From: an uncultured Roseateles sp.
GTDB lineage: Bacteria > Pseudomonadota > Gammaproteobacteria > Burkholderiales > Burkholderiaceae_C
Reading direction: 5' to 3'
NCBI RefSeq assembly: GCF_913777145.1
Contig: NZ_CAJYPS010000019.1
Location: 124,001 to 188,000, forward strand
DNA length: 64,000 bases
Position numbers and translations under genes: made by a program. The notes under the pieces were generated by a model. That model was not told the origin of the DNA, searched no databases, and saw only the letters and a list, made by a program, of their open reading frames with translations. Below are positions 1 to 64,000 of this stretch, one piece after another (position 1 is the first letter of the stretch; the number at the start of each line of letters is the position of its first letter).

Positions 1-416
1 ACCGCGTGCCCGACGGCACACGCGTCACCTTCAAAGTCAATCCGCTGAACCTCAAGACCATCAAGGTGGTCGTTCCCGGTACGGCCGAGTTCATCTCGGT
101 GGATTGCGTCAATGAGCTTAGCTGGCCGCGCACGCTTTCCTACCACGTGGCGGTTCGCCAGACAGCCCGGCGGATGGGCCTGAGCACCAAGGAGCTACGG
201 GACCTGGCGCTCGCCGAGGCGGCCCTGAAGCGCACTATCGAGGCGGCAGCGATGAAATCAAAGAAGGCCCTGCGGCGCGCCCAGGCCGAACTCTATAGGG
301 AGGCCCAGGCCGCAGAAGACGCCGAGGCCGCCAACGACCTTGCGGATGTCGTGCCGCCCAGCGGCGCGGACGTCGACTTGGAGGACCGCCTCGGCAAGGT
401 CTTCGCCGACGCATGA
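1..416 (+). CDS. tniA: TniA/TnsB-like transposase, C-terminal fragment (5' end outside window)
   Basis: The reading frame is already open at the left edge (first full codon at base 3), so this is the tail of a longer gene. The visible 138 residues look like the beta-barrel and tail that follow the DDE core in the Mu/TnsB/TniA integrase family: a barrel-like stretch with a basic strand then 'VVVPGTAEFISVDC', followed by a long charged helical tail rich in Ala, Glu and Lys. In this family the tail contacts the AAA regulator. The assignment rests largely on the next two genes, which are TniB-like and TniQ-like. The stop overlaps the next start as ATGA. The catalytic DDE residues are not in the window, so whether the transposase is intact cannot be judged. 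Confidence 0.75.
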   Translation, partial: RVPDGTRVTFKVNPLNLKTIKVVVPGTAEFISVDCVNELSWPRTLSYHVAVRQTARRMGLSTKELRDLALAEAALKRTIEAAAMKSKKALRRAQAELYREAQAAEDAEAANDLADVVPPSGADVDLEDRLGKVFADA

Positions 417-1393
417 ACATGGAATCCACCAAAACCGAACTCGACCTTCCTGCGGGGCCGCTGCGCGACGCCTTTGTGGGGCTCAACCGGCTGTACGTCG
501 AGACACGTCGCCACGGTGCGGCGTTGAGCGAAATGAAGCGCCTGTTCATGTCGTCGCCGCATGCGTCGAGTCACCAGGGATTCGCGCTGCTGGGCGACAC
601 CGGCGCCGGCAAGACCACGACCGTGCGCCAGCTCGAAGCCTGGCTGCGCAAGCAACTGGGCCTGGCGCCGGATGCGCCGACGCCGCTGCCCATCGTGACG
701 ATGCATGCGGACATGACCCCGAGGGGCCTTGTCGAAGCGCTACTCGACATCTACGGTGACCCCATGCCGACCACGGGCAAGCGCTCCGACTTGGACAAGC
801 GCCTGCGCAAGTATCTCCAGCGAGCCAACCATATCTTCGGCATCGTTCTCGACGAAGGGCAGCACGGCTTCATCGGCAAGACGGGGCGCCAACGGCTTCT
901 GATGACGGCTACGCTCAAGGACGTCATCTCGGAATGCCCTCGACCGGTGTTGGCGTTGGGTCCGCTGACGCTGGAGGAGCATCTCGACGGTGACCCCGCT
1001 CTGCACCAGCGCTTCGCAGAACGTGCCTTCCTCGAGGACTTGCGTCTGGACCTCGACGACGACTTGCACGACGTGCGCGCGGTACTGCGCGGCATGGATG
1101 CCCAGCTGCCGAGCGCGCCCGGTTGCAAGCTCGACTCTGCCGACATGCTCAAGCGCCTGTATGTGGCCGGCCAGGCGTCATTCGGTCGCAAGGTTCGCAT
1201 AGTGCGGTTGGCGTGCTCGTACGGCGCGATTGACGGCGCATCGGTCGTCCAGGTCCAGCACTACAGCCGGGCATGGCGCGCCGTGGCCCCGCGCAAGTTG
1301 CGCCACGACAAGCACGACCCCTTCTTGCTCGACGGTGCCACGGTCACCAAGCTGGCCGCGCAGCTGGGCACAAAGCTCCAGGGCACCGACTGA
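413..1393 (+). CDS. tniB: TniB/TnsC-family AAA ATPase, transposition regulator
   Basis: 326-residue ATPase. Walker A is GDTGAGKT at residues 61-68 and Walker B is IFGIVLDEGQH around 141-151, with the DE pair at 147-148. An N-terminal 'FVGLNRLYVETRRH' segment resembles the TniB N-terminus. In Tn7 and Tn5053 relatives this protein forms ATP-dependent filaments on DNA and links the target selector (TniQ/TnsD) to the transposase. The length is close to TniB proteins (about 300 aa) and shorter than Tn7 TnsC. The start at 413 overlaps the tniA stop by ATGA, so the two are probably translationally coupled. TniB-type is a better fit than IstB or a generic AAA because of the neighbours. Confidence 0.9.
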   Translation: MNMESTKTELDLPAGPLRDAFVGLNRLYVETRRHGAALSEMKRLFMSSPHASSHQGFALLGDTGAGKTTTVRQLEAWLRKQLGLAPDAPTPLPIVTMHADMTPRGLVEALLDIYGDPMPTTGKRSDLDKRLRKYLQRANHIFGIVLDEGQHGFIGKTGRQRLLMTATLKDVISECPRPVLALGPLTLEEHLDGDPALHQRFAERAFLEDLRLDLDDDLHDVRAVLRGMDAQLPSAPGCKLDSADMLKRLYVAGQASFGRKVRIVRLACSYGAIDGASVVQVQHYSRAWRAVAPRKLRHDKHDPFLLDGATVTKLAAQLGTKLQGTD

Positions 1394-1403
1394 CGGACTC
1401 GAT

Positions 1404-3137
1404 ATGCCGCCTCCAACCGACATGGATTCCACCCCCGATGGGCAGCACGGAGAACCGTTAGCCATCGGCCCTGGTAACACCGATTCGCCTGCCTTTGTCT
1501 TCACCCGCTCGCTCCACGAGGGAGAGAGCCTCGCCGGCTTCGTGCAGTGGCTATGCGCAGAGAACGTCGTGCCCCGCCAAGCCCACCTGTTCAAGCTGCT
1601 GGCACGCTTCGGATGCACTCCGCCGCAGTCGATTTGGGAGCTGGCGCAGGACGACGGCGCCTTGAGTGCCCTGGAAAGGCTTGCCAGGCAACCGGTAGGC
1701 GGACTCGCACACCTGCGCCTGCGCGTGCTGCGCGCGGCGGTCGATGACGGCGAAGAGGACCGCATCGTGCAACACGGCTACGAGTGGCCTCAGGGGAGTC
1801 TGGCCAAGCTGATGCAGCCCGTCTGCACCCATTGCTTGCGCGAAGACGGCTTCGTCCGCGCCGAGTGGGAGTTCGTGCAGGCACCGGTGTGCACACGCCA
1901 TAGCCTGCAGCTGATTGAGAACTGTGGGGCCTGTGGCGCGCCGATTCGGTCCGACCGACCGACGGTCGCGCACTGCGCGTCGTGCTCAGCGTCCCTGACC
2001 GACCTTGTGGCAACGCCCGCCAACGCACTGGTCGTGACGGCGGCACACGCCATCCAGGCGCCGCGCATGTTGGCCTTTGGCAGCGAGTCCTACACCGTGC
2101 CAGTCGAACCGCAAGACCTGTCAGGGCTGCTGCGCCTTCTGCTTCTGCCTCGCTTCGGCGAGGACGTGAGCTACGGGCTGCACGGCGACCTGGAAGCCAT
2201 TCCGCTGGCGCGACGCATCGAGGCACTGCACCGACTTGGCGCCTGCATCGTGGGCAAGCGCCTTGACGCCGAGCGCGTGCGCCAGTTCGCGCAGCAGCGC
2301 TGGCCGTATGCGTCGCGGCTCGTCGCTGACGAACAGTGGCGCCTGCTATTGGAGGCCGGGCGCATCGCGGGACTTGCACCCGATATCACCCGCGTGCTCG
2401 GCTGGAACAATGATGCCGCGCCCTACCCTATGGCGATAGAAGTCTTTGACAAGCGCCCGCCGCGCATCCTGAGTCTTGCGCAGCTGGCCGCCCACCTCCG
2501 CCTGGAGCCGGAGAACCTGGCCGCGCTCCTCAACTGGGAGCCCATGGCCACCAACAAGCTCGCCCACCTCGGCTTCGACATGGATGAGGTGCTGCGGCTT
2601 GAACGAGTGCTGCGTTCGATGCTGACCGTCGAGCAGGTGGACGAGCTGCTTGGCTGGCCCGGCGCAACGGCGGAGCTCGTCAAGATGCGTCTGCTCGAGG
2701 GGCTCCCGGGACCGGAGGGCACATGGCGCATCTACGCACGTAGCCTCAGCCAGTTGCTCGCGCGAGTGCATGAGCGCGTCGGCACTGTGGATTCCGATGC
2801 CGGTGATTGGGTATCGCTGCAGAGCTCGCGGGAGCTGGGCTTCGACGCGCGCCAGTTCGCATGGGCCATCGCGCAGGTCATCGGGGGCTCATTGGTCGCG
2901 CGTAGCTGGGAGCCCCCCTTCGGCCTGACGTCGCTGTTCGTGTGCCGCCGTCGCCTGCGTGAGCTGGCCAGTTGGCCCCAGTCGGAGGCGCCTGCCCAGA
3001 CGGCCGACGGACTTCGGTCCGACACGACCTGTACGGCAGGTGCGACGAGCGCTGGCAAGGAGCAGGAAACGACCCCGGTGCCAAGAGTACGGGGCGGGTC
3101 ATCGCGAAATGGAAGAAGTGCCGGTTGCCCACCATGA
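1404..3137 (+). CDS. tniQ: TniQ/TnsD-family target-site selection protein
   Basis: 577 residues from the ATG at 1404, ten bases after the tniB stop; an upstream in-frame ATG at 1230 lies inside tniB and is unlikely. The N-terminus carries the TniQ signature 'FTRSLHEGESLAGFVQWLCAE' (about 33-53). Zinc-finger pairs follow: C141/C144, C163/H166, C174/C177 and C191/C194, the usual TniQ arrangement. The long C-terminal half (about 200-560) is TnsD-like and probably helix-turn-helix rich. In this family TniQ/TnsD reads the attachment site and recruits the AAA ATPase. The length points to a TnsD-like sequence-specific selector rather than the short TniQ of CRISPR-associated elements. The stop overlaps the kptA start as ATGA, which is unusual. 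Confidence 0.88.
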   Translation: MPPPTDMDSTPDGQHGEPLAIGPGNTDSPAFVFTRSLHEGESLAGFVQWLCAENVVPRQAHLFKLLARFGCTPPQSIWELAQDDGALSALERLARQPVGGLAHLRLRVLRAAVDDGEEDRIVQHGYEWPQGSLAKLMQPVCTHCLREDGFVRAEWEFVQAPVCTRHSLQLIENCGACGAPIRSDRPTVAHCASCSASLTDLVATPANALVVTAAHAIQAPRMLAFGSESYTVPVEPQDLSGLLRLLLLPRFGEDVSYGLHGDLEAIPLARRIEALHRLGACIVGKRLDAERVRQFAQQRWPYASRLVADEQWRLLLEAGRIAGLAPDITRVLGWNNDAAPYPMAIEVFDKRPPRILSLAQLAAHLRLEPENLAALLNWEPMATNKLAHLGFDMDEVLRLERVLRSMLTVEQVDELLGWPGATAELVKMRLLEGLPGPEGTWRIYARSLSQLLARVHERVGTVDSDAGDWVSLQSSRELGFDARQFAWAIAQVIGGSLVARSWEPPFGLTSLFVCRRRLRELASWPQSEAPAQTADGLRSDTTCTAGATSAGKEQETTPVPRVRGGSSRNGRSAGCPP

Positions 3138-3748
3138 GCAATAGCGATTCACGCACATCGTCCTCGAGCCCTGAGCTTCTGGTCACGGTCAGCAAGCTGC
3201 TTTCGAAGGTCTTGCGCCATGAACCTGGGCTGGTCGGAGTGGTCCTGGACGCGCAGGGCTGGACCTCCATTGACGAGCTGCTCAAGGGCGTCGCCAAGGC
3301 TGCACGCGCCCCTGGTGCCGCCAAGCGGCTTCGCACCCTGCCGGCGCTGGACCGCAGCCTGTTGCTCGCCGTGGTCGAGGCGAACACCAAGCAGAGATTC
3401 GCGATTTCTGGCGATGGCAAGCGCATCCGTGCGGTTCAGGGGCACTCCGTCCCAGTCACGCTGAACCACCCGACGCTGGCTCCGCCAGCCGTGCTCTTCC
3501 ATGGCACGGCTGCCGACAACCTGAAGTCCATCCTGCGCGATGGCCTCAATCCAGGCGGGCGGCACGCCGTGCATCTTTCGGTCGACCCTCAGACGGCACG
3601 AGCGGTCGGTGCGCGTCATGGGCGGCCGCTCGTCCTGGTGGTCGCCGCTGGGCTCATGCACGCCGAAGGCTATTCCTTTTCTCGCGCCGACAACGGCGTC
3701 TGGCTCGTCGACCGAGTTCCGCCGAAGTATTTGGAGGTCGACACCTGA
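3134..3748 (+). CDS. kptA: RNA 2'-phosphotransferase, KptA/Tpt1 family, inside the transposon operon
   Basis: 204 residues from the ATG at 3134, which overlaps the tniQ stop (ATGA). Family motifs are clear: 'LRHEP' with R28-H29, 'LDAQGWTSIDELL' (38-50), 'KQRF' (86-89), 'KRIRAVQGHS' (96-105), 'LFHGTA' (121-126) and 'RHAVHLS' (143-149). R28, H29, R88 and R143 are candidates for the Arg-His-Arg-Arg active site; the exact alignment is my inference. Family members move an internal RNA 2'-phosphate to NAD+, releasing nicotinamide, and some bacterial ones ADP-ribosylate 5'-phosphorylated RNA or DNA ends in vitro. Bacteria lack the fungal tRNA splicing that makes the usual substrate, so the native role is unknown. 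Coupling to tniQ suggests it is a core passenger of the transposon. Confidence 0.9.
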   Translation: MSNSDSRTSSSSPELLVTVSKLLSKVLRHEPGLVGVVLDAQGWTSIDELLKGVAKAARAPGAAKRLRTLPALDRSLLLAVVEANTKQRFAISGDGKRIRAVQGHSVPVTLNHPTLAPPAVLFHGTAADNLKSILRDGLNPGGRHAVHLSVDPQTARAVGARHGRPLVLVVAAGLMHAEGYSFSRADNGVWLVDRVPPKYLEVDT

Positions 3749-3988
3749 AGGGGCCTCATCGTCGGGGCCGAGATGCCTTGGTCTTCACCTGCTGCGCTCG
3801 CAGTGCTGCTCAGCCGAACATGCAAGTGGCTCGACGCTACCAGGCATTACCAGGCCGTTGCGTAATTACTGAGCGCTCGCGTAATCCTGCGGCACGCCGG
3901 CTGCAGACCCATCTGTCGGCAGCGTCTTCTCGCGCATGCACGGAGCGGCAAGAGGAGACTTGTCAGAGAATAACGAATTCGTCAAAAA

Positions 3989-4018
3989 AAGCCGCCAGCT
4001 CACGAAGGCGAGCGGCTT
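3989..4018 (-). terminator. Hairpin with a T-run on the minus strand, just upstream of the ExoX-C-like gene
   Basis: AAGCCGC (3989-3995) pairs with GCGGCTT (4012-4018), and seven A residues sit at 3984-3990. Read on the minus strand this is a stem followed by a T-run, the form of an intrinsic terminator, yet no minus-strand gene enters it. Read on the plus strand it is a leader hairpin about ten bases before the Shine-Dalgarno of the next gene and could affect its translation. Confidence 0.35.
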
Positions 4019-4037
4019 ACCGTCGGGAGGAGCGGCC

Positions 4038-4484
4038 ATGCAGGTGACCTTCGGCAAGTACGTGGGCAAGAGCAGCCAGTTTTTGGTGCTCAAGGAGCCA
4101 GGCTACATTCGTTGGGCGCTGGGGCAGTCGGCCAACGGGCCGATGGCCAAGCTGCAGGCGGAGGCCAAGCGCCACATCCACGACTTCGACGCGAAGCCTT
4201 TCAAGGCGGTATGCGCGGAGTGCAAGCAGCCGGCTGTCCGGGCGACGGCGTATCAGAACAACACTGACCTCGTCGCATGGTGCGCGAACTGCGACCCGTA
4301 CTCCCTGGGCGCAAATAGCGGCAAGCTGACCGTTCTTACGACTTGGAGTCAAGCACTTCGGCACGTGGAATTCACGTGCGCCAACCGTAAGGGCGACCAA
4401 GCGGCCATCATCAAAGAGTTAGGCCGGCTCAAGGGTGCTCCAGCCCGTCTCGGCGACGTCCAAGCCGTGTCATTCCTGCCTTGA
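4038..4484 (+). CDS. Small protein: ExoX-like C-terminal domain plus zinc ribbon, unknown role
   Basis: 148 residues. The start at 4038 is chosen because GGGAGGAG lies seven bases upstream and the domain begins immediately; an in-frame ATG at 3936 would add a non-conserved leader. Residues 3-30, 'VTFGKYVGKSSQ' then 'PGYIRWALGQ', match the small domain found at the C-terminus of exodeoxyribonuclease X-type nucleases (pattern FGKYxGK...PxYxxW). C59-x2-C62 and C82-x2-C85 form a likely zinc ribbon. The DEDD nuclease domain is absent. The gene follows kptA on the same strand after a 289-base gap and is probably transposon cargo; a nucleic-acid-binding role is inference only. Confidence 0.6.
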   Translation: MQVTFGKYVGKSSQFLVLKEPGYIRWALGQSANGPMAKLQAEAKRHIHDFDAKPFKAVCAECKQPAVRATAYQNNTDLVAWCANCDPYSLGANSGKLTVLTTWSQALRHVEFTCANRKGDQAAIIKELGRLKGAPARLGDVQAVSFLP

Positions 4485-5039
4485 CGGGCTCAACTCCGCC
4501 CACATCGGCGCGCCGCCAGTTCAGCTCACGGGCGACTCGGTCGACGCGGGCTGAATATCAGTGGCGCCCTGAACAAAGCTCTGACCCGGCTGCTTGCGCT
4601 CGCTGAGAACGCGGCAGCACGCGAAGCTTCAGGGAGGCCAGCGCTCTGCGGCTTTCCGGCCCCTCGTCCGTGGAGCCACTATCCAAGTTTGAAGCGGTCC
4701 CAGCCAACAATTGCGGCATGACGGCTGGGGCCTCGGTGGACGATGTCGGCTGTCGAAGATTTCCCAATGAAATCAACAACTTGGCGCGTTGCAAAAATTA
4801 GATTGCGAACATACCACTTATCATCTGGCAAGACTTGAACTTGAGGTGGCGCGCCACGCTATGTCGTTGATTTACTTGTCCTCTCGTTGGCACCCTTACC
4901 TTGTCACCACAGTTGCAAACCACACGCGGCTACCCCCTTTGCCAGCTGGTCGGGCTTGCAAGCCCTGCAGCACACTTCATCTGCCCCGCATATGAACACG
5001 GCGCCGGCTCGCGGCCCGCTCCCGCACGGCGTGAAGAAC
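4485..5039 (+). other. Gene-free stretch, AT-richer in part; likely transposon right boundary
   Basis: No convincing ORF is seen in these 555 bases. From about 4740 to 4920 the sequence is clearly more AT-rich than its surroundings. The octamer GTTGCAAA occurs at about 4788 and 4913, and ACTTG-containing words recur at about 4768, 4832 and 4873. Tn7-like ends carry several short transposase-binding repeats, so this may be the right end of the element, with host DNA starting at or before gor. I could not define a terminal inverted repeat or target duplication because the left end is not in the window. Confidence 0.35.
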
Positions 5040-6392
5040 ATGCAGAACTATGACTTTGATCTCTTCGTGATCGGCGCCGGCTCCGGCGGCGTGCGCGCGG
5101 CCCGGGTGGCCGCACAGCACGGCGCGCGCGTGGGCGTGGCCGAAGGTGCGAACTTCGGCGGCACCTGCGTGCATCGCGGCTGCGTGCCCAAGAAGCTGAT
5201 GGTCTTTGCGAGCCGGCTGCCCGCCGCAGTCCAGGCCGGTCCGGCCTTCGGCTGGACGCTGGAGTCGCCACGCTTCGACTGGCAGGCGCTGATCCACAAC
5301 AAGGATGTGGAGCTGGAACGGCTGGAAGGCATCTACGAGCGCAATCTGCAGGGCTCGGGTGCCCAGGCCTTTGCCGAGCACGCGACGCTGGAAGGTCCGC
5401 ACACGGTGCGGCTGCGCGATTCGGGCCGCCGGTTCACGGCCGCACGCATCCTCATCGCCACCGGTGGCGTGCCGCACCGCCCGGAATTTCCGGGCGCCGA
5501 GCTGGGCATCACGTCGGACGAGCTCTTTCACCTGCCCGAGCAGCCGCGCCGGCTGCTGGTGGTGGGCGGCGGCTATATCGCGGTGGAGTTTGCGAGCGTG
5601 TTCAAGGGGCTGGGCAGCGAGGTCACGCAACTGGTGCGCGGCCCGGCGCTGCTGCGCGGCTTCGATGGCGAGCTGGCGCAGGCGCTGCAGGAGCAGCTGA
5701 GCCAGCGAGGCGTGAACTTCGTGTTCGACGACCGCATCGAAACGCTGCAGCGCGAGGGCTCGACGCTGCGCGCCACCACGACTGGCGGGCGTGTGCTGGA
5801 GGCGGACGCGGTGCTGCTGAGCACCGGCCGCCGCCCCAACACCCAGGGCCTGGGGCTGGACGCCGCGGGCGTGGCGGTGGACGACCAGGGTGCCATCGTC
5901 GTGGGCCCGGGCGGGCTCACCAATGTGCCGTCCATCTACGCGATCGGTGACGTCACGAACCGGCTCAACCTGACCCCGGTGGCAATCCGTGAAGGCCAGG
6001 CCTTCGCCGACCACCACTACGGCGGCCTGGACGTCGAGCCGCTGGACTATGAGCGCGTGCCCACCGCGGTGTTCACCACGCCCGAGCTGGCCACCGTGGG
6101 CCTGACCGAGGAGACGGCACGAGCGCTCCACCCTCGCCTGCGCGTGCTCAAGAGCCGCTTCCGTTCCATGGCCAACACCTTTGCGGGCTCGCGCGAGCAG
6201 GTGCTGTTCAAGGTGCTGATCGACGAGGACAGCGACCGGGTGGTGGGCGTGCACCTGATGGGCGACGGCGTCGCCGAGATGGTGCAGTTCATCGCGGTGG
6301 CGCTGACGGCCGGCGCCACCTGGCGCGACTTCCGCCGCACCGTGGCCTTGCACCCCACCATCGCGGAGGAGCTGGTGACGCTCAAGGCTTGA
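5040..6392 (+). CDS. gor: Glutathione-disulfide reductase
   Basis: 450 residues from the ATG at 5040; an in-frame ATG at 4992 would add 16 residues with no recognisable sequence. The FAD dinucleotide motif is GAGSGG (12-17). The redox disulfide is C43/C48 in 'GTCVHRGCVPKK', the glutathione-reductase form. The NADPH-binding motif is 'VVGGGYIAVEFA', and the C-terminal 'HPTIAEE' supplies the active-site His (about 438) of the partner subunit. The enzyme uses NADPH to reduce oxidised glutathione in the cytoplasm and acts as a homodimer. It is the first clear host gene after the transposon and points toward the convergent GH16 gene. Other disulfide reductases (Lpd, MerA) are less likely from the redox motif. 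Confidence 0.92.
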   Translation: MQNYDFDLFVIGAGSGGVRAARVAAQHGARVGVAEGANFGGTCVHRGCVPKKLMVFASRLPAAVQAGPAFGWTLESPRFDWQALIHNKDVELERLEGIYERNLQGSGAQAFAEHATLEGPHTVRLRDSGRRFTAARILIATGGVPHRPEFPGAELGITSDELFHLPEQPRRLLVVGGGYIAVEFASVFKGLGSEVTQLVRGPALLRGFDGELAQALQEQLSQRGVNFVFDDRIETLQREGSTLRATTTGGRVLEADAVLLSTGRRPNTQGLGLDAAGVAVDDQGAIVVGPGGLTNVPSIYAIGDVTNRLNLTPVAIREGQAFADHHYGGLDVEPLDYERVPTAVFTTPELATVGLTEETARALHPRLRVLKSRFRSMANTFAGSREQVLFKVLIDEDSDRVVGVHLMGDGVAEMVQFIAVALTAGATWRDFRRTVALHPTIAEELVTLKA

Positions 6393-6407
6393 GCGCCGCT
6401 CCGCCGT

Positions 6408-7118
6408 TCACTCCACCTTGACCCAGTCGTAGTAGGCTGGGCCACCGCCGCCGGTCCATCGGCCCAGAAAGCCGATGGCATCGGGGGTGTTGTCCCCGTG
6501 CCAGTGGTTGAGCATCAGCTGCATGGGCGCGGCGACCGACACCGCCTGCTCGCGCAGCGTGGTTTCGCGGCCCTGCTCGTCCACGCTGAACCAGCGCACG
6601 GAGTTCTCCCGCCACTCGAAGCCCAGCGTGTGCCAGCCGGGCTGTATGGGGTACTGGCGGAAGTCCTGCACACCGCCCTTCCACACATTGGTGTGCAGCA
6701 CGGTGCCGCCGTTGATCAGCTCGATGTCGATCTCGAAATGACTGGCCGTGCCGGCCTGGCCGGTGTATAGGAAGAAGGAGCTGTTGCCGCCTGCAAAGCT
6801 GCTGGCCTTCATGCGGGTGCTGAACTTGCCATAGGTGAAGCTGCGGCGCGTGCGGATCTCGCCGCAGCGCTGTGTGCCGCCATTCACGTTGAGCACCATG
6901 AGCCCCCTCTCCTTCCACACCTCGCTGTAGGCGAAGGTGCAGCCAAAGGGCGTGCCATTGGGCCAGGTGGCGGTTTCCCAGGCCGGACCGGCACCGCCGG
7001 TGCCATCGAAGCCGTCAAAGAAGCCTTCGGCGTACGCGCCGGCGCTGAGGACCAGCGTCAGCGCGGCCAGGGCCGGCGCGGGCATGGCGCGCCGCGCACG
7101 TTGGGTGAGGGAGGTCAT
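6408..7118 (-). CDS. GH16 endo-beta-1,3-1,4-glucanase (lichenase-like), secreted
   Basis: 236 residues from the ATG at 7118, preceded by GGAGA. The signal peptide is about 1-30, with likely cleavage after AYA. The GH16 catalytic motif ExDxE is present as EIDIE (129-133), giving nucleophile E129 and acid/base E133. C60 ('FGCTF') and C85 ('QRCGE') match the conserved disulfide of Bacillus lichenases, and 'SSFFLYTGQAG' and the end 'YYDWVKVE' also follow that subgroup. The expected activity is cleavage of mixed-linkage beta-glucan outside the cell or in the periplasm; laminarinase is a less likely alternative. It is the last gene of the minus-strand beta-glucan cluster, 55 bases after the receptor gene. 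Confidence 0.88.
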   Translation of the reverse strand: MTSLTQRARRAMPAPALAALTLVLSAGAYAEGFFDGFDGTGGAGPAWETATWPNGTPFGCTFAYSEVWKERGLMVLNVNGGTQRCGEIRTRRSFTYGKFSTRMKASSFAGGNSSFFLYTGQAGTASHFEIDIELINGGTVLHTNVWKGGVQDFRQYPIQPGWHTLGFEWRENSVRWFSVDEQGRETTLREQAVSVAAPMQLMLNHWHGDNTPDAIGFLGRWTGGGGPAYYDWVKVE

Positions 7119-7173
7119 CGCAGTCTCCGGAATCTGCAAAAAGGGTGGCGCGCGGCCCGCGCGCGCCAGGCGG

Positions 7174-9906
7174 TCAGAAGCTGGCTCGCACGCGCAGACC
7201 ATAGCTGCGGGCGTCGTTCAGGAAGCGCACATTGAGTGCGGAGCCCACCAAGGCCTTGGTGGACGCCTGCTCGTTGGTGACATTGCTTGCGAACGCCTCC
7301 ACGCGGTAGCGGTCCAGCGTGTAGCCCAGGCCCAGGTTGAGCGTCGCATAGCCCTTTTGCCGATCCGGGAAACCGGCGGCCAGTGCGCTGGTGCGCGTAC
7401 CGCTGAGCGAGACCACATCCAGCTCGTTGTACTGGGTCAGGTAGTAGGCCGAGCGATAGCTCAGCAGTGCCTGCCAGTCCAGCTTGCCTGCGCCCAACGC
7501 CATCACCTGCTGCAGCCGGGTCGACAGATTCACCTTGGAGGCCAGCGGCAGCTGGTTGCCGCTGAGGCTGATCTGCGGCGCCTTGCCGCCCTGCCCGTAG
7601 TCCAGCGCGCGGGCGTCGGCCACCACCGCGCTGCGGATGCGGGTCTGCAGCAGCACCGCGTTCATGTCCAGCGAGAAGCCGGCCGGCAGCGGCAGGCGCA
7701 GCTCGCCCTCCAGCCCGTAGAGCCGCGACGCGCCGATGTTGCGGTTCACCAGCGAGTAGCCGCTGCAGGTGTTGGGTGTGACCTGGGTGTTGATGCTGAT
7801 GCAGCTGAGATCCTGGAAGACCTGGTTCTTGTAGTCGTAATAGAAGCCGGTCAGGTTGGCCACCGCACGGCGGCCCATCAGCTCGATCACGTTGCGCGAC
7901 CCGACCTCCAGCACGCTGAGCTTCTCCGGCGCGTAGACCTCGGGGATGGGCGAGGTGGCGAAGGTGTCGTTGAAGCCGCCGGCCTTGTGGCCGGTGGAGT
8001 ACTTCACGTAGACCATCGCATCGCGGCCCAGGTCATGCTCCAGCCCCAGCCGGAAGTCGTTGTACTGCGCGCTGCTGCTGCCGTACTGCTGCGTGGGCAG
8101 CTGCCAGGAGTTCACGTAGGCGAAGCCGCCGTTGGTGTTGGAGGGATTGGTCTGGGGGCAGGACAGTCGGCCGTTGTCGTTCACGTCCGGGCGATCCACA
8201 CAGGCGCCGTTCGGGTTGCTGCCGTTGGCGATGGGCTGCAGCTGCTGCGTGACCAGGTCACGCCGGCCCGGCACCAGGATGGTCTGCAGGATGAACTGCG
8301 CCCGCTCCGCATCGGTGGTGATCTTGCTCATGTCGAAGTTGGGCCGGGCCAGCAGCGCGGGCTGGAAGCCGTCCGTGCCCCAGCGGGTGGCGTAGCAGCA
8401 GTCCCAGTTCTCTCCGCCCAGCACCACGCCCAGGTTGCCGCCTATGCCGTAGCGCGACTTGCTCTCCTGGGTGCGCCGCAAGCCCGCCAGCCCGCGCCAC
8501 TCGGGCGCGACCTTGTAGGTGGCGTCCACATAGGCGGCGGTGGACTTGCCGCGCACGTCGGGCATGGTGAACTCGCTGCCCCAGTAGCAGCAGCCACGGT
8601 CCGCCAGCGACAGGTAGCCCACGCCCTGCTTCTCCTTGAAATGGAAGACGCCGGTGGTCCATTGCAGCGCCTGGGACGGGTCGTTGGAGCGCAGCAGCAG
8701 CTCATAGACATTGCTGTGCGACAGCGTCTGCCAGTACTGCGTGGAGTAGTTGTCGTAGCCGACCGTGCTCAGGTCGCGGCCCGGCCAGGCAATGCCGTCG
8801 GACTGACCGTTGCGCTGCCAGAAGTCCACCGAGCGGCGGCTGGCGTTGAACTCCGCGGTCACCGGGCCGATGTCGGCCTCGACCTTGCCCAGCACGCCCC
8901 ACAGGTCGTTGCGCATGTCGCCCTCGGCGCCGCGGTAGACCACGCGGCGCAGGTCCAGGTCCTCGGGTCGCAGGCCGCTGCTGGTCACCGCGGTGTAGAT
9001 GTTGGCGCCCGGATAGCCGGTGCCGCGTTCCCGGCCGCTGTCAGCCACCAGGTTGAAGCGCAGCGCCTCGGTGGGCTCCCAGCGTGCCGACAGGCGCAGC
9101 GCATGGTTGTTCTCCAGGCCTGCCGGCTTGAGCTGGCGGGCCGCGGGATCGGTGGACACATTGGTGAAGCCGTAGTCCTTGCTGCTCTGGTAGGCCGCGA
9201 TGCGCAGCGCCGCATCCGCGCCCACCGGCAGGTTGACCGCAGCCTCGGCGCCATGGCCATCACGGTTGGACACCTCGGCCTGTGCATAGCCGCTGAACTG
9301 CCCGAGGCGCGGCTGGGCGGTGATGATGTTGAGCGTGCCGGCCAAGGCGTTGCGGCCGTACAGCGTGCCCTGCGGCCCCTTGTTCACCTCCACCCGCTCC
9401 AGGTCGTAGAACATCAGGCCCAGGCCGCGCGGGCGCGGGATGTAGACACCGTTGAGGTGGGGCGCCGCCCCCGGATCACCCAGCTCGGTGTTGTTGGCCG
9501 AGCCCACGCCGCGGATGAAGATCTCGACGTTGCCTTCCTGGTTGGCGATGCTCAACCCCGGCACCGCGGCCTGCAGTTGGCGCACGTCGGTGATGCCGTC
9601 CTTGCGCAGCTGATCGGCGCTGAGCGACTGCACCACGCCCGACACCTTCTGCGCCGTTTCCAGGCGGCGATTGGAGGTCACGGTGACCGTATCCAGCCGC
9701 ACCGCATCGGGCTTGGCGGCGTCGGCGTCGGCGGCGGCGCTGGGCTTGGGGGCGGAGGCCGGCTGTGCCGGCGCCTCGGCCTGCGCCAGCACCTGGCCGT
9801 GGCACAGGGCCAGCACCGCGGCCATCACCAGGCCGGGCCCGGCCTGCAGGGGGGCATGGGACGCAGGCCGGCGGGCCTGCAGGGCTTGAGCTTGTCTCTT
9901 TGTCAT
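7174..9906 (-). CDS. TonB-dependent outer-membrane receptor of the beta-glucan locus
   Basis: 910 residues with an AGAGGA ribosome-binding site before the ATG at 9906. An N-terminal signal peptide of about 42 residues ends near VLAQA. A TonB-box-like stretch 'LDTVTVTSNRR' precedes the plug domain, which contains 'GVGSANNTELGD' and 'VEVNKGPQGTLYGRN', both typical of these receptors. The barrel ends in 'RVRASF' with the terminal Phe favoured by the BAM machinery. It should import a ligand across the outer membrane with TonB-ExbBD energy. Its place between the ABC ATPase and the GH16 gene suggests beta-glucan oligosaccharides. No SusD-like lipoprotein is present, as expected outside Bacteroidota. 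Confidence 0.9.
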   Translation of the reverse strand: MTKRQAQALQARRPASHAPLQAGPGLVMAAVLALCHGQVLAQAEAPAQPASAPKPSAAADADAAKPDAVRLDTVTVTSNRRLETAQKVSGVVQSLSADQLRKDGITDVRQLQAAVPGLSIANQEGNVEIFIRGVGSANNTELGDPGAAPHLNGVYIPRPRGLGLMFYDLERVEVNKGPQGTLYGRNALAGTLNIITAQPRLGQFSGYAQAEVSNRDGHGAEAAVNLPVGADAALRIAAYQSSKDYGFTNVSTDPAARQLKPAGLENNHALRLSARWEPTEALRFNLVADSGRERGTGYPGANIYTAVTSSGLRPEDLDLRRVVYRGAEGDMRNDLWGVLGKVEADIGPVTAEFNASRRSVDFWQRNGQSDGIAWPGRDLSTVGYDNYSTQYWQTLSHSNVYELLLRSNDPSQALQWTTGVFHFKEKQGVGYLSLADRGCCYWGSEFTMPDVRGKSTAAYVDATYKVAPEWRGLAGLRRTQESKSRYGIGGNLGVVLGGENWDCCYATRWGTDGFQPALLARPNFDMSKITTDAERAQFILQTILVPGRRDLVTQQLQPIANGSNPNGACVDRPDVNDNGRLSCPQTNPSNTNGGFAYVNSWQLPTQQYGSSSAQYNDFRLGLEHDLGRDAMVYVKYSTGHKAGGFNDTFATSPIPEVYAPEKLSVLEVGSRNVIELMGRRAVANLTGFYYDYKNQVFQDLSCISINTQVTPNTCSGYSLVNRNIGASRLYGLEGELRLPLPAGFSLDMNAVLLQTRIRSAVVADARALDYGQGGKAPQISLSGNQLPLASKVNLSTRLQQVMALGAGKLDWQALLSYRSAYYLTQYNELDVVSLSGTRTSALAAGFPDRQKGYATLNLGLGYTLDRYRVEAFASNVTNEQASTKALVGSALNVRFLNDARSYGLRVRASF

Positions 9907-9984
9907 TGTTGTCCTCTGGTGGGTCGGTGGGTGTAGGGGCGCGTGCGCCCGGTAAAACGGCGGTGAAAACTGCTGGGCGTGACC

Positions 9985-11044
<1,060 letters not shown>

Positions 11045-11052
<8 letters not shown>

Positions 11053-12445
11053 GGAGCGCCTCCGTGGCCGGCAGCTGGGCCGCACCCGGCGAGCCGGCGG
11101 CGCGATGGGCGGCGATCTGCGCGCGGTACCAGTGGGCGCTGTCCTTCAGCGTGCGCTGCTGGGTGGCGTAGTCCACGTGCACGAGACCGAAGCGCTTGGC
11201 ATAACCCGAGTCCCACTCGTAGTTGTCCATCAGGCTCCAGTAGAAGTAGCCGCGCAGGTCCACGCCGGCGGCCCGGGCCTCGGCCAGCGACTCCAGGTGA
11301 CGGCGCACGTAGTCGATGCGCGCGGCGTCGGCCACGCGGCCGCCGTCCAGCGTGTCGGCGTTCGCCATGCCGTTCTCCGTGATGAACAGCGGCGGCAGGT
11401 CGCGGTACTGGTCCTTGAGGCCGACCAGCAGTTCGCGCAGGCCGTCGGGGTAGATCTCCCAGCCCATGTCGGTCTGGCCCAGCGCCATCGGGGCCGGCTG
11501 CTCGGGCTGCTCGCGGCTGACCCAGATGCGCGTGTAGTAGTTGACGCCCAGGAAATCCAGCGGCGCCTGGATCAAGGCCATGTCGCCATCACGCACCTCG
11601 GGGTAGTGGGCGATGCCGGGGTCCTGCGGGTAGCGGCCCAGGAACAGCGGGTCCATGTACCAGCGCACGAAGCGCGCGTACTCGGTGGCCGCACCGGCGC
11701 GGTCGGCGGCGCTGTCGGTGGCGGGCGTCACGCTGGACTGGTTCAGCACGATGCCCAGCGGGCAGGCCGCACCGCTGGCTCGCATCGCGCTCATCGCCAG
11801 GCCATGCGACAGCAGCAGGTGGTGGGAGACCTGCGCGGCCAGCCGCGGGTCGCGGACGCCGGGCGCGAACTTGCCGATCTCATGGCCCAGCACCGCGGTG
11901 CACCAGGGCTCGTTGTGCGTGGCCAGCGAGGCCAGCCGGTCGCCCAGGCGGCGCGCGATCGCGTCGGCATAGGTGGCGAAGTGGAAGGCGGTGTCGCGGT
12001 TGCCCCAGCCGCCCAGGTCCTGCAGATGCTGCGGCAGGTCCCAGTGGTAGAGCGTCGCGTGCGGCGCAATGCCGCGCGCCAGCAGCTCATCGACCAGGCG
12101 GTCATAGAAGTCCAGGCCTTTGGGGTTGAACGCGCCCAGGCCCTGGGGCTGAACCCGCGGCCAGGCGATGGAGAAGCGGTAGGCGTTGACGCCCAGGTCC
12201 GCGATGAGGGCCACGTCGTCGGCCCAGCGGCGGTAGTGATCGCAGGCCACCGCACCGCTCTCGCCGTTGACCGTGCGGCCGGGCTCGCGCGCAAAGGTGT
12301 CCCAGATGGACGGGCCGCGGCCGTCCACGTCCACCGCGCCCTCGATCTGGTAGGCGCTGGTGGCCACGCCCCAGGTGAAGTCTGGACCCAGGCGCTGGAA
12401 GGCGGTGGCAGAGAGCGGTTGGCGGGACGGGATCGTGGTGGTCAT
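11045..12445 (-). CDS. GH1 beta-glucosidase
   Basis: 466 residues from the ATG at 12445; a GTG eight codons upstream is possible but neither start has a clear ribosome-binding site. The family signature 'FTWGVATSAYQIEGA' is at the N-terminus, 'TLYHWDLPQ' follows, the acid/base is the Glu of 'THNEPW' (about residue 179) and the nucleophile is the Glu of 'FITENGM'. There is no signal peptide, so it is cytoplasmic and should hydrolyse cellobiose or other short beta-glucosides after import. Its position between the permease and ATPase genes of a sugar importer fits this. 6-phospho-beta-glucosidase is unlikely because the importer is ABC-type, not PTS. Confidence 0.92.
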
Positions 12446-12493
12446 GGTCGGAGGGGAGTCAGGGGACACGGGAGGGGTTCAGGAAGCGGCGCC

Positions 12494-13378
12494 CTACTTC
12501 ACGGCGCCGGTGGTGAGACCGTCGATCAGGCGGCGCGAGGCCAGCACGAACAGGATCAGCAGCGGCAGCACCGCGATCGCGGCGCCCGCACTCAGTGCGC
12601 CCCAGGGCGTCTGGCCGCTGCCCTGCAGCGCACGCAGCGCCAGCGGCACGGTGTAGAGGTCCATGTCGCGGATCACGACCAGCGGACCCATGAAGTTGTT
12701 CCAGGAACCTATGAAGGTGATCAGCCCCAGCGTGCCCAGCGCCGGCAGCGTCAGCGGCAGCACGATGCGCCAGAAGATCGCGAACTCGCCGCAGCCGTCC
12801 AGGCGTGCGGCCTCGACCAGCTCGCGCGGCACGCTGGCGCCCATGTACTGCCGCATCATGAAGATGCCCAGCGCCCCGCAGGCCCCCGGCACGATCAGCG
12901 CCTTGTGCTCGTTGAGCCAGCCCAGCCAGGCCATGGTCAGCACCGACGGCACCATGCCCAGAAAGCCGGGCAGCAGCAGCGTGGCCACGACCATGCCGAA
13001 CAGCCGCTCGCGGCCGCGGAACTCCAGCAGCGCGAACGCGTAGCCGGCCAGCGAGCACAGCAGCAGGTTCAGCGCCGTCACCGCGAACGCGATGTAGAAG
13101 CTCCAGCCCAGGTTGCGCCAGAAGAACGGCAGTCGCTCCAGCAGCAGCGCGAGGTTGTCCGGCAGCGCATGGCCGAACCACAGCGGCGGCGGCACCGACA
13201 GGATCTCGGCATTGCTGTGGGTCGCGAACACCATCATCAGGTAGAAGGGCGCGACCATCAGCAGCGCACCGGCCAGCACCAGCGCGTGGCCGATCACGCG
13301 GCCGGCCGGCCAGCGGGAGCGTCGGGGGGTGGACAGGGGCTGGTGGGCGCCCGCGGAAGAAGACAGCATGGAGCTCAT
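12494..13378 (-). CDS. Sugar ABC transporter permease, MalG type
   Basis: 294 residues with about six membrane segments, starting with 'VIGHALVLAGALLMVAPFYL'. The cytoplasmic EAA loop is 'EAARLDGCGEFAIFWRIVLP', the contact site for the ATPase. The start at 13378 or the in-frame ATG three codons later both fit; the first is used. It is the second inner-membrane subunit of the importer and lies ten bases after the MalF-type gene, with the GH1 gene 48 bases downstream. The substrate, probably cello-oligosaccharides or glucan oligomers, is inferred from the neighbours. Confidence 0.9.
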   Translation of the reverse strand: MSSMLSSSAGAHQPLSTPRRSRWPAGRVIGHALVLAGALLMVAPFYLMMVFATHSNAEILSVPPPLWFGHALPDNLALLLERLPFFWRNLGWSFYIAFAVTALNLLLCSLAGYAFALLEFRGRERLFGMVVATLLLPGFLGMVPSVLTMAWLGWLNEHKALIVPGACGALGIFMMRQYMGASVPRELVEAARLDGCGEFAIFWRIVLPLTLPALGTLGLITFIGSWNNFMGPLVVIRDMDLYTVPLALRALQGSGQTPWGALSAGAAIAVLPLLILFVLASRRLIDGLTTGAVK

Positions 13379-13388
13379 GGGGCGGGCC

Positions 13389-14327
13389 TCAGCGCGAGCG
13401 GCCCAGCAGGCGGTTGTTGAGGGCGGTGGCGCCGGCGATCAGCAGGAACAGCAGCCAGGCGATGGCCGAGGCGGTGCCGAAGTCACCATCGGTGAAGGCC
13501 ACCGAGTACAGGTGCATGGCCACGGTCTTGCCAGCCTGGCCCGAGCCTCCCGTGCCGCCGGTGAGGATGAAGGGCTCCTCGAACAGCTGCAGGCTGCCGA
13601 TGATGGCCAGCGTCACCGCGAAGAACACCATGGGGCGCAGCTGCGGCAGCACGATGTGCAGAAAGGTCTGGTGCGGGCGGATGCCGTCCACACGGGCGGC
13701 CTCGAACAGGTCGCGCGGAATGGTCTGTATGGCCGACAGGTAGAGCACCGTGTTCCAGCCCACATAGCGCCAGAACACCACGATGGCGATCATCCAGCGC
13801 GTGTTGTCGGCCTGGTCCCAGGCGATGGGCTGGGCCGGAAAGAGACCACCCACGAACGGCAGCTGGTGCAGCGCCAGCAGTCCCGCGTTGATCGCGCCGA
13901 AATCCTTGGAGAACAGCGCCGAGAACACCAGCGACACCGCCACCGTGGACGTGATGAAGGGCAGGAAGTAAAGCCCCACGACGCCGTTGCGCCAGCGCTG
14001 GAACGCGCTGTGCAGGTAGTAGGCCAGCGGCAGCGCGACCAGGTGCTGCGGCACGCAGCCCACCAGTGCCAGCCACAGCGTGTTGTAGAGCGAGGACCAC
14101 AGGCCGTCGTCGCGGGTCAGCGCATAGACATAGTTGTCCAGCCCCACCCACTGCATCGCGCCCAGGCCGGCCGCGGCATCCCAGCTGTTCAGCGACAGCA
14201 CGATGGAGAACAGCAGCGGGAACAGCCCGAAGGCGGCGAACAGCAGGAAGAAGGGGCTGATGAACAGATAGGGCATCCAGCGGCGCGGCAGGCGCAGACG
14301 TCGGGGCCAGGTGGGGCGCAGGGTCAT
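13389..14327 (-). CDS. Sugar ABC transporter permease, MalF type
   Basis: 312 residues from the ATG at 14327; the frame is open further upstream but that part is antisense shadow of the binding-protein gene. About six membrane segments, beginning 'YLFISPFFLLFAAFGLFPLL'. The EAA loop is 'EAARVDGIRPHQTFLHIVLP'. It pairs with the MalG-type permease just downstream and receives sugar from the binding protein encoded 29 bases upstream. Confidence 0.9.
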   Translation of the reverse strand: MTLRPTWPRRLRLPRRWMPYLFISPFFLLFAAFGLFPLLFSIVLSLNSWDAAAGLGAMQWVGLDNYVYALTRDDGLWSSLYNTLWLALVGCVPQHLVALPLAYYLHSAFQRWRNGVVGLYFLPFITSTVAVSLVFSALFSKDFGAINAGLLALHQLPFVGGLFPAQPIAWDQADNTRWMIAIVVFWRYVGWNTVLYLSAIQTIPRDLFEAARVDGIRPHQTFLHIVLPQLRPMVFFAVTLAIIGSLQLFEEPFILTGGTGGSGQAGKTVAMHLYSVAFTDGDFGTASAIAWLLFLLIAGATALNNRLLGRSR

Positions 14328-14356
14328 GGGGTCGGGTCCTGAAGGGGCCAGCTCGC

Positions 14357-15616
14357 TCAGGCGCGGCGGCGCACACGCCGCTCCACGGTCGCGCGGGCAT
14401 CGGCCAGCGCACGGTCTATGGGTTTGCGCTGCAGCAGCACCAGGTCCAGTTCGTTGCGCACCACCTCGTCGGCGACCGCGTCGTAGCGGTCCAGTGCCAG
14501 CGCAGGCACGCGCCGCGCCATGTCGCGCCACTGCAGCCGCGCCGGCTGGCCGCCCAGAAAAGGAATGGGCTGGTCGAGGAAGCCGTCGTCCTGCGCGCTC
14601 AGCAGCACCGGGAAGGCGTCCAGCGAGCGGAAGGCGGCCAGCTGCTGCTCGCGGTCCAGCGCCAACAGTCCCAGCAGCTCCCAGGCCAGCGCCTTGTGCT
14701 GCGAATGCACCGGGATCGCATAGAAGGAGCCGCCCCACGCGGCGGCCACGCCCTCGGGCAGCGGCGCCGAGCGCCAGCGACCCGCGGTGGCCGGCGCGAT
14801 CCAGTGCTTGAGATGCCCCCCCAGCCAGGAGCCCATCATCTGCGCGGCGATCAGGTCGCGGCGAAAGCCCTCGGCCCACTCGTTGGTCCAGGCGCGCACG
14901 CCGGCGTCCATGCCCGCATCGCGCGCCTGCTGAGCCAGCTCGAAAGCGGCGCGAAAGCGATCGCCCTGCACCAGGCAGCGGCCACCGCCATCGAAGAACA
15001 CGCCCTCCCCGTCCGCCAGCCCGGCGCGGATGCGGATGTCCTTGAGATCCTGGGCATGGGCCAGCAGGCAGGCGCCGGTGCGCGCCCGCAACTGCTTGCC
15101 CGCCGCGATGAAGCCGCGCCAGCTCTGCGTGAGGTCGCGCTCGACCAGCCCGGCGCGCTGCAGCAGGTCCTCGCGGTAGAACAAGGCCCCCGGGCCCACG
15201 TCCACCGGCAGCGCCTTGAGTTCGCCGCGGCGATTGACGCCGGCACGCCAGGCAAAGCGCGCGATCTGCGCCTGATGCACCGCGCCGCTGAAGGGCGGGC
15301 GGGACAGGTCCTCCAGGCCGGCGGAGTCCAGGAACTTGCCCATGAAATCCATATCAAGCGCGATCAGGTCCGGCAGCGCGGCACCGGCGGCCAGAGCCGT
15401 CGTCATTGCCGTGTGGTGATCCTTGTGGGCCAGCGACACCACGTTGACCTCGACCTCCGGGTGCCGCCGCGCAAACGCCGGCAGCGCCAGCTTGAGCGCG
15501 CGGTCCAGATCGGGATAGGTGGCCACGGTGAGCCGGGTGGCGGCCGCCCGCGTGCGGCTGGTGGCGGGTGCGCAGCACAGCAGCGTCAGGGCATCTCGGC
15601 GCCTCAGCGATCGCAT
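14357..15616 (-). CDS. Sugar ABC transporter substrate-binding protein (solute-binding family 1)
   Basis: 419 residues, first gene of the minus-strand beta-glucan cluster, with an AGGAC site before the ATG at 15616. The N-terminus 'MRSLRRRDALTLLCCAPA' is a short basic then hydrophobic export signal; the RRRDAL run could suit the Tat route, and two Cys residues at 14-15 might be lipidated, but neither motif is canonical. The body has the family-1 pattern of a periplasmic binding protein: 'RLTVATYPD', 'FARRHPEVEVNVV', 'GPGALFYREDLLQRAGL'. It should bind the glucan-derived oligosaccharide and deliver it to the two permeases. Confidence 0.88.
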   Translation of the reverse strand: MRSLRRRDALTLLCCAPATSRTRAAATRLTVATYPDLDRALKLALPAFARRHPEVEVNVVSLAHKDHHTAMTTALAAGAALPDLIALDMDFMGKFLDSAGLEDLSRPPFSGAVHQAQIARFAWRAGVNRRGELKALPVDVGPGALFYREDLLQRAGLVERDLTQSWRGFIAAGKQLRARTGACLLAHAQDLKDIRIRAGLADGEGVFFDGGGRCLVQGDRFRAAFELAQQARDAGMDAGVRAWTNEWAEGFRRDLIAAQMMGSWLGGHLKHWIAPATAGRWRSAPLPEGVAAAWGGSFYAIPVHSQHKALAWELLGLLALDREQQLAAFRSLDAFPVLLSAQDDGFLDQPIPFLGGQPARLQWRDMARRVPALALDRYDAVADEVVRNELDLVLLQRKPIDRALADARATVERRVRRRA

Positions 15617-15673
15617 GATTCGTCCTGTTGTTGACGCCCCGGTTGCCCGCGACGCAGCCTTGTCTCAGCGGCT

Positions 15674-15687
15674 TGAAATCGAATTCA
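15674..15687. promoter_or_regulatory. LacI-type operator 1, upstream of the beta-glucan import operon
   Basis: TGAAATCGAATTCA is a 14-bp near-palindrome with a central CG, the layout of LacI-family operators; the half-sites differ at one position. It lies 58 bases upstream of the binding-protein start and in the gap shared with the divergent lacI-GH9 arm. A closely related site is centred 112 bases away. Confidence 0.6.
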
Positions 15688-15785
15688 TACAGTCTGCCCG
15701 TAACGCGGATCGCCTGTCAACGGCGAGAGCGCAGACCGCTCGCCACCCAAGGGAAGTCCCTAATCGGGCGCCCGGGAGATGGCCG

Positions 15786-15799
15786 AGAAATCGATATCA
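15786..15799. promoter_or_regulatory. LacI-type operator 2, just upstream of the regulator gene
   Basis: AGAAATCGATATCA shares GAAATCGANNTCAT with operator 1 and again has a central CG; its half-sites differ at two positions. It ends 45 bases before the chosen lacI start, which argues for autoregulation and against the longer reading frame that would place the site inside the coding sequence. Confidence 0.55.
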
Positions 15800-15844
15800 T
15801 TCCCGCCACCGCTCCACGTCGGCGCCACGGGCGCCCGCTTCCCC

Positions 15845-16891
15845 ATGGCATCGAGCCCTTCCCAGCCCCGTGCGAAAGCCGAGCCCGCCACGGTGCAGGA
15901 CGTCGCGCGCCTCGCGGGCGTGTCGCCGGCCACCGTGTCGCGCATCCTGACCGGCGCGGCCCGCGTCGCCGAAGACAAGCGCCGTGCGGTCGAGGCCGCG
16001 ATCCAGAAGCTGAAGTTCCGCCCCAACCTGTCCGCGCGCGGCCTGCGCAGCGGCTCCACCCACACCATTGGCGTGCTGACCCAGGAGCTGGAGAGCCCCT
16101 ACTTCGCGAACGCGGCCAAGGGCGTGGACGCGGCGCTGACCGGCAGCGGCTACGCGCCCATCGTGGTGCCGGGCCACTGGAACCCCGAGGAAGAGGCCGA
16201 GCGCGTTGCGCTGCTGACCGCCCGCAAGGTGGACGGACTGATCGTGCTGGGCGGCCGGCTCAGCGATGCGCAGCTCGCCGAGCTGGCGCAGCAGCAGCCG
16301 GTCGCACTGATTGGCCGACGCCTCAGCGCGCCGGGCGTGATGTCGTTTTCGCAGGACCAGGTCGAGGGCGGCCGGCTCGCCACCGAGCACCTCATCCAGC
16401 AGGGCCACCGACGCATCGCCCACATCGCCGGTCCGGCCAGCAATCTGGACGCGCAGGAACGCAAGGAGGGCTATATGCGGGCCCACCGCGAGGCTGGCCT
16501 GAGCGTGGACCCGGCGCTGATCGTCGAGGGCGACTTCATGGAGGGGGGCGGCATCGCGGCGATGGAGGCGCTGCTGGCCGCGGGCCATGAGTTCAGCGCG
16601 GTGTTCTGCGCCAATGACCAGTCGCTGTGGGGCGCCAAGCTGGTGCTGCACCGCAGAGGGCTGAAGGTGCCGCAGGCCCTGTCCCTGGTGGGCTTCGACG
16701 ACCTGCCGCAGTCCAAGTACATGACACCGCCGGTCACCACCGTGCGCCAGCACACCTATGCGATGGGCCAGGCCGCGGCCTGGGCGCTGCTGCACCAGCT
16801 GGGCCGCGCCCCCGAGGGCGAGCAACCCCCGGTGCCGCCGATACGCCTGGAGGTGCGCGAGACCACCGCGCCCCCGGCGCCTGGCCGCTGA
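15845..16891 (+). CDS. LacI-family transcriptional regulator of the beta-glucan locus
   Basis: 348 residues from the ATG at 15845; an in-frame ATG at 15779 would add a non-conserved leader containing operator 2. The LacI helix-turn-helix and hinge are at about 16-70: 'TVQDVARLAGVSPATVSRIL' then 'KLKFRPNLSARGLRSG'. The rest is a periplasmic-binding-protein-like effector domain ('THTIGVLTQELESPYF', 'ALIGRRLS', 'SLVGFDDLPQSKYMTPPVTT'). It probably represses both arms until a glucan-derived sugar binds. The stop is four bases before the GH9 start, so the two likely form one transcript. Confidence 0.92.
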   Translation: MASSPSQPRAKAEPATVQDVARLAGVSPATVSRILTGAARVAEDKRRAVEAAIQKLKFRPNLSARGLRSGSTHTIGVLTQELESPYFANAAKGVDAALTGSGYAPIVVPGHWNPEEEAERVALLTARKVDGLIVLGGRLSDAQLAELAQQQPVALIGRRLSAPGVMSFSQDQVEGGRLATEHLIQQGHRRIAHIAGPASNLDAQERKEGYMRAHREAGLSVDPALIVEGDFMEGGGIAAMEALLAAGHEFSAVFCANDQSLWGAKLVLHRRGLKVPQALSLVGFDDLPQSKYMTPPVTTVRQHTYAMGQAAAWALLHQLGRAPEGEQPPVPPIRLEVRETTAPPAPGR

Positions 16892-16895
16892 CGCG

Positions 16896-18635
16896 ATGCC
16901 CCGGCGCGCGAGCGGGCGCAGTGGCGCCGCGACGCTGGCCTTGGGTCTGTTCGTCGGCCTGTGCCTGGGCCAGGGGGCAGCGTGTGCCCAGCCCCAGGCC
17001 ATCGCGGTGAACCAGCTCGGCTTCACACCCGCCGCCGCCAAACGCGCCACCGTGGCCGCCGGGCCGGCCAGCCGCTTCGAGTTGCTGGCCGCAGACAGCG
17101 GCCGGGTGGTGCTCGCCGGGCCGCTGAGCCCGGCCCGGCCATGGGCGCCCGCCGGGCAGGCGGTGCGCGTGGCGGACTTCAGTGCGATGCGCGCCCCGGG
17201 CCGCTACCGGCTGCGCGTGGCCGGCCTGCCCGACTCCGACCCCTTCGTGATACGGCCCGGCGTCTACGCCCCACTGAGCAGCGCCGCGCTGCGGGCCCTG
17301 TTCTTCAACCGCGCCAGCCAGACCCTGAGTCCGGCGCTGGCCGGGCCCTACGCCCGGGCCGCCGGCCATGCGGACACCGAGGTGTTGGTTCACCCGTCGG
17401 CGGCGGGCCCGCGGCGCCATGCCGGCGACCGCATCGCCAGCCCCGGCGGCTGGTATGACGCCGGCGACTACAACAAGTACGTGGTCAATGCCGCGTTCGC
17501 GACCCACCTGCTGCTGGCCGCCTACGAGCGCGCGCCGGCCCGCGCCGCGGGCCTGGCCGTGGGGCTGCCCGAAAGCGGCGACGGCCTGCCCGACCTGCTG
17601 CATGAGGCGCTGTGGAGCCTTCGCTGGCTGCTGAGCATGCAGGATCCGGACGACGACGGCGTCTATCACAAGCTCAGCAATGCCGACTTCGACGGCGTGC
17701 TCATGCCGGCCGAGGCCGACCGCCCACGCTGGCTGCTGCAAAAGAGCACGGCCGCGGCGCTGGACTTCGCGGCCGTGATGGCCCAGGCCAGCCGCGTGCT
17801 GCGCGACCTGACCCCGCGGTCGCCGCAGCTGCCGGCGCAGCTGCTGCAGGCGGCGCTCGCGGCCTGGGACTGGGCCCGGGCGAATCCCCGCGCGGTCTAC
17901 CGCCAGCCGCCCGACATCCATACCGGCGAGTATGGGGACGACAGGCTGGACGACGAGTTCGCCTGGGCCGCCGCCGAGCTGCATCTCGCCACCGGCGACC
18001 CGGCCTACCTGGCCGCGGTGCCGCTAAAGCGCACGCCCATGAGCCTGCCGTCCTGGCGCGATGTGGGCGGCCTGGCCTGGCTGTCGCTGGCGGCCCGGCG
18101 CGAGCGCCTGGACCCGGCCGTCGCCGCGCTGGCCCGGCGCCGTGTGCTGGGCCTGGCCGACCAGTTGCTCGACAAGGCCGGCCAGGCCAGCTGGGGCGTC
18201 GCGCTGGCGGCGCCTGACTTCATCTGGGGCAGCAACGGCGTGGCGCTGAACCAGGCGCTGGTGCTGCTGCAGGCCGAGCAACTCGCCCCCGAGCGCGCCC
18301 CGCGCTTCCGCGCGGCAGCCCAGGCGCTGCTGGACTATGTGCTGGGCCGCAATCCGCTGGGCCTGTCCCAGGTGACCGGCTTCGGCAGCCGCTCGCCCCA
18401 GCATCCGCATCACCGCCCCTCGGCCGCCGATGGCGTCATCGCCCCCGTGCCGGGCTTTCTGGTGGGCGGGGCCAATGCCGGGCGGGAAGACGCCCGGGGC
18501 TGCACGCGCGCCTATCCGGCCCGGCCCGCGGCACTGGCCTACCTGGACGACTACTGCAGCTACGCCAGCAACGAGGTGGCCATCAACTGGAATGCGGCGC
18601 TGGTGTATGTGACTCTGGCGCTGGGCGAGGACTGA
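16896..18635 (+). CDS. GH9 endoglucanase (cellulase) with N-terminal Ig-like domain, secreted
   Basis: 579 residues from the ATG at 16896, four bases after the regulator stop. The signal peptide is about 1-31. An N-terminal Ig-like cellulase domain follows ('IAVNQLGFTPAAAKRATV', about 36-120). The GH9 catalytic base region is 'GGWYDAGDYNKYV' with D188/D191. 'YVLGRNPLGLSQVTGFG' followed by 'PQHPHHRPS' is the substrate-binding signature, and the acid is E560 in 'NEVAINWN' near the C-terminus. The expected activity is endo-hydrolysis of beta-1,4-glucan outside the cell or in the periplasm. No carbohydrate-binding module or dockerin is present. Confidence 0.93.
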   Translation: MPRRASGRSGAATLALGLFVGLCLGQGAACAQPQAIAVNQLGFTPAAAKRATVAAGPASRFELLAADSGRVVLAGPLSPARPWAPAGQAVRVADFSAMRAPGRYRLRVAGLPDSDPFVIRPGVYAPLSSAALRALFFNRASQTLSPALAGPYARAAGHADTEVLVHPSAAGPRRHAGDRIASPGGWYDAGDYNKYVVNAAFATHLLLAAYERAPARAAGLAVGLPESGDGLPDLLHEALWSLRWLLSMQDPDDDGVYHKLSNADFDGVLMPAEADRPRWLLQKSTAAALDFAAVMAQASRVLRDLTPRSPQLPAQLLQAALAAWDWARANPRAVYRQPPDIHTGEYGDDRLDDEFAWAAAELHLATGDPAYLAAVPLKRTPMSLPSWRDVGGLAWLSLAARRERLDPAVAALARRRVLGLADQLLDKAGQASWGVALAAPDFIWGSNGVALNQALVLLQAEQLAPERAPRFRAAAQALLDYVLGRNPLGLSQVTGFGSRSPQHPHHRPSAADGVIAPVPGFLVGGANAGREDARGCTRAYPARPAALAYLDDYCSYASNEVAINWNAALVYVTLALGED

Positions 18636-18841
18636 GCCGGGCCGCAGGGCCGAAAGCACCCGCGGCCCATGCCGCCTTGGCCGGCACGAGACAATCACGC
18701 GTTTGAGCTGGCGCAGACCCCTGCGCCTGCGGCTCAGTAACATCCGCCCCTTCGTCACGACTCGCAGCCCGGCTGCCGCGCTCCCTTGCCGCTCTCGCCC
18801 CGTCCTTTCCCGACCCCGTCCGCCGCTGCCCGGAGCCTCGC

Positions 18842-19714
18842 ATGGGCCTGAGGCTGCTTGTCGGCCTGGTCTGGCTGATCAGCTGGCTGCCCTTCCGGGC
18901 CGTGTCGGCGCTGGGCTGGCTGCTGGGCTCGTTGATCGCCGCGCTGCCCACGTCGCGGCGGCGCATAGGCCGCGTGAATCTGCGCCTGTGCTTCCCGGAC
19001 ATGCCGGAGGCCGAGCGCGAGCGCCTGCTGCGCCGGCATTTCGTGGCCATCGTGCAGATGCTGCTGGAGTACGGCTACTGCTGGTTCGCGTCGCCGGCGC
19101 GGCTGCGGCGGCTGATGCGCATCGAAGGCCTGGAGCATCTGAAGGCGCTGGACGGCCGGCAGGTCATCCTGATGATGCCGCACTTCACCGGGCTGGACCT
19201 GGCCGGCCTGCGCGTGTCCATGGAGACGCCGGTGGTGAGCATGTATGCCCGCCAGAAGGACCCGTGGCTGGACGCCCTCTTCCGCGCCAAGCGCCTGCGC
19301 CTGGGCACGGGCCTCGTGGTGTCTCGCCAGGAGGGCTCGCGCCCCATGCTGCGCGCGCTGCGCGACGGTTACCGGCTCTACTACCTGCCGGACCAGGACT
19401 TCGGCCACCGCGACTCGGTGTTCGTGCCCTTCTTCGGCGTGAACGCGGCCACCATCACCGGCATGTCCCGCCTGGCCAGTGCGGCCAGGGCGGTGGTGCT
19501 GCCCTGCTACCCGCGCCGCGAGGCGGGCGGCTACACGCTGGTGATCGAGCCGCCGCTGCAGGGCTTCCCCAGCAGCGATCCGGCGGCCGACGCGGCGCGC
19601 ATGAACCAGGTCATAGAGACCCAGGTGCGCCGACAATTGCATCAATATTTCTGGCTGCACAAGCGCTTCAAGTCGCGCCCCGAAGGCGAGGCCGACTACT
19701 ACGCCCGGCGGTGA
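18842..19714 (+). CDS. lpxL: Lipid A biosynthesis acyltransferase (LpxL/HtrB family)
   Basis: 290 residues with GGAG upstream of the ATG at 18842. An N-terminal membrane anchor (about 4-35) is followed by the catalytic HX4D motif H114-x4-D119 in 'MMPHFTGLD'. 'YYLPDQDFG' and 'VVLPCYPRREAGGYTLVI' are also typical of the family. It adds a secondary acyl chain to lipid A at the inner membrane. It could equally be an LpxM-type enzyme; the paralog cannot be fixed by eye. Four bases separate it from the lpxO-like gene, so the two form a lipid A modification unit. Confidence 0.88.
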   Translation: MGLRLLVGLVWLISWLPFRAVSALGWLLGSLIAALPTSRRRIGRVNLRLCFPDMPEAERERLLRRHFVAIVQMLLEYGYCWFASPARLRRLMRIEGLEHLKALDGRQVILMMPHFTGLDLAGLRVSMETPVVSMYARQKDPWLDALFRAKRLRLGTGLVVSRQEGSRPMLRALRDGYRLYYLPDQDFGHRDSVFVPFFGVNAATITGMSRLASAARAVVLPCYPRREAGGYTLVIEPPLQGFPSSDPAADAARMNQVIETQVRRQLHQYFWLHKRFKSRPEGEADYYARR

Positions 19715-19718
19715 ACCC

Positions 19719-20639
19719 ATGCCCCACGACTTCCCCTACATCAAGCTGCTGATCGTCGCGATCTTTGTCGCCAGCACGGTCTATGTGCACTACCGCGGCC
19801 GCGTGCGGCTGCGCTTCTGGCGCCAGTTGACCGACCACTCCAGCTTCATGGCGCCGATCAACTGCTTCATGTATCTGTTCTCGCGGCTGCCGGCCAAGCC
19901 CTACCTGCCGGTGTCGGGCTTCCCCGAGCTCAAGCTGCTGCAGGACAACTGGGAAAAAATCCGCGACGAGGCCTACAAGCTGGCCGAGGCCGGCGAGATC
20001 AAGAAGAGCGACAAGTACAACGACGCCGGCTTCAACAGCTTCTTCAAGACCGGCTGGACCCGCTTTCACCTGAAGTGGTATGGCGATGCCCACCCGTCTG
20101 CGCGGGCTCTGTGCCCGGTCACGACCGAGCTGCTGCAGCGCATCCCCACGGTCAAGGCCGCGATGTTCGCGGCGCTGCCGCCCGGCGGTCGCCTGGTCAC
20201 CCATCGCGACCCCTTCGCCGGTTCGGTGCGCTACCACCTGGGCCTGGTGACGCCCAATGACGACCGCTGCTTCATCGACGTGGACGGCGAGCGCTACTCC
20301 TGGCGCGACGGCCAGGGCGTGATCTTCGATGAGACCTATCTGCACTACGCGGAGAACCAGTCCGACCAGATGCGCATCATCCTGTTCTGCGACATCGAGC
20401 GGCCGCTGAACAACCCCATCGCCCGCGCGCTGAACCGCTTCGTCAGCCACACGCTGATTCGCGCCGCCGCCGCCCCCAACTCGGACACCGACAAGACCGG
20501 CGGCATCAACAAGGCCTTCGCCTATGTGCAGAAGGTGCGCCTGCTGGGCAAGCGCATCAAGGCCAGGAGCCGCTTCGCCTACTACGGCATCCAGTGGGTG
20601 GTGTTCGGCGGCCTGCTGCTGTGGTGGCTGATGCCCTGA
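19719..20639 (+). CDS. lpxO: LpxO-like Fe(II)/2-oxoglutarate lipid A hydroxylase
   Basis: 306 residues with hydrophobic segments at both ends (about 6-22 and at the extreme C-terminus 'WVVFGGLLLWWLM'), consistent with inner-membrane attachment. The aspartyl/asparaginyl beta-hydroxylase core is clear: 'THRDPFAGSVRYHLGL' gives H162 and D164, and 'FDETYLHYAEN' gives the second His, H209. In Salmonella and Pseudomonas, LpxO adds an S-2-hydroxyl to a secondary acyl chain of lipid A. Adjacency to an LpxL-type acyltransferase supports this, because that enzyme supplies the acyl chain that would be hydroxylated. Confidence 0.85.
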   Translation: MPHDFPYIKLLIVAIFVASTVYVHYRGRVRLRFWRQLTDHSSFMAPINCFMYLFSRLPAKPYLPVSGFPELKLLQDNWEKIRDEAYKLAEAGEIKKSDKYNDAGFNSFFKTGWTRFHLKWYGDAHPSARALCPVTTELLQRIPTVKAAMFAALPPGGRLVTHRDPFAGSVRYHLGLVTPNDDRCFIDVDGERYSWRDGQGVIFDETYLHYAENQSDQMRIILFCDIERPLNNPIARALNRFVSHTLIRAAAAPNSDTDKTGGINKAFAYVQKVRLLGKRIKARSRFAYYGIQWVVFGGLLLWWLMP

Positions 20640-20742
20640 GTACCCAGCTGGGTACCCAGCCCGAGCGTCCGGCCTGAGCTTTCGTGTTTCGCGCGAGCAA
20701 AGCACGTGCTTGCCAAGCCCCGCCGCCGGCAGCCGGCGGCGG
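20640..20742. terminator. Two inverted repeats after lpxO
   Basis: GTACCCAGCTGGGTAC (20640-20655) is a perfect 16-bp palindrome starting at the base after the lpxO stop. GCCGCCGGC (20724-20732) pairs with GCCGGCGGC (20734-20742). Neither is followed by a T-run, so an intrinsic terminator is not certain; they may stabilise the transcript end or bind a protein. Confidence 0.3.
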
Positions 20743-20803
20743 CGCTCCCTAAACTCCCGGCCTTTGTGACCGCCCGCGCCCGCTGCGCGGCCCCAGGCCT
20801 GCC

Positions 20804-22066
20804 GTGAGTTCTCAAGCCTCCCCGCCCGCGTCGGCTGACGCCCCCGCCCCCAGCGTCTACCGGCGCCCCGACTTCACCGCCTTTCTCGCCGCCCGGTTGC
20901 TGGCGGTGCTGGCCGCCCAGGTGCAGGCTGTAGTGGTGGCCTGGCAGGTCTACGACCTGACCCGAGAACCCATCGCGCTGGCCTATGTGGGCCTGGCGCA
21001 GTTCCTGCCGATGCTGGTGCTGCTGCTGCCCGCGGGCGACCTGATCGACCGCTTCAGCCGCAAGCCCATCCTGGCGGCCAGCTGGGGCCTGGGCGCCGTT
21101 TGCAGCGCCGGTCTGTGGTGGCTGTCCGGCCATGGCGCGGCCGGCGTCGCGGGCATCTACACGGTGCTGGTGCTGTTCGGCTGCTCGCGCGCCTTCTCCG
21201 GCCCGGCGCTGCAGAGCCTGCTGCCGCAGATCGTGCCGCGCGAACAACTGGCCCAGGCCATCGCGGCCAACAGCATGCTGCTGCGCGCGGCCAGCATAGG
21301 CGGGCCCTTTTTCGGCGGCCTGCTGTACGCCGCCGGCGGTGGTGCGCTGACCTACGCGATCTGCTTCGTGTGCTTTGCGCTCGCCACGCTGCTGCTGCTG
21401 GCCGTGGCCGTGCGCCCCACGGTGCCGGCCAGCGGCGCGGGCACGATCTGGCAGCGCTTCGGCGCGGGCATACGCTTCATCCGCAGCCGGCCCATCATCC
21501 TGGGCACCATCTCGCTGGACCTGTTCGCGGTGCTGCTGGGCGGCGTGGTGGCGCTGCTGCCGGTCTATGCGCACGAGGTGCTGCATGTGGGCCCCGAGGG
21601 CCTGGGCGCGCTGCGCAGCGCGATGGCCGTGGGCGAGGTGACGGCGGGCTTCTACCTCGCCGCCCGGCCCTTCGACCGCCGCGTCGGCCAGCGCATGTTC
21701 ATCGCGGTCGCGGTGTTCGGCCTGGCCAATCTGGTGTTCTCGCTGTCGCACTGGTTCTGGCTGTCCTTCGCGGCACTGGCGGTGGCCGGCGCGGCCGACA
21801 TGGTCAGCGTCTACATCCGCGGCGCGCTGGTGCAGTTCTCGACGCCGGACGACATGCGCGGCCGGGTCAATGCGGTGAACATGCTGTTCATCGGTTCGTC
21901 CAACGAGCTGGGCGAGTTCCGCGCCGGCAGCTCGGCCGCGACGCTGGGCGTGGTGCCGGCCGCGGTGAGCGGCGCGCTGTGCACGCTGGGCGTGGTGAGC
22001 CTGTGGGCCTGGCTGTTCAAGCCGCTGCGCCAGGTGGACCGCTTCGAGGAAGCCACCGGCGCTTGA
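20804..22066 (+). CDS. MFS transporter, EntS/MFS_3-like exporter
   Basis: 420 residues with a GTG start at 20804; no better upstream start exists. About twelve membrane segments. The A-like motif between helices 2 and 3 is 'GDLIDRFSRKPIL'. 'RAFSGPALQSLLPQIVP' and 'FSTPDDMRGRVNAVNMLF' are features of the MFS_3 group that includes the enterobactin exporter EntS. The C-terminal segment 'SNELGEFRAGSSAATLG' is also common in that group. The substrate is not shown; no siderophore synthesis genes are nearby. It stands alone between the lipid A genes and the amidohydrolase gene. Confidence 0.85.
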   Translation: MSSQASPPASADAPAPSVYRRPDFTAFLAARLLAVLAAQVQAVVVAWQVYDLTREPIALAYVGLAQFLPMLVLLLPAGDLIDRFSRKPILAASWGLGAVCSAGLWWLSGHGAAGVAGIYTVLVLFGCSRAFSGPALQSLLPQIVPREQLAQAIAANSMLLRAASIGGPFFGGLLYAAGGGALTYAICFVCFALATLLLLAVAVRPTVPASGAGTIWQRFGAGIRFIRSRPIILGTISLDLFAVLLGGVVALLPVYAHEVLHVGPEGLGALRSAMAVGEVTAGFYLAARPFDRRVGQRMFIAVAVFGLANLVFSLSHWFWLSFAALAVAGAADMVSVYIRGALVQFSTPDDMRGRVNAVNMLFIGSSNELGEFRAGSSAATLGVVPAAVSGALCTLGVVSLWAWLFKPLRQVDRFEEATGA

Positions 22067-22181
22067 GTGCTCGGGGTTAACCCGGCATTTGCGGCGCAAC
22101 GGCGCCACGGGCGGCCATGACCATCGGGCCGGGGTGGGCGCGTGACTATGCTGCGCGCTTTTGCTGCCACCCCTGCCCGAG

Positions 22182-25448
<3,267 letters not shown>

Positions 25449-25473
25449 GACCTGACCCCGCGCGGCGCGGCGC

Positions 25474-26415
25474 TCAGCCGCCGCCGGGCGGCCGCATGCC
25501 GGCAATGCCCGGCATCGCGCGCTTCATGCAGTCCGCAAACGCGCGCAGCCGCGCCGGGTACAGGCGCGCATAGGGGTAGATCAGGTGCACCGGCAGCGGT
25601 GCGGCCTCCCAGTCGGGCACCAGGCGGCACAGCCGGCCGCTGGCCAGGTCGTCCGCCACCAGCCAGGCCGACAGCAGTGCCGCCCCCACGCCCTCGCGCA
25701 CCGCGCTGCGGGCGGCGTAGAGGCTGTCGGTGCTCATGCGCGGCGCGATGCGCACGCGTTCGTGCCGGCCGCTGCCCTGCTGCTGCAGTTCGAACTCGTC
25801 ACGGTAGAACTGCCGCAGCGACAGCCAGGGCAGCGCCGCCAGGTCGGCCGGGCGCTGCGGCGGCGGGCCCTCGCCCCACAGCCCCGGCACGGCCACCAGG
25901 ATGCGCGGCACCTCGGCCAGGCGCACGGCCACCAGCGCCGGATCGTCCACCTCGCCGACGCGTATCGCGCAGTCGATGCCCTCGGCGATGAAGTCGGCGG
26001 CCCGGTCCTGCAGCAGCCAGTCCACGTTCACCTCGGGGTATTCGGCCAGAAAGCGCGCCAGTGGCGCGACCAGCAGCTCCTGGCCGAAAGCATGGGGCGC
26101 CAGCACGCGCAGGTGGCCGCGCGGCTGGTCCTTGGCGCCGCGCAGGTCGGCCTCCACCGCGGCCCAGTTCTCCAGCAAGGCCTTGGCATGCGCATAGCAG
26201 CGTTCGCCATCGGCGGTGAGCTTCATCGCGTGGGTGGAGCGCTGCAGCAGCCGCAGGCCCAGCAGCTTTTCCAGCCATTGCAGGCGGCGGCTGATCGTGG
26301 GCTGGGTGCTACCCAGTTGCACCGCGGCGGCCGACAGGCTGCCCGCCTCCACGATGCGCACAAAGGTCTGCATCAGTTCCAGCCGGTCGACGCCGGCGCT
26401 GGTCGGCTTGCTCAT
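25474..26415 (-). CDS. LysR-family transcriptional regulator, divergent from an MFS exporter
   Basis: 313 residues. The winged helix-turn-helix is at about 10-70: 'MQTFVRIVEAGSLSAAAVQL' then 'TQPTISRRLQWLEKLLGLRL'. The remainder is the LysR effector domain. It resembles the CrgA/AaeR-like subgroup often placed opposite a small transporter. The 97-base gap to the divergent MFS gene is AT-richer than its flanks and probably holds the shared promoter and binding site. Control of that transporter is inferred from the arrangement. Confidence 0.88.
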   Translation of the reverse strand: MSKPTSAGVDRLELMQTFVRIVEAGSLSAAAVQLGSTQPTISRRLQWLEKLLGLRLLQRSTHAMKLTADGERCYAHAKALLENWAAVEADLRGAKDQPRGHLRVLAPHAFGQELLVAPLARFLAEYPEVNVDWLLQDRAADFIAEGIDCAIRVGEVDDPALVAVRLAEVPRILVAVPGLWGEGPPPQRPADLAALPWLSLRQFYRDEFELQQQGSGRHERVRIAPRMSTDSLYAARSAVREGVGAALLSAWLVADDLASGRLCRLVPDWEAAPLPVHLIYPYARLYPARLRAFADCMKRAMPGIAGMRPPGGG

Positions 26416-26512
26416 GCGTCGAATGTATATCCAATCTGCAATCCAGCCGTCTACCGCGATTGGTCATGCAAGGGAAGAATTCAGCCCATACCAACCTCCG
26501 CTGGAGTCTTCC

Positions 26513-27736
26513 ATGAGCTCTGTTCCCCTCACCTCTGCCGGCGCCAAGCACGCCGCTCGGCACACCGAGCTGCCGCGCTCGCTGGTGCTGCTGCTGGCCA
26601 GCGGCGCCGGCCTGGCCGTGGCGTCCATCTACTACAGCCAGCCCATGCTGGGCGTGCTGTCCGGCGACCTGGGCGCCAGCGCCCGCGACACCGGCTTCGT
26701 GCCCACGCTGACCCAACTGGGCTATGCGCTGGGCATCCTGCTGCTGGCGCCGCTGGGCGACCGCTTCGACCGCCGCCTGCTGATCCTGCTGAAGTCGGTG
26801 CTGCTGGCCGTGGCCCTGCTGGTCAGCGGCCTGGCGCCGGGCCTGCCGGCGCTGCTGGCGGCCAGCCTGATCGTGGGCCTGACCGCCACGATGGCCCAGG
26901 ACATCGTGCCGGCCGCCGCCACTCTGGCGCCCGAAGCCAGCCGCGGCAAGACCGTGGGCACCGTGATGACCGGCCTGCTGCTGGGCATCCTGCTGTCGCG
27001 CGTGGCCAGCGGCTTCATCGCCGAGCACTGGGGCTGGCGCACGGTCTACGAGCTGGCCGCGGCCAGCATCGTGCTGTTCGGTCTGGCGGCCTGGCGCGGT
27101 CTGCCGCGCTTCCAGGTGGCCAGCCATATGAGCTATGCCCACCTGATGGCCTCGCTGGCCAAGCTGTGGACCCAGCATGCCGAGCTGCGCCGCGCGGCCT
27201 GGGCCCAGGGCCTGCTGTCCATGGGTTTCAGCGCCTTCTGGTCGACGCTGGCCGTGATGCTGCACAGCCAGTACCACATGGGCAGTGAAGCCGCCGGTGC
27301 CTTCGGCCTGGCCGGTGCCGCCGGTGCGCTGGCCGCCCCGCTGGCCGGCCGCCTGGCCGACAAGCGCGGCCCCGAGCTGGTGACCCGCCTGGGCGCCGGC
27401 TTGGCCATGGTGTCCTTCGCGGTGATGGGTCTGGGCGTGCTGCTGCCGGGCGAGGCCCAGATCGGCCTGATCGTGGCCGCGACCGTGGGTTTTGACTTCG
27501 GCATCCAGGCCACGCTGGTGGCCCACCAGACCCTGGTCTACAGCCTGGACCCGGCCGCCCGCAGCCGCCTGAACGCGCTGCTGTTCACCGGCATGTTCAT
27601 CGGCATGTCGGCCGGCGCGGCGCTGGGCAGCCTGGTGCTGGCCCAGTGGGGCTGGATGGGCGTGGTCGCGCTGGCCACGGCCGCGGCCGGTGCCTCGCTG
27701 GCGGTGCGCCTGAGCCGCCGCCGCGGTGCCCGCTGA
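26513..27736 (+). CDS. MFS transporter, drug/metabolite exporter
   Basis: 407 residues from the ATG at 26513, with GGAG in 'ctggagtcttcc' as the ribosome-binding site. An in-frame ATG at 26216 lies inside the divergent lysR gene and was not used. About twelve membrane segments. The N-terminal signature 'SIYYSQPMLGVLSGDLG' and the loop 'GDRFDRRLLILLK' place it with YnfM/NepI-like MFS exporters. Its expression is probably set by the divergent LysR regulator. The substrate is unknown. Confidence 0.87.
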   Translation: MSSVPLTSAGAKHAARHTELPRSLVLLLASGAGLAVASIYYSQPMLGVLSGDLGASARDTGFVPTLTQLGYALGILLLAPLGDRFDRRLLILLKSVLLAVALLVSGLAPGLPALLAASLIVGLTATMAQDIVPAAATLAPEASRGKTVGTVMTGLLLGILLSRVASGFIAEHWGWRTVYELAAASIVLFGLAAWRGLPRFQVASHMSYAHLMASLAKLWTQHAELRRAAWAQGLLSMGFSAFWSTLAVMLHSQYHMGSEAAGAFGLAGAAGALAAPLAGRLADKRGPELVTRLGAGLAMVSFAVMGLGVLLPGEAQIGLIVAATVGFDFGIQATLVAHQTLVYSLDPAARSRLNALLFTGMFIGMSAGAALGSLVLAQWGWMGVVALATAAAGASLAVRLSRRRGAR

Positions 27737-27787
27737 GATCACGGCGATTTACCCGCCGGACACCCTGACGCGCCGCTAGAATGCGCC

Positions 27788-28030
27788 GCGTCAGGAGAGC
27801 GCCCCGGTGTGTTTGGGGGCCGCCGAAGGCGCAGGACGCGGGAGCAATCCCGCCCCGAACGCTCAGGCAAAAGGACTGACGAAACGCGCTGTGTGGCCGA
27901 CATGCAGCGCGTTCCTCACTGGAGAGAGGCCGGCCCGTCGCAGCGACGGCAGCCGGTCCACCGAAGGGGCAAGCGAGCGCGGGACCGCCCACCGCGTGAG
28001 TCAATCTCTCAGGTACCAAGGACAGCGAGG
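27788..28030 (+). promoter_or_regulatory. Tandem glycine riboswitch upstream of gcvT
   Basis: Two glycine aptamers are recognisable in series. Aptamer 1 (about 27791-27880) has 'ggagagc', 'gccgaaggcgcagg' and 'gctcaggcaaaaggactga'. Aptamer 2 (about 27917-28030) has 'ggagaga', 'caccgaaggggcaag' and 'tctctcaggtaccaaggaca'. These are the conserved cores of the glycine class, which normally switches on glycine cleavage genes when glycine is abundant. A TAGAAT hexamer at 27777-27782 is a possible -10 element. No obvious terminator follows the second aptamer in the 31 bases before gcvT, so control of translation initiation is plausible. Confidence 0.9.
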
Positions 28031-28061
28031 ACATGACCCTGCACCCACCCGCGGAGCCTCC

Positions 28062-29174
28062 ATGTCCTCTTTGCTGAAAACGCCTCTTCACGCCCTCCAC
28101 CTCGAACTCGGGGCCAAGATGGTGCCCTTCGCCGGCTACGACATGCCGGTGCAGTACCCCACCGGCGTGATGGCCGAACACAAGCACACCCGTGCGGCCG
28201 CCGGCCTGTTCGACGTGTCCCACATGGGCCAGGTGCGCCTGGTCGGCGCCGACGCCGCGGCCGCGCTGGAAACCCTGGTGCCGGTGGATATCGTGGATCT
28301 CGGCGTGTTCAAGCAGCGCTACGCGCTGTTCACGAATGACCAGGGCGGCCTGCTGGACGACCTGATGGTCTGCAAGCGCCCCGACGACCTCTTCGTGGTC
28401 GTGAACGCCGGCTGCAAGGACCAGGACATCGCCCACATGCAAAAGCATCTGGCGGGTCGCTGCGAGGTGATCCCGGTGCCCGAGCGCGCGCTGCTGGCGC
28501 TGCAGGGCCCGGAGGCCGTGACCGTGCTGAGCCGCCTCAACCCCGAGGTCGCCAAGCTCACCTTCATGACCGGCGGCTTCTTCGAGCTGGACGGCATCCC
28601 CACCTTCCTGACCCGCTCGGGCTACACCGGCGAAGACGGCTACGAGATTTCCGTCCACGAGGACGACGCCGTGGCCCTGGCGCGCAAGCTGCTGAGCCAT
28701 GCCGAGGTCAAACCCATAGGCCTGGGCGCCCGCGACTCGCTGCGCCTGGAAGCCGGCCTGTGCCTGTACGGCCACGACATCAACGAGACCACCACGCCGG
28801 TGGAAGCCAGCATCACCTGGGCCATCCAGAAGGTGCGCCGCGCCGGTGGCGCGCGTGCGGGTGGCTACCCCGGTGCGGCGGTCATCGACGCGCAACTGGC
28901 CAATGGCCCGGCCCGCAAGCGCGTGGGCCTGGTCGGCAAGGAGCGCATGCCGGTGCGCGAGGGCGCCAAGATCGTGACCGCGGACGGCACCGAGATCGGC
29001 GTCGTCACCAGCGGCACGCTGGGCCCCACGGTCAACCAGCCGGTGGCGCTGGCCTACCTGGCCACCGCGCACGCCGCGGTCGGCACCGAAGTCTTCGCCG
29101 TCGTGCGCGACAAGCGCACGCCCATGGTCGTCTCGGCCACCCCCTTCACCCCCAACCGCTATTACAGAGGTTGA
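28062..29174 (+). CDS. gcvT: Glycine cleavage system T protein (aminomethyltransferase)
   Basis: 370 residues from the ATG at 28062, 31 bases after the riboswitch; the open frame upstream is riboswitch RNA. The sequence follows GcvT from 'TPLHALHLELGAKMVPFAGYDMPVQY' through 'AGLFDVSHMGQV', 'GYTGEDGYEI', 'LEAGLCLYG' and 'RKRVGLV'. It transfers the aminomethyl carbon from lipoyl-GcvH to tetrahydrofolate, releasing ammonia. gcvH and gcvP follow on the same strand. The first two of those pieces are one continuous N-terminal region. Confidence 0.95.
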   Translation: MSSLLKTPLHALHLELGAKMVPFAGYDMPVQYPTGVMAEHKHTRAAAGLFDVSHMGQVRLVGADAAAALETLVPVDIVDLGVFKQRYALFTNDQGGLLDDLMVCKRPDDLFVVVNAGCKDQDIAHMQKHLAGRCEVIPVPERALLALQGPEAVTVLSRLNPEVAKLTFMTGGFFELDGIPTFLTRSGYTGEDGYEISVHEDDAVALARKLLSHAEVKPIGLGARDSLRLEAGLCLYGHDINETTTPVEASITWAIQKVRRAGGARAGGYPGAAVIDAQLANGPARKRVGLVGKERMPVREGAKIVTADGTEIGVVTSGTLGPTVNQPVALAYLATAHAAVGTEVFAVVRDKRTPMVVSATPFTPNRYYRG

Positions 29175-29245
29175 ACCCACCCCGTACCGGCTTCGCCGGC
29201 CCCCTCCAGGGGGCGCACTCGGTGGCCCGGCCAAGCCGGCTCCAC
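29175..29245 (+). repeat. Palindromic intergenic repeat, copy 1 (gcvT-gcvH gap)
   Basis: Begins right after the gcvT stop. It contains CGGCTTCGCCGG, CCCCCTCCAGGGGGCG and GGCCCGGCCAAGCCGGCTCC in order. Each of the first two is self-complementary. Related blocks follow gcvP and sdaA, so this is an interspersed repeat family rather than a gene-specific element. Confidence 0.7.
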
Positions 29246-29311
29246 CAGTGCCACCGGGTTTGATACGGTTGTTGTCCCGTCTTTTTTGTCTTTCACCTGA
29301 GGAGTTCCCGA

Positions 29312-29686
29312 ATGTCCATCAAGTACACCCCCGACCACGAATGGCTGGAAGTCCACGCTGACGGCACCGCGACGGTCGGCATCACCGTGCATGCGCAGGA
29401 CGCGCTGGGCGATGTGGTTTTCGTGGACCTGCCCGAGGTGGGCAAGACCTTCGCCGAGAAGGAAGTCGCCGGCGTCGTCGAGTCCGTGAAGGCCGCGGCC
29501 GATGTCTACATGCCGGTGGACGGCGAGATCACCGAGGTCAACGAGGCGCTGCGCGACGACCCGTCGCTGGCCAACTCCGACCCGCTCAAGGCCGGCTGGT
29601 TCTTCAAGGTCCGCTTGAGCAACCCCGCCCAGCTGGACGCGCTGATGGACGCCACCGCCTACGACGCCCTGCTCAAGACCCTCTGA
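29312..29686 (+). CDS. gcvH: Glycine cleavage system H protein (lipoyl carrier)
   Basis: 124 residues, normal length for GcvH, with a GAGG site upstream. The lipoylated lysine is K60 in '[12 protein letters not shown]', and the fold markers 'HEWLEV' and '[12 protein letters not shown]' are in place. It shuttles the aminomethyl group between GcvP, GcvT and the L protein. The L subunit (dihydrolipoamide dehydrogenase) is not encoded in the window. Confidence 0.96.
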
Positions 29687-29709
29687 TCCACCTGCTGTAG
29701 CTCCCCGCC

Positions 29710-32592
<2,883 letters not shown>

Positions 32593-32700
32593 ACGAGCTC
32601 CCCCGCTTCGCCGGCCCCTTCATGGGGCGAGCCACGAGGCCCGGCAAAGCCGGCTCCTCGGGCTCCGCTGTATGAGTCGGGCGGCCGCAAGCCGCCCTCC
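32593..32700 (+). repeat. Palindromic intergenic repeat, copy 2 (gcvP-sdaA gap)
   Basis: A relative of copy 1: 'cccccgcttcgccggccccttcat' is shortened here, followed by 'ggcccggcaaagccggctcc'. At its end GGGCGGC (32679-32685) pairs with GCCGCCC (32691-32697) to form a separate hairpin just before the sdaA ribosome-binding region. Confidence 0.65.
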
Positions 32701-32717
32701 AACAAATCGAGGTCGTC

Positions 32718-34106
32718 ATGGCCGTTTCCGTTTTCGACCTCTTCAAGATCGGCATCGGCCCGAGCAGCTCGCACACCGTAGGCCCCATGCGGGCCGCGCG
32801 CCTCTTTGGCCTGCGGCTGCAGCATGACGGGCTGCTGGCGCAAACCGCCCGCGTGCAGGTCATCCTGTACGGTTCTCTCGGCGCCACCGGCAAGGGCCAC
32901 GGCAGTGACAAGGCCGTGCTGCTGGGCCTGGCCGGCCATGAGCCGGACACGGTGGACGTGGAGGCGATCCCGGCGCTGCTGGACGCGATACGCGCCGGTG
33001 ACCTGAACCTGGTCGGCCAGCGCTCCATTGCCTTCGACGAGGCCAAGGACCTGGTCTTCAAGCGCCGCGAGAGCCTGCCCTTCCATGCCAATGGCATGCG
33101 CTGTCTGGCCTTCGATGCCGAGGGGGCGGAGATCGCCAACCGGGTGTATTACTCGGTCGGCGGCGGCTTCATCGTCAGCGACGAGGTGGCGGCCGACGGC
33201 AGCAAGCAAAAAGTCATCGCACCGGACACCACCGTCCTGCCCTACCCCTTCAAGACCGGGGACGAACTGCTGGTGCTGACGAAGAAGTTCGGTCTGTCCA
33301 TCGCCGAGATCATGCGGCGCAACGAGGGCCATTGGCGGCCCGACGCCGAGACCCGCGCCGGGCTGCTGAAGATCTGGGGCGTGATGCAGGCCTGCGTGCA
33401 GCGCGGCTGCAAGACCGAGGGCATCCTGCCCGGCGGCTTCAAGGTCAAGCGCCGCGCGCCCAGCCTGCATGCCAGCCTGACCGCCAACCCGGAAGCAGCG
33501 CTGCGCGACCCGCTGCAGGTGATGGACTGGGTCAACCTCTATGCGCTGGCCGTCAACGAGGAAAACGCTGCCGGCGGCCGCGTCGTCACGGCGCCCACCA
33601 ACGGCGCGGCCGGCATCGTCCCCGCCGTGCTTCACTACTACGCCCGCTTCGTGCATGGCGCGACGGAAGACGGCGTCATCGATTTCCTGCTCACCGCCGC
33701 GGCGATTGGCATCCTCTACAAGGAAAACGCGTCCATCTCCGGCGCCGAGGTCGGCTGCCAGGGCGAGGTGGGCGTGGCCTGCTCCATGGCCGCTGGCGCC
33801 TTGTGTGCCGTGATGGGCGGCACGCCGGAGCAGGTGGAGAACGCGGCCGAGATCGGCATGGAACACCACCTGGGCCTGACCTGCGATCCGGTCGGCGGCC
33901 TGGTGCAGATCCCCTGCATAGAACGCAACGCGATCGCGTCGGTGAAGGCCATCAACGCGGCCCGCATGGCGCTGCGCGGCGACGGCACCCACTTCGTGAG
34001 CCTGGACAAGGTCATCAAGACCATGCGCGACACCGGCGCGGACATGATGACCAAGTACAAGGAAACCGCCCGCGGCGGGCTGGCTGTCAACATCGTCGAG
34101 TGCTGA
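32718..34106 (+). CDS. sdaA: L-serine ammonia-lyase (iron-sulfur type)
   Basis: 462 residues, the one-chain SdaA form. The N-terminus '[19 protein letters not shown]' is diagnostic. The three iron-sulfur cysteines are expected in 'EVGCQGEVG', 'GLTCDPVGG' and 'IPCIERNA'. It deaminates serine to pyruvate in the cytoplasm. Placement after gcvTHP is meaningful: glycine cleavage supplies methylene-tetrahydrofolate that converts glycine to serine, which SdaA then drains to pyruvate. It may be read through from the riboswitch operon or have its own promoter; the gap with a hairpin leaves both open. Confidence 0.95.
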
Positions 34107-34260
34107 GAGCCCACCCCCTACCGGCTTCGCCGTGCCAAGGTCTGAGGCCTTGCCCTTCGGCAGGCACAAAGAGTCCGCAGGACTCTTTGAGTCCAGCCTC
34201 AGCCCCCTCAAGGGGGCGCTGCCGGCGGCCTGGCCAAGCCAGTTCCGCGGCAGCCGCGCG
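34107..34260 (+). repeat. Palindromic intergenic repeat, copy 3, with inserted hairpin (after sdaA)
   Basis: The ends match copies 1 and 2 ('cccctaccggcttcgccg' at about 34115-34132; 'agccccctcaagggggcg' at 34201-34218; 'ggcctggccaagccag' after it). Between them lies a perfect hairpin, CAAAGAGTCC (34167-34176) and GGACTCTTTG (34180-34189) with a GCA loop. The block could also end the sdaA transcript, though no T-run follows. Confidence 0.65.
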
Positions 34261-34303
34261 GTAAGACACCAGCTCACCCGACTCGGAAACCTAGGCAACG
34301 CCC

Positions 34304-35131
34304 ATGTGCCTCGCTGCCTTCGCCATTGACGCCCATCCCCGCTTCCCGCTGGTCATCGCGGCCAACCGGGATGAGGCCTTCGACCGGCCCGCGGCGCCCA
34401 TGGCGTGGTGGCGGGATGAGCGCGGGCTGGAACTGCTGGCCGGGCGCGATCTGACAGCCGGCGGCACCTGGTTCGGCCTCACGCGCGCCGGCCGGCTGGC
34501 GCTGCTGACCAATGTGCGCGAGCCCGGCCGCTTCGTGCCGGGTGCGCCCTCGCGCGGCGCGCTGGTGCCGGCCTGGCTGGCCAGCACGCGCGATGCCGCC
34601 GGCTTTGTGAAAGACCTGACCCTGTCCACCAATGGCTTCAACCTGGTACTGGCCAACCTGCGCCGGCCGGCCTGGCACTGGTTCAGCAACCGCGCGCCCG
34701 GTCCGCAGCCGCTGAGCGGCGGCGTGCACGGCCTGTCCAACGCGGCGCTGGACACGCCCTGGCCCAAGACCCTGGGGCTCACGCAGGACCTGCGCGCTGC
34801 GCTGGCCGACTCGCCGGACCTCGCCACGCTGCAGGCCCGGCTGCTGGCCGCGCTGGCGGACCGGCAGGTGGCGCCCGACGCCGACCTGCCGGACACCGGC
34901 GTGGGACTGGTGCGTGAGCGGGCGCTGTCGCCGCGCTTCATCCGCATCCCGAGCGAGCAAGACCCGGCCCTGGCACGCTATGGCACGCGCTGCTCCACGG
35001 TGCTGATCACCGAACGCCGCGCCCAGGGCCTGCACACCACGGTACTGGAGCGCAGTGTCGATGCCCACGGCGAGTGGCTGCCCACGGTGCGGCACGAGCT
35101 GCCCGACTGGCCGCCGACAATTGCGCGGTGA
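34304..35131 (+). CDS. NRDE-family (TANGO2-like) protein
   Basis: 275 residues. The family signature is at the N-terminus: '[20 protein letters not shown]' then '[10 protein letters not shown]', followed by '[20 protein letters not shown]' and 'LTNVREPG'. The N-terminal Cys is characteristic of this Ntn-hydrolase-like group. No catalytic role is established for bacterial members; eukaryotic TANGO2/HRG-9 relatives have been linked to heme transfer. No signal peptide is seen, so it is probably cytoplasmic. Its stop overlaps the deacetylase start (GTGA), so the two are likely translated together. Confidence 0.85.
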
Positions 35132-36033
35132 GAGTCCCTGCCCTGCTGATGAGCGCCGCAATTGGCGCGGTGCTGTTCCCCTGGTCGACACCCCTAAGCG
35201 CGTTGCCGCCGGCCGTAGCGCCTGCGGCATCGGCCGCCTCCCAGCCCGCGGCGGCCGCATCGGCGCCGGCCCACGCGGCCAGCCATGCGATCGACGCCCG
35301 CGCGGCCCGGGTGCGCAGCCTGGCCGAGCAGATGAACCTGCCCGCCGAGCAGCTCAGCGCCCGCTGCCGCTTCGAGTCCGACATCGCGACGCCACCGCCG
35401 GCCGGTGCGGTGGCACTGAGCTTCGACGACGGCCCCGAGCCCGGCGCCAGCGAGGCCATCCTGGCGCTGCTGGACAAGTACCAGGTGCCGGCCGGCTTCT
35501 TCCTGATCGCGTCCAAGGCGCAGCGCCATCCCGAGTTGCTCGCGCGTCTGCGCGCCCACCCGCGGGCCACGCTGGGCAACCACTCCTGGTCCCATCCCAA
35601 CTTCCACGACATCGCGCCCGAGCGCCAGCGCCTGGAGCTGGACCGCAGCGATGCGGCGCTGGCGCTGGACAGCGGGGCCAAGCTGTTCCGCTACCCCTAT
35701 GGCAATGCCAGCTGCGAGGCCAACGAGCGCGCCCATGGGCTGGGCTACCGCATCGTGGGCTGGCATGTGGACAGCTGCGACTGGGCCTTCGACAAGACCG
35801 GCAGCGTGGACCCGCACGAGGCCAAGATCTGCGGTGTGGACAAGGCCAACCGTGAGCATTTCGTGGACCATGTGGTGGACGCGCTGAAGGCGCGCCGCGG
35901 CGGCATCCTGCTGATGCATGAGATCCATCCGCACACCCTGGCCCGGCTGGAAACGCTGATCCAGCGGCTGCAGGCCGAGGGCTTTCACTTCGTCGCGCTG
36001 GACGACCCGGCGCTGGCCGCCTCGCTGCGCTGA
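35128..36033 (+). CDS. Polysaccharide deacetylase (NodB homology), exported
   Basis: 301 residues using the GTG at 35128, whose TGA overlap with the previous stop suggests coupling; an ATG at 35149 is an alternative. The N-terminal hydrophobic stretch '[20 protein letters not shown]' is a likely signal peptide, followed by an Ala/Pro linker. NodB motifs are present: '[11 protein letters not shown]' (catalytic base and metal Asp), 'GNHSWSHPN' (metal His pair), 'FRYPYGNAS' and a late 'LLMHEIH'. It should remove acetyl groups from a cell-wall or extracellular polysaccharide; the substrate is not indicated. Confidence 0.88.
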
Positions 36034-36091
36034 TTCCACGCGGCAATTCCGCGCTTGGGGCCGGCCTGGCCAGCGCCACAATGCCAGCGCC

Positions 36092-37333
36092 GTGACCGCC
36101 GCCGCCCTGCTTCCACGCTCCCTGCCCACCGGCAGCACGCTGCAGCGCAGCCTGCTGCTGGCGCTGCTGCTGCACCTGTGGCTGGTGCTGCTGTTCGGCA
36201 ATGTGAGCGGCGGTGCTGCGCCCGGCGAGGGCGTCTGGGGCCGGCTGACGGTGCGACTGGCCGGCCCGGTGGGCGCCCCCGGGCCCAGCGACGCCCGCAC
36301 GCCGCTCAACGCCGATCAACCCTCTGCGGTGCCCGCCGCAACCGGCGGGCGGCCGGCGCGCGCCGCGGCAACGCAGCCCACGGACACCGCACCGCCCAGC
36401 CCGCCGCCGGTGCAGCGCCTGCCCGACGGCTTCCGGCCGCTGGATGCGGCCACCGCCCTGCCCCCGCCGCCCGCCTTGCCGCAGACGCCGGCGGCGGTGC
36501 TGCCCGACGCCACGCTGCCGCCACCGGTGCAGCGGCTGGAGGGCACTGCCATCGCACGCGACCCAGCCCGTCTGCCCGCCGCATCCGGCCTGCAGGCGCC
36601 CGCGCCCCAGGCTGCCTTGCCGGCCGACCTGGCCCAGCCCCTGCCCGCGCCCAGCCAGCGCCTGGAGGCCCGCCCCGAAGCGGGCCGGGGCGAGCTGCCC
36701 CACCCCGCCCTGCTGCGTCCCGCGGCCACGCCTCGCCTCGGCGACCTGCCGGCGACCGACATGCCCGCCGCGGTACAGCGTCTGGAGGCGCCGGCCGTGG
36801 CCGCACCGCTGCAGCGACTGTCGCCCGGCCCGGCCGCGGCACGCGTGCAAGACCTGGCCCCGACACGCGAGCTGCCCGCGCCCGTGCAGCGGCTGGACGC
36901 CGAGGCCACGGCGCCTTCGCCCAACCCGACGCCGGTGCGGGTGCCGGCCCCCTCGTCCGCAGCGACGGCCGCACTGGACTCCGTGTCTGCGGCGCTGCCG
37001 GGCCGTGTCGGCCCCCCCTCGGCCCCCGATGCCACCGGGCCCACTGCCGCTGCGGGCCCCGGCGCCAGCACCGATCCCGGACCGGCCGCCTCGGCCCCGG
37101 TGCCGCCGCCGCGCCCCCTGAATCTGTCGCTGCCGCGGGGCGACATCGCTGCACGCCGCGGCCCCGGCGTGCTGGAACTCCTGCCCCAGCCGCCCGAGCG
37201 CAAGTCCAAGCTCGAAAAGGCGCTGGACGGCGCCAGCCCCGAAGACTGCCGCAAGGCCTATGCGGACAAGGGCCTGCTGGCGGTCGTGCCGCTGGCGGTG
37301 GACGCCGTGCGTGGCAAGGGCTGCCAATGGTGA
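36092..37333 (+). CDS. Pro/Ala-rich single-span membrane protein with recurring QRL motifs, unknown function
   Basis: 413 residues from the GTG at 36092. A membrane segment lies at about 20-35. A long Pro/Ala-rich region (60-345) follows, in which short PVQRL(E/D)-like words recur: QRL at 108, 147, 189, 229, 241 and 266, the first four spaced about 40 residues apart. The C-terminus is different: 'KSKLEKALDGASPEDCRKAY' then 'ADKGLLAVVPLAVDAVRGKG' and CQW, with Cys at 386 and 411 that could form a disulfide. The layout (inner-membrane anchor, extended periplasmic linker, small end domain) recalls TonB-like proteins, but no TonB motif is visible. It precedes feoAB, with the Fur box between. Confidence 0.6.
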   Translation: MTAAALLPRSLPTGSTLQRSLLLALLLHLWLVLLFGNVSGGAAPGEGVWGRLTVRLAGPVGAPGPSDARTPLNADQPSAVPAATGGRPARAAATQPTDTAPPSPPPVQRLPDGFRPLDAATALPPPPALPQTPAAVLPDATLPPPVQRLEGTAIARDPARLPAASGLQAPAPQAALPADLAQPLPAPSQRLEARPEAGRGELPHPALLRPAATPRLGDLPATDMPAAVQRLEAPAVAAPLQRLSPGPAAARVQDLAPTRELPAPVQRLDAEATAPSPNPTPVRVPAPSSAATAALDSVSAALPGRVGPPSAPDATGPTAAAGPGASTDPGPAASAPVPPPRPLNLSLPRGDIAARRGPGVLELLPQPPERKSKLEKALDGASPEDCRKAYADKGLLAVVPLAVDAVRGKGCQW

Positions 37334-37379
37334 GCGAGGGCGCCCTTCGCAGGGCTTGCGCACAAAGCCCTGGGGCCTA

Positions 37380-37398
37380 AAGGAGAGTGATTCGCATT
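37380..37398 (+). promoter_or_regulatory. Fur box upstream of feoAB
   Basis: AAGGAGAGTGATTCGCATT matches the palindromic hemP box at 44519-44537 in 17 of 19 positions. The right arm TTCGCATT is intact, and a TATAGT-like element follows directly. It lies 37 bases before feoA. Iron-loaded Fur would be expected to shut off feoAB here. Confidence 0.7.
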
Positions 37399-37434
37399 TA
37401 TAGTGACAAGTCTTGTTTCCACTGACCTGTGACC

Positions 37435-37677
37435 ATGAACACCGTGAACTCGCTGGCTCTGCGCCAGCAGGGCGTCATCCGCGCTTTGGTGGCGCCTCCG
37501 GGGCAGCCCGAGTGGGCGCAGCATCTGAGTGATCTGGGGTTTGTGGCGGGTGAAGTGGTGACCTTGCTGCGGCGCGGTCTGCTGGGCGGCGATCCGCTCG
37601 TGGTGCGGGTGGGCCTGTCCACCTATGCGCTGCGGGGCGCGGAAGCCAGTTGCGTGCAGATCGAGCCCTTGCGATGA
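37435..37677 (+). CDS. feoA: Ferrous iron transport accessory protein FeoA
   Basis: 80 residues from the ATG at 37435; a GTG two codons earlier is possible. The SH3-like FeoA fold is suggested by 'HLSDLGFVAGEVVTLLRRGL' and 'DPLVVRVGLSTYALRGAEA'. It is a small cytosolic partner of FeoB. The stop overlaps the feoB start (ATGA), and a Fur box lies upstream. Confidence 0.92.
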   Translation: MNTVNSLALRQQGVIRALVAPPGQPEWAQHLSDLGFVAGEVVTLLRRGLLGGDPLVVRVGLSTYALRGAEASCVQIEPLR

Positions 37678-39566
37678 AACCCTCCGTCATTCACGTCCAC
37701 CGCGGCGGCCCGCTGCTGGCGCTGGTGGGCAATCCCAATTGCGGCAAGACCTCGCTGTTCAACGCGCTGACCGGCAGCCACCAGAAGGTGGCCAACTACG
37801 CCGGCGTCACCGTAGAGCGCAAGGAAGGCCGTTTCACCACGCTGACCGGCCGCGCGCTGCGCCTGCTGGACCTGCCCGGCACCTACAGCCTGCATCCGCG
37901 CTCGCCCGACGAGCAGGTGACCCGCGATGTGCTGGCCGGCAATGCGCTGGGCGAGAAGCGCCCCGACCTCGTGCTGTGCGTGGTGGACGCCACCAACCTG
38001 CGCCGCAACCTGCGCCTGGTGCTGAGCGTGCAGCGCATGGGCCTGCCGGTGGTGGTGGTGCTCAACATGGCCGACCAGGCCGAGAAGCGCGGCCTCAACA
38101 TCGACGTGGCCGCGCTGTCGGCCGAGCTGGGCGTGCCGGTGGTGCGCACGGTGGCGGTGCATGGCCATGGCGCCGATGAGCTGCGTGCGCTGCTGGACGA
38201 CGCGGCGGTCTGGCGCGGCGCCGAGTTGCTGCCCGCGGAAGCGCCGTCCGGTGATCTGGACGATCACACCCGGGTGCAGCAGATCCTGCAGCGTCTGGGA
38301 TTGGAAGCGCAGCTCCCCCGCCTGGCCGACGACCGCATCGATGCCGTCGTGCTGCATCCGGTGGTGGGGCCGCTGCTGCTGGCTTTGGTGCTGTTCCTGA
38401 TGTTCCAGGCGGTGTTCGCCTGGGCCCAGGCGCCCATGGATGCGATCAAGGCCGGCACGGACGCGCTGAGCGGCTGGGTGGGCGACGCGCTGGGCGGCAC
38501 GCTGCTGGACGGCTGGCCGCGCTCGCTGCTGACCGACGGGCTGATCGCCGGCCTGGGCGGCGTGGTGGTGTTCCTGCCGCAGATCATCATCCTGTTCTTC
38601 TTCATCCTGATGCTGGAGGAGTCGGGCTACCTGCCGCGCGCCGCCTTCCTGCTGGACCGGCTGATGGGCGCCGTGGGCCTGTCGGGCCGCAGCTTCATCC
38701 CGCTGCTGTCCAGCTTCGCCTGCGCCATCCCCGGCATCATGGCCGCGCGCACCATCGCCAACCCGCGCGACCGCCTGGTCACCATCCTGATCGCGCCGCT
38801 GATGACCTGCTCCGCACGCCTGCCGGTCTATGCGCTGCTGATCGGCGCCTTCGTGCCGCAACGCACCGTGGGCGGTCTGTTCGAGCTGCAGGGTCTGGTG
38901 CTGTTCGGCCTGTACCTGGCCGGCATCCTGGGCGCGGCGGCGGTGGCCTGGGTGCTCAAGCGCTTCACCAGCCACGGCCAGGTGCGCACGCTGATGATGG
39001 AGCTGCCCAACTACCACTGGCCCAACTGGCGCAGCATCGCGATGGGGCTGTGGCAGCGCGTGAAGATCTTCATGCGCCGCGTCGGCGGCGTGATCCTGAC
39101 GTTGACCGTGGCGCTGTGGTTCCTCGCCAGCTTCCCCGGCGCGCCGGACGGCGCGACCGGCCCGGCGGTGGAGTACAGCTTTGCCGGCATGCTGGGCCGC
39201 GGCCTGGCCCATGTATTCGAGCCCATAGGCTTCAACTGGCAGATCAGCATCGCGCTGGTGCCGGGTCTCGCGGCGCGCGAGGTGATGGTCAGCTCGCTGG
39301 CCACGGTCTACGCGCTGTCCGGCGGCGAGGATGCCGCCGCCCAGGCGCTGACGCCGCTGATCCAGCAGGGCTGGAGCCTGGCCACCGCGCTGTCGCTGCT
39401 GGTCTGGTATGTGTTCGCGCCGCAGTGCATGTCCACGCTGGCCACCATCAGGCGCGAGACCAATGGCTGGAAGATGCCGCTGATCACCGCGGCCTATCTG
39501 TTCGCGCTGGCCTACCTGTGCTCCTTCGTCACCTACCGCGTGGCGCTGCTGCTGGGCTGGGGCTGA
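37674..39566 (+). CDS. feoB: Ferrous iron transporter FeoB
   Basis: 630 residues from the ATG at 37674. The N-terminal G domain has G1 'GNPNCGKT' (19-26), G3 'DLPG' (66-69) and G4 'NMAD'. The membrane part starts around residue 225 and includes the Gate motifs 'RLMGAVGLSGRSFIPLLSSF' and 'CAIPGIMAARTI'. It carries Fe2+ across the inner membrane. At about 630 residues it is somewhat shorter than E. coli FeoB (773 aa), as in several betaproteobacteria. No feoC is present. A strong terminator follows. Confidence 0.95.
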   Translation: MKPSVIHVHRGGPLLALVGNPNCGKTSLFNALTGSHQKVANYAGVTVERKEGRFTTLTGRALRLLDLPGTYSLHPRSPDEQVTRDVLAGNALGEKRPDLVLCVVDATNLRRNLRLVLSVQRMGLPVVVVLNMADQAEKRGLNIDVAALSAELGVPVVRTVAVHGHGADELRALLDDAAVWRGAELLPAEAPSGDLDDHTRVQQILQRLGLEAQLPRLADDRIDAVVLHPVVGPLLLALVLFLMFQAVFAWAQAPMDAIKAGTDALSGWVGDALGGTLLDGWPRSLLTDGLIAGLGGVVVFLPQIIILFFFILMLEESGYLPRAAFLLDRLMGAVGLSGRSFIPLLSSFACAIPGIMAARTIANPRDRLVTILIAPLMTCSARLPVYALLIGAFVPQRTVGGLFELQGLVLFGLYLAGILGAAAVAWVLKRFTSHGQVRTLMMELPNYHWPNWRSIAMGLWQRVKIFMRRVGGVILTLTVALWFLASFPGAPDGATGPAVEYSFAGMLGRGLAHVFEPIGFNWQISIALVPGLAAREVMVSSLATVYALSGGEDAAAQALTPLIQQGWSLATALSLLVWYVFAPQCMSTLATIRRETNGWKMPLITAAYLFALAYLCSFVTYRVALLLGWG

Positions 39567-39586
39567 GCGCCCGCCACCGGCCATGA

Positions 39587-39612
39587 AAAAGGGCGCCCGC
39601 GGGCGCCCTTTT
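39587..39612. terminator. Bidirectional intrinsic terminator between feoB and the convergent oxidoreductase gene
   Basis: A perfect 26-bp palindrome: AAAAGGGCGCCCG joined to CGGGCGCCCTTTT. The A and T runs at its two ends let it stop transcription from both sides, matching the convergent genes. Confidence 0.9.
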
Positions 39613-39630
39613 CGCTGTCCGGCCTCGACC

Positions 39631-40644
39631 TCAGAAGCCGCTCACCACCAGTTTGCCGCGCATGCGGCCGGACTCCAGCTCCGCGTGCGCCAGGCGCAGC
39701 TGCTGGGCGTTGATGGGGCTGAGCTCCCGGGTCACCGTGGTGCGGACCTGGCCCGCATCGGCCAGCTGAGCCACGCGGGCCAGCAGGCGGCCCTGCTCGG
39801 CGATGTCGGGCGTGCCGAACAAGGAGCGCGTGAACATCAGCTCCCAGTGCAGCGACAGGCTCTTGCGCTTGAGCGCCATCACGTCCAGCGGCTGGTCCGG
39901 GTCGTCGATCAGCGCGATGCGGCCCTGCGGCGCGGCCACGTCCACCAGCGCATTCCAGTGCACATCGGTATGCGTGAGGCTGGCGATGTGGCTCACCTCG
40001 GGCACGCCCAGCGCGGCGAGCTGGGCGCGCAGCGGCTGCGTGTGGTCGATCACGTGGTGGGCACCCTGGGCCTTCACCCAGGCCTGGGTCTCGGGCCGGC
40101 TGGCCGTGCCGATGACGGTCAGCTGGGTCAGCTGGCGCGCCAGTTGCACGAGGATGGAACCCACGCCGCCGGCCGCGCCCATCACCAGCAGCTGCTGGCC
40201 GGCACCGCCGCCCTCGGCCACGCCCAGGCGGCTGAACAGCAGCTCCCACGCGGTGATGGCAGTCAGCGGCAGCGCGGCGGCCTCGGCGTCGCTGAGCCGG
40301 GCCGGCGCATGCGCCGCGATGCGGTGGTCCACCAGGTGCAGCTCGGCGTTGGCGCCGGGGCGGTTGATCGCGCCGGCGTAGTAGACCCGGTCACCGATCG
40401 CAAAGCCCTGCACCTCGGTGCCCAGGCCCTCGACGGTGCCCACGGCGTCCCAGCCCAGCACTTCGGGCTGGCCGGCCTGGGGTTGGCGGCTCTTGCGGAC
40501 CTTGGTGTCCACCGGGTTCACCGACACCGCGGCCACGCGCACCAGCAGGTCGCGCGGGCCAGGCGTGGGAGCCGGCAGCTCCAGGTCCAGCAGGGCCTCG
40601 GGGTGGGTGATGGGCAGGGCTTGGTGGTAGCCGACGGCTTTCAT
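39631..40644 (-). CDS. Zinc-independent alcohol dehydrogenase/quinone oxidoreductase family (MDR) protein
   Basis: 337 residues with an AGAAAGGA site before the ATG at 40644. The GroES-like N-terminal domain holds 'VNPVDTKVRK' and 'LGWDAVGTVEGLG'; the NADPH-binding motif is 'VMGAAGGVGSILVQLARQL'. The zinc ligands of classical alcohol dehydrogenases are absent, so reduction of quinones or activated alkenes with NADPH is more likely. A LysR regulator is transcribed divergently from a 95-base gap and probably controls it. Confidence 0.85.
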   Translation of the reverse strand: MKAVGYHQALPITHPEALLDLELPAPTPGPRDLLVRVAAVSVNPVDTKVRKSRQPQAGQPEVLGWDAVGTVEGLGTEVQGFAIGDRVYYAGAINRPGANAELHLVDHRIAAHAPARLSDAEAAALPLTAITAWELLFSRLGVAEGGGAGQQLLVMGAAGGVGSILVQLARQLTQLTVIGTASRPETQAWVKAQGAHHVIDHTQPLRAQLAALGVPEVSHIASLTHTDVHWNALVDVAAPQGRIALIDDPDQPLDVMALKRKSLSLHWELMFTRSLFGTPDIAEQGRLLARVAQLADAGQVRTTVTRELSPINAQQLRLAHAELESGRMRGKLVVSGF

Positions 40645-40739
40645 GGCGTGTCCTTTCTGAGGGGAATGTCGATGGCACTCATGGTGAAGCTTTTGATTCC
40701 CTGGAAAAATCGTGCAATGAGCGAATCAGTTTCATTCAT

Positions 40740-41681
40740 ATGAATAAGATCGAGCGACTCGCCCCGCTGCAGCTGTTCGTGGCGGCCGCCCAGGCCGGCA
40801 GTTTCTCGGCGGCCGCGCGGCGGCTGGACCTCAGCCCGGTGCAGGCCAGCGCGACCATTGCGCGGCTGGAGGCCGAGCTGGGCGTGCGCCTGTTCGAGCG
40901 CTCCACCCGGCGCCTGCGCCTGACCGAGGCCGGCGAGCAATGGCTGCCCCATGCCCAGCGCCTGCTAGCGGTCTGGGACGAGGGCCGCGCGGCGCTGCAA
41001 CCGGCCGATGCGGACGCGCCGCTCAGCGGCCGCCTGCGCGTGAGCCTGCCGAGCGACCTGGGCCGCCAGCACCTGCAGCCCTGGCTGGAGGACTTCGTCG
41101 CCCAGGAGGGTAGCGCCGGCCTGCAGCTGGAGCTGCGCGTCAGCGACCGCATCACCGACCTGATGGCCCAGCCGCTGGACTTCGCGGTGCGCTATGGCGA
41201 GCCGCCCGCGTCCAGCCTGGTGGCGCTGCCACTGGCGCCCGACAACGCCCGCGTGCTGTGCGCCAGCCCCGCCTATGTGGCGCGCCACGGCCGCCCCGCC
41301 CACCCGGGCGAGCTGCGCCGGCACGACTGCCTGCGCTTCGTGCTGGGTGACAGCGTGCACGGCCGCTGGCGCTTCGGCCCGCCCGACGGCAGCGCCGACT
41401 GGCAGGCGGTGGAGGTGGGCGGCAGCCGCACCGCGGACGACGGCGCCATCGTGCGCCACTGGGCGCTGGCCGGCCTGGGCGTGGCCTACAAGAGTCGACT
41501 GGACGTGGCGGACGATCTGGCCGCCGGCCGCCTGCTGGACCTGCTGCCCGGCTGGCGCGGCGAGCCCGCACCACTGCACTGGATGGCCGTGGGCCGCCAC
41601 CGCCTGACGCCCGCGCTGCGCCGCCTGGCGGCCCATCTGCGCCAGCGCTGCGAGGCACTGGGCGCCCGCCCTACCCCCTGA
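40740..41681 (+). CDS. LysR-family transcriptional regulator
   Basis: 313 residues. The helix-turn-helix is at about 8-65: 'LQLFVAAAQAGSFSAAARRL', 'LSPVQASATIARLEAELGVR', 'LFERSTRRLRLTEAGE'. A C-terminal effector-binding domain follows. It is divergent from the quinone-oxidoreductase gene, the classic layout for LysR control of the neighbour. No clear ribosome-binding site precedes the ATG at 40740. The inducer is unknown. Confidence 0.88.
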   Translation: MNKIERLAPLQLFVAAAQAGSFSAAARRLDLSPVQASATIARLEAELGVRLFERSTRRLRLTEAGEQWLPHAQRLLAVWDEGRAALQPADADAPLSGRLRVSLPSDLGRQHLQPWLEDFVAQEGSAGLQLELRVSDRITDLMAQPLDFAVRYGEPPASSLVALPLAPDNARVLCASPAYVARHGRPAHPGELRRHDCLRFVLGDSVHGRWRFGPPDGSADWQAVEVGGSRTADDGAIVRHWALAGLGVAYKSRLDVADDLAAGRLLDLLPGWRGEPAPLHWMAVGRHRLTPALRRLAAHLRQRCEALGARPTP

Positions 41682-41812
41682 GCGCAAGCCGGCGCTGCAT
41701 CCAAAGGGTCAGGGCTTGCGGGTCGGCCGGGCTTTGCGCCCACCGGCGCACACAGGGCTCGCAGTCTTCCTATAGTCACCCCATCGCCTCATCCCATTCC
41801 GGAGACAAGAAG

Positions 41813-42973
41813 ATGTTCAATTTCTCTTTGCATGCGCCCACCAAGGTGCTGTTCGGCAAGGGCCAGATCGCTGCACTGGCCAAGGAGATCCCGGCCGGCG
41901 CGCGCGTGCTGGTCACCTATGGCGGCGGCAGCATCAAGCGCAACGGCGTGCTGGACGCGGTGCGCGCCGCGCTGAAGGAACACACCAGCTTCGAGTTCGG
42001 CGGCATCGAGCCCAACCCCGACTACGCGACGCTGATGCAGGCGGTGCACCTGGCCCGCGAGCAGCAGGTGGACTTCCTGCTGGCCGTGGGCGGCGGCTCG
42101 GTGGCCGACGGCACCAAGTTCATCGCCGCGGCGATTCCCTATGCGGCCGACCCGTGGCTGATCCTCGCCGGCAACCGCACCCAGCGCCCCACCGGCGCCG
42201 TTCCCATGGGCGTGGTGCTGACGCTGCCGGCCACCGGCTCTGAGATGAACTCGGGCGCGGTGATCAGCCGTCGCGAGACCGGCGACAAGCTGGCCTTCCA
42301 GTCGCCGCACGTGATGCCGCGCTTCGCGGTGCTGGACCCTGAAACCACTTACACCCTGCCCCCGCGCCAGACCGCCAACGGCGTGGTGGACGCCTTTGTG
42401 CACACGGTGGAGCAATACCTCACCTACCCGGTCAACGCCAAGCTGCAGGACCGCCTGGCCGAGGGCATCCTCGCCACGCTGATCGAGGAAGGCCCCAAGC
42501 TGCTGGCCGCGCCCGAGGACTACGACGCCCGCGCCAATGTGATGTGGGCCGCCACCATGGCGCTGAACGGCTATGTGGGCGTGGGCCAGCCGCAGGACTG
42601 GGCCACCCACATGCTGGGCCACGAGATCACCGCGCTGCATGGCCTGGACCACGCGCAGACGTTGGCCATCGTGCTGCCCGCGATGCTGCAGGAGCGCCGC
42701 TCGCCCAAGCGCGACAAGCTGCTGCAGTACGCCGAGCGCGTCTGGGGCCTGCGCGACGGCGACGAGGAGCAGCGCATCACGGCCGCCATCCAGGCCACGC
42801 GCGACTTCTTCGAGCGCATGGGCGTGCCCACCCGCTTCTCCGGCCACGGCATCAGCGAGCCGCGCGTGCCCGAGCTGATCCAGAAGCTGGAGGCCCACGG
42901 CATGACCGCGCTGGGCGAGCACCGCGACGTGACGCTGGACGTCAGCCGTCGCGTGCTGGAAGCGACGGCCTGA
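41813..42973 (+). CDS. yqhD: Iron-containing alcohol dehydrogenase, YqhD type
   Basis: 386 residues with GGAG upstream of the ATG at 41813. 'TKVLFGKGQI', the NADP-binding 'YGGGSIKRNG' and 'LAVGGGSVADGTKFIA' are typical of YqhD/butanol dehydrogenases. Metal ligands are expected in 'VVDAFVH', 'MLGHEI' and 'HGLDHAQT'. The enzyme reduces short-chain and lipid-peroxidation aldehydes with NADPH, which fits a detoxification role. It has no operon partner. Confidence 0.9.
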   Translation: MFNFSLHAPTKVLFGKGQIAALAKEIPAGARVLVTYGGGSIKRNGVLDAVRAALKEHTSFEFGGIEPNPDYATLMQAVHLAREQQVDFLLAVGGGSVADGTKFIAAAIPYAADPWLILAGNRTQRPTGAVPMGVVLTLPATGSEMNSGAVISRRETGDKLAFQSPHVMPRFAVLDPETTYTLPPRQTANGVVDAFVHTVEQYLTYPVNAKLQDRLAEGILATLIEEGPKLLAAPEDYDARANVMWAATMALNGYVGVGQPQDWATHMLGHEITALHGLDHAQTLAIVLPAMLQERRSPKRDKLLQYAERVWGLRDGDEEQRITAAIQATRDFFERMGVPTRFSGHGISEPRVPELIQKLEAHGMTALGEHRDVTLDVSRRVLEATA

Positions 42974-42989
42974 GCCTTTTCATGCCCGT

Positions 42990-44183
42990 TCAGGGCTGAA
43001 CGGCCGCGACGCCGGCCGGCGGGCGCTCGTCCAGCGTGCCCAGGGCCCGCCGCAGGCTGCTGGCGCTGGGCTTGTCCACGAACACGCAGCGCTTGCCATG
43101 GCGCTTGCAGTGGTCCTTGACCCGCCAGTAGGCGTCGTGGCTGATGCAGCCGGTCTGGCAGATCACCAGATCGGCCGCGGCCAGTTGCGGCTCGAGCTGG
43201 GCGGGCTTGTGCTCGCAGCCGCCGTCATGGTGCAGGAACTGCGCGCCGCAGCCCTCGATGGCCTGGCGGTACTGTGGCACGCTGCCGCCGCGCCCGCCCA
43301 CGCACAGCACGACCCGTTGGCTCAGCACGGCGGGCGTGGGCACCGGGGCCAACTCGGCCGCCGCCGCGACAGGCGGCGGCGGATCGACACGCGGCATGCG
43401 CTGGCGCTCCTGCTGCAGCTCGCGCTGCAGACTCTGGTGGCGCTGCAGCACCGCCTCCAGCCGCTGTTGCAGCAGCGCGCGGTCGGCCAGGTCCTCGTGC
43501 GCGGCCTGCCAGCGCGCCAGTTGCTCGCGCGCCTGGTCCAGCTGGGCCTGCAGCCCCACCTCGGTGGCCCGCCACTGCGCGCGCTCGGCCGCCCAGGCCT
43601 GCTGCTCGCGGTGACGCTCCTGGGCCCAGTCGCTGACGCGCCTTTGCACCGCCGCGTAGTCGCGCGCCAGCGCCGCATGCTCGGCCACCAGCTCCTTGTG
43701 GCGCTGCAGGTCCACGCGCTGGGCCGCGCCCACCTGATGCTGCAGCATGTGGACCTGGGCCAGCACCCGGGTCTCCAGCCACTCATTGCAACGCGGGTGG
43801 GTCAGCGTGGCCCACAGCGCACCGGCCACGTCGCCCTGCTCTGCACGACCGCGCCACCAGGCCATCAGGCTGTCCACGCACTTGGCCTGGGCAGCCTGAC
43901 GGCGATCCAGCTCGTAGCGCTGCTCCAGCTCGCGCTGGGCTGCCTCACTGAGCTTGTTGCGCTGCTGGCTGGCGCTGACCAGGCTGCAGTGAAGCGTGTA
44001 GTCGTCTTCGTCGCCCTGCAGCACCAGGTGCTTCTTGGCCAGCTGGCGCACCAGCGGCAGCGGCAGGCACACACCGATGACCGGGCAGTGTGCATGGTGG
44101 CCCAGTTCCCACAGCCGGCGGCGGCGTGAGCCGCCCGCCTCGGCCGGCAGCGTGAACGCAGTCTGGCAGCAGGCCTCAGCCAT
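42990..44183 (-). CDS. DUF2325-domain protein with long coiled coil, linked to hemP
   Basis: 397 residues from the ATG at 44183; the frame is open upstream but that stretch is not conserved-looking. The N-terminal part (about 10-150) has Cys/His residues ('LGHHAHCPVIGVCLPLP'). The centre (about 160-300) is a Gln/Arg/Glu-rich coiled coil. The C-terminus is the DUF2325 domain: 'VVLCVGGRGGSVPQYRQAIE', 'FLHHDGGCEH', 'ADLVICQTGCISHDAY', 'CKRHGKRCVFVDKPSAS'. It is downstream of hemP and its Fur box on the same strand, so an iron-linked role is likely. The biochemical function is unknown. Confidence 0.8.
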   Translation of the reverse strand: MAEACCQTAFTLPAEAGGSRRRRLWELGHHAHCPVIGVCLPLPLVRQLAKKHLVLQGDEDDYTLHCSLVSASQQRNKLSEAAQRELEQRYELDRRQAAQAKCVDSLMAWWRGRAEQGDVAGALWATLTHPRCNEWLETRVLAQVHMLQHQVGAAQRVDLQRHKELVAEHAALARDYAAVQRRVSDWAQERHREQQAWAAERAQWRATEVGLQAQLDQAREQLARWQAAHEDLADRALLQQRLEAVLQRHQSLQRELQQERQRMPRVDPPPPVAAAAELAPVPTPAVLSQRVVLCVGGRGGSVPQYRQAIEGCGAQFLHHDGGCEHKPAQLEPQLAAADLVICQTGCISHDAYWRVKDHCKRHGKRCVFVDKPSASSLRRALGTLDERPPAGVAAVQP

Positions 44184-44314
44184 GGCGGCCTCCGGCAGCG
44201 AGGGGTGGGCAAGCAGTCGTGGGCATGGCTTTTCTCCTGTTGGTGACACAGAAGCGCTTGCTGGCGACGGCTGGCTGGCGCGGCGATGACGAGCGGGCCG
44301 CTGCGGCCCGGGGC

Positions 44315-44506
44315 TCACTTGGTGAGGATGAGCTTGCCTTGCGCGGTGATGCGCAGGCGGTAGGTCTGGGCCTGGTGCTGGATCAGCAGCTCCTGGGCGG
44401 CCCCGAACAGGTCCCGGCTGTCGATGCGGGCCGGGCCGGTGGGGTCGGCGGCACCGGGCGCCTGCACCGCGCCGGGGGTGGGGATGGGACGGGCTTGTGC
44501 AGTCAT
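44315..44506 (-). CDS. hemP: Hemin uptake protein HemP
   Basis: 63 residues from the ATG at 44506. The HemP core is 'RIDSRDLFGAAQELLIQHQA' then 'QTYRLRITAQGKLILTK', ending the protein as in the family. The Fur box begins 13 bases upstream of the start. HemP relatives in Burkholderia activate the heme receptor gene under low iron, so this may be a small regulator rather than a transporter. No heme receptor is seen beside it; DUF2325 follows instead. Confidence 0.88.
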   Translation of the reverse strand: MTAQARPIPTPGAVQAPGAADPTGPARIDSRDLFGAAQELLIQHQAQTYRLRITAQGKLILTK

Positions 44507-44518
44507 GGCTCGCACTCT

Positions 44519-44537
44519 AATGCGAGTGATTCGCATT
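44519..44537 (-). promoter_or_regulatory. Fur box upstream of hemP
   Basis: AATGCGAGTGATTCGCATT has perfect seven-base arms (AATGCGA and TCGCATT) around a five-base centre, the shape of betaproteobacterial Fur sites. It is nearly identical to the feoAB box. Its position overlaps the likely hemP promoter. Confidence 0.82.
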
Positions 44538-44554
44538 TGCAAGAATGCCGCGCA

Positions 44555-44587
44555 TAAAAAACGCCGCCCGTGGCATGCGGGCGGCGT
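44555..44587 (-). terminator. Intrinsic terminator of the RND pump operon
   Basis: ACGCCGCCCG (44561-44570) pairs with CGGGCGGCGT (44578-44587), and the minus-strand RNA ends in a T-run (A-run at 44556-44561 on the plus strand). It sits 23 bases beyond the stop of the pump gene and insulates the hemP promoter. Confidence 0.88.
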
Positions 44588-44609
44588 GGGCCGAGGGGCC
44601 GAGACAGGG

Positions 44610-47600
44610 TCAGTGCTTGTCTGCGGGCATGGCGCCGGGCATGCCGACCAGCGGCTGCACGCTGCCCTGGTCCGCCTCGGCGGGCTGGGCCGCCGGACGG
44701 CGCTCCCGTGTGAGGTAGCTGTAGAGCACCGGCACCACCACCAGGGTCAGCAGCGTGGAGGTGATGACGCCGCCGATGATGGCGCGGCCCATGGGCGCCT
44801 GGATCTCGCCGCCATCATTCAGCGCTATCGCCATGGGCAGCATGCCGAACACCATGGCCGCGGTGGTCATGATGATGGGCCGCATGCGGATCAGGCCGGC
44901 CTGCAGCAGCGCCTCGTGCACGGTGGCACCGGCTTTGCGCGCATGGTTGGCGAAGTCCACGAGAAGAATCGCGTTCTTCGTGACCAGGCCCATCAGCATC
45001 ACCAGGCCGATCATGGAGAACACGTTCAGCGTGGAGCGCCACAGCAGCAGCGCCAGCATCACGCCTATCAGCGCCAGCGGCAGGCTGGCCATGATGGCGA
45101 TGGGCTGGATGAAGCTGCCGAACTGGCTGGCCAGCACGATGTAGATGAAGATCACCGCCAGGCCCATGGCCGCCAGCAGGCCGTTGAAGGCCTCGGCCTG
45201 CTGCTTGCCGGCACCGTCCACCTTGAAGCTGATGCCCGGCGGCAGCTGCGTGGCCTTGATGAGCTTCTGCACATCGGCATTCACGTCGCCCGACGCCCGG
45301 CCCTGCACGCCCGCATAGACCGCCTCGCGGCGCTGCAGGTTCTCGCGGCGTATCACCTCGGGGTTGAACACCGGCTCTATGGTGGCGACCTGGTCCAGCG
45401 CAATGGGCGCGCCGTCCTTGGAGAAGGCCACCGGCAGGCTGCCCATCTGAGCCAGGCGCTGGCGCTGTTCACGCGGCAGGCGCAGCAGCACCTCCACCTG
45501 GTTGCCGTCCGGCGTGGTCCAGTAGGTGGCGACCTCGCCGTTCACATAGGCGCGCAGCGAGGACGCGATCTGCGGGGCGTTCAAGCCCAGCTCGCGCACC
45601 GCCGAATCCTTGAGCCGCACCGCATAGGCGGGCAGGCCGGGCTTGACCGTGGTGTCCACGTCCACCGCGCCGGGGATCTTCTTCAGCTTCTCCGCGAAGT
45701 CGCGCGCCACCTGGTTCAGCAGCTCGGCATCGCTGCCCAGCAGCGTGATCCAGATGGGTCGATTGAAGCCCACGCTGACCTCCACACCAGGGATCTTGGC
45801 GATGTCGGCGCGAATGGCGTCCTCGACCTCCTTCTGCGTGCGCTTGCGCTCGGCGCGGTCCACCAGCGAGAGATTGAGCGTGGCCTGGTTGCGGCCGGTG
45901 GCCATGCCCTCGCCGGTGCTGCCCACCACGGTGGAGATGGTCTTGATCTCGGCGTAGTGCCCGAGGATCTCCTCGACCTGAGCGACCTTGGCATCGCTGC
46001 GCTCCACGCTGGATGCCACCGGCATGCGCAGCGTGATCTGCGTGAAGCCGTTGTCGGTCTCGGGCACGAACTCGCTGCCCACCAGCGGCGCCAGCATCAG
46101 CGCAGCCACGAAGCTCGCGAACGCGCCCCACATCACCAGGCCGCGCGGCGTCAGCGTGGCCAGGCGCAGCACGCGCGGCGCGTGCTTGAGCCGCTGGCCA
46201 TCGGCGCCGAAGGGGCGGCCATAGGCCGGAATGGGCGGCACGAACACGCGGTAGCGCCGGCCAGAGAAGGCCCAGCGGATCAGGCGCTCGTAGCCGCCAT
46301 GCAGGCGATCCATCGCCCAGTCGGTCGCGCGTATCAGGTGGCCCAGCACCGGCCAGTGCTTCACGCGGGCATTCGGCGGGTCGTGCCAGACCGAGGACAT
46401 CATGGGGTCCAGCGTGAAGCTGACGAACAGGCTCACCAGCACCGCCACCACCACGGTGATGCCGAAGGGGTAGAAGAACTTGCCGATGATGCCGCCCATG
46501 AAGGCCACCGGCACGAACACCGCGCAGATCGCGAAGGTGGTGGCCATCACCGCCAGGCCGATCTCGTTCGTGCCGTCGGCCGCGGCCTGATGGTGGTTCT
46601 TGCCCATGCCCACGTGGCGCACGATGTTCTCGCGCACCACGATGGCGTCATCGATCAGCAGGCCTATGCACAGCGACAGCGCCATCATGGTCATGAAGTT
46701 CAGCGTAAAGCCGAAGGCATGGACCGCGATGAAGCTGGAGATCACCGCGATCGGCAGCGTCAGCCCGGTGATGATGGTGGAGCGCCAGCTGTGCAGGAAC
46801 AGGAACACGATGGCCACGGTCAGCAGCGCGCCCTCGATCAGCGTGTGGCGCAGCCCCGTCAGCGAGCCCTTGACCCAGTCGCTGTTGGCGTAGATGAGGC
46901 GCAGCTCCACGTCCTTGGGCAGCACCTTGCGCAGCTCGGCCATGGCCTCCTTCACCGCCTCGCCGGTGGCGACGATGTTGGCGTCCTGCTGCTTGAACAC
47001 ATTGAAGCTCACGGCCGGCTGGCCGTTGATGCGCGCGATGCTGTCGCGCTCGCGCTCACGCTCCACCAGCGTGCCCAGGTCGCCCAGCGTCAGCGCCAGG
47101 TTGCCGCGGCGCGCGACGACGATCTGCGCAAAGGCCTTGGGGTCCTTCACGCGGCCCTCCACGCGCAGCAGCGCATCGGCGTTGCTGTCCGACACCAGGC
47201 CCACCGGCTGATCGGAATTGGCATCGGCCAGCGCCTTGGCGATCTCGGCCGGCGTCACGCCGTAGGCGCGCAGGCGCAGCGGGTCCAGGTCTATGCGCAC
47301 CTCGCGCGCCACCATGCCGCCCACATCCACCTTGGCCACGCCCTCCACGCGGCCCAGGCGCTTGGCGACGATGAGGTCGGCCATCATGGACAGCTCGCGC
47401 GGCCCGCGGTTGGCGCTCAGCAGCGCCAGCACCACCACCGGCTGCGCGTTGTCGCCCTGGAAGCGCGACATCGCCGGCGGCTTCACGTCCTTGGGAAAGG
47501 CCGCCTGGGCCTGGGCGACCCGGTCACGCAGGTCCTGCATCGCGCGGTTCATGTCGGTGTCCAGCGTGAACTCCACGCTGGTCTGCACCCGACCCTCGAA

Positions 47601-47852
47601 GCTGCGCGACTGGATGCGGTCCACACCCGCGATGGTGTTGATCGCCTCCTCCAGCGGCTTGGCGACCTCGCGCTCCACCGCCTCGGGGCTGGCGCCGGGG
47701 TAGCGCACGTCTATCCAGGCACCGGGCAGCGAGATGTCGGGCATCTGCTCCACGCCCAGCTTGGCGTAGGAGAACAGGCCCAGCACGCACAGGGCCACCA
47801 TCACCATGGTCGCGAAGACCGGGTTCTGGATGGAAATGCGGGTGATCCACAT
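44610..47852 (-). CDS. RND-family efflux pump, inner-membrane subunit (AcrB/MexB superfamily)
   Basis: 1080 residues. The N-terminus '[20 protein letters not shown]' and the motif '[20 protein letters not shown]' are typical of HAE-type RND pumps. Transmembrane helix 4 has '[20 protein letters not shown]', with the paired Asp of the proton relay; the second half has 'FVFGMLPMA'-like text ('[16 protein letters not shown]') and '[14 protein letters not shown]'. It forms a trimer that exports substrates through an outer-membrane channel by proton antiport. The adaptor gene lies ten bases upstream. No TolC-like gene is adjacent, so it must use one encoded elsewhere. Confidence 0.92.
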
Positions 47853-47862
47853 GGCCCGCCCC

Positions 47863-49038
47863 TTATTGCGCCAGCGGCGCGGACGCGCTGGCCAGCTGCG
47901 GCGCGCTGGCCGCGGCGCTGCGCGGCGCGGTCACCGCGGCCTTGTCGCCCTCGCGCAGGTTGTCGAAGCGGGCGGCCAGCACCTGGGCGCCGGGCGCCAG
48001 GCCCTTGAGGATCTCGATGCGGCCGCCGCGCTCGTCGCTGCGGCCGGTGGTCACGATGCGACGCACCAGCTCGCCCTTCTCGATCATCCAGACCTGCTCC
48101 TGGCCGGCATTGCGGCTGATGGCGGCCAGCGGCAGCGTCAGGCGCTGCTTGTCGTCATCCAGCACCACACGGGCCACCGCGTACTGGCCGGCCCGGTAGA
48201 GCTCGCGCGGGTTGTCCAGCGCCAGCGTCACGCAGATGGAACGCGTGCCCGGCTCGGCCGCCGGCGCAATGCGGCTGATGCGGGCCTGCACCGGCTGGTC
48301 CAAGCCCTCCACCTGCACCTGCACCGACATGCCGGGTGCGAGCCGGCTCACCTCGTGCGTGCCCACCAGGCCGGCCAGTTCCAGCTTGGACAGGTCCACG
48401 ATGGTGAGGATCTGCTGCTCGCTGCTGAGCTTCTCGCCCGGCAGCGCGTGGCGCTTGGCGACGATGCCGCTGATGGGCGACACCAGCGCCGCCTGGCGCA
48501 GGCTGACCTGCATGGTGTCCAGTTGCGCACGGGCGGCCTGCCAGTTGGCACGCGCCGCGTCATAGGCTGCCCGCGAGTTCTCCAGCGCGGTGGGCGCGAT
48601 GAAGGCCTTGTCGGCCAGGCCCTCGTTGGCCTTGTGGCTGCGCTCGGCCTGCTCCATCTGCGCACGCATGGCCTCCATGGCCGCGCCGCGCTCGGCAACG
48701 CGGTGGCGCAGCTCTTCCAGGTCCAGCTGGCCCAGCGCCTGGCCGGCCTGCACCCGGCTGCCCTCGCCCACCGCCAGGCTCAGCAGCGTGCCATTGGACT
48801 TGGCGCGCACGACCACCGTGCCCGGCGCCACCAGCGGGCCGCTGAACTCGATGACCGCGGGCATGGCCGCCAGCGTGGGCTGCACCACCTCGGCCGGCTG
48901 GAATTGCAGCACGGTCGCGGGCTTGTCCTCGCCGCCCTTCTTGGGCGGCTCGCCCTTGCTGGCCATCACCGCAAACCCCGCACCGCCCACCAGCAGTGCC
49001 GCAGCCGCCAGGCCGGCGATCTTCCAAGACTTATTCAT
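47863..49038 (-). CDS. RND efflux pump periplasmic adaptor (membrane fusion protein)
   Basis: 391 residues with a strong GGAGGAG site before the ATG at 49038. The N-terminal anchor is about 5-27. The lipoyl/barrel-sandwich halves are 'GTVVVRAKSNGTLLSLAVGE' and 'ALVSPISGIVAKRHALPGEK', flanking an alpha-helical hairpin (about 105-170). A beta-barrel domain and membrane-proximal domain follow. It bridges the RND trimer encoded downstream to an outer-membrane channel. Confidence 0.92.
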   Translation of the reverse strand: MNKSWKIAGLAAAALLVGGAGFAVMASKGEPPKKGGEDKPATVLQFQPAEVVQPTLAAMPAVIEFSGPLVAPGTVVVRAKSNGTLLSLAVGEGSRVQAGQALGQLDLEELRHRVAERGAAMEAMRAQMEQAERSHKANEGLADKAFIAPTALENSRAAYDAARANWQAARAQLDTMQVSLRQAALVSPISGIVAKRHALPGEKLSSEQQILTIVDLSKLELAGLVGTHEVSRLAPGMSVQVQVEGLDQPVQARISRIAPAAEPGTRSICVTLALDNPRELYRAGQYAVARVVLDDDKQRLTLPLAAISRNAGQEQVWMIEKGELVRRIVTTGRSDERGGRIEILKGLAPGAQVLAARFDNLREGDKAAVTAPRSAAASAPQLASASAPLAQ

Positions 49039-49187
49039 GACTCCTCCACCCAGCCCGCAAGGCTGGAAACGGGGCGGAGTCTAGGAATCGGCTGAGGCCG
49101 GCGCAGCGCGCTTGTGACGAAATGCCGTTTGCCAGGGCTGAGCTGCACCGCATCGCGACCGGAGCGGCGGCGAGCGCAGCCCGCCGC

Positions 49188-49784
49188 TCAGCCGCGCCGC
49201 CGGCGCAGACCCGCCAGGGCCGCGCCACCAGCGAGCAGCAGCAAGGCCGAGCCCGGCTCGGGCACCGGCGCGCTGCTGTACTCGATCACATAACCCAGCG
49301 GCAGGCTGAAACCCGGCGAGCCGGTCTGCGTCATGTCGCCCCAGGTGGCGCCGCGCACCAGGCCCGCATAGAAGGTCACGCCCTGGGCGCCGCCGCCCCA
49401 GGTGTCGGGCTGACTCGGCCCCCAGGGGGCGTAGCTGCCCAGTGCGGCACCGGTCACATAGCGAAAGCTCTGCGGCGCGGCCGCGTCGGAATAGATGCCC
49501 AGCCAGGGCCCCACGATGTCGTTGTTGACGCTGACCGGCGTGAAGAAGCTGGCGTTGTCGACCAGCGCGAACACGAAGGCGTTCTCGTCGGCAGTCAACG
49601 GCGTGGCGAGGTGGCCGCCGGCGGCCACGGCTGCGGCGGCGGCATCGCTCCAGCTGATGCCACCCGCCACCCACACTGCCTCGTAGTAGTGGCCATTGCC
49701 GGGGTTCAGCAGCGCGTCGGCCGAGGCGGACGCGACGCCGCCCAGCAAAAGCGTCAGCAGCAGGGATGAGGGCCAGCGGGTCAT
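49188..49784 (-). CDS. PEP-CTERM protein with C-type-lectin-like domain
   Basis: 198 residues. The signal peptide is about 1-23. The body ('NGHYYEAVWVAGGISWSDAA', 'GGHLATPLTADENAFV', 'PWLGIYSD', 'YAPWGPSQPD') follows the C-type lectin-like pattern. The C-terminus 'VPEPGSALLLLAGGAALAGL' then RRRRG is a PEP-CTERM sorting signal: Pro-Glu-Pro, one membrane helix, basic end. Such proteins are processed by an exosortase/EpsH system, which is not in this window. A role at the surface or in extracellular matrix is inference. Confidence 0.85.
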   Translation of the reverse strand: MTRWPSSLLLTLLLGGVASASADALLNPGNGHYYEAVWVAGGISWSDAAAAAVAAGGHLATPLTADENAFVFALVDNASFFTPVSVNNDIVGPWLGIYSDAAAPQSFRYVTGAALGSYAPWGPSQPDTWGGGAQGVTFYAGLVRGATWGDMTQTGSPGFSLPLGYVIEYSSAPVPEPGSALLLLAGGAALAGLRRRRG

Positions 49785-49890
49785 GGTCGTGCTCCGGCGG
49801 TGGATGACGCCTCAAGCGTAGAGCCGCCCGACGCTGCCGCCTGCGCCGCGTCACGGGCGTAGGGGACAGGGTCCACCCTGAGCGGCGGGC

Positions 49891-50997
49891 TCAGCCCTGC
49901 GGGCGCTGGCCGGGGATGGGCGCCTGCGGCAACACCACGTCGCCGCATTGCGCGCGGTGACGCAGCGCATGGTCCATCAACACCAGGGCCAGCATGGCCT
50001 CGGCTATGGGGGTCGCCCGTATGCCCACGCAGGGGTCGTGACGACCGAAGGTTTCGACGGTGGCCGGCTGACCGGCGCGGTCAATGCTGGCCTTGGGGCT
50101 GCGGATGGAGCTGGTGGGCTTGATCGCGATCTCGGCCACGATGTCCTGGCCGGTGGAGATGCCGCCCAGCACGCCGCCGGCGTTGTTGCTGGCAAAACCC
50201 TGGGGCGTGAGTTCGTCGCCGTGCTGCGTGCCCTTTTGCGCGACCGACGCGAAGCCCGCGCCGATCTCCACCCCCTTGACCGCATTGATACCCATCAGCG
50301 CATAGGCGATGTCGGCGTCCAGCTTGTCGAACAGCGGCTCGCCCAGGCCCACCGGCACGCCGGTGGCTTCCACGCGGATGCGGGCGCCGACGGAGTCGCC
50401 GGCTCGGCGCAGCTCGTCCATGTAGGCCTCCAGCTGCGGGATCTGGCTGGCATTGGCCGCGAAGAAGGGGTTGTGGGGCACGTGGCCCCAGTCCTCGAAG
50501 GCGATGGGCAGCTCGCCCAGCTGCGTCATGCAGCCTCGGAATTCGGTGCCGTGCTTTTGCTTGAGCCACTTCTTGGCCACCGCACCGGCCGCCACCATGG
50601 GGGCGGTCAAGCGGGCGGAGGAGCGGCCGCCGCCGCGCGGATCGCGCAGGCCGTATTTGCGCCAGTAGGTGTAGTCGGCGTGGCCCGGGCGGAAGGTGTC
50701 GAGGATGTTGCCGTAGTCCTTGCTGCGCTGGTCGGTGTTCTCTATCAGCAGGCAGATGGGCGTGCCGGTGGTGTAGCCCTCGTAGACGCCGGACAGTATC
50801 TTCACCGCATCGGGCTCGTTGCGCTGCGTCACATGGCGGCTGGTGCCGGGACGGCGGCGGTCCAGGTCGGGCTGGATGTCGGCCTCGCTGAGCGCCAGCC
50901 CGGGCGGGCAACCGTCGATCACGCAGCCTATGGCCGGGCCGTGGCTCTCGCCGAAGTTGGTGACGCGGAAGAGTTCGCCGAAGGTGCTGCCGGACAT
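49891..50997 (-). CDS. aroC: Chorismate synthase
   Basis: 368 residues, standard length. The signatures are '[20 protein letters not shown]', '[17 protein letters not shown]', '[14 protein letters not shown]' and '[11 protein letters not shown]', all in expected order. It makes chorismate from 5-enolpyruvylshikimate 3-phosphate with reduced FMN, the last shared step of aromatic synthesis. It is a single gene here, about 170 bases downstream of the CBS-domain gene's stop and separated from it by a terminator. Confidence 0.97.
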
Positions 50998-51120
50998 GCG
51001 AGGCGCGAATGCAAGAGAAACCGGCCCAGCCGGCGGTTGTCCAGTTTAGCGGCTGGACCTGCCCACGGGACCGGCCCGGCCTCCCCAAGGCGCGAAGCCA
51101 TGCTGCGGCGCTGCAGGCAT

Positions 51121-51145
51121 AAAAAAACCACGGCCGCGGCCGTGG
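51121..51145 (-). terminator. Intrinsic terminator of the CBS-domain gene
   Basis: CCACGGCCGCGGCCGTGG (51128-51145) is a perfect palindrome, followed on the minus strand by seven T (A-run at 51121-51127). It lies 20 bases past the CBS gene stop and before aroC. Confidence 0.9.
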
Positions 51146-51165
51146 TGGCTTGGGGTGGGCGCGGC

Positions 51166-51630
51166 TCAGAGCAGCGGGCGCTCCTGCGGCTGCTCCTCCA
51201 GCGGCCAGTCACGGATGTAGGCCTTGAGCATGCGGTTCTCGAAGTCCTGGCTGTCCACGACGGCCTTGGCCACGTCGTACAGCGAGATCACGCCCATCAG
51301 GCTGCGGCCGTTCATCACCGGCATGTAGCGCGCGTGACGGCCCAGCATCATGCGGCGCACCTCGTCGATCTCGGTCTCGGGCGTGCAGGTCAGCGGGTGG
51401 TCGTCCATCATGGAACGCACCAGCGTGCCGCCCAGGCTGCCGCCGTTCTTCACGACCGCCTGCATGACCTCGCGGAAGGTCAGCATGCCGGCCAGCTCGC
51501 CGTGTTCCATGACGACCAGCGAGCCGATGTCATGCTCGGCCATCACGGTCACCGCAAGGTTCAGCGGCTCATCGGGCGTGACGGTGAATAGCGTGCCGCC
51601 CTTGACGCGCAGGATGTCGACCACTTTCAT
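51166..51630 (-). CDS. CBS-domain-pair protein
   Basis: 154 residues with an AGGAG site before the ATG at 51630. It consists of two CBS domains (about 5-60 and 75-130) and little else: 'EPLNLAVTVMAEHDIGSLVV', 'LAGMLTFREVMQAV', 'PETEIDEVRRMMLGRHARYM', 'LMGVISLYDVAKAV'. Such stand-alone pairs bind adenine nucleotides and may regulate a partner; none is identifiable from context. It is divergent from the sulfhydrylase gene. Confidence 0.9.
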   Translation of the reverse strand: MKVVDILRVKGGTLFTVTPDEPLNLAVTVMAEHDIGSLVVMEHGELAGMLTFREVMQAVVKNGGSLGGTLVRSMMDDHPLTCTPETEIDEVRRMMLGRHARYMPVMNGRSLMGVISLYDVAKAVVDSQDFENRMLKAYIRDWPLEEQPQERPLL

Positions 51631-51714
51631 TGCTATCTCCTCTCACCTTGACCTGGACGTCCGTGCAACATAGCACACAATGCGCGGCCCGTTGACGTCC
51701 AGACAAGACCCGAC

Positions 51715-53007
51715 ATGCCCGGTTTCGACACCCTCGCGCTGCACGCCGGCGCCACGCCCGACCCCGCCACCGGCGCTCGGGCCACGCCGCTGCACCTGAG
51801 CACCTCCTTCGTGTTCGAGAGCAGCGAGCATGCGGCCTCGCTGTTCAATCTCGAACGCCCCGGTCATGTGTACAGCCGGCTGTCCAACCCGACCACCGCG
51901 GTGTTCGAGGAGCGCATGGCGGCGCTGGAGGGCGGCATAGGGGCGATCGCCACCGCCAGTGGTCAGGCGGCGCTGCACCTGGCGGTGAGCACGCTGATGG
52001 GCGCGGGCGGCCACATCGTGGCCAGCGCGGCGCTTTATGGCGGCAGTCACAACCTGTTGCACTACACGCTGCGCCGTTTCGGCATCGAGACCACCTTCGT
52101 GGACCCGCGCGACCCGGCCGCTTGGCGCGCGGCCATCCGGCCCGAGACGCGGCTGCTGTTCGGCGAGAGCCTGGGCAACCCGGGGCTGGACGTGCTGGAC
52201 ATCCCCACCATTGCGGCCGTCGCGCACGAGGCGGGCCTGCCGCTGCTGGTGGACGCCACCTTCACGACGCCGGCCCTGCAGCGTCCGGTCGAACTGGGCG
52301 CGGACCTGGTGATGCATTCGGCCACCAAGTTCCTGTGCGGCCACGGTACTGTGGTGGGCGGCGTGCTGATCGATGCCGGCAGCTTCGACTGGCAGCAGGC
52401 CCACGACGCCAGCGGCCGCTTCGACACGCTGTGCGAGCCCTATGCGGGCTTTCACGACATGGTGTTCAGCGAGGAAAGCACCGTGGGCGCCTTTTTGCTG
52501 CGCGCGCGCCGCGAGGGCCTGCGCGACTTCGGCGCCTGCATGAGCCCGCACACCGCCTGGCTGCTGCTGCAGGGGTTGGAGACACTGCCGCTGCGCATGG
52601 CCCGCCATGTGGCGAACGCGCAGGCCGTGGCCGAGTTCCTGGCGGCCCAAGCGCAGGTCAGCCGGGTCGCCTACCCGGGCCTGCCCGGCCATGCGGACCA
52701 CGCGCTCGCGCAGCGCCTGCTGCCGCGCGGCGCTGGCTCGGTGTTCTCGTTCGACCTGGCCGGCGGCCGCGAGCAGGGTCGCGCCTTCATCGAGGCGCTG
52801 AAACTGTTCTCCCACCTGGCCAATGTGGGCGACAGCAAGTCCCTGGTCATACACCCGGCCAGCACCACACATTCGCGCATGGACGACGCCGCGCTGCAGC
52901 GCGCCGGCATACGCCCGGGCACGGTGCGGCTGTCCATAGGCCTGGAAGACCCGGCCGACCTGATCGACGACCTCAAGCGCGCCCTCAAGGCCGCCGCCAA
53001 AGCATGA
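51715..53007 (+). CDS. metY: O-acetylhomoserine sulfhydrylase (PLP, Cys/Met metabolism family)
   Basis: 430 residues. 'FDTLALHAGATPDPATGA' and 'ATPLHLSTSFVFESSEHAA' are typical of the O-acetylhomoserine branch, and the length fits it better than MetZ or MetB (about 380-400). The cofactor lysine is K205 in 'HSATKFLCGHG'. 'YSRLSNPTTAVFEERMAALE' is the family phosphate-binding region. It makes homocysteine from O-acetylhomoserine and sulfide. O-succinylhomoserine as substrate cannot be excluded by eye. The stop overlaps the hydrolase start (ATGA). Confidence 0.85.
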   Translation: MPGFDTLALHAGATPDPATGARATPLHLSTSFVFESSEHAASLFNLERPGHVYSRLSNPTTAVFEERMAALEGGIGAIATASGQAALHLAVSTLMGAGGHIVASAALYGGSHNLLHYTLRRFGIETTFVDPRDPAAWRAAIRPETRLLFGESLGNPGLDVLDIPTIAAVAHEAGLPLLVDATFTTPALQRPVELGADLVMHSATKFLCGHGTVVGGVLIDAGSFDWQQAHDASGRFDTLCEPYAGFHDMVFSEESTVGAFLLRARREGLRDFGACMSPHTAWLLLQGLETLPLRMARHVANAQAVAEFLAAQAQVSRVAYPGLPGHADHALAQRLLPRGAGSVFSFDLAGGREQGRAFIEALKLFSHLANVGDSKSLVIHPASTTHSRMDDAALQRAGIRPGTVRLSIGLEDPADLIDDLKRALKAAAKA

Positions 53008-53819
53008 AGCTGCTGATAGACGGCCACGAGGCCTACGCCTACACCGGCGGCAAGCCCTTCGACCCCACCCTGCCCTGCGTGGTCTTCATCCATGGCGCGC
53101 TGAACGACCACAGCGTGTGGACTTTGCTGGCGCGCTGGTACGCCCACCACGGCCATGCGGTGCTGGCGCCCGACCTGCCCGGCCACGGCCGCAGCGGCGG
53201 CGCGCCGCTGGCCAGCGTGGAGGCGCTGGGCGCCTGGGTGCTCAAGCTGCTGGACGCCGCCGGCGCGGCCCGCGCCGCCTGGGTGGGCCACAGCATGGGT
53301 TCGCTGATCGCGCTGGAAGCCGCGGCGCAGTCGCCGCAACGGGCCTGGGCGCTGGTGATGGTGGGCACGGCCTACCCGATGAAGGTGTCGGCCGCACTGC
53401 TGGACACGGCCCGCGAGCGGCCGGAGGCGGCCATGGCCATGGTCAACCAGTTCTCACACGCCCTGCCCTCGGCCAAGCCCGGCTACCCCGGGCCGGGCCA
53501 CTGGCTGCGCGGCGGCTCGCTGGCGCTGATGCGCCGGCTGCAGGCGCGCCAGACCGGCGTGAACCTGTTCGAGAACGATTTCCTGGTGTGCGACCGCTAC
53601 GGCGCCGGCCTGCAGGCGGCGGAACACATCTGCTGCCCCACCGGCTTCATCCTAGGCCAGCAGGACCAGATGACCCGCCCGGAAGCCGCGGCCGCACTGA
53701 TCGGGGCGCTGCCGGGCGCTCAGGTCCACACCCTGCCCTGCGGCCACGACCTGATGGGCGAAGACCCCGAAGGCCTGCTGCGCCAGCTACGCGCCACGCT
53801 GCCGGCGGCGCCGCGCTGA
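53004..53819 (+). CDS. Alpha/beta hydrolase coupled to metY
   Basis: 271 residues from the ATG at 53004, which overlaps the metY stop. The alpha/beta hydrolase fold shows 'VVFIHGALNDHSVW' (oxyanion loop), 'LAPDLPGHGRSGG', the nucleophile elbow 'GHSMGS' with S97, and a late His in 'PCGHDLMGED' (about 248). No signal peptide, so cytoplasmic. The substrate is unknown; tight coupling to metY hints at an ester or thioester related to homoserine or sulfur metabolism, which is inference. Confidence 0.85.
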   Translation: MKLLIDGHEAYAYTGGKPFDPTLPCVVFIHGALNDHSVWTLLARWYAHHGHAVLAPDLPGHGRSGGAPLASVEALGAWVLKLLDAAGAARAAWVGHSMGSLIALEAAAQSPQRAWALVMVGTAYPMKVSAALLDTARERPEAAMAMVNQFSHALPSAKPGYPGPGHWLRGGSLALMRRLQARQTGVNLFENDFLVCDRYGAGLQAAEHICCPTGFILGQQDQMTRPEAAAALIGALPGAQVHTLPCGHDLMGEDPEGLLRQLRATLPAAPR

Positions 53820-53832
53820 GGCGGCCAGCGCC

Positions 53833-54402
53833 TCAGGCGCCGGTCTTGCGGCGCCAGGCTCCCAGCGCCACCAGGCCGGCCAGCATCAGGCCGTAGCTGG
53901 CCGGCTCGGGCACAGCCGCGGCCAGCGGGGCGGAGAAGTTGCTGATGGTCAGCACGCCCGGGCCCCAGCCGCTGTCCTTGGAATACACATTGAAGCCGAA
54001 CTGCTGGCCCTGCGCGATGTCGAAGCTGAGGTGACCCGATTCACCCGAGGTGTAGGACAACAGGTAGTAGCCCGCGGTCGAGCCGATGAAGAAACCGCCC
54101 GAATCCATGCCCGGCTCATCCACGGAGCTGTAGGCCCAGTCGAAGCTCACGGTGCCGGCAGCCGCGGCGGTCACGCCGTAGTAGGTGTCGCTGGCGCGGT
54201 CGGAGCCGTCGTTGGAGCTGGTCAGCACGATGAAGCTGGGCGCACCCGACACGTCCACGCTGCCCGGCGCCGCAGCCAGTTCGGTCAGGGTCCACTGGCT
54301 GGGTGCATAGGCGCCCGCAAAGCCGTCGGCCCAGGCAGCGCCACAGGACAGGCCGGCGATCAGGCCGGTCAGGCTCAGCAGGGAACGGGACAAAGGCTTC
54401 AT
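53833..54402 (-). CDS. PEP-CTERM sorting-domain protein, unknown function
   Basis: 189 residues. The signal peptide is about 1-25 ('LLSLTGLIAGLSCGAAWA'). The middle is a beta-rich, Ser/Gly/Asp-rich domain ('GTVSFDWAYSSVDEPGMDSG', 'GESGHLSFDIAQGQQFGF') like those of many surface PEP-CTERM proteins. The end is 'VPEPASYGLMLAGLVALGAW' then RRKTGA, the sorting signal. It is convergent with the hydrolase gene and is the second PEP-CTERM protein in the window. Confidence 0.85.
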   Translation of the reverse strand: MKPLSRSLLSLTGLIAGLSCGAAWADGFAGAYAPSQWTLTELAAAPGSVDVSGAPSFIVLTSSNDGSDRASDTYYGVTAAAAGTVSFDWAYSSVDEPGMDSGGFFIGSTAGYYLLSYTSGESGHLSFDIAQGQQFGFNVYSKDSGWGPGVLTISNFSAPLAAAVPEPASYGLMLAGLVALGAWRRKTGA

Positions 54403-54618
54403 GGCTTACCTCATGCGGAGTTGGGGTCAGGCCTTGCGGGCCCGTCGTCTGGGGCGGCACGATAAGCGCTGGCGCCTCACATCAGCCAAAAGAGGCTGCT
54501 CATCCCCCTCATTCGTGGGATCACCCATGTCGGCGCACCGTCGGACTGCCCCCAATGGCCGCTGCGGCCGCCATGGTTTTCAATCGGCGTTGCGAGAGCC
54601 CAGAACGAGGAGACATCC

Positions 54619-54945
54619 ATGCCCGCATCCCCGTCCGAACGGCAGCGACCGTTTGACAGCTTCCAGGAGTTCTACCCCTACTACCTGCGCGAACACTCGC
54701 ACCGCACCAACCGGCGCCTGCACTTTGCCGGCAGCTCGCTGGTGCTGCTGTGCCTGTGGCTGCTGGTCAATACGCGCAACCCCTGGTGGGCGCTGATGGG
54801 CCTGCTGTGCGGCTACGGCTTCGCGTGGATAGGCCATTTCTTCTTCGAGAAGAACCGCCCGGCCACCTTCCGCCACCCGGTCTACAGCTTCATCGGCGAC
54901 TGGGCGATGTACCGCGACCTCTGGCTGGGCCGCATCAAGTTCTGA
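54619..54945 (+). CDS. Mpo1-like (DUF962) membrane protein
   Basis: 108 residues with an AGGAGA site upstream of the ATG at 54619. 'FDSFQEFYPYYLREHSHRTN' then 'RRLHFAGSSLVLL' gives the family H-x3-N-x3-H region, and 'GYGFAWIGHFFFEKNRPATF' plus 'HPVYSFIGDWAMY' follow. Two membrane spans. Yeast Mpo1 is an iron-dependent dioxygenase that alpha-oxidises 2-hydroxy fatty acids; the conserved His residues suggest a similar activity. It could act on 2-hydroxylated acyl chains such as those from LpxO, but that link is speculative. Confidence 0.82.
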   Translation: MPASPSERQRPFDSFQEFYPYYLREHSHRTNRRLHFAGSSLVLLCLWLLVNTRNPWWALMGLLCGYGFAWIGHFFFEKNRPATFRHPVYSFIGDWAMYRDLWLGRIKF

Positions 54946-54951
54946 AGCGGC

Positions 54952-55767
54952 TCAGAGATTGCGCCAGGCCAGGCCCAGCGCGGCCGAGGCGCCGTCACGG
55001 CGCTCGGTCAGCGGGCTGTCGGCCGCCGGCCCCAGCAGCCGGGTGACACCGGCGGAGCCGAACACGAACCAGTGCTTGCCCAGCGGCCGCGTGAAGCCCA
55101 CGCCCGCATGCATTTCGCGCAGGCCCGCACCCGGCTCGTAGGCCGGCTTGCCCACGCTGTCGGCCACTGATGCCGGCACGCCGAAATAGCTGCGCATATT
55201 GAGCGCATTGGCGCCCGAGATGCCGGCCCCGGCCGACCATTCCAGCGTGGGGCTGCGGTAGAAGCGCCAGCCCAGGTCCAGCCCGCCGGTCAGGCCGCCG
55301 CGGCGGCCCAGCAGGTCTTGCGACACGGCGCCGGTGAGGCTGAGATCGGGCGAGAGGCTGTAGCTGGCCGAGAAGCGCGCCCGCAGCGTGCGCCGCACAT
55401 CCGGCAGGCCGCGGGTGGTGCTGGCGTCGCCGCTGCTGCGGCCGTTGTCGAAGCGCAGCGCCACGCCCAGCCGCCAAGGGCCGCGCTCCAGCAGTTGGCG
55501 GCTTGCGCCCGGCCCCGCCCCCTCGCGGCCGAAACCCAGCAGCGCGCTGCCGCCCGAGGTGCTGAGGCGCCAGCGGCCCAGCTGCATCGCCCACAGCGGC
55601 CGGAAGCGCGTCTCGTAGGTGCGCGCGCCGTCGTACTCGGGCTTGACCGCCATGGACACGCCCAGCACATAGCGGGCCGGCTGGTCTTCGGGCTCCTGCT
55701 CGCGCTCCTGGGCCAATGCCCAGGGAGACAGCACGGCGCCGGCGATCAGGACGAGGGCAGCTTTCAT
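54952..55767 (-). CDS. MipA/OmpV-family outer-membrane protein
   Basis: 271 residues. The signal peptide is about 1-19 ('LVLIAGAVLSPWALA'). The barrel follows the MipA/OmpV pattern: 'YVLGVSMAVKPEYDGARTYE', 'RFRPLWAMQLGRWRLST', 'FGREGAGPGASRQLLERGP', ending 'ASAALGLAWRNL'. Family members are outer-membrane barrels; MipA of E. coli binds a murein synthase and lytic transglycosylase, others respond to osmotic or antibiotic stress. Its 3' end is six bases from the convergent DUF962 gene. Confidence 0.85.
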   Translation of the reverse strand: MKAALVLIAGAVLSPWALAQEREQEPEDQPARYVLGVSMAVKPEYDGARTYETRFRPLWAMQLGRWRLSTSGGSALLGFGREGAGPGASRQLLERGPWRLGVALRFDNGRSSGDASTTRGLPDVRRTLRARFSASYSLSPDLSLTGAVSQDLLGRRGGLTGGLDLGWRFYRSPTLEWSAGAGISGANALNMRSYFGVPASVADSVGKPAYEPGAGLREMHAGVGFTRPLGKHWFVFGSAGVTRLLGPAADSPLTERRDGASAALGLAWRNL

Positions 55768-55800
55768 GCCCTCAGCCTAACAGCGGCGTGACCGCCGCAC

Positions 55801-55821
55801 CACTGAGGCTTGGCCTCAGTG
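55801..55821 (-). terminator. Hairpin overlapping the end of the threonine dehydrogenase gene
   Basis: CACTGAGGC and GCCTCAGTG form a perfect nine-base stem around TTG. It includes the stop codon of the dehydrogenase gene. No T-run follows on the minus strand, so it may act as an RNA 3'-end stabiliser or a weak terminator. Confidence 0.4.
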
Positions 55822-56766
55822 ACTGCCCTGGCGGGCCAGGTTGGCCAGCATGTCGTCCACCATGGCGTCGAGGTCGTAGCGCAGCTTCCAGCCCCAGTCG
55901 GCCTGGGCCTCGCGATCATCGATGCGTTGCGGCCAGCTGGCCGCGATGGCCTGACGGAAGTCGGGCGCGTAGGCGATCTCGAAGGTGGGCAGATGGCGGC
56001 GTATGGAACGCGCTATCTGCGCCGGCGTGAAGCTCACGCCCGCCAGGTTGTAGCTGCCGCGCTGCCGGATCGCGTCGGCCGGCGCGGTCATCAGCTCCAG
56101 CGTGGCGCGCAGCGCGTCGGGCATGTACATCATGGGCAAGGCCTGACCCTGCTCCAGGAAGCAGCTGTAGCGGCCATCCTTCAGCGCGGCGTGGAAGATC
56201 TCCACCGCGTAGTCGGTGGTGCCGCCGCCCGGCGGCGTCTTCCAGCTGATGAGCCCGGGGTAGCGCAGGCTGCGCACGTCCACGCCGTGCTTGGCGTGGT
56301 ACCAGGCGCACCAGCGCTCACCCGCCAGCTTGGAGATGCCGTAGATGGTGGTGGGGTCCATCACCGTGGTCTGCGGCGTGTCCAGGGCCGGCGTGCTGGG
56401 GCCGAAGGCCGCGATGGAGCTGGGCCAGAAGACCTTGTCCAGCTTCTCGTGACGGGCCAGTTCCAGCACGTTGAGCAGGCCCTTCATGTTCAGGTCCCAG
56501 GCCCACATGGGGTGCTTCTCGCCATTGGCGGACAGCGCGGCGGCCAGGTGGTAGATCTGCGTGATGCCGTGGCGCTTGACCACGGTGGCCAGCGCGCCAG
56601 CGTCGGTCACGTCCAGCATCTCGTGATGCAGGCTGGGCACGCGGCCCTGCGGGCTGAGATCGCTGGTGATGACCGCGTCGTCGCCGTAGAGCTGCGACAG
56701 CTCCACCGCCAACTCGGTGCCGATCTGGCCGTTGGCGCCGATGATGAGGATGCGCGGGCCGCTCAT
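55816..56766 (-). CDS. L-threonine 3-dehydrogenase, short-chain (SDR/epimerase-like) type
   Basis: 316 residues. The NAD-binding motif is 'IIGANGQIG' (GxxGxxG), and the catalytic Tyr and Lys are in 'YGISKLAGE'. '[14 protein letters not shown]' and '[14 protein letters not shown]' are characteristic of the SDR-type threonine dehydrogenases, not the zinc-dependent Tdh of E. coli. It oxidises threonine to 2-amino-3-ketobutyrate. Its start overlaps the kbl stop (ATGA), and kbl uses its product. Confidence 0.9.
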
Positions 56767-57959
56767 TGCACGATCCCCAGTTCACGGCCGGCTTGTGCGA
56801 AAGCGGCGACCGCCTTCTCCAGGTGCTCGCGCTCGTGCACCGCCGAGATCTGCACGCGGATGCGCGCCTGGCCCTTGGGCACGACCGGGAAGAAGAAGCC
56901 CACCGCGTAGATGCCCAGCTCCAGGATGCGCGCCGACAGCTGCTGCGCCTTCACCGCGTCGTAGACCATGATGGGCACGATGGGGTGGGTGCCGGGCTTG
57001 ATCTCGAAGCCGGCGGCCTGGATGGCCTCGCGGAAGTAGGCGGTGTTGGCCTCCAGCTTGTCGCGCAGCGCGGTCGAGCCTTCGAGCAGGTCCAGCACCT
57101 TGATGGACGCGCCCACGATGCTGGGCGCCACGGTGTTGCTGAACAGATAGGGCCGCGAGCGCTGACGCAGCAACTCCACCACCTCCTTGCGCGCGGCGGT
57201 GAAGCCGCCCGACGCGCCGCCCAGCGCCTTGCCCAGCGTGCCGGTGATGATGTCTATCTTGCCGAACACACCGCGGTGCTCGGGCGTGCCGCGGCCGGTG
57301 CGGCCCAGGAAGCCGCTGGCATGGCATTCGTCCACGCCCAGCAGCGCGTCATAGCGGTCGCAGAGCTCGCGGATCTTGTCGAGCTGCGCGATGGTGCCGT
57401 CCATGGAGAACACGCCGTCGGTGAACACCAGCGTGTGGCGGGCGCCCTTGGCCTTCGCTTCCTGCAGGCAGCGCTCCAGGTCGGCCAGGTTGTTGTGCTC
57501 ATAGCGCCAGCGCTGCGCCTTGCACAGGCGGATGCCATCAATGATGGACGCGTGGTTCAGCGCATCGCTGATGATGGCGTCCTGCTCGCCCAGCAGCGGC
57601 TCGAACAGGCCGCCGTTGGCGTCGAAGGCCGCGGCGTAGAGGATGGCGTCCTCGCAGCCCACGAAGCGCGCGATGCGCTGCTCCAGCGTCTTGTGCAGGT
57701 CCTGCGTGCCGCAGATGAAGCGCACCGACGACAGGCCGTAGCCATGCGTGCGCAGCGCCTCATGCGCGGCCTCTACCACCTCGGGGTGGGACGACAGGCC
57801 CAGGTAGTTGTTGGCGCACAGGTTGATCACCTCGCGGCCATCGGTCGTGTGCACCACGGCGCCCTGCGGCGTCGTGATGATGCGTTCGGCCTTGAAGAGC
57901 CCGGCGGCTCGCAGGCCGTCCAGTTCGCTCTGGACGTGGGTGTAGAAGGCTTGGCTCAT
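56763..57959 (-). CDS. kbl: Glycine C-acetyltransferase (2-amino-3-ketobutyrate CoA ligase)
   Basis: 398 residues from the ATG at 57959, with an AAGGAG site six bases upstream; a further upstream start would run into the operator-like region. '[20 protein letters not shown]' and '[19 protein letters not shown]' are typical. The pyridoxal phosphate Lys is in '[14 protein letters not shown]'. It splits 2-amino-3-ketobutyrate with CoA into glycine and acetyl-CoA. With the downstream dehydrogenase it degrades threonine to glycine, which can feed the glycine cleavage genes elsewhere in the window. Confidence 0.95.
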
Positions 57960-57996
57960 CAGGTGCTCCTTGGGGCACAATCCAGTAACTCGCACG

Positions 57997-58014
57997 AGTT
58001 CGATATATCGAACT
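57997..58014. promoter_or_regulatory. Perfect 18-bp palindrome between kbl-tdh and the XRE regulator gene
   Basis: AGTTCGATATATCGAACT is fully self-complementary and AT-rich in its core. It lies 37 bases before kbl and 82 bases before the regulator start. This is a strong operator candidate for the XRE-cupin protein and could control both directions. Confidence 0.75.
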
Positions 58015-58096
58015 TTTGTGCAGTATCTGAAAAACGTTTGCCCGGGTCAAGCGTGTGGGCGTGCCGATGTCACGCCGGCCCGCGACCCCAAGCCCC

Positions 58097-58672
58097 ATGA
58101 GCAAGCCCATGACCGATCTCGAGCCGCCGCGCGTCGGCGCCGCGCTGCAGGCGCTGCGATCCAGCCGCGGCCTGTCGCTGGACGACCTCTCCAAGCGTGC
58201 CGGCGTCAGCAAGTCCATGCTGAGCCAGATCGAGCGCAACCAGGCCAACCCGACCGTGGCCGTGGTGTGGCGTCTTGCGAACGCGCTGGGTGTGGAGATG
58301 ACCGAGCTGCTGGGCGCCGAGCGCACCGCCGCGCCAGCCATCGAAGTGGTGGCGGCACACGCCACGCCTGGCCTGACCAGCCCGGACGGCCTGTGCAAGC
58401 TGCGCATCCTCGGTCCGATCGAGCTGGCTGGCCAGTTCGAGTGGTACGAGCTGACGGTGCAGCCCGGCGGGGTGCTGGACTCCCAGGCGCACGAGCCCGG
58501 CTCGCGCGAGCACCTGAGCGTGCTCAGCGGCAGCCTGGAGGTCAGCGCCCAGGGCAGCACCAGCAAGCTCAAGACCGGCGAGACCGCGCGCTATGCGGTG
58601 GACGGCCCGCATGCGATACGCAATGCGGGCAAGTCGGCGGCGACGGCGCTGCTGATCGTGCTCCACCCTTGA
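58097..58672 (+). CDS. XRE-family regulator with C-terminal cupin, likely controls kbl-tdh
   Basis: 191 residues from the ATG at 58097; in-frame starts at 58055 and 58109 are also possible. The helix-turn-helix is at about 13-72: 'LQALRSSRGLSLDDLSKRAG', 'VSKSMLSQIERNQANPTVAV'. The cupin sensor fills about 105-190 ('YELTVQPGGVLDSQAHEPGS', 'HLSVLSGSLEV'). Proteins of this type commonly sense small amino-acid-related molecules. It is divergent from kbl-tdh with a perfect palindrome between them, so control of threonine breakdown is the best guess. Confidence 0.87.
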   Translation: MSKPMTDLEPPRVGAALQALRSSRGLSLDDLSKRAGVSKSMLSQIERNQANPTVAVVWRLANALGVEMTELLGAERTAAPAIEVVAAHATPGLTSPDGLCKLRILGPIELAGQFEWYELTVQPGGVLDSQAHEPGSREHLSVLSGSLEVSAQGSTSKLKTGETARYAVDGPHAIRNAGKSAATALLIVLHP

Positions 58673-58675
58673 GAG

Positions 58676-58736
58676 CTTGAGAGGCTTTCACCCGTGCCCG
58701 CCCTAAAACCTCTCAAGCGCTGAGGCCAGGGCCTCA
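58676..58736. terminator. Two inverted repeats in the convergent gap between the XRE and YihY genes
   Basis: CTTGAGAGG (58676-58684) pairs with CCTCTCAAG (58709-58717), and TGAGGCC (58721-58727) pairs with GGCCTCA (58730-58736). Neither has a clear T-run; the position between convergent genes suggests a termination function. Confidence 0.45.
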
Positions 58737-60002
58737 GGCGCGGGCGGGCGGCGCGAGCAGCCGGTCCAGCGTCAGCGTGGCCCAGTCGCCCTGGGCCCAC
58801 AGATTGCCCAGCAAGCCCTCGCGGCCGGCCAGGAAGGCGCGCAGCAGAGGTTCGGCCGCCACCCGCTCCGGCGTGCACAGCAGCACCAGGCGCTGGGCAC
58901 CGTCCTCCTCCAGCCGGCCCACCCAATCCAGCCCCAGCAGGCGCTCGATGATGGGGCTGAGCTGCAGCGGGTCCACCGCCAGCGCGCGGGCCAGGCCCAG
59001 GTCGGTGTGGCCGGAGAGGCCGGCCTCGCGCGCGCGCCACAGCTCACGCAAGACCTCCAGCGCCAGCGCCAGCGGCTGGCCCGGCGTGTCGGCCCGCAGG
59101 TGCAGCCGGCCCATCAGCGCCGGCGCATTCGCCGCCAGCAACGCGCCCAGCAGCACGATCACCCAGCCCAGATAGATCCAGATCAGGAAGATGGGCACGG
59201 TCGCGAACGCGCCGTACAGCGTGGAATAGGTCGGCACCTGCTTCACATACCAGGCCAGCAGCGACTTCGCGAGCGCAAAGCCCAGGCTCACGAACACGCC
59301 GCCCAGCACCGCATGGCGCCAGCGCACATGGGTGTTGGGCACGTAATGGAACAGCCCGGCCATGGCCAGGCCCAGCAGCACGATGTCGGCACTGCGCAGC
59401 AGCGCCGCCATGTCGCCGGGCATCTTGGTGAACAGGCCCTGGCCCACGCTGATCGCGTAGCTGGTGAGCGTGAGACTGCCGCCCAGCAGCAAGGGGCCCA
59501 GCGTCAGCGCTGCCCAGTAGACCAGCACCCGCTGCGCCATGGGCCGCGGGCGGTGCACGCGCCAGATCGCATTGAGTGTGCGGTCTATGGTCAGCATCAG
59601 CATCAGCGCGGTGATGCCCAGCGCCACCAGGCCCACCACGCCCAGGCGATTGGCCTTGGCCGCGAACTGGGTCAGCGCGCCCAGCACCGGCTTGGCGATG
59701 TTGGGCGGGATCAGGCTCTTCAGGAAGTACTGCTCCAGCGAGGACTGGAAGCTGGAGAACATCGGGAAGGCCGTGAAGATGGCCAGCATCACGGTCAGCA
59801 GCGGCACCAGCGAGATCAGCGTGGTGAAGGTCAGGCTGCCGGCGGTCAGGCCCAGGCGCTCCTCGCGGAAGCGCTGGCGGAAGGTGGCCAGCGTCTGCAG
59901 CCAGGGCCAGGCCAGCAGCTCGGTGAAGATCTGGCGCAGCACCGCCAGGGGGTTGCGCGACAGCGGGGCGTCTGGGTTTTCGTTCGGAACATTCAGGGAC
60001 AT
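58734..60002 (-). CDS. YihY/RbnBN-family inner-membrane protein with C-terminal cytoplasmic domain
   Basis: 422 residues from the ATG at 60002. About six membrane segments between 60 and 285, with the family signatures 'TAGSLTFTTLISLVPLLTV', 'LYGAFATVPIFLIWIYLGW' and 'VIVLLGALLAAN'. The last 130 residues form a soluble winged-helix-like domain ('HTDLGLARALAVDPLQLSPI'). The family was once called ribonuclease BN; that activity has been withdrawn and the role is unknown, with transport suggested. Its start codon overlaps, in antisense, a possible start of the DUF2069 gene. Confidence 0.85.
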   Translation of the reverse strand: MSLNVPNENPDAPLSRNPLAVLRQIFTELLAWPWLQTLATFRQRFREERLGLTAGSLTFTTLISLVPLLTVMLAIFTAFPMFSSFQSSLEQYFLKSLIPPNIAKPVLGALTQFAAKANRLGVVGLVALGITALMLMLTIDRTLNAIWRVHRPRPMAQRVLVYWAALTLGPLLLGGSLTLTSYAISVGQGLFTKMPGDMAALLRSADIVLLGLAMAGLFHYVPNTHVRWRHAVLGGVFVSLGFALAKSLLAWYVKQVPTYSTLYGAFATVPIFLIWIYLGWVIVLLGALLAANAPALMGRLHLRADTPGQPLALALEVLRELWRAREAGLSGHTDLGLARALAVDPLQLSPIIERLLGLDWVGRLEEDGAQRLVLLCTPERVAAEPLLRAFLAGREGLLGNLWAQGDWATLTLDRLLAPPARA

Positions 60003-60021
60003 GACTTCTATGATGCCAGCC

Positions 60022-60411
60022 ATGTCCAGCCCTGCCCGCCCACCCAGCGACCGTACCGAGCCCAGCGCGTCGGAGCGCCTGTCCCGCAACCTCGCGCTGT
60101 CCGGCCTGGGCGCGTTGTTCCTGCTGTGCCTGGCCTGGGAGCTGTGGCTGGCGCCCACCGGCAGCGGCAGCCTGGCGCTGAAGGCCCTGCCGCTGCTGCT
60201 GCCCATGGCCGGGCTGTGGCGCTACCGGCTCTACACCTTCCGCTGGCTCAGCCTGGTCGTGTGGCTGTACTTTCTGGAGGGCGCGGTGCGGGCCACCAGC
60301 GAGGCCGGCACCGGCCGGCTGCTGGCGGTGGTGGAGGTGCTGCTGAGCCTGGTGGTGTTTGCCGCCTGCGCGCTGCAGGTGCGCCAACGCCTGGGAGCGG
60401 CCCGCGCATGA
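60022..60411 (+). CDS. DUF2069-family small membrane protein
   Basis: 129 residues from the ATG at 60022; in-frame ATG codons at 60001 and 60013 are alternatives, the first overlapping the YihY start on the other strand. Three to four membrane segments: 'LALSGLGALFLLCLAWELWL', 'LALKALPLLLPMAGLWRYRL', 'WLSLVVWLYFLEGAVRATSE', 'VEVLLSLVVFAACALQV'. 'WRYRLYTFRWLSLVVWLYF' with 'EG' is the DUF2069 hallmark. The function is unknown. It overlaps the FAD-oxidase start by ATGA. Confidence 0.85.
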   Translation: MSSPARPPSDRTEPSASERLSRNLALSGLGALFLLCLAWELWLAPTGSGSLALKALPLLLPMAGLWRYRLYTFRWLSLVVWLYFLEGAVRATSEAGTGRLLAVVEVLLSLVVFAACALQVRQRLGAARA

Positions 60412-61811
60412 GCACCGCCCTGCTGAACGAGCTGCACGCGGTGCTGGGCGACGCGGGCCTGCTGCGCGGCGAGCTGGCCGCCTATGAGACCGATTGGCGC
60501 CGCCGCTACCCTGGCCGCGCGCTGGCGGTGGCCCGGCCCGCGTCCACCGAGCAGGTGGCGGCGGTGCTGCAGCGCTGTGCGGCACATGGCGTCGGTGTCG
60601 TACCTCAGGGCGGCAATACCGGGCTGGTGGGCGGCTCCACACCGGACGACAGCGGCCGCCAGCTGGTGCTGAGCCTCACGCGCATGAAGCGCGTGCGGGC
60701 ACTGGATGCCGCCAACCTGAGCCTGACCGCCGAGGCCGGCTGCGTGCTGGCCGAGGTGCAGGCCGCGGCGAGTGCGTCCGGCCTGCTGTTCCCGCTGAGC
60801 CTGGCGGCCGAAGGCTCGTGCACGCTGGGCGGAAATCTTGCCACCAATGCCGGCGGCACCCAGGTGCTGCGCTACGGCAATGCGCGCGAGCTGTGCCTGG
60901 GGCTGGAGGTGGTGACCGCATCGGGCGAGATCTGGCAGGGCCTGTCCGGCCTGCGCAAGGACAACACCGGCTACGACCTGCGCGACCTCTTCATAGGCAG
61001 CGAGGGCACGCTGGGCGTGATCACCGCGGCCACGATGAAGCTGTTTCCGCAGCCGCGCGAGCGCCTCACCGCGCTGGCCGCCTGCGCCAGCATGGAGGCG
61101 GCCGTCGCGCTGCTGGGCCTGGCGCGCGAGCGCGCGGGCGACGGGCTGACCGGCTTCGAGGTGATGAACCGCGCGTCGCTGGCGCTGGTCGCGCAGCAGC
61201 TGCCGCAGCTGGCCCAGCCGCTGCCGGCGGCCGAGTGGACTGTGCTGCTGGAGCTGTCCGACGCCGAAAGCGCCGAGCATGCGCGCGGCCTGTTCGAAGG
61301 CCTGCTGGAGACCGCGCTGGAGCGCGGGCTGGTGGACGACGCGGTGGTGGCGCAGAACGGCGCGCAAGCGAAGAGCTTCTGGCATCTGCGCGAGTCCATC
61401 CCGCTGGCCCAGGCGCAGGCCGGGCTCAACATCAAGCACGACATCTCGCTGCCGGTGTCGGCCATCCCCGGCTTTGTGGCGGAGATGGATGCAGCGCTGG
61501 CGCGCTACATGCACGGCATCCAGGTCATCGATTTCGGCCACCTCGGCGACGGCAACCTGCACTACAACGTGCAGGCGCCGGCCGGCGTCGCGCCCGCCGA
61601 CTTTCTGGCCACGCACGAGGCGGCGATCAACGAGCAGGTCTATGACGCGGTGCAGCGCCTGGGAGGCTCCATCTCGGCCGAGCACGGCATAGGCCGGCTC
61701 AAGCGAGAGGAACTCGCGCAGCGCAAGGACCCAACCGCCCTGACGCTGATGCGCGCGATCAAGCGGGCGCTGGACCCGCTCAATCTTCTCAACCCCGGGC
61801 GCGTTCTTTGA
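60408..61811 (+). CDS. FAD-linked 2-hydroxyacid dehydrogenase (GlcD/D-2-hydroxyglutarate dehydrogenase-like)
   Basis: 467 residues. The PCMH-type FAD domain has 'VVPQGGNTGLVGGSTPD' (64-80) and 'GSCTLGGNLATNAGGTQVLR'. The C-terminal domain has 'VIDFGHLGDGNLHYNV' and 'ISAEHGIGRLKREEL', the metal/substrate His motifs of D-2-hydroxyglutarate and D-lactate dehydrogenases. It oxidises a 2-hydroxy acid and probably passes electrons to the respiratory chain. The start overlaps the DUF2069 stop (ATGA). The 3' end overlaps the convergent RND gene by 23 bases. Confidence 0.9.
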   Translation: MSTALLNELHAVLGDAGLLRGELAAYETDWRRRYPGRALAVARPASTEQVAAVLQRCAAHGVGVVPQGGNTGLVGGSTPDDSGRQLVLSLTRMKRVRALDAANLSLTAEAGCVLAEVQAAASASGLLFPLSLAAEGSCTLGGNLATNAGGTQVLRYGNARELCLGLEVVTASGEIWQGLSGLRKDNTGYDLRDLFIGSEGTLGVITAATMKLFPQPRERLTALAACASMEAAVALLGLARERAGDGLTGFEVMNRASLALVAQQLPQLAQPLPAAEWTVLLELSDAESAEHARGLFEGLLETALERGLVDDAVVAQNGAQAKSFWHLRESIPLAQAQAGLNIKHDISLPVSAIPGFVAEMDAALARYMHGIQVIDFGHLGDGNLHYNVQAPAGVAPADFLATHEAAINEQVYDAVQRLGGSISAEHGIGRLKREELAQRKDPTALTLMRAIKRALDPLNLLNPGRVL

Positions 61812-64000
61812 ACGCGAAGCCCAGCGTCAGCCACTGCAGCACCGTGGCCGGGCGGCGCACGATCTTCATGACAACGCGGTAGACGAAGCGCGTCAGCGTC
61901 AGGAAGGCGATCACCTCCAGGAAGCACAGCACGCCCGCCAGCCCCACATTCCAGCGCTCGGCCCGACGCTGGAACTTCTGGCCCAGGTGGTCGCGCATGA
62001 TCTCGATGCTGTCGTAGAAGCTGGGCACCATCAGCAGCGTCAGAAAGGTGGACGTGATGGTGCCGCCGATGATGGCCACCGCCATGGGGCGGTAGAACTC
62101 ACCGCCCTCGCCCACGCCCACGGCCACCGGCAGCATGCCGGCGATCAGCGCAAAGGTGGTCATCAGGATGGGGCGGAAGCGCTTGCGGCCCGCGTGCACC
62201 AGCGCCTCCTCACGCGGCACGCCGTTGGCCTCCTCCTGGCGCGCGGCATCCAGCAGCAGGATGGCGTTCTTGGCCACCAGGCCCGCCAGCATGATGATGC
62301 CGATGAAGCTCATCAGGTTCAGCGTGCCCTTGGTCATCAGCAGCGCCAGCACCACGCCGATCAGCGACAGCGGCTGCGACAGCATCACGCCCAGCGGCGC
62401 GGTGAAGGAGTTGAACTGAATGACCAGGATCAGGTACATCAGCCCGATGCCGGACACCAGCGCGATGCCCATGGCGCCGAACACCTCCTGCTGGTCCTTG
62501 GACGCGCCGGCCAGCTTGATGCCGTAGCCCGCCGGGAAGCTCATGCCCTGGGCCAGCTTCATCGCATCGGCCGACACCTCGCCGGGCGAACGGCCCTGCG
62601 CATTGGCGGACACGGTCACCACGCGCTTGCCATCCACGTGCTGGATGGTGGCCGGGCCCTTGCCCATGCTGACGGTGGCGATCTGCTCCAGCGGCACCAT
62701 CTGGCCGGTGCCGGCCACGGCGACCGGCAGGCGCTCGATGTTGCTGACGTCCACGCGGTCCTCGGGGTGCAGGCGCACCGACACGTCGCGGGTCTGGCCG
62801 GTGGGGTCCACCCAATCGCCGACCTGGATGCCGGCGAAGGCCACGCGCAGCGCGTTCGCCGCGTCGCCCACCGAGATGCCCATCGCATTGGCCAGGCCGC
62901 GGTGCATCTCGATCTGCAGCTCGTCCTGCGTGTCCTGCTGCGACAGACCCACGTCCACCGCGCCCGGCACCTTGCGCAGGCGGGCCATGTAGTCCTCGGT
63001 CAGCGCCATCAGCTGGCGGGTATCCGTGCCGTAGAAGCGGATCTGCACCGGCTTCTGGCCTCCGTTGTTCAGATCGTCCAGCACCACGTACTCGGCGCCG
63101 GTCAGCACCTTGAGCCGCTCGCGCAGCTCGGCGCCGATTTCCTTGGCGCTGCGCTTGCGCTCGGTGCTCTTGCCCAGGTCCACATAGAGCTTGCCGCCGG
63201 TGGTCTGCACGAAGCTGTCGGTGGCCTTGGTCTCCGGCAGTTGCTTGGCGATGAGGGCGGCCGCGGCCAGCTTGCGCCGCGAGTACTCGAGGCTGGCGCT
63301 GGGCGGTGTGCGGATCTCGACCGCGATGGTGCCGAAGTCGGAGCTGGGCAGGAAGCTGGAGCCGCCCACGGTGGCCTGCAGTGCGATCGCCGCGACGAAG
63401 CTGGCGAACGCGATGGAGGCCATCCAGCGGCGGTGGTGCAGCGCCCAGGTGATCACGCGGCCGTAGCGGTCGGCCTGGTGGTCAAACCACACATTGAAGC
63501 GCTGGAACACCTTGGAGATGCCGGTCTTGGGCGCCTCATGGTGGCCCGGGGGGTCGCCCCAGAAGGCCGACAGCATGGGGTCCAGCGTGAACGAGATCAG
63601 CAGGCTCACCAGCACCGAGGCGACCACGGTCAGCGCGAAGGGCCGGAACCATTCACCGGCCACGCCGCCCATGAAGGCCACGGGCACGAACACCGCGACG
63701 ATGGAGAAGGTGGTGGCGGCCACCGCCAGCCCGATCTCGGCCGTGCCGCGGAAGGCGGCGGTGCGGCGGTCGGCGCCGTTCTCCATGTGGCGCACGATGT
63801 TCTCGCGCACCACGATGGCATCGTCGATCAGCACGCCTATGGCCAGGGACAGGCCCAGCAGGCTCATGAAATTCAGCGTGAAGCCGAACAGCCAGACCGC
63901 GATGAAGGCCGCAATCACCGAGGTGGGCAGCGAGGTGGCGGTGATCAGCGTGGAGCGCCAGGAGTTCAGGAAGGCGTAGACCACGAAGATGGTCAGGCCG
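61789..64000 (-). CDS. RND-family efflux pump, C-terminal part (5' end outside window)
   Basis: The frame runs off the right edge; 736 residues are visible, about the last two-thirds of an RND pump. The first visible part is transmembrane helix 2-4 region, 'GLTIFVVYAFLNSWRSTLIT' then '[20 protein letters not shown]' with the paired Asp of the proton relay. Later come 'PRETKATDSFVQTTGGKLYV'-type porter sequence and 'GIIMLAGLVAKNAILLLDAA'. It is a paralog of the pump at 44610-47852 with the same general architecture. Whether an adaptor gene lies upstream cannot be seen. Confidence 0.9.
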   Translation of the reverse strand, partial: GLTIFVVYAFLNSWRSTLITATSLPTSVIAAFIAVWLFGFTLNFMSLLGLSLAIGVLIDDAIVVRENIVRHMENGADRRTAAFRGTAEIGLAVAATTFSIVAVFVPVAFMGGVAGEWFRPFALTVVASVLVSLLISFTLDPMLSAFWGDPPGHHEAPKTGISKVFQRFNVWFDHQADRYGRVITWALHHRRWMASIAFASFVAAIALQATVGGSSFLPSSDFGTIAVEIRTPPSASLEYSRRKLAAAALIAKQLPETKATDSFVQTTGGKLYVDLGKSTERKRSAKEIGAELRERLKVLTGAEYVVLDDLNNGGQKPVQIRFYGTDTRQLMALTEDYMARLRKVPGAVDVGLSQQDTQDELQIEMHRGLANAMGISVGDAANALRVAFAGIQVGDWVDPTGQTRDVSVRLHPEDRVDVSNIERLPVAVAGTGQMVPLEQIATVSMGKGPATIQHVDGKRVVTVSANAQGRSPGEVSADAMKLAQGMSFPAGYGIKLAGASKDQQEVFGAMGIALVSGIGLMYLILVIQFNSFTAPLGVMLSQPLSLIGVVLALLMTKGTLNLMSFIGIIMLAGLVAKNAILLLDAARQEEANGVPREEALVHAGRKRFRPILMTTFALIAGMLPVAVGVGEGGEFYRPMAVAIIGGTITSTFLTLLMVPSFYDSIEIMRDHLGQKFQRRAERWNVGLAGVLCFLEVIAFLTLTRFVYRVVMKIVRRPATVLQWLTLGFAFKERARG

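Follow-up and report, generated by a model that had tools for sequence, protein, structure and literature searches.

A putative RNA 2′-phosphotransferase gene beside the tniQ frame of a damaged-looking Tn7-like element in an uncultured Roseateles

The gene kptA, which follows the target selector tniQ at a Tn7-like locus of an uncultured Roseateles sp., probably encodes, to judge from its sequence, an active NAD+-dependent RNA 2′-phosphotransferase (KptA/Tpt1). We consider it reasonably probable that it is an accessory cargo gene, which came to lie beside the tniQ 3′ end after the Tn7-like element was rearranged and damaged within a defence island, and our best reading of its role is mobile RNA repair rather than a part in the transposition machinery. 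The observations that speak for this are the intact Arg-His-Arg-Arg domain, the clade to which the protein belongs, the settings of its relatives, the tnsB pieces and the loss of coding signal in the tniQ tail. Against it stand the operon-like ATGA overlaps of both tnsB/tniB and tniQ/kptA, and the more frequent proximity of clade kptAs to Tn7-like operons, which may reflect a real link to these elements.

Mechanistically, rearrangement and damage of the element within the island would have placed kptA at the tniQ 3′ end. The enzyme would take 2′-phosphates off the RNA ends or junctions that metal-independent ribonucleases leave behind, i.e., toxins or phage- or defence-triggered tRNA cleavage, and the RNA could then be mended; the gene would act outside transposition, and its expression would come from a leader of its own or from read-through. 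Many bacteria carry KptA although they are not known to have 2′-phosphate RNA junctions. With a clade whose members occur close to mobile elements, RNA-end phosphatases, sirtuins and an antitoxin-like partner, a role in conflict becomes testable.

The gene run and the tniQ–kptA junction

The window, i.e., the whole 64,000-base stretch analyzed here, covers bases 124001–188000 of contig C19 in a genome of 4.39 Mb and 35 contigs. Its forward strand begins with the 3′ part of a 5′-truncated tnsB/tniA piece (1..416), the frame of which opens 562 bases ahead of the window, at L002:15439. This is followed on the same strand by tniB, encoding a TnsC-type ATPase of 326 aa (413..1393; PF05621 E 5.5e-14, AAA_22 E 3e-12, coding score 0.27), by an open tniQ frame of 577 aa (1404..3137; PF06527 over its cut-off at residues 36–170, E 8.3e-10), and by kptA, encoding the putative RNA 2′-phosphotransferase of 204 aa (3134..3748; PF01885 E 7e-39, best PDB match 7kw8 at E 9e-45). 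Further along the forward strand lies orf182 (3936..4484), which is coding by composition (score 0.14) and belongs to no known family: its Pfam matches up to E 0.1 were DUF6510 (E 0.014) and DUF2458 (E 0.05), with none at 0.001, and its only NCBIfam match was PRK07983.1 (E 4e-4, 19.5 bits for a cut-off of 202). Across the whole genome, PF01885 and PF06527 had one match each, namely KptA and TniQ.

ATGA overlaps join the tnsB piece to tniB (413–416) and tniQ to kptA (3134–3137), and a gap of 10 bases separates tniB from tniQ (1394–1403). Coordinates and Pfam matches confirm these overlaps, the gap and the tniB, tniQ and kptA identities given in the initial annotation, and the run it described as tniA(3′)-tniB-tniQ-kptA stands as to order, overlaps and gap; however, its “tniA” is not an intact gene, and the end of its tniQ looks non-coding.

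Specifically, the tniQ frame displays gene-like positional G+C and codon scores up to ~2960, after which both drop, and no other forward frame takes over between this drop and kptA. The cumulative coding score of the frame peaks at window position 3008, and its final 56 codons come to −0.26 per codon, whereas ten other genes at the locus have tails between +0.11 and +0.41. Among 35 chromosomal gene tails in the rest of the window, taken from genes chosen for a good overall coding score, none is this low (lowest −0.16 by the same model), nor is any of 2862 overlapping in-frame windows drawn from five locus genes (lowest −0.01). These controls are not independent, as training of the models drew in part on these genes and the in-frame windows overlap one another. 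Based on composition, the real coding part of tniQ probably ends between ~2960 and 3010, and the C-terminus has probably been lost. The interval 3009..3133 on the forward strand, in which frame and codon scores detect no coding signal in any of the three forward frames, is then likely a kptA leader or junction and not the TniQ C-terminus; alternatively, TniQ may have a genuine, if unusual, C-terminal tail with a low coding signal.

Such a loss of signal bears directly on how the four-base overlap is read. The first bases of kptA are ATGAGC, and every open frame in this phase has to stop at the TGA they contain, so that an ATGA overlap is expected from a shortened tniQ frame running into the kptA leader and is weak evidence of coupling. 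The coupling of kptA to the target selector, as initially proposed, is doubtful given a tniQ tail without coding signal and the lack of a second tniQ–kptA junction (see below), and the overlap is probably accidental. For the window itself this is a caution, as a four-base ATGA overlap is no proof of coupling where the frame upstream no longer carries coding signal. The putative kptA leader displayed no significant similarity to the leaders of other kptA loci, and no promoter- or terminator-like site was found between 2800 and 3950, a negative of little weight given the high G+C content of the genome.

The Tn7-like element and its defence island

We added 28 kb upstream of the window to the analysis, in which the order of genes is RT_UG29, Wadjet type III jetA, jetB, jetC and jetD, orf461, a TnsA-like gene and tnsB. 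The UG29 reverse transcriptase is 2614 aa long and encoded on the minus strand (PADLOC, 2121 bits), the Wadjet set jetA–D is complete (JetA3 781 bits, JetC3 2111, JetD3 365, and a weak JetB3 at E 3.5e-4), and the TnsA-like gene matches PF08722 at E 1.7e-6 (28.9 bits for a cut-off of 26.5). With its UG29 reverse transcriptase and Wadjet III system, the neighbourhood of the element is a defence island. Wadjet and sirtuin systems have been described among Tn7-like cargo (PMC8649781), in a paper whose main text does not contain the word “phosphotransferase”, and among the open-licence PMC papers listed for the topic, none reported KptA as Tn7-like cargo.

Upstream of the window, no complete TnsB with its D, D and E residues could be found in a single frame. 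An N-terminal-like piece, recognized by eye and without Pfam match, lies in frame 1 (L002 13924–14652); it is followed in frame 2 by a piece with the first Asp and then D2 and E (L002 14642–15442), and again in frame 1 by a piece with a second D2 and E plus the C-terminal region (L002 15439–16416; motifs by eye in both), from which the N-terminal region and the first catalytic Asp are missing. The frame-2 piece contains an in-frame stop at L002 14999–15001, and its coding signal is weak at ~15000–15150. Compared to the 711-aa TnsB of genome G049 (L029:7451–9586), it corresponds to residues 262–502, and the last piece to residues 393–672, over which the match is 30%. The two D2-E copies are only 28% identical over 104 columns, hence not a recent duplication, and we infer that two different tnsB genes were fused. 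Alternatively, the pieces may be split genes, as neighbouring pieces overlap by ATG-stop joints, or the breaks could reflect an assembly error. Without a single TnsB frame and with a doubled D2-E region, the Tn7-like element looks damaged.

A candidate left end, consisting of two exact 22-base repeats and TGTTGACA, lies near C19:101647–101772. It has no convincing inverted mate in window positions 3740–5000, and since the right end was not found, the location of kptA inside the element remains putative. A 16-of-20 inverted match between the left and right regions was taken as chance. The left flanking gene is present in 24 of 40 genomes, and in the eleven relatives’ loci compared the right flanking gene was never found at 1.5 kb or less from it; as the two are not neighbours there, these loci offer no empty site for comparison.

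Overall, the locus resembles Tn7-like transposons (Tn7, Tn5053 and CAST kin) in carrying a TnsA-like gene, which some members lack, TnsB pieces, TniB and TniQ in this order, and in the adjoining Wadjet system, a known kind of cargo. Unlike these, its tnsB is in pieces with the D2-E region doubled, its candidate left end is without a right mate, and its TniB and TniQ are distant from every relative found. For TniQ, no relatives were detected in the genome_contigs or plasmids sets, while TniB relatives were found at 26–27% in two cyanobacterial plasmids and, within the family and leaving out the genome itself, in 8 of 150 genomes (best E 1e-13).

The KptA enzyme and its clade

The KptA domain is complete (PTS_2-RNA, 134 bits for a cut-off of 26, profile positions 4–176 of 177), and the protein falls below the cut-offs of four NCBIfam equivalog models (best 217.8 vs 239). 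Residues R28, H29, R88 and R143 are invariant in an alignment of ten KptAs. In the human enzyme, R40, H41, R86 and R150 have been shown to matter, and an Arg-His-Arg-Arg catalytic tetrad has been named (PMC6582358); judging the equivalence by eye from alignments, R28, H29, R88 and R143 would form this tetrad. The protein resembles the KptA/Tpt1 family (PF01885; PDB 7kw8 and others) in its whole domain, its Arg-His-Arg-Arg residues and its length of ~200 aa.

It differs from the family in an extra segment around the motif KRLRTLP, which in the ten-protein alignment is found only in the window KptA and two copies from genome G255. In a tree of 98 rows, built after dropping eleven others (L034 for its great length, seven as viral, three as duplicates), the twelve segment-bearing KptAs form one branch with support 100/88; the 13-residue segment is present in 12/12 clade members, while all of the other 86 rows have at most 2 residues there. 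An earlier tree of 109 rows, with duplicates L030, L031 and L045 omitted, recovered the clade at 100/96 except for the long row L034, which split it at the root. Within the branch, the window KptA diverges first, followed by that of Ramlibacter locus L054 and then by ten Burkholderia/Paraburkholderia rows. The window KptA is thus a member of a well-supported, distinct Burkholderiales clade.

Genomic surroundings of the clade and alternative explanations

Next, we evaluated how often tniQ and kptA lie together. Across 399 genomes of Burkholderiales, with up to nine TniQ candidates scored per genome, TniQ was detected in at least 82 and KptA in 19, the latter at 21 places, and tniQ lies beside kptA in the window only, i.e., at 0/20 of the other kptA places. 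From a genome_contigs scan yielding 200 KptA loci, we kept 80 (51 with full 10-kb flanks), and tniQ adjoined kptA in none of these 80 related loci. Related TniQ elements, then, lack an adjacent kptA, an outcome that the initial annotation had named as telling against its proposal.

At a larger distance, proximity to TniQ is commoner for clade kptAs than for the rest. In the order sample, TniQ lies within 20 kb of kptA on the same contig in the window and at two places of G255 (C7, ~9 kb; C2, ~15.5 kb), i.e., for 3/4 clade kptA places compared to 0/17 others, for which a calculation by hand, counting the window among the three and two places from one genome, gives p ~0.003; the fourth clade place, G255:C8, has no TniQ on its contig. 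The 17 non-clade places include 15 that fall outside the clade in the trees (G237 via its twin L061, with the long row L034 standing for G192), and the KptAs of G151 and G188 are without the 13-residue segment. Likewise, TniQ was detected by profile in 2/10 clade loci (L051 ~7 kb, L052 ~9 kb) and 0/70 others, which by hand gives p ~0.014 within at most 10 kb, with full 10-kb flanks available for 8 of the 10 clade loci and 43 of the 70 others. In L059, the TniQs lie beyond the stretch examined, and no TniQ was found in the stretch examined for 8/12 clade loci. A TniQ that at first seemed to share the L058 contig was not counted, as it sits on G547:C93 (15,576 bases) and not on the kptA contig (15,755 bases). 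Window Tns/Tni proteins had no blastp match at E 0.01 to the compared proteins of L030 (= L052), L031/L032 (= L059) and L051, so that, by sequence, only family-level kinship links the window operon to the Tn7-like operons in the vicinity of clade kptAs.

These counts also weigh on the alternative that a stray kptA landed by any route beside a defunct element and that the gene has nothing to do with Tn7-like transposons. It would fit the many settings in which kptA occurs, including plasmids and the vicinity of IS elements, and the surroundings of L054, where only an integrase was recognized among the eight ORFs scanned. Nevertheless, we consider it unlikely, as the clade is repeatedly found near Tn7-like operons in both comparisons. 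Nor does the window kptA group with unrelated chromosomal copies, the second outcome expected had its position been a chance insertion; its clade is found close to Tn7-like operons at a higher frequency than other kptAs.

For mobile RNA repair, the reading we prefer, other neighbours of clade kptAs are informative. Genes for HAD_SAK_2 proteins lie beside kptA in L056 and L058, and SIR2 genes are found in L051, L052 and L056, along with broken SIR2 pieces in L059. PMC9503650 links KptA to the mending of RNA that metal-independent ribonucleases have cleaved, and makes the same link for a distinct clade of sirtuins that goes with Swiss-army-knife HAD phosphatases. Some clade relatives, in carrying SIR2 and HAD_SAK_2, resemble the phage and bacterial RNA-repair neighbourhoods of that paper (KptA, sirtuin, SAK-HAD, 2H, cREC), whereas the window kptA has neither alongside. 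The earlier suggestion that kptA counters host RNA damage fits those relatives that have HAD and sirtuin genes nearby.

A further neighbour is a family of ~230 aa, p228. Among the 10 best genome_contigs loci (L050–L059), all but L054 carry it upstream of kptA in the same orientation (weak match in L058), and L038 has two copies, so that it is present in 10/12 clade loci compared to 0/70 other KptA loci. Its distance to kptA reaches 2.9 kb (4 kb in L038), and it is doubled in four loci. The window kptA has no HAD, sirtuin or p228 neighbour: p228 is absent from the window and L002, none was found in its own genome (7 of 26 candidates scored), and the two deepest members of the clade (window and L054) are both without it. 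Across the order, p228 was detected in 9/399 genomes, with strong matches only in G255 and a middling one (E 1e-36) in G299, where no KptA was found.

The only repeated Pfam hint for p228 is PF09722 (Xre_MbcA_ParS_C), in 6/12 members (best E 0.088), and a PDB profile search gave no match up to E 1. With an AlphaFold2 model (pLDDT 79), the best Foldseek match was Rv2175c (2kfs; prob 1.00, TM 0.55 to target, E 0.09) and the fourth was MbcA (6fkg_C; prob 0.98, 57 columns, E 1.1), while no Foldseek match reached E 0.001. These matches, by which p228 weakly resembles Rv2175c/MbcA regulators, are leads and not proof.

KptA and the RES toxin MbcT both have the ADP-ribosyltransferase fold. By analogy to RES-Xre and MbcT-MbcA pairs, clade loci combine such an enzyme with a small upstream protein whose C-terminal part is Xre/MbcA/ParS_C-like; unlike in these pairs, KptA would replace the RES toxin, the resemblance is weak, and the window lacks the partner. 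The broadest picture we can draw, and one we regard as rather unlikely, is that the Burkholderiales KptA clade is a mobile conflict-module enzyme that mends or caps RNA ends, is controlled by p228 as a dedicated DNA-binding partner, as RES is by Xre/MbcA, and travels on several unrelated Tn7-like transposons, the window holding an early-branching, partnerless copy.

A narrower version, in which clade KptAs would be toxin-antitoxin-like or defence effectors held in check by p228, and the window copy would have lost its partner or never had one, strikes us as quite improbable. The consistent upstream, same-strand placement of p228 where found, its restriction to the clade among these loci and its Rv2175c, MbcA and PF09722 matches would suit such a pair. 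However, the fold and family E-values are all weak, p228 can be distant, doubled or weakly matched, the deepest members are without it, and KptA retains its repair residues, with some relatives sitting among RNA-repair enzymes.

Finally, we hold it very improbable that kptA is a true operon member of the Tn7-like family, co-translated with tniQ and capping or repairing nucleic acid ends or shielding the element, because its shared strand and ATGA overlap with tniQ and the excess of TniQ within 20 kb of clade kptAs are set against a single tniQ–kptA junction in all genomes and loci compared, a tniQ tail without coding signal, three relatives with TniQ in reach whose kptA lies ~7 to 15.5 kb away and whose Tns/Tni proteins are unrelated to those of the window, and the 8/12 clade loci without TniQ. 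Nothing in the data points to the end capping during transposition once suggested for this gene, although the chemistry itself is possible, as KptA/TRPT1 is described to ADP-ribosylate 5′-phosphate ends of both RNA and DNA (PMC6582358, PMC11833690).

Transposase and candidate left end

In L002, a stretch of the same contig (C19) reaching upstream of the window, tnsB lies in pieces (L002:13924-16416) joined by ATG-stop overlaps (ATGGGCGCTAA and ATGA), with two copies of the D2-E region (second Asp to Glu of the catalytic region) across them; either the gene is broken or the transposase is unusually split. At L048:5647-5795 (C19:101647-101795), TGTTGACA is found in the same stretch as a 22-base repeat, TGCCAACGTGCCTGGCTATGTC, present in two exact copies and a shorter third, i.e., a possible Tn7-like left end, for which window positions 3740-5000 held no convincing right-hand mate.

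Upstream defence island

Also upstream of the window, an RT_UG29 gene (L048:5925-13769 = C19:101925-109769, minus strand; PADLOC, 2121 bits) encodes a 2614-aa fusion of DnaG primase and reverse transcriptase and, with the adjoining Wadjet III, forms a defence island.

Neighbors of kptA

Downstream of kptA, orf182 (window 3936-4484, plus strand) is coding by composition, and its 182-aa product matched no known family (Pfam at 0.001; NCBIfam cut-offs). Among related kptA loci, a ~230-aa protein family, p228, with weak likeness to Rv2175c/MbcA, lies upstream of kptA in L051, L052, L053, L056, L058, and L059, and in L050, L055, L057, and L038, each with two copies, and in 0/70 other KptA loci. In L052 (the same locus as L030, where the coordinates are L030:13065-14552), L051, and L056, a same-strand SIR2 gene follows kptA, a KptA-sirtuin pair in Paraburkholderia. 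A divergent KptA-like match on a very long tree branch (L034; G192:C53:42002-42415) is part of an open frame of 968 codons that may encode a fusion.
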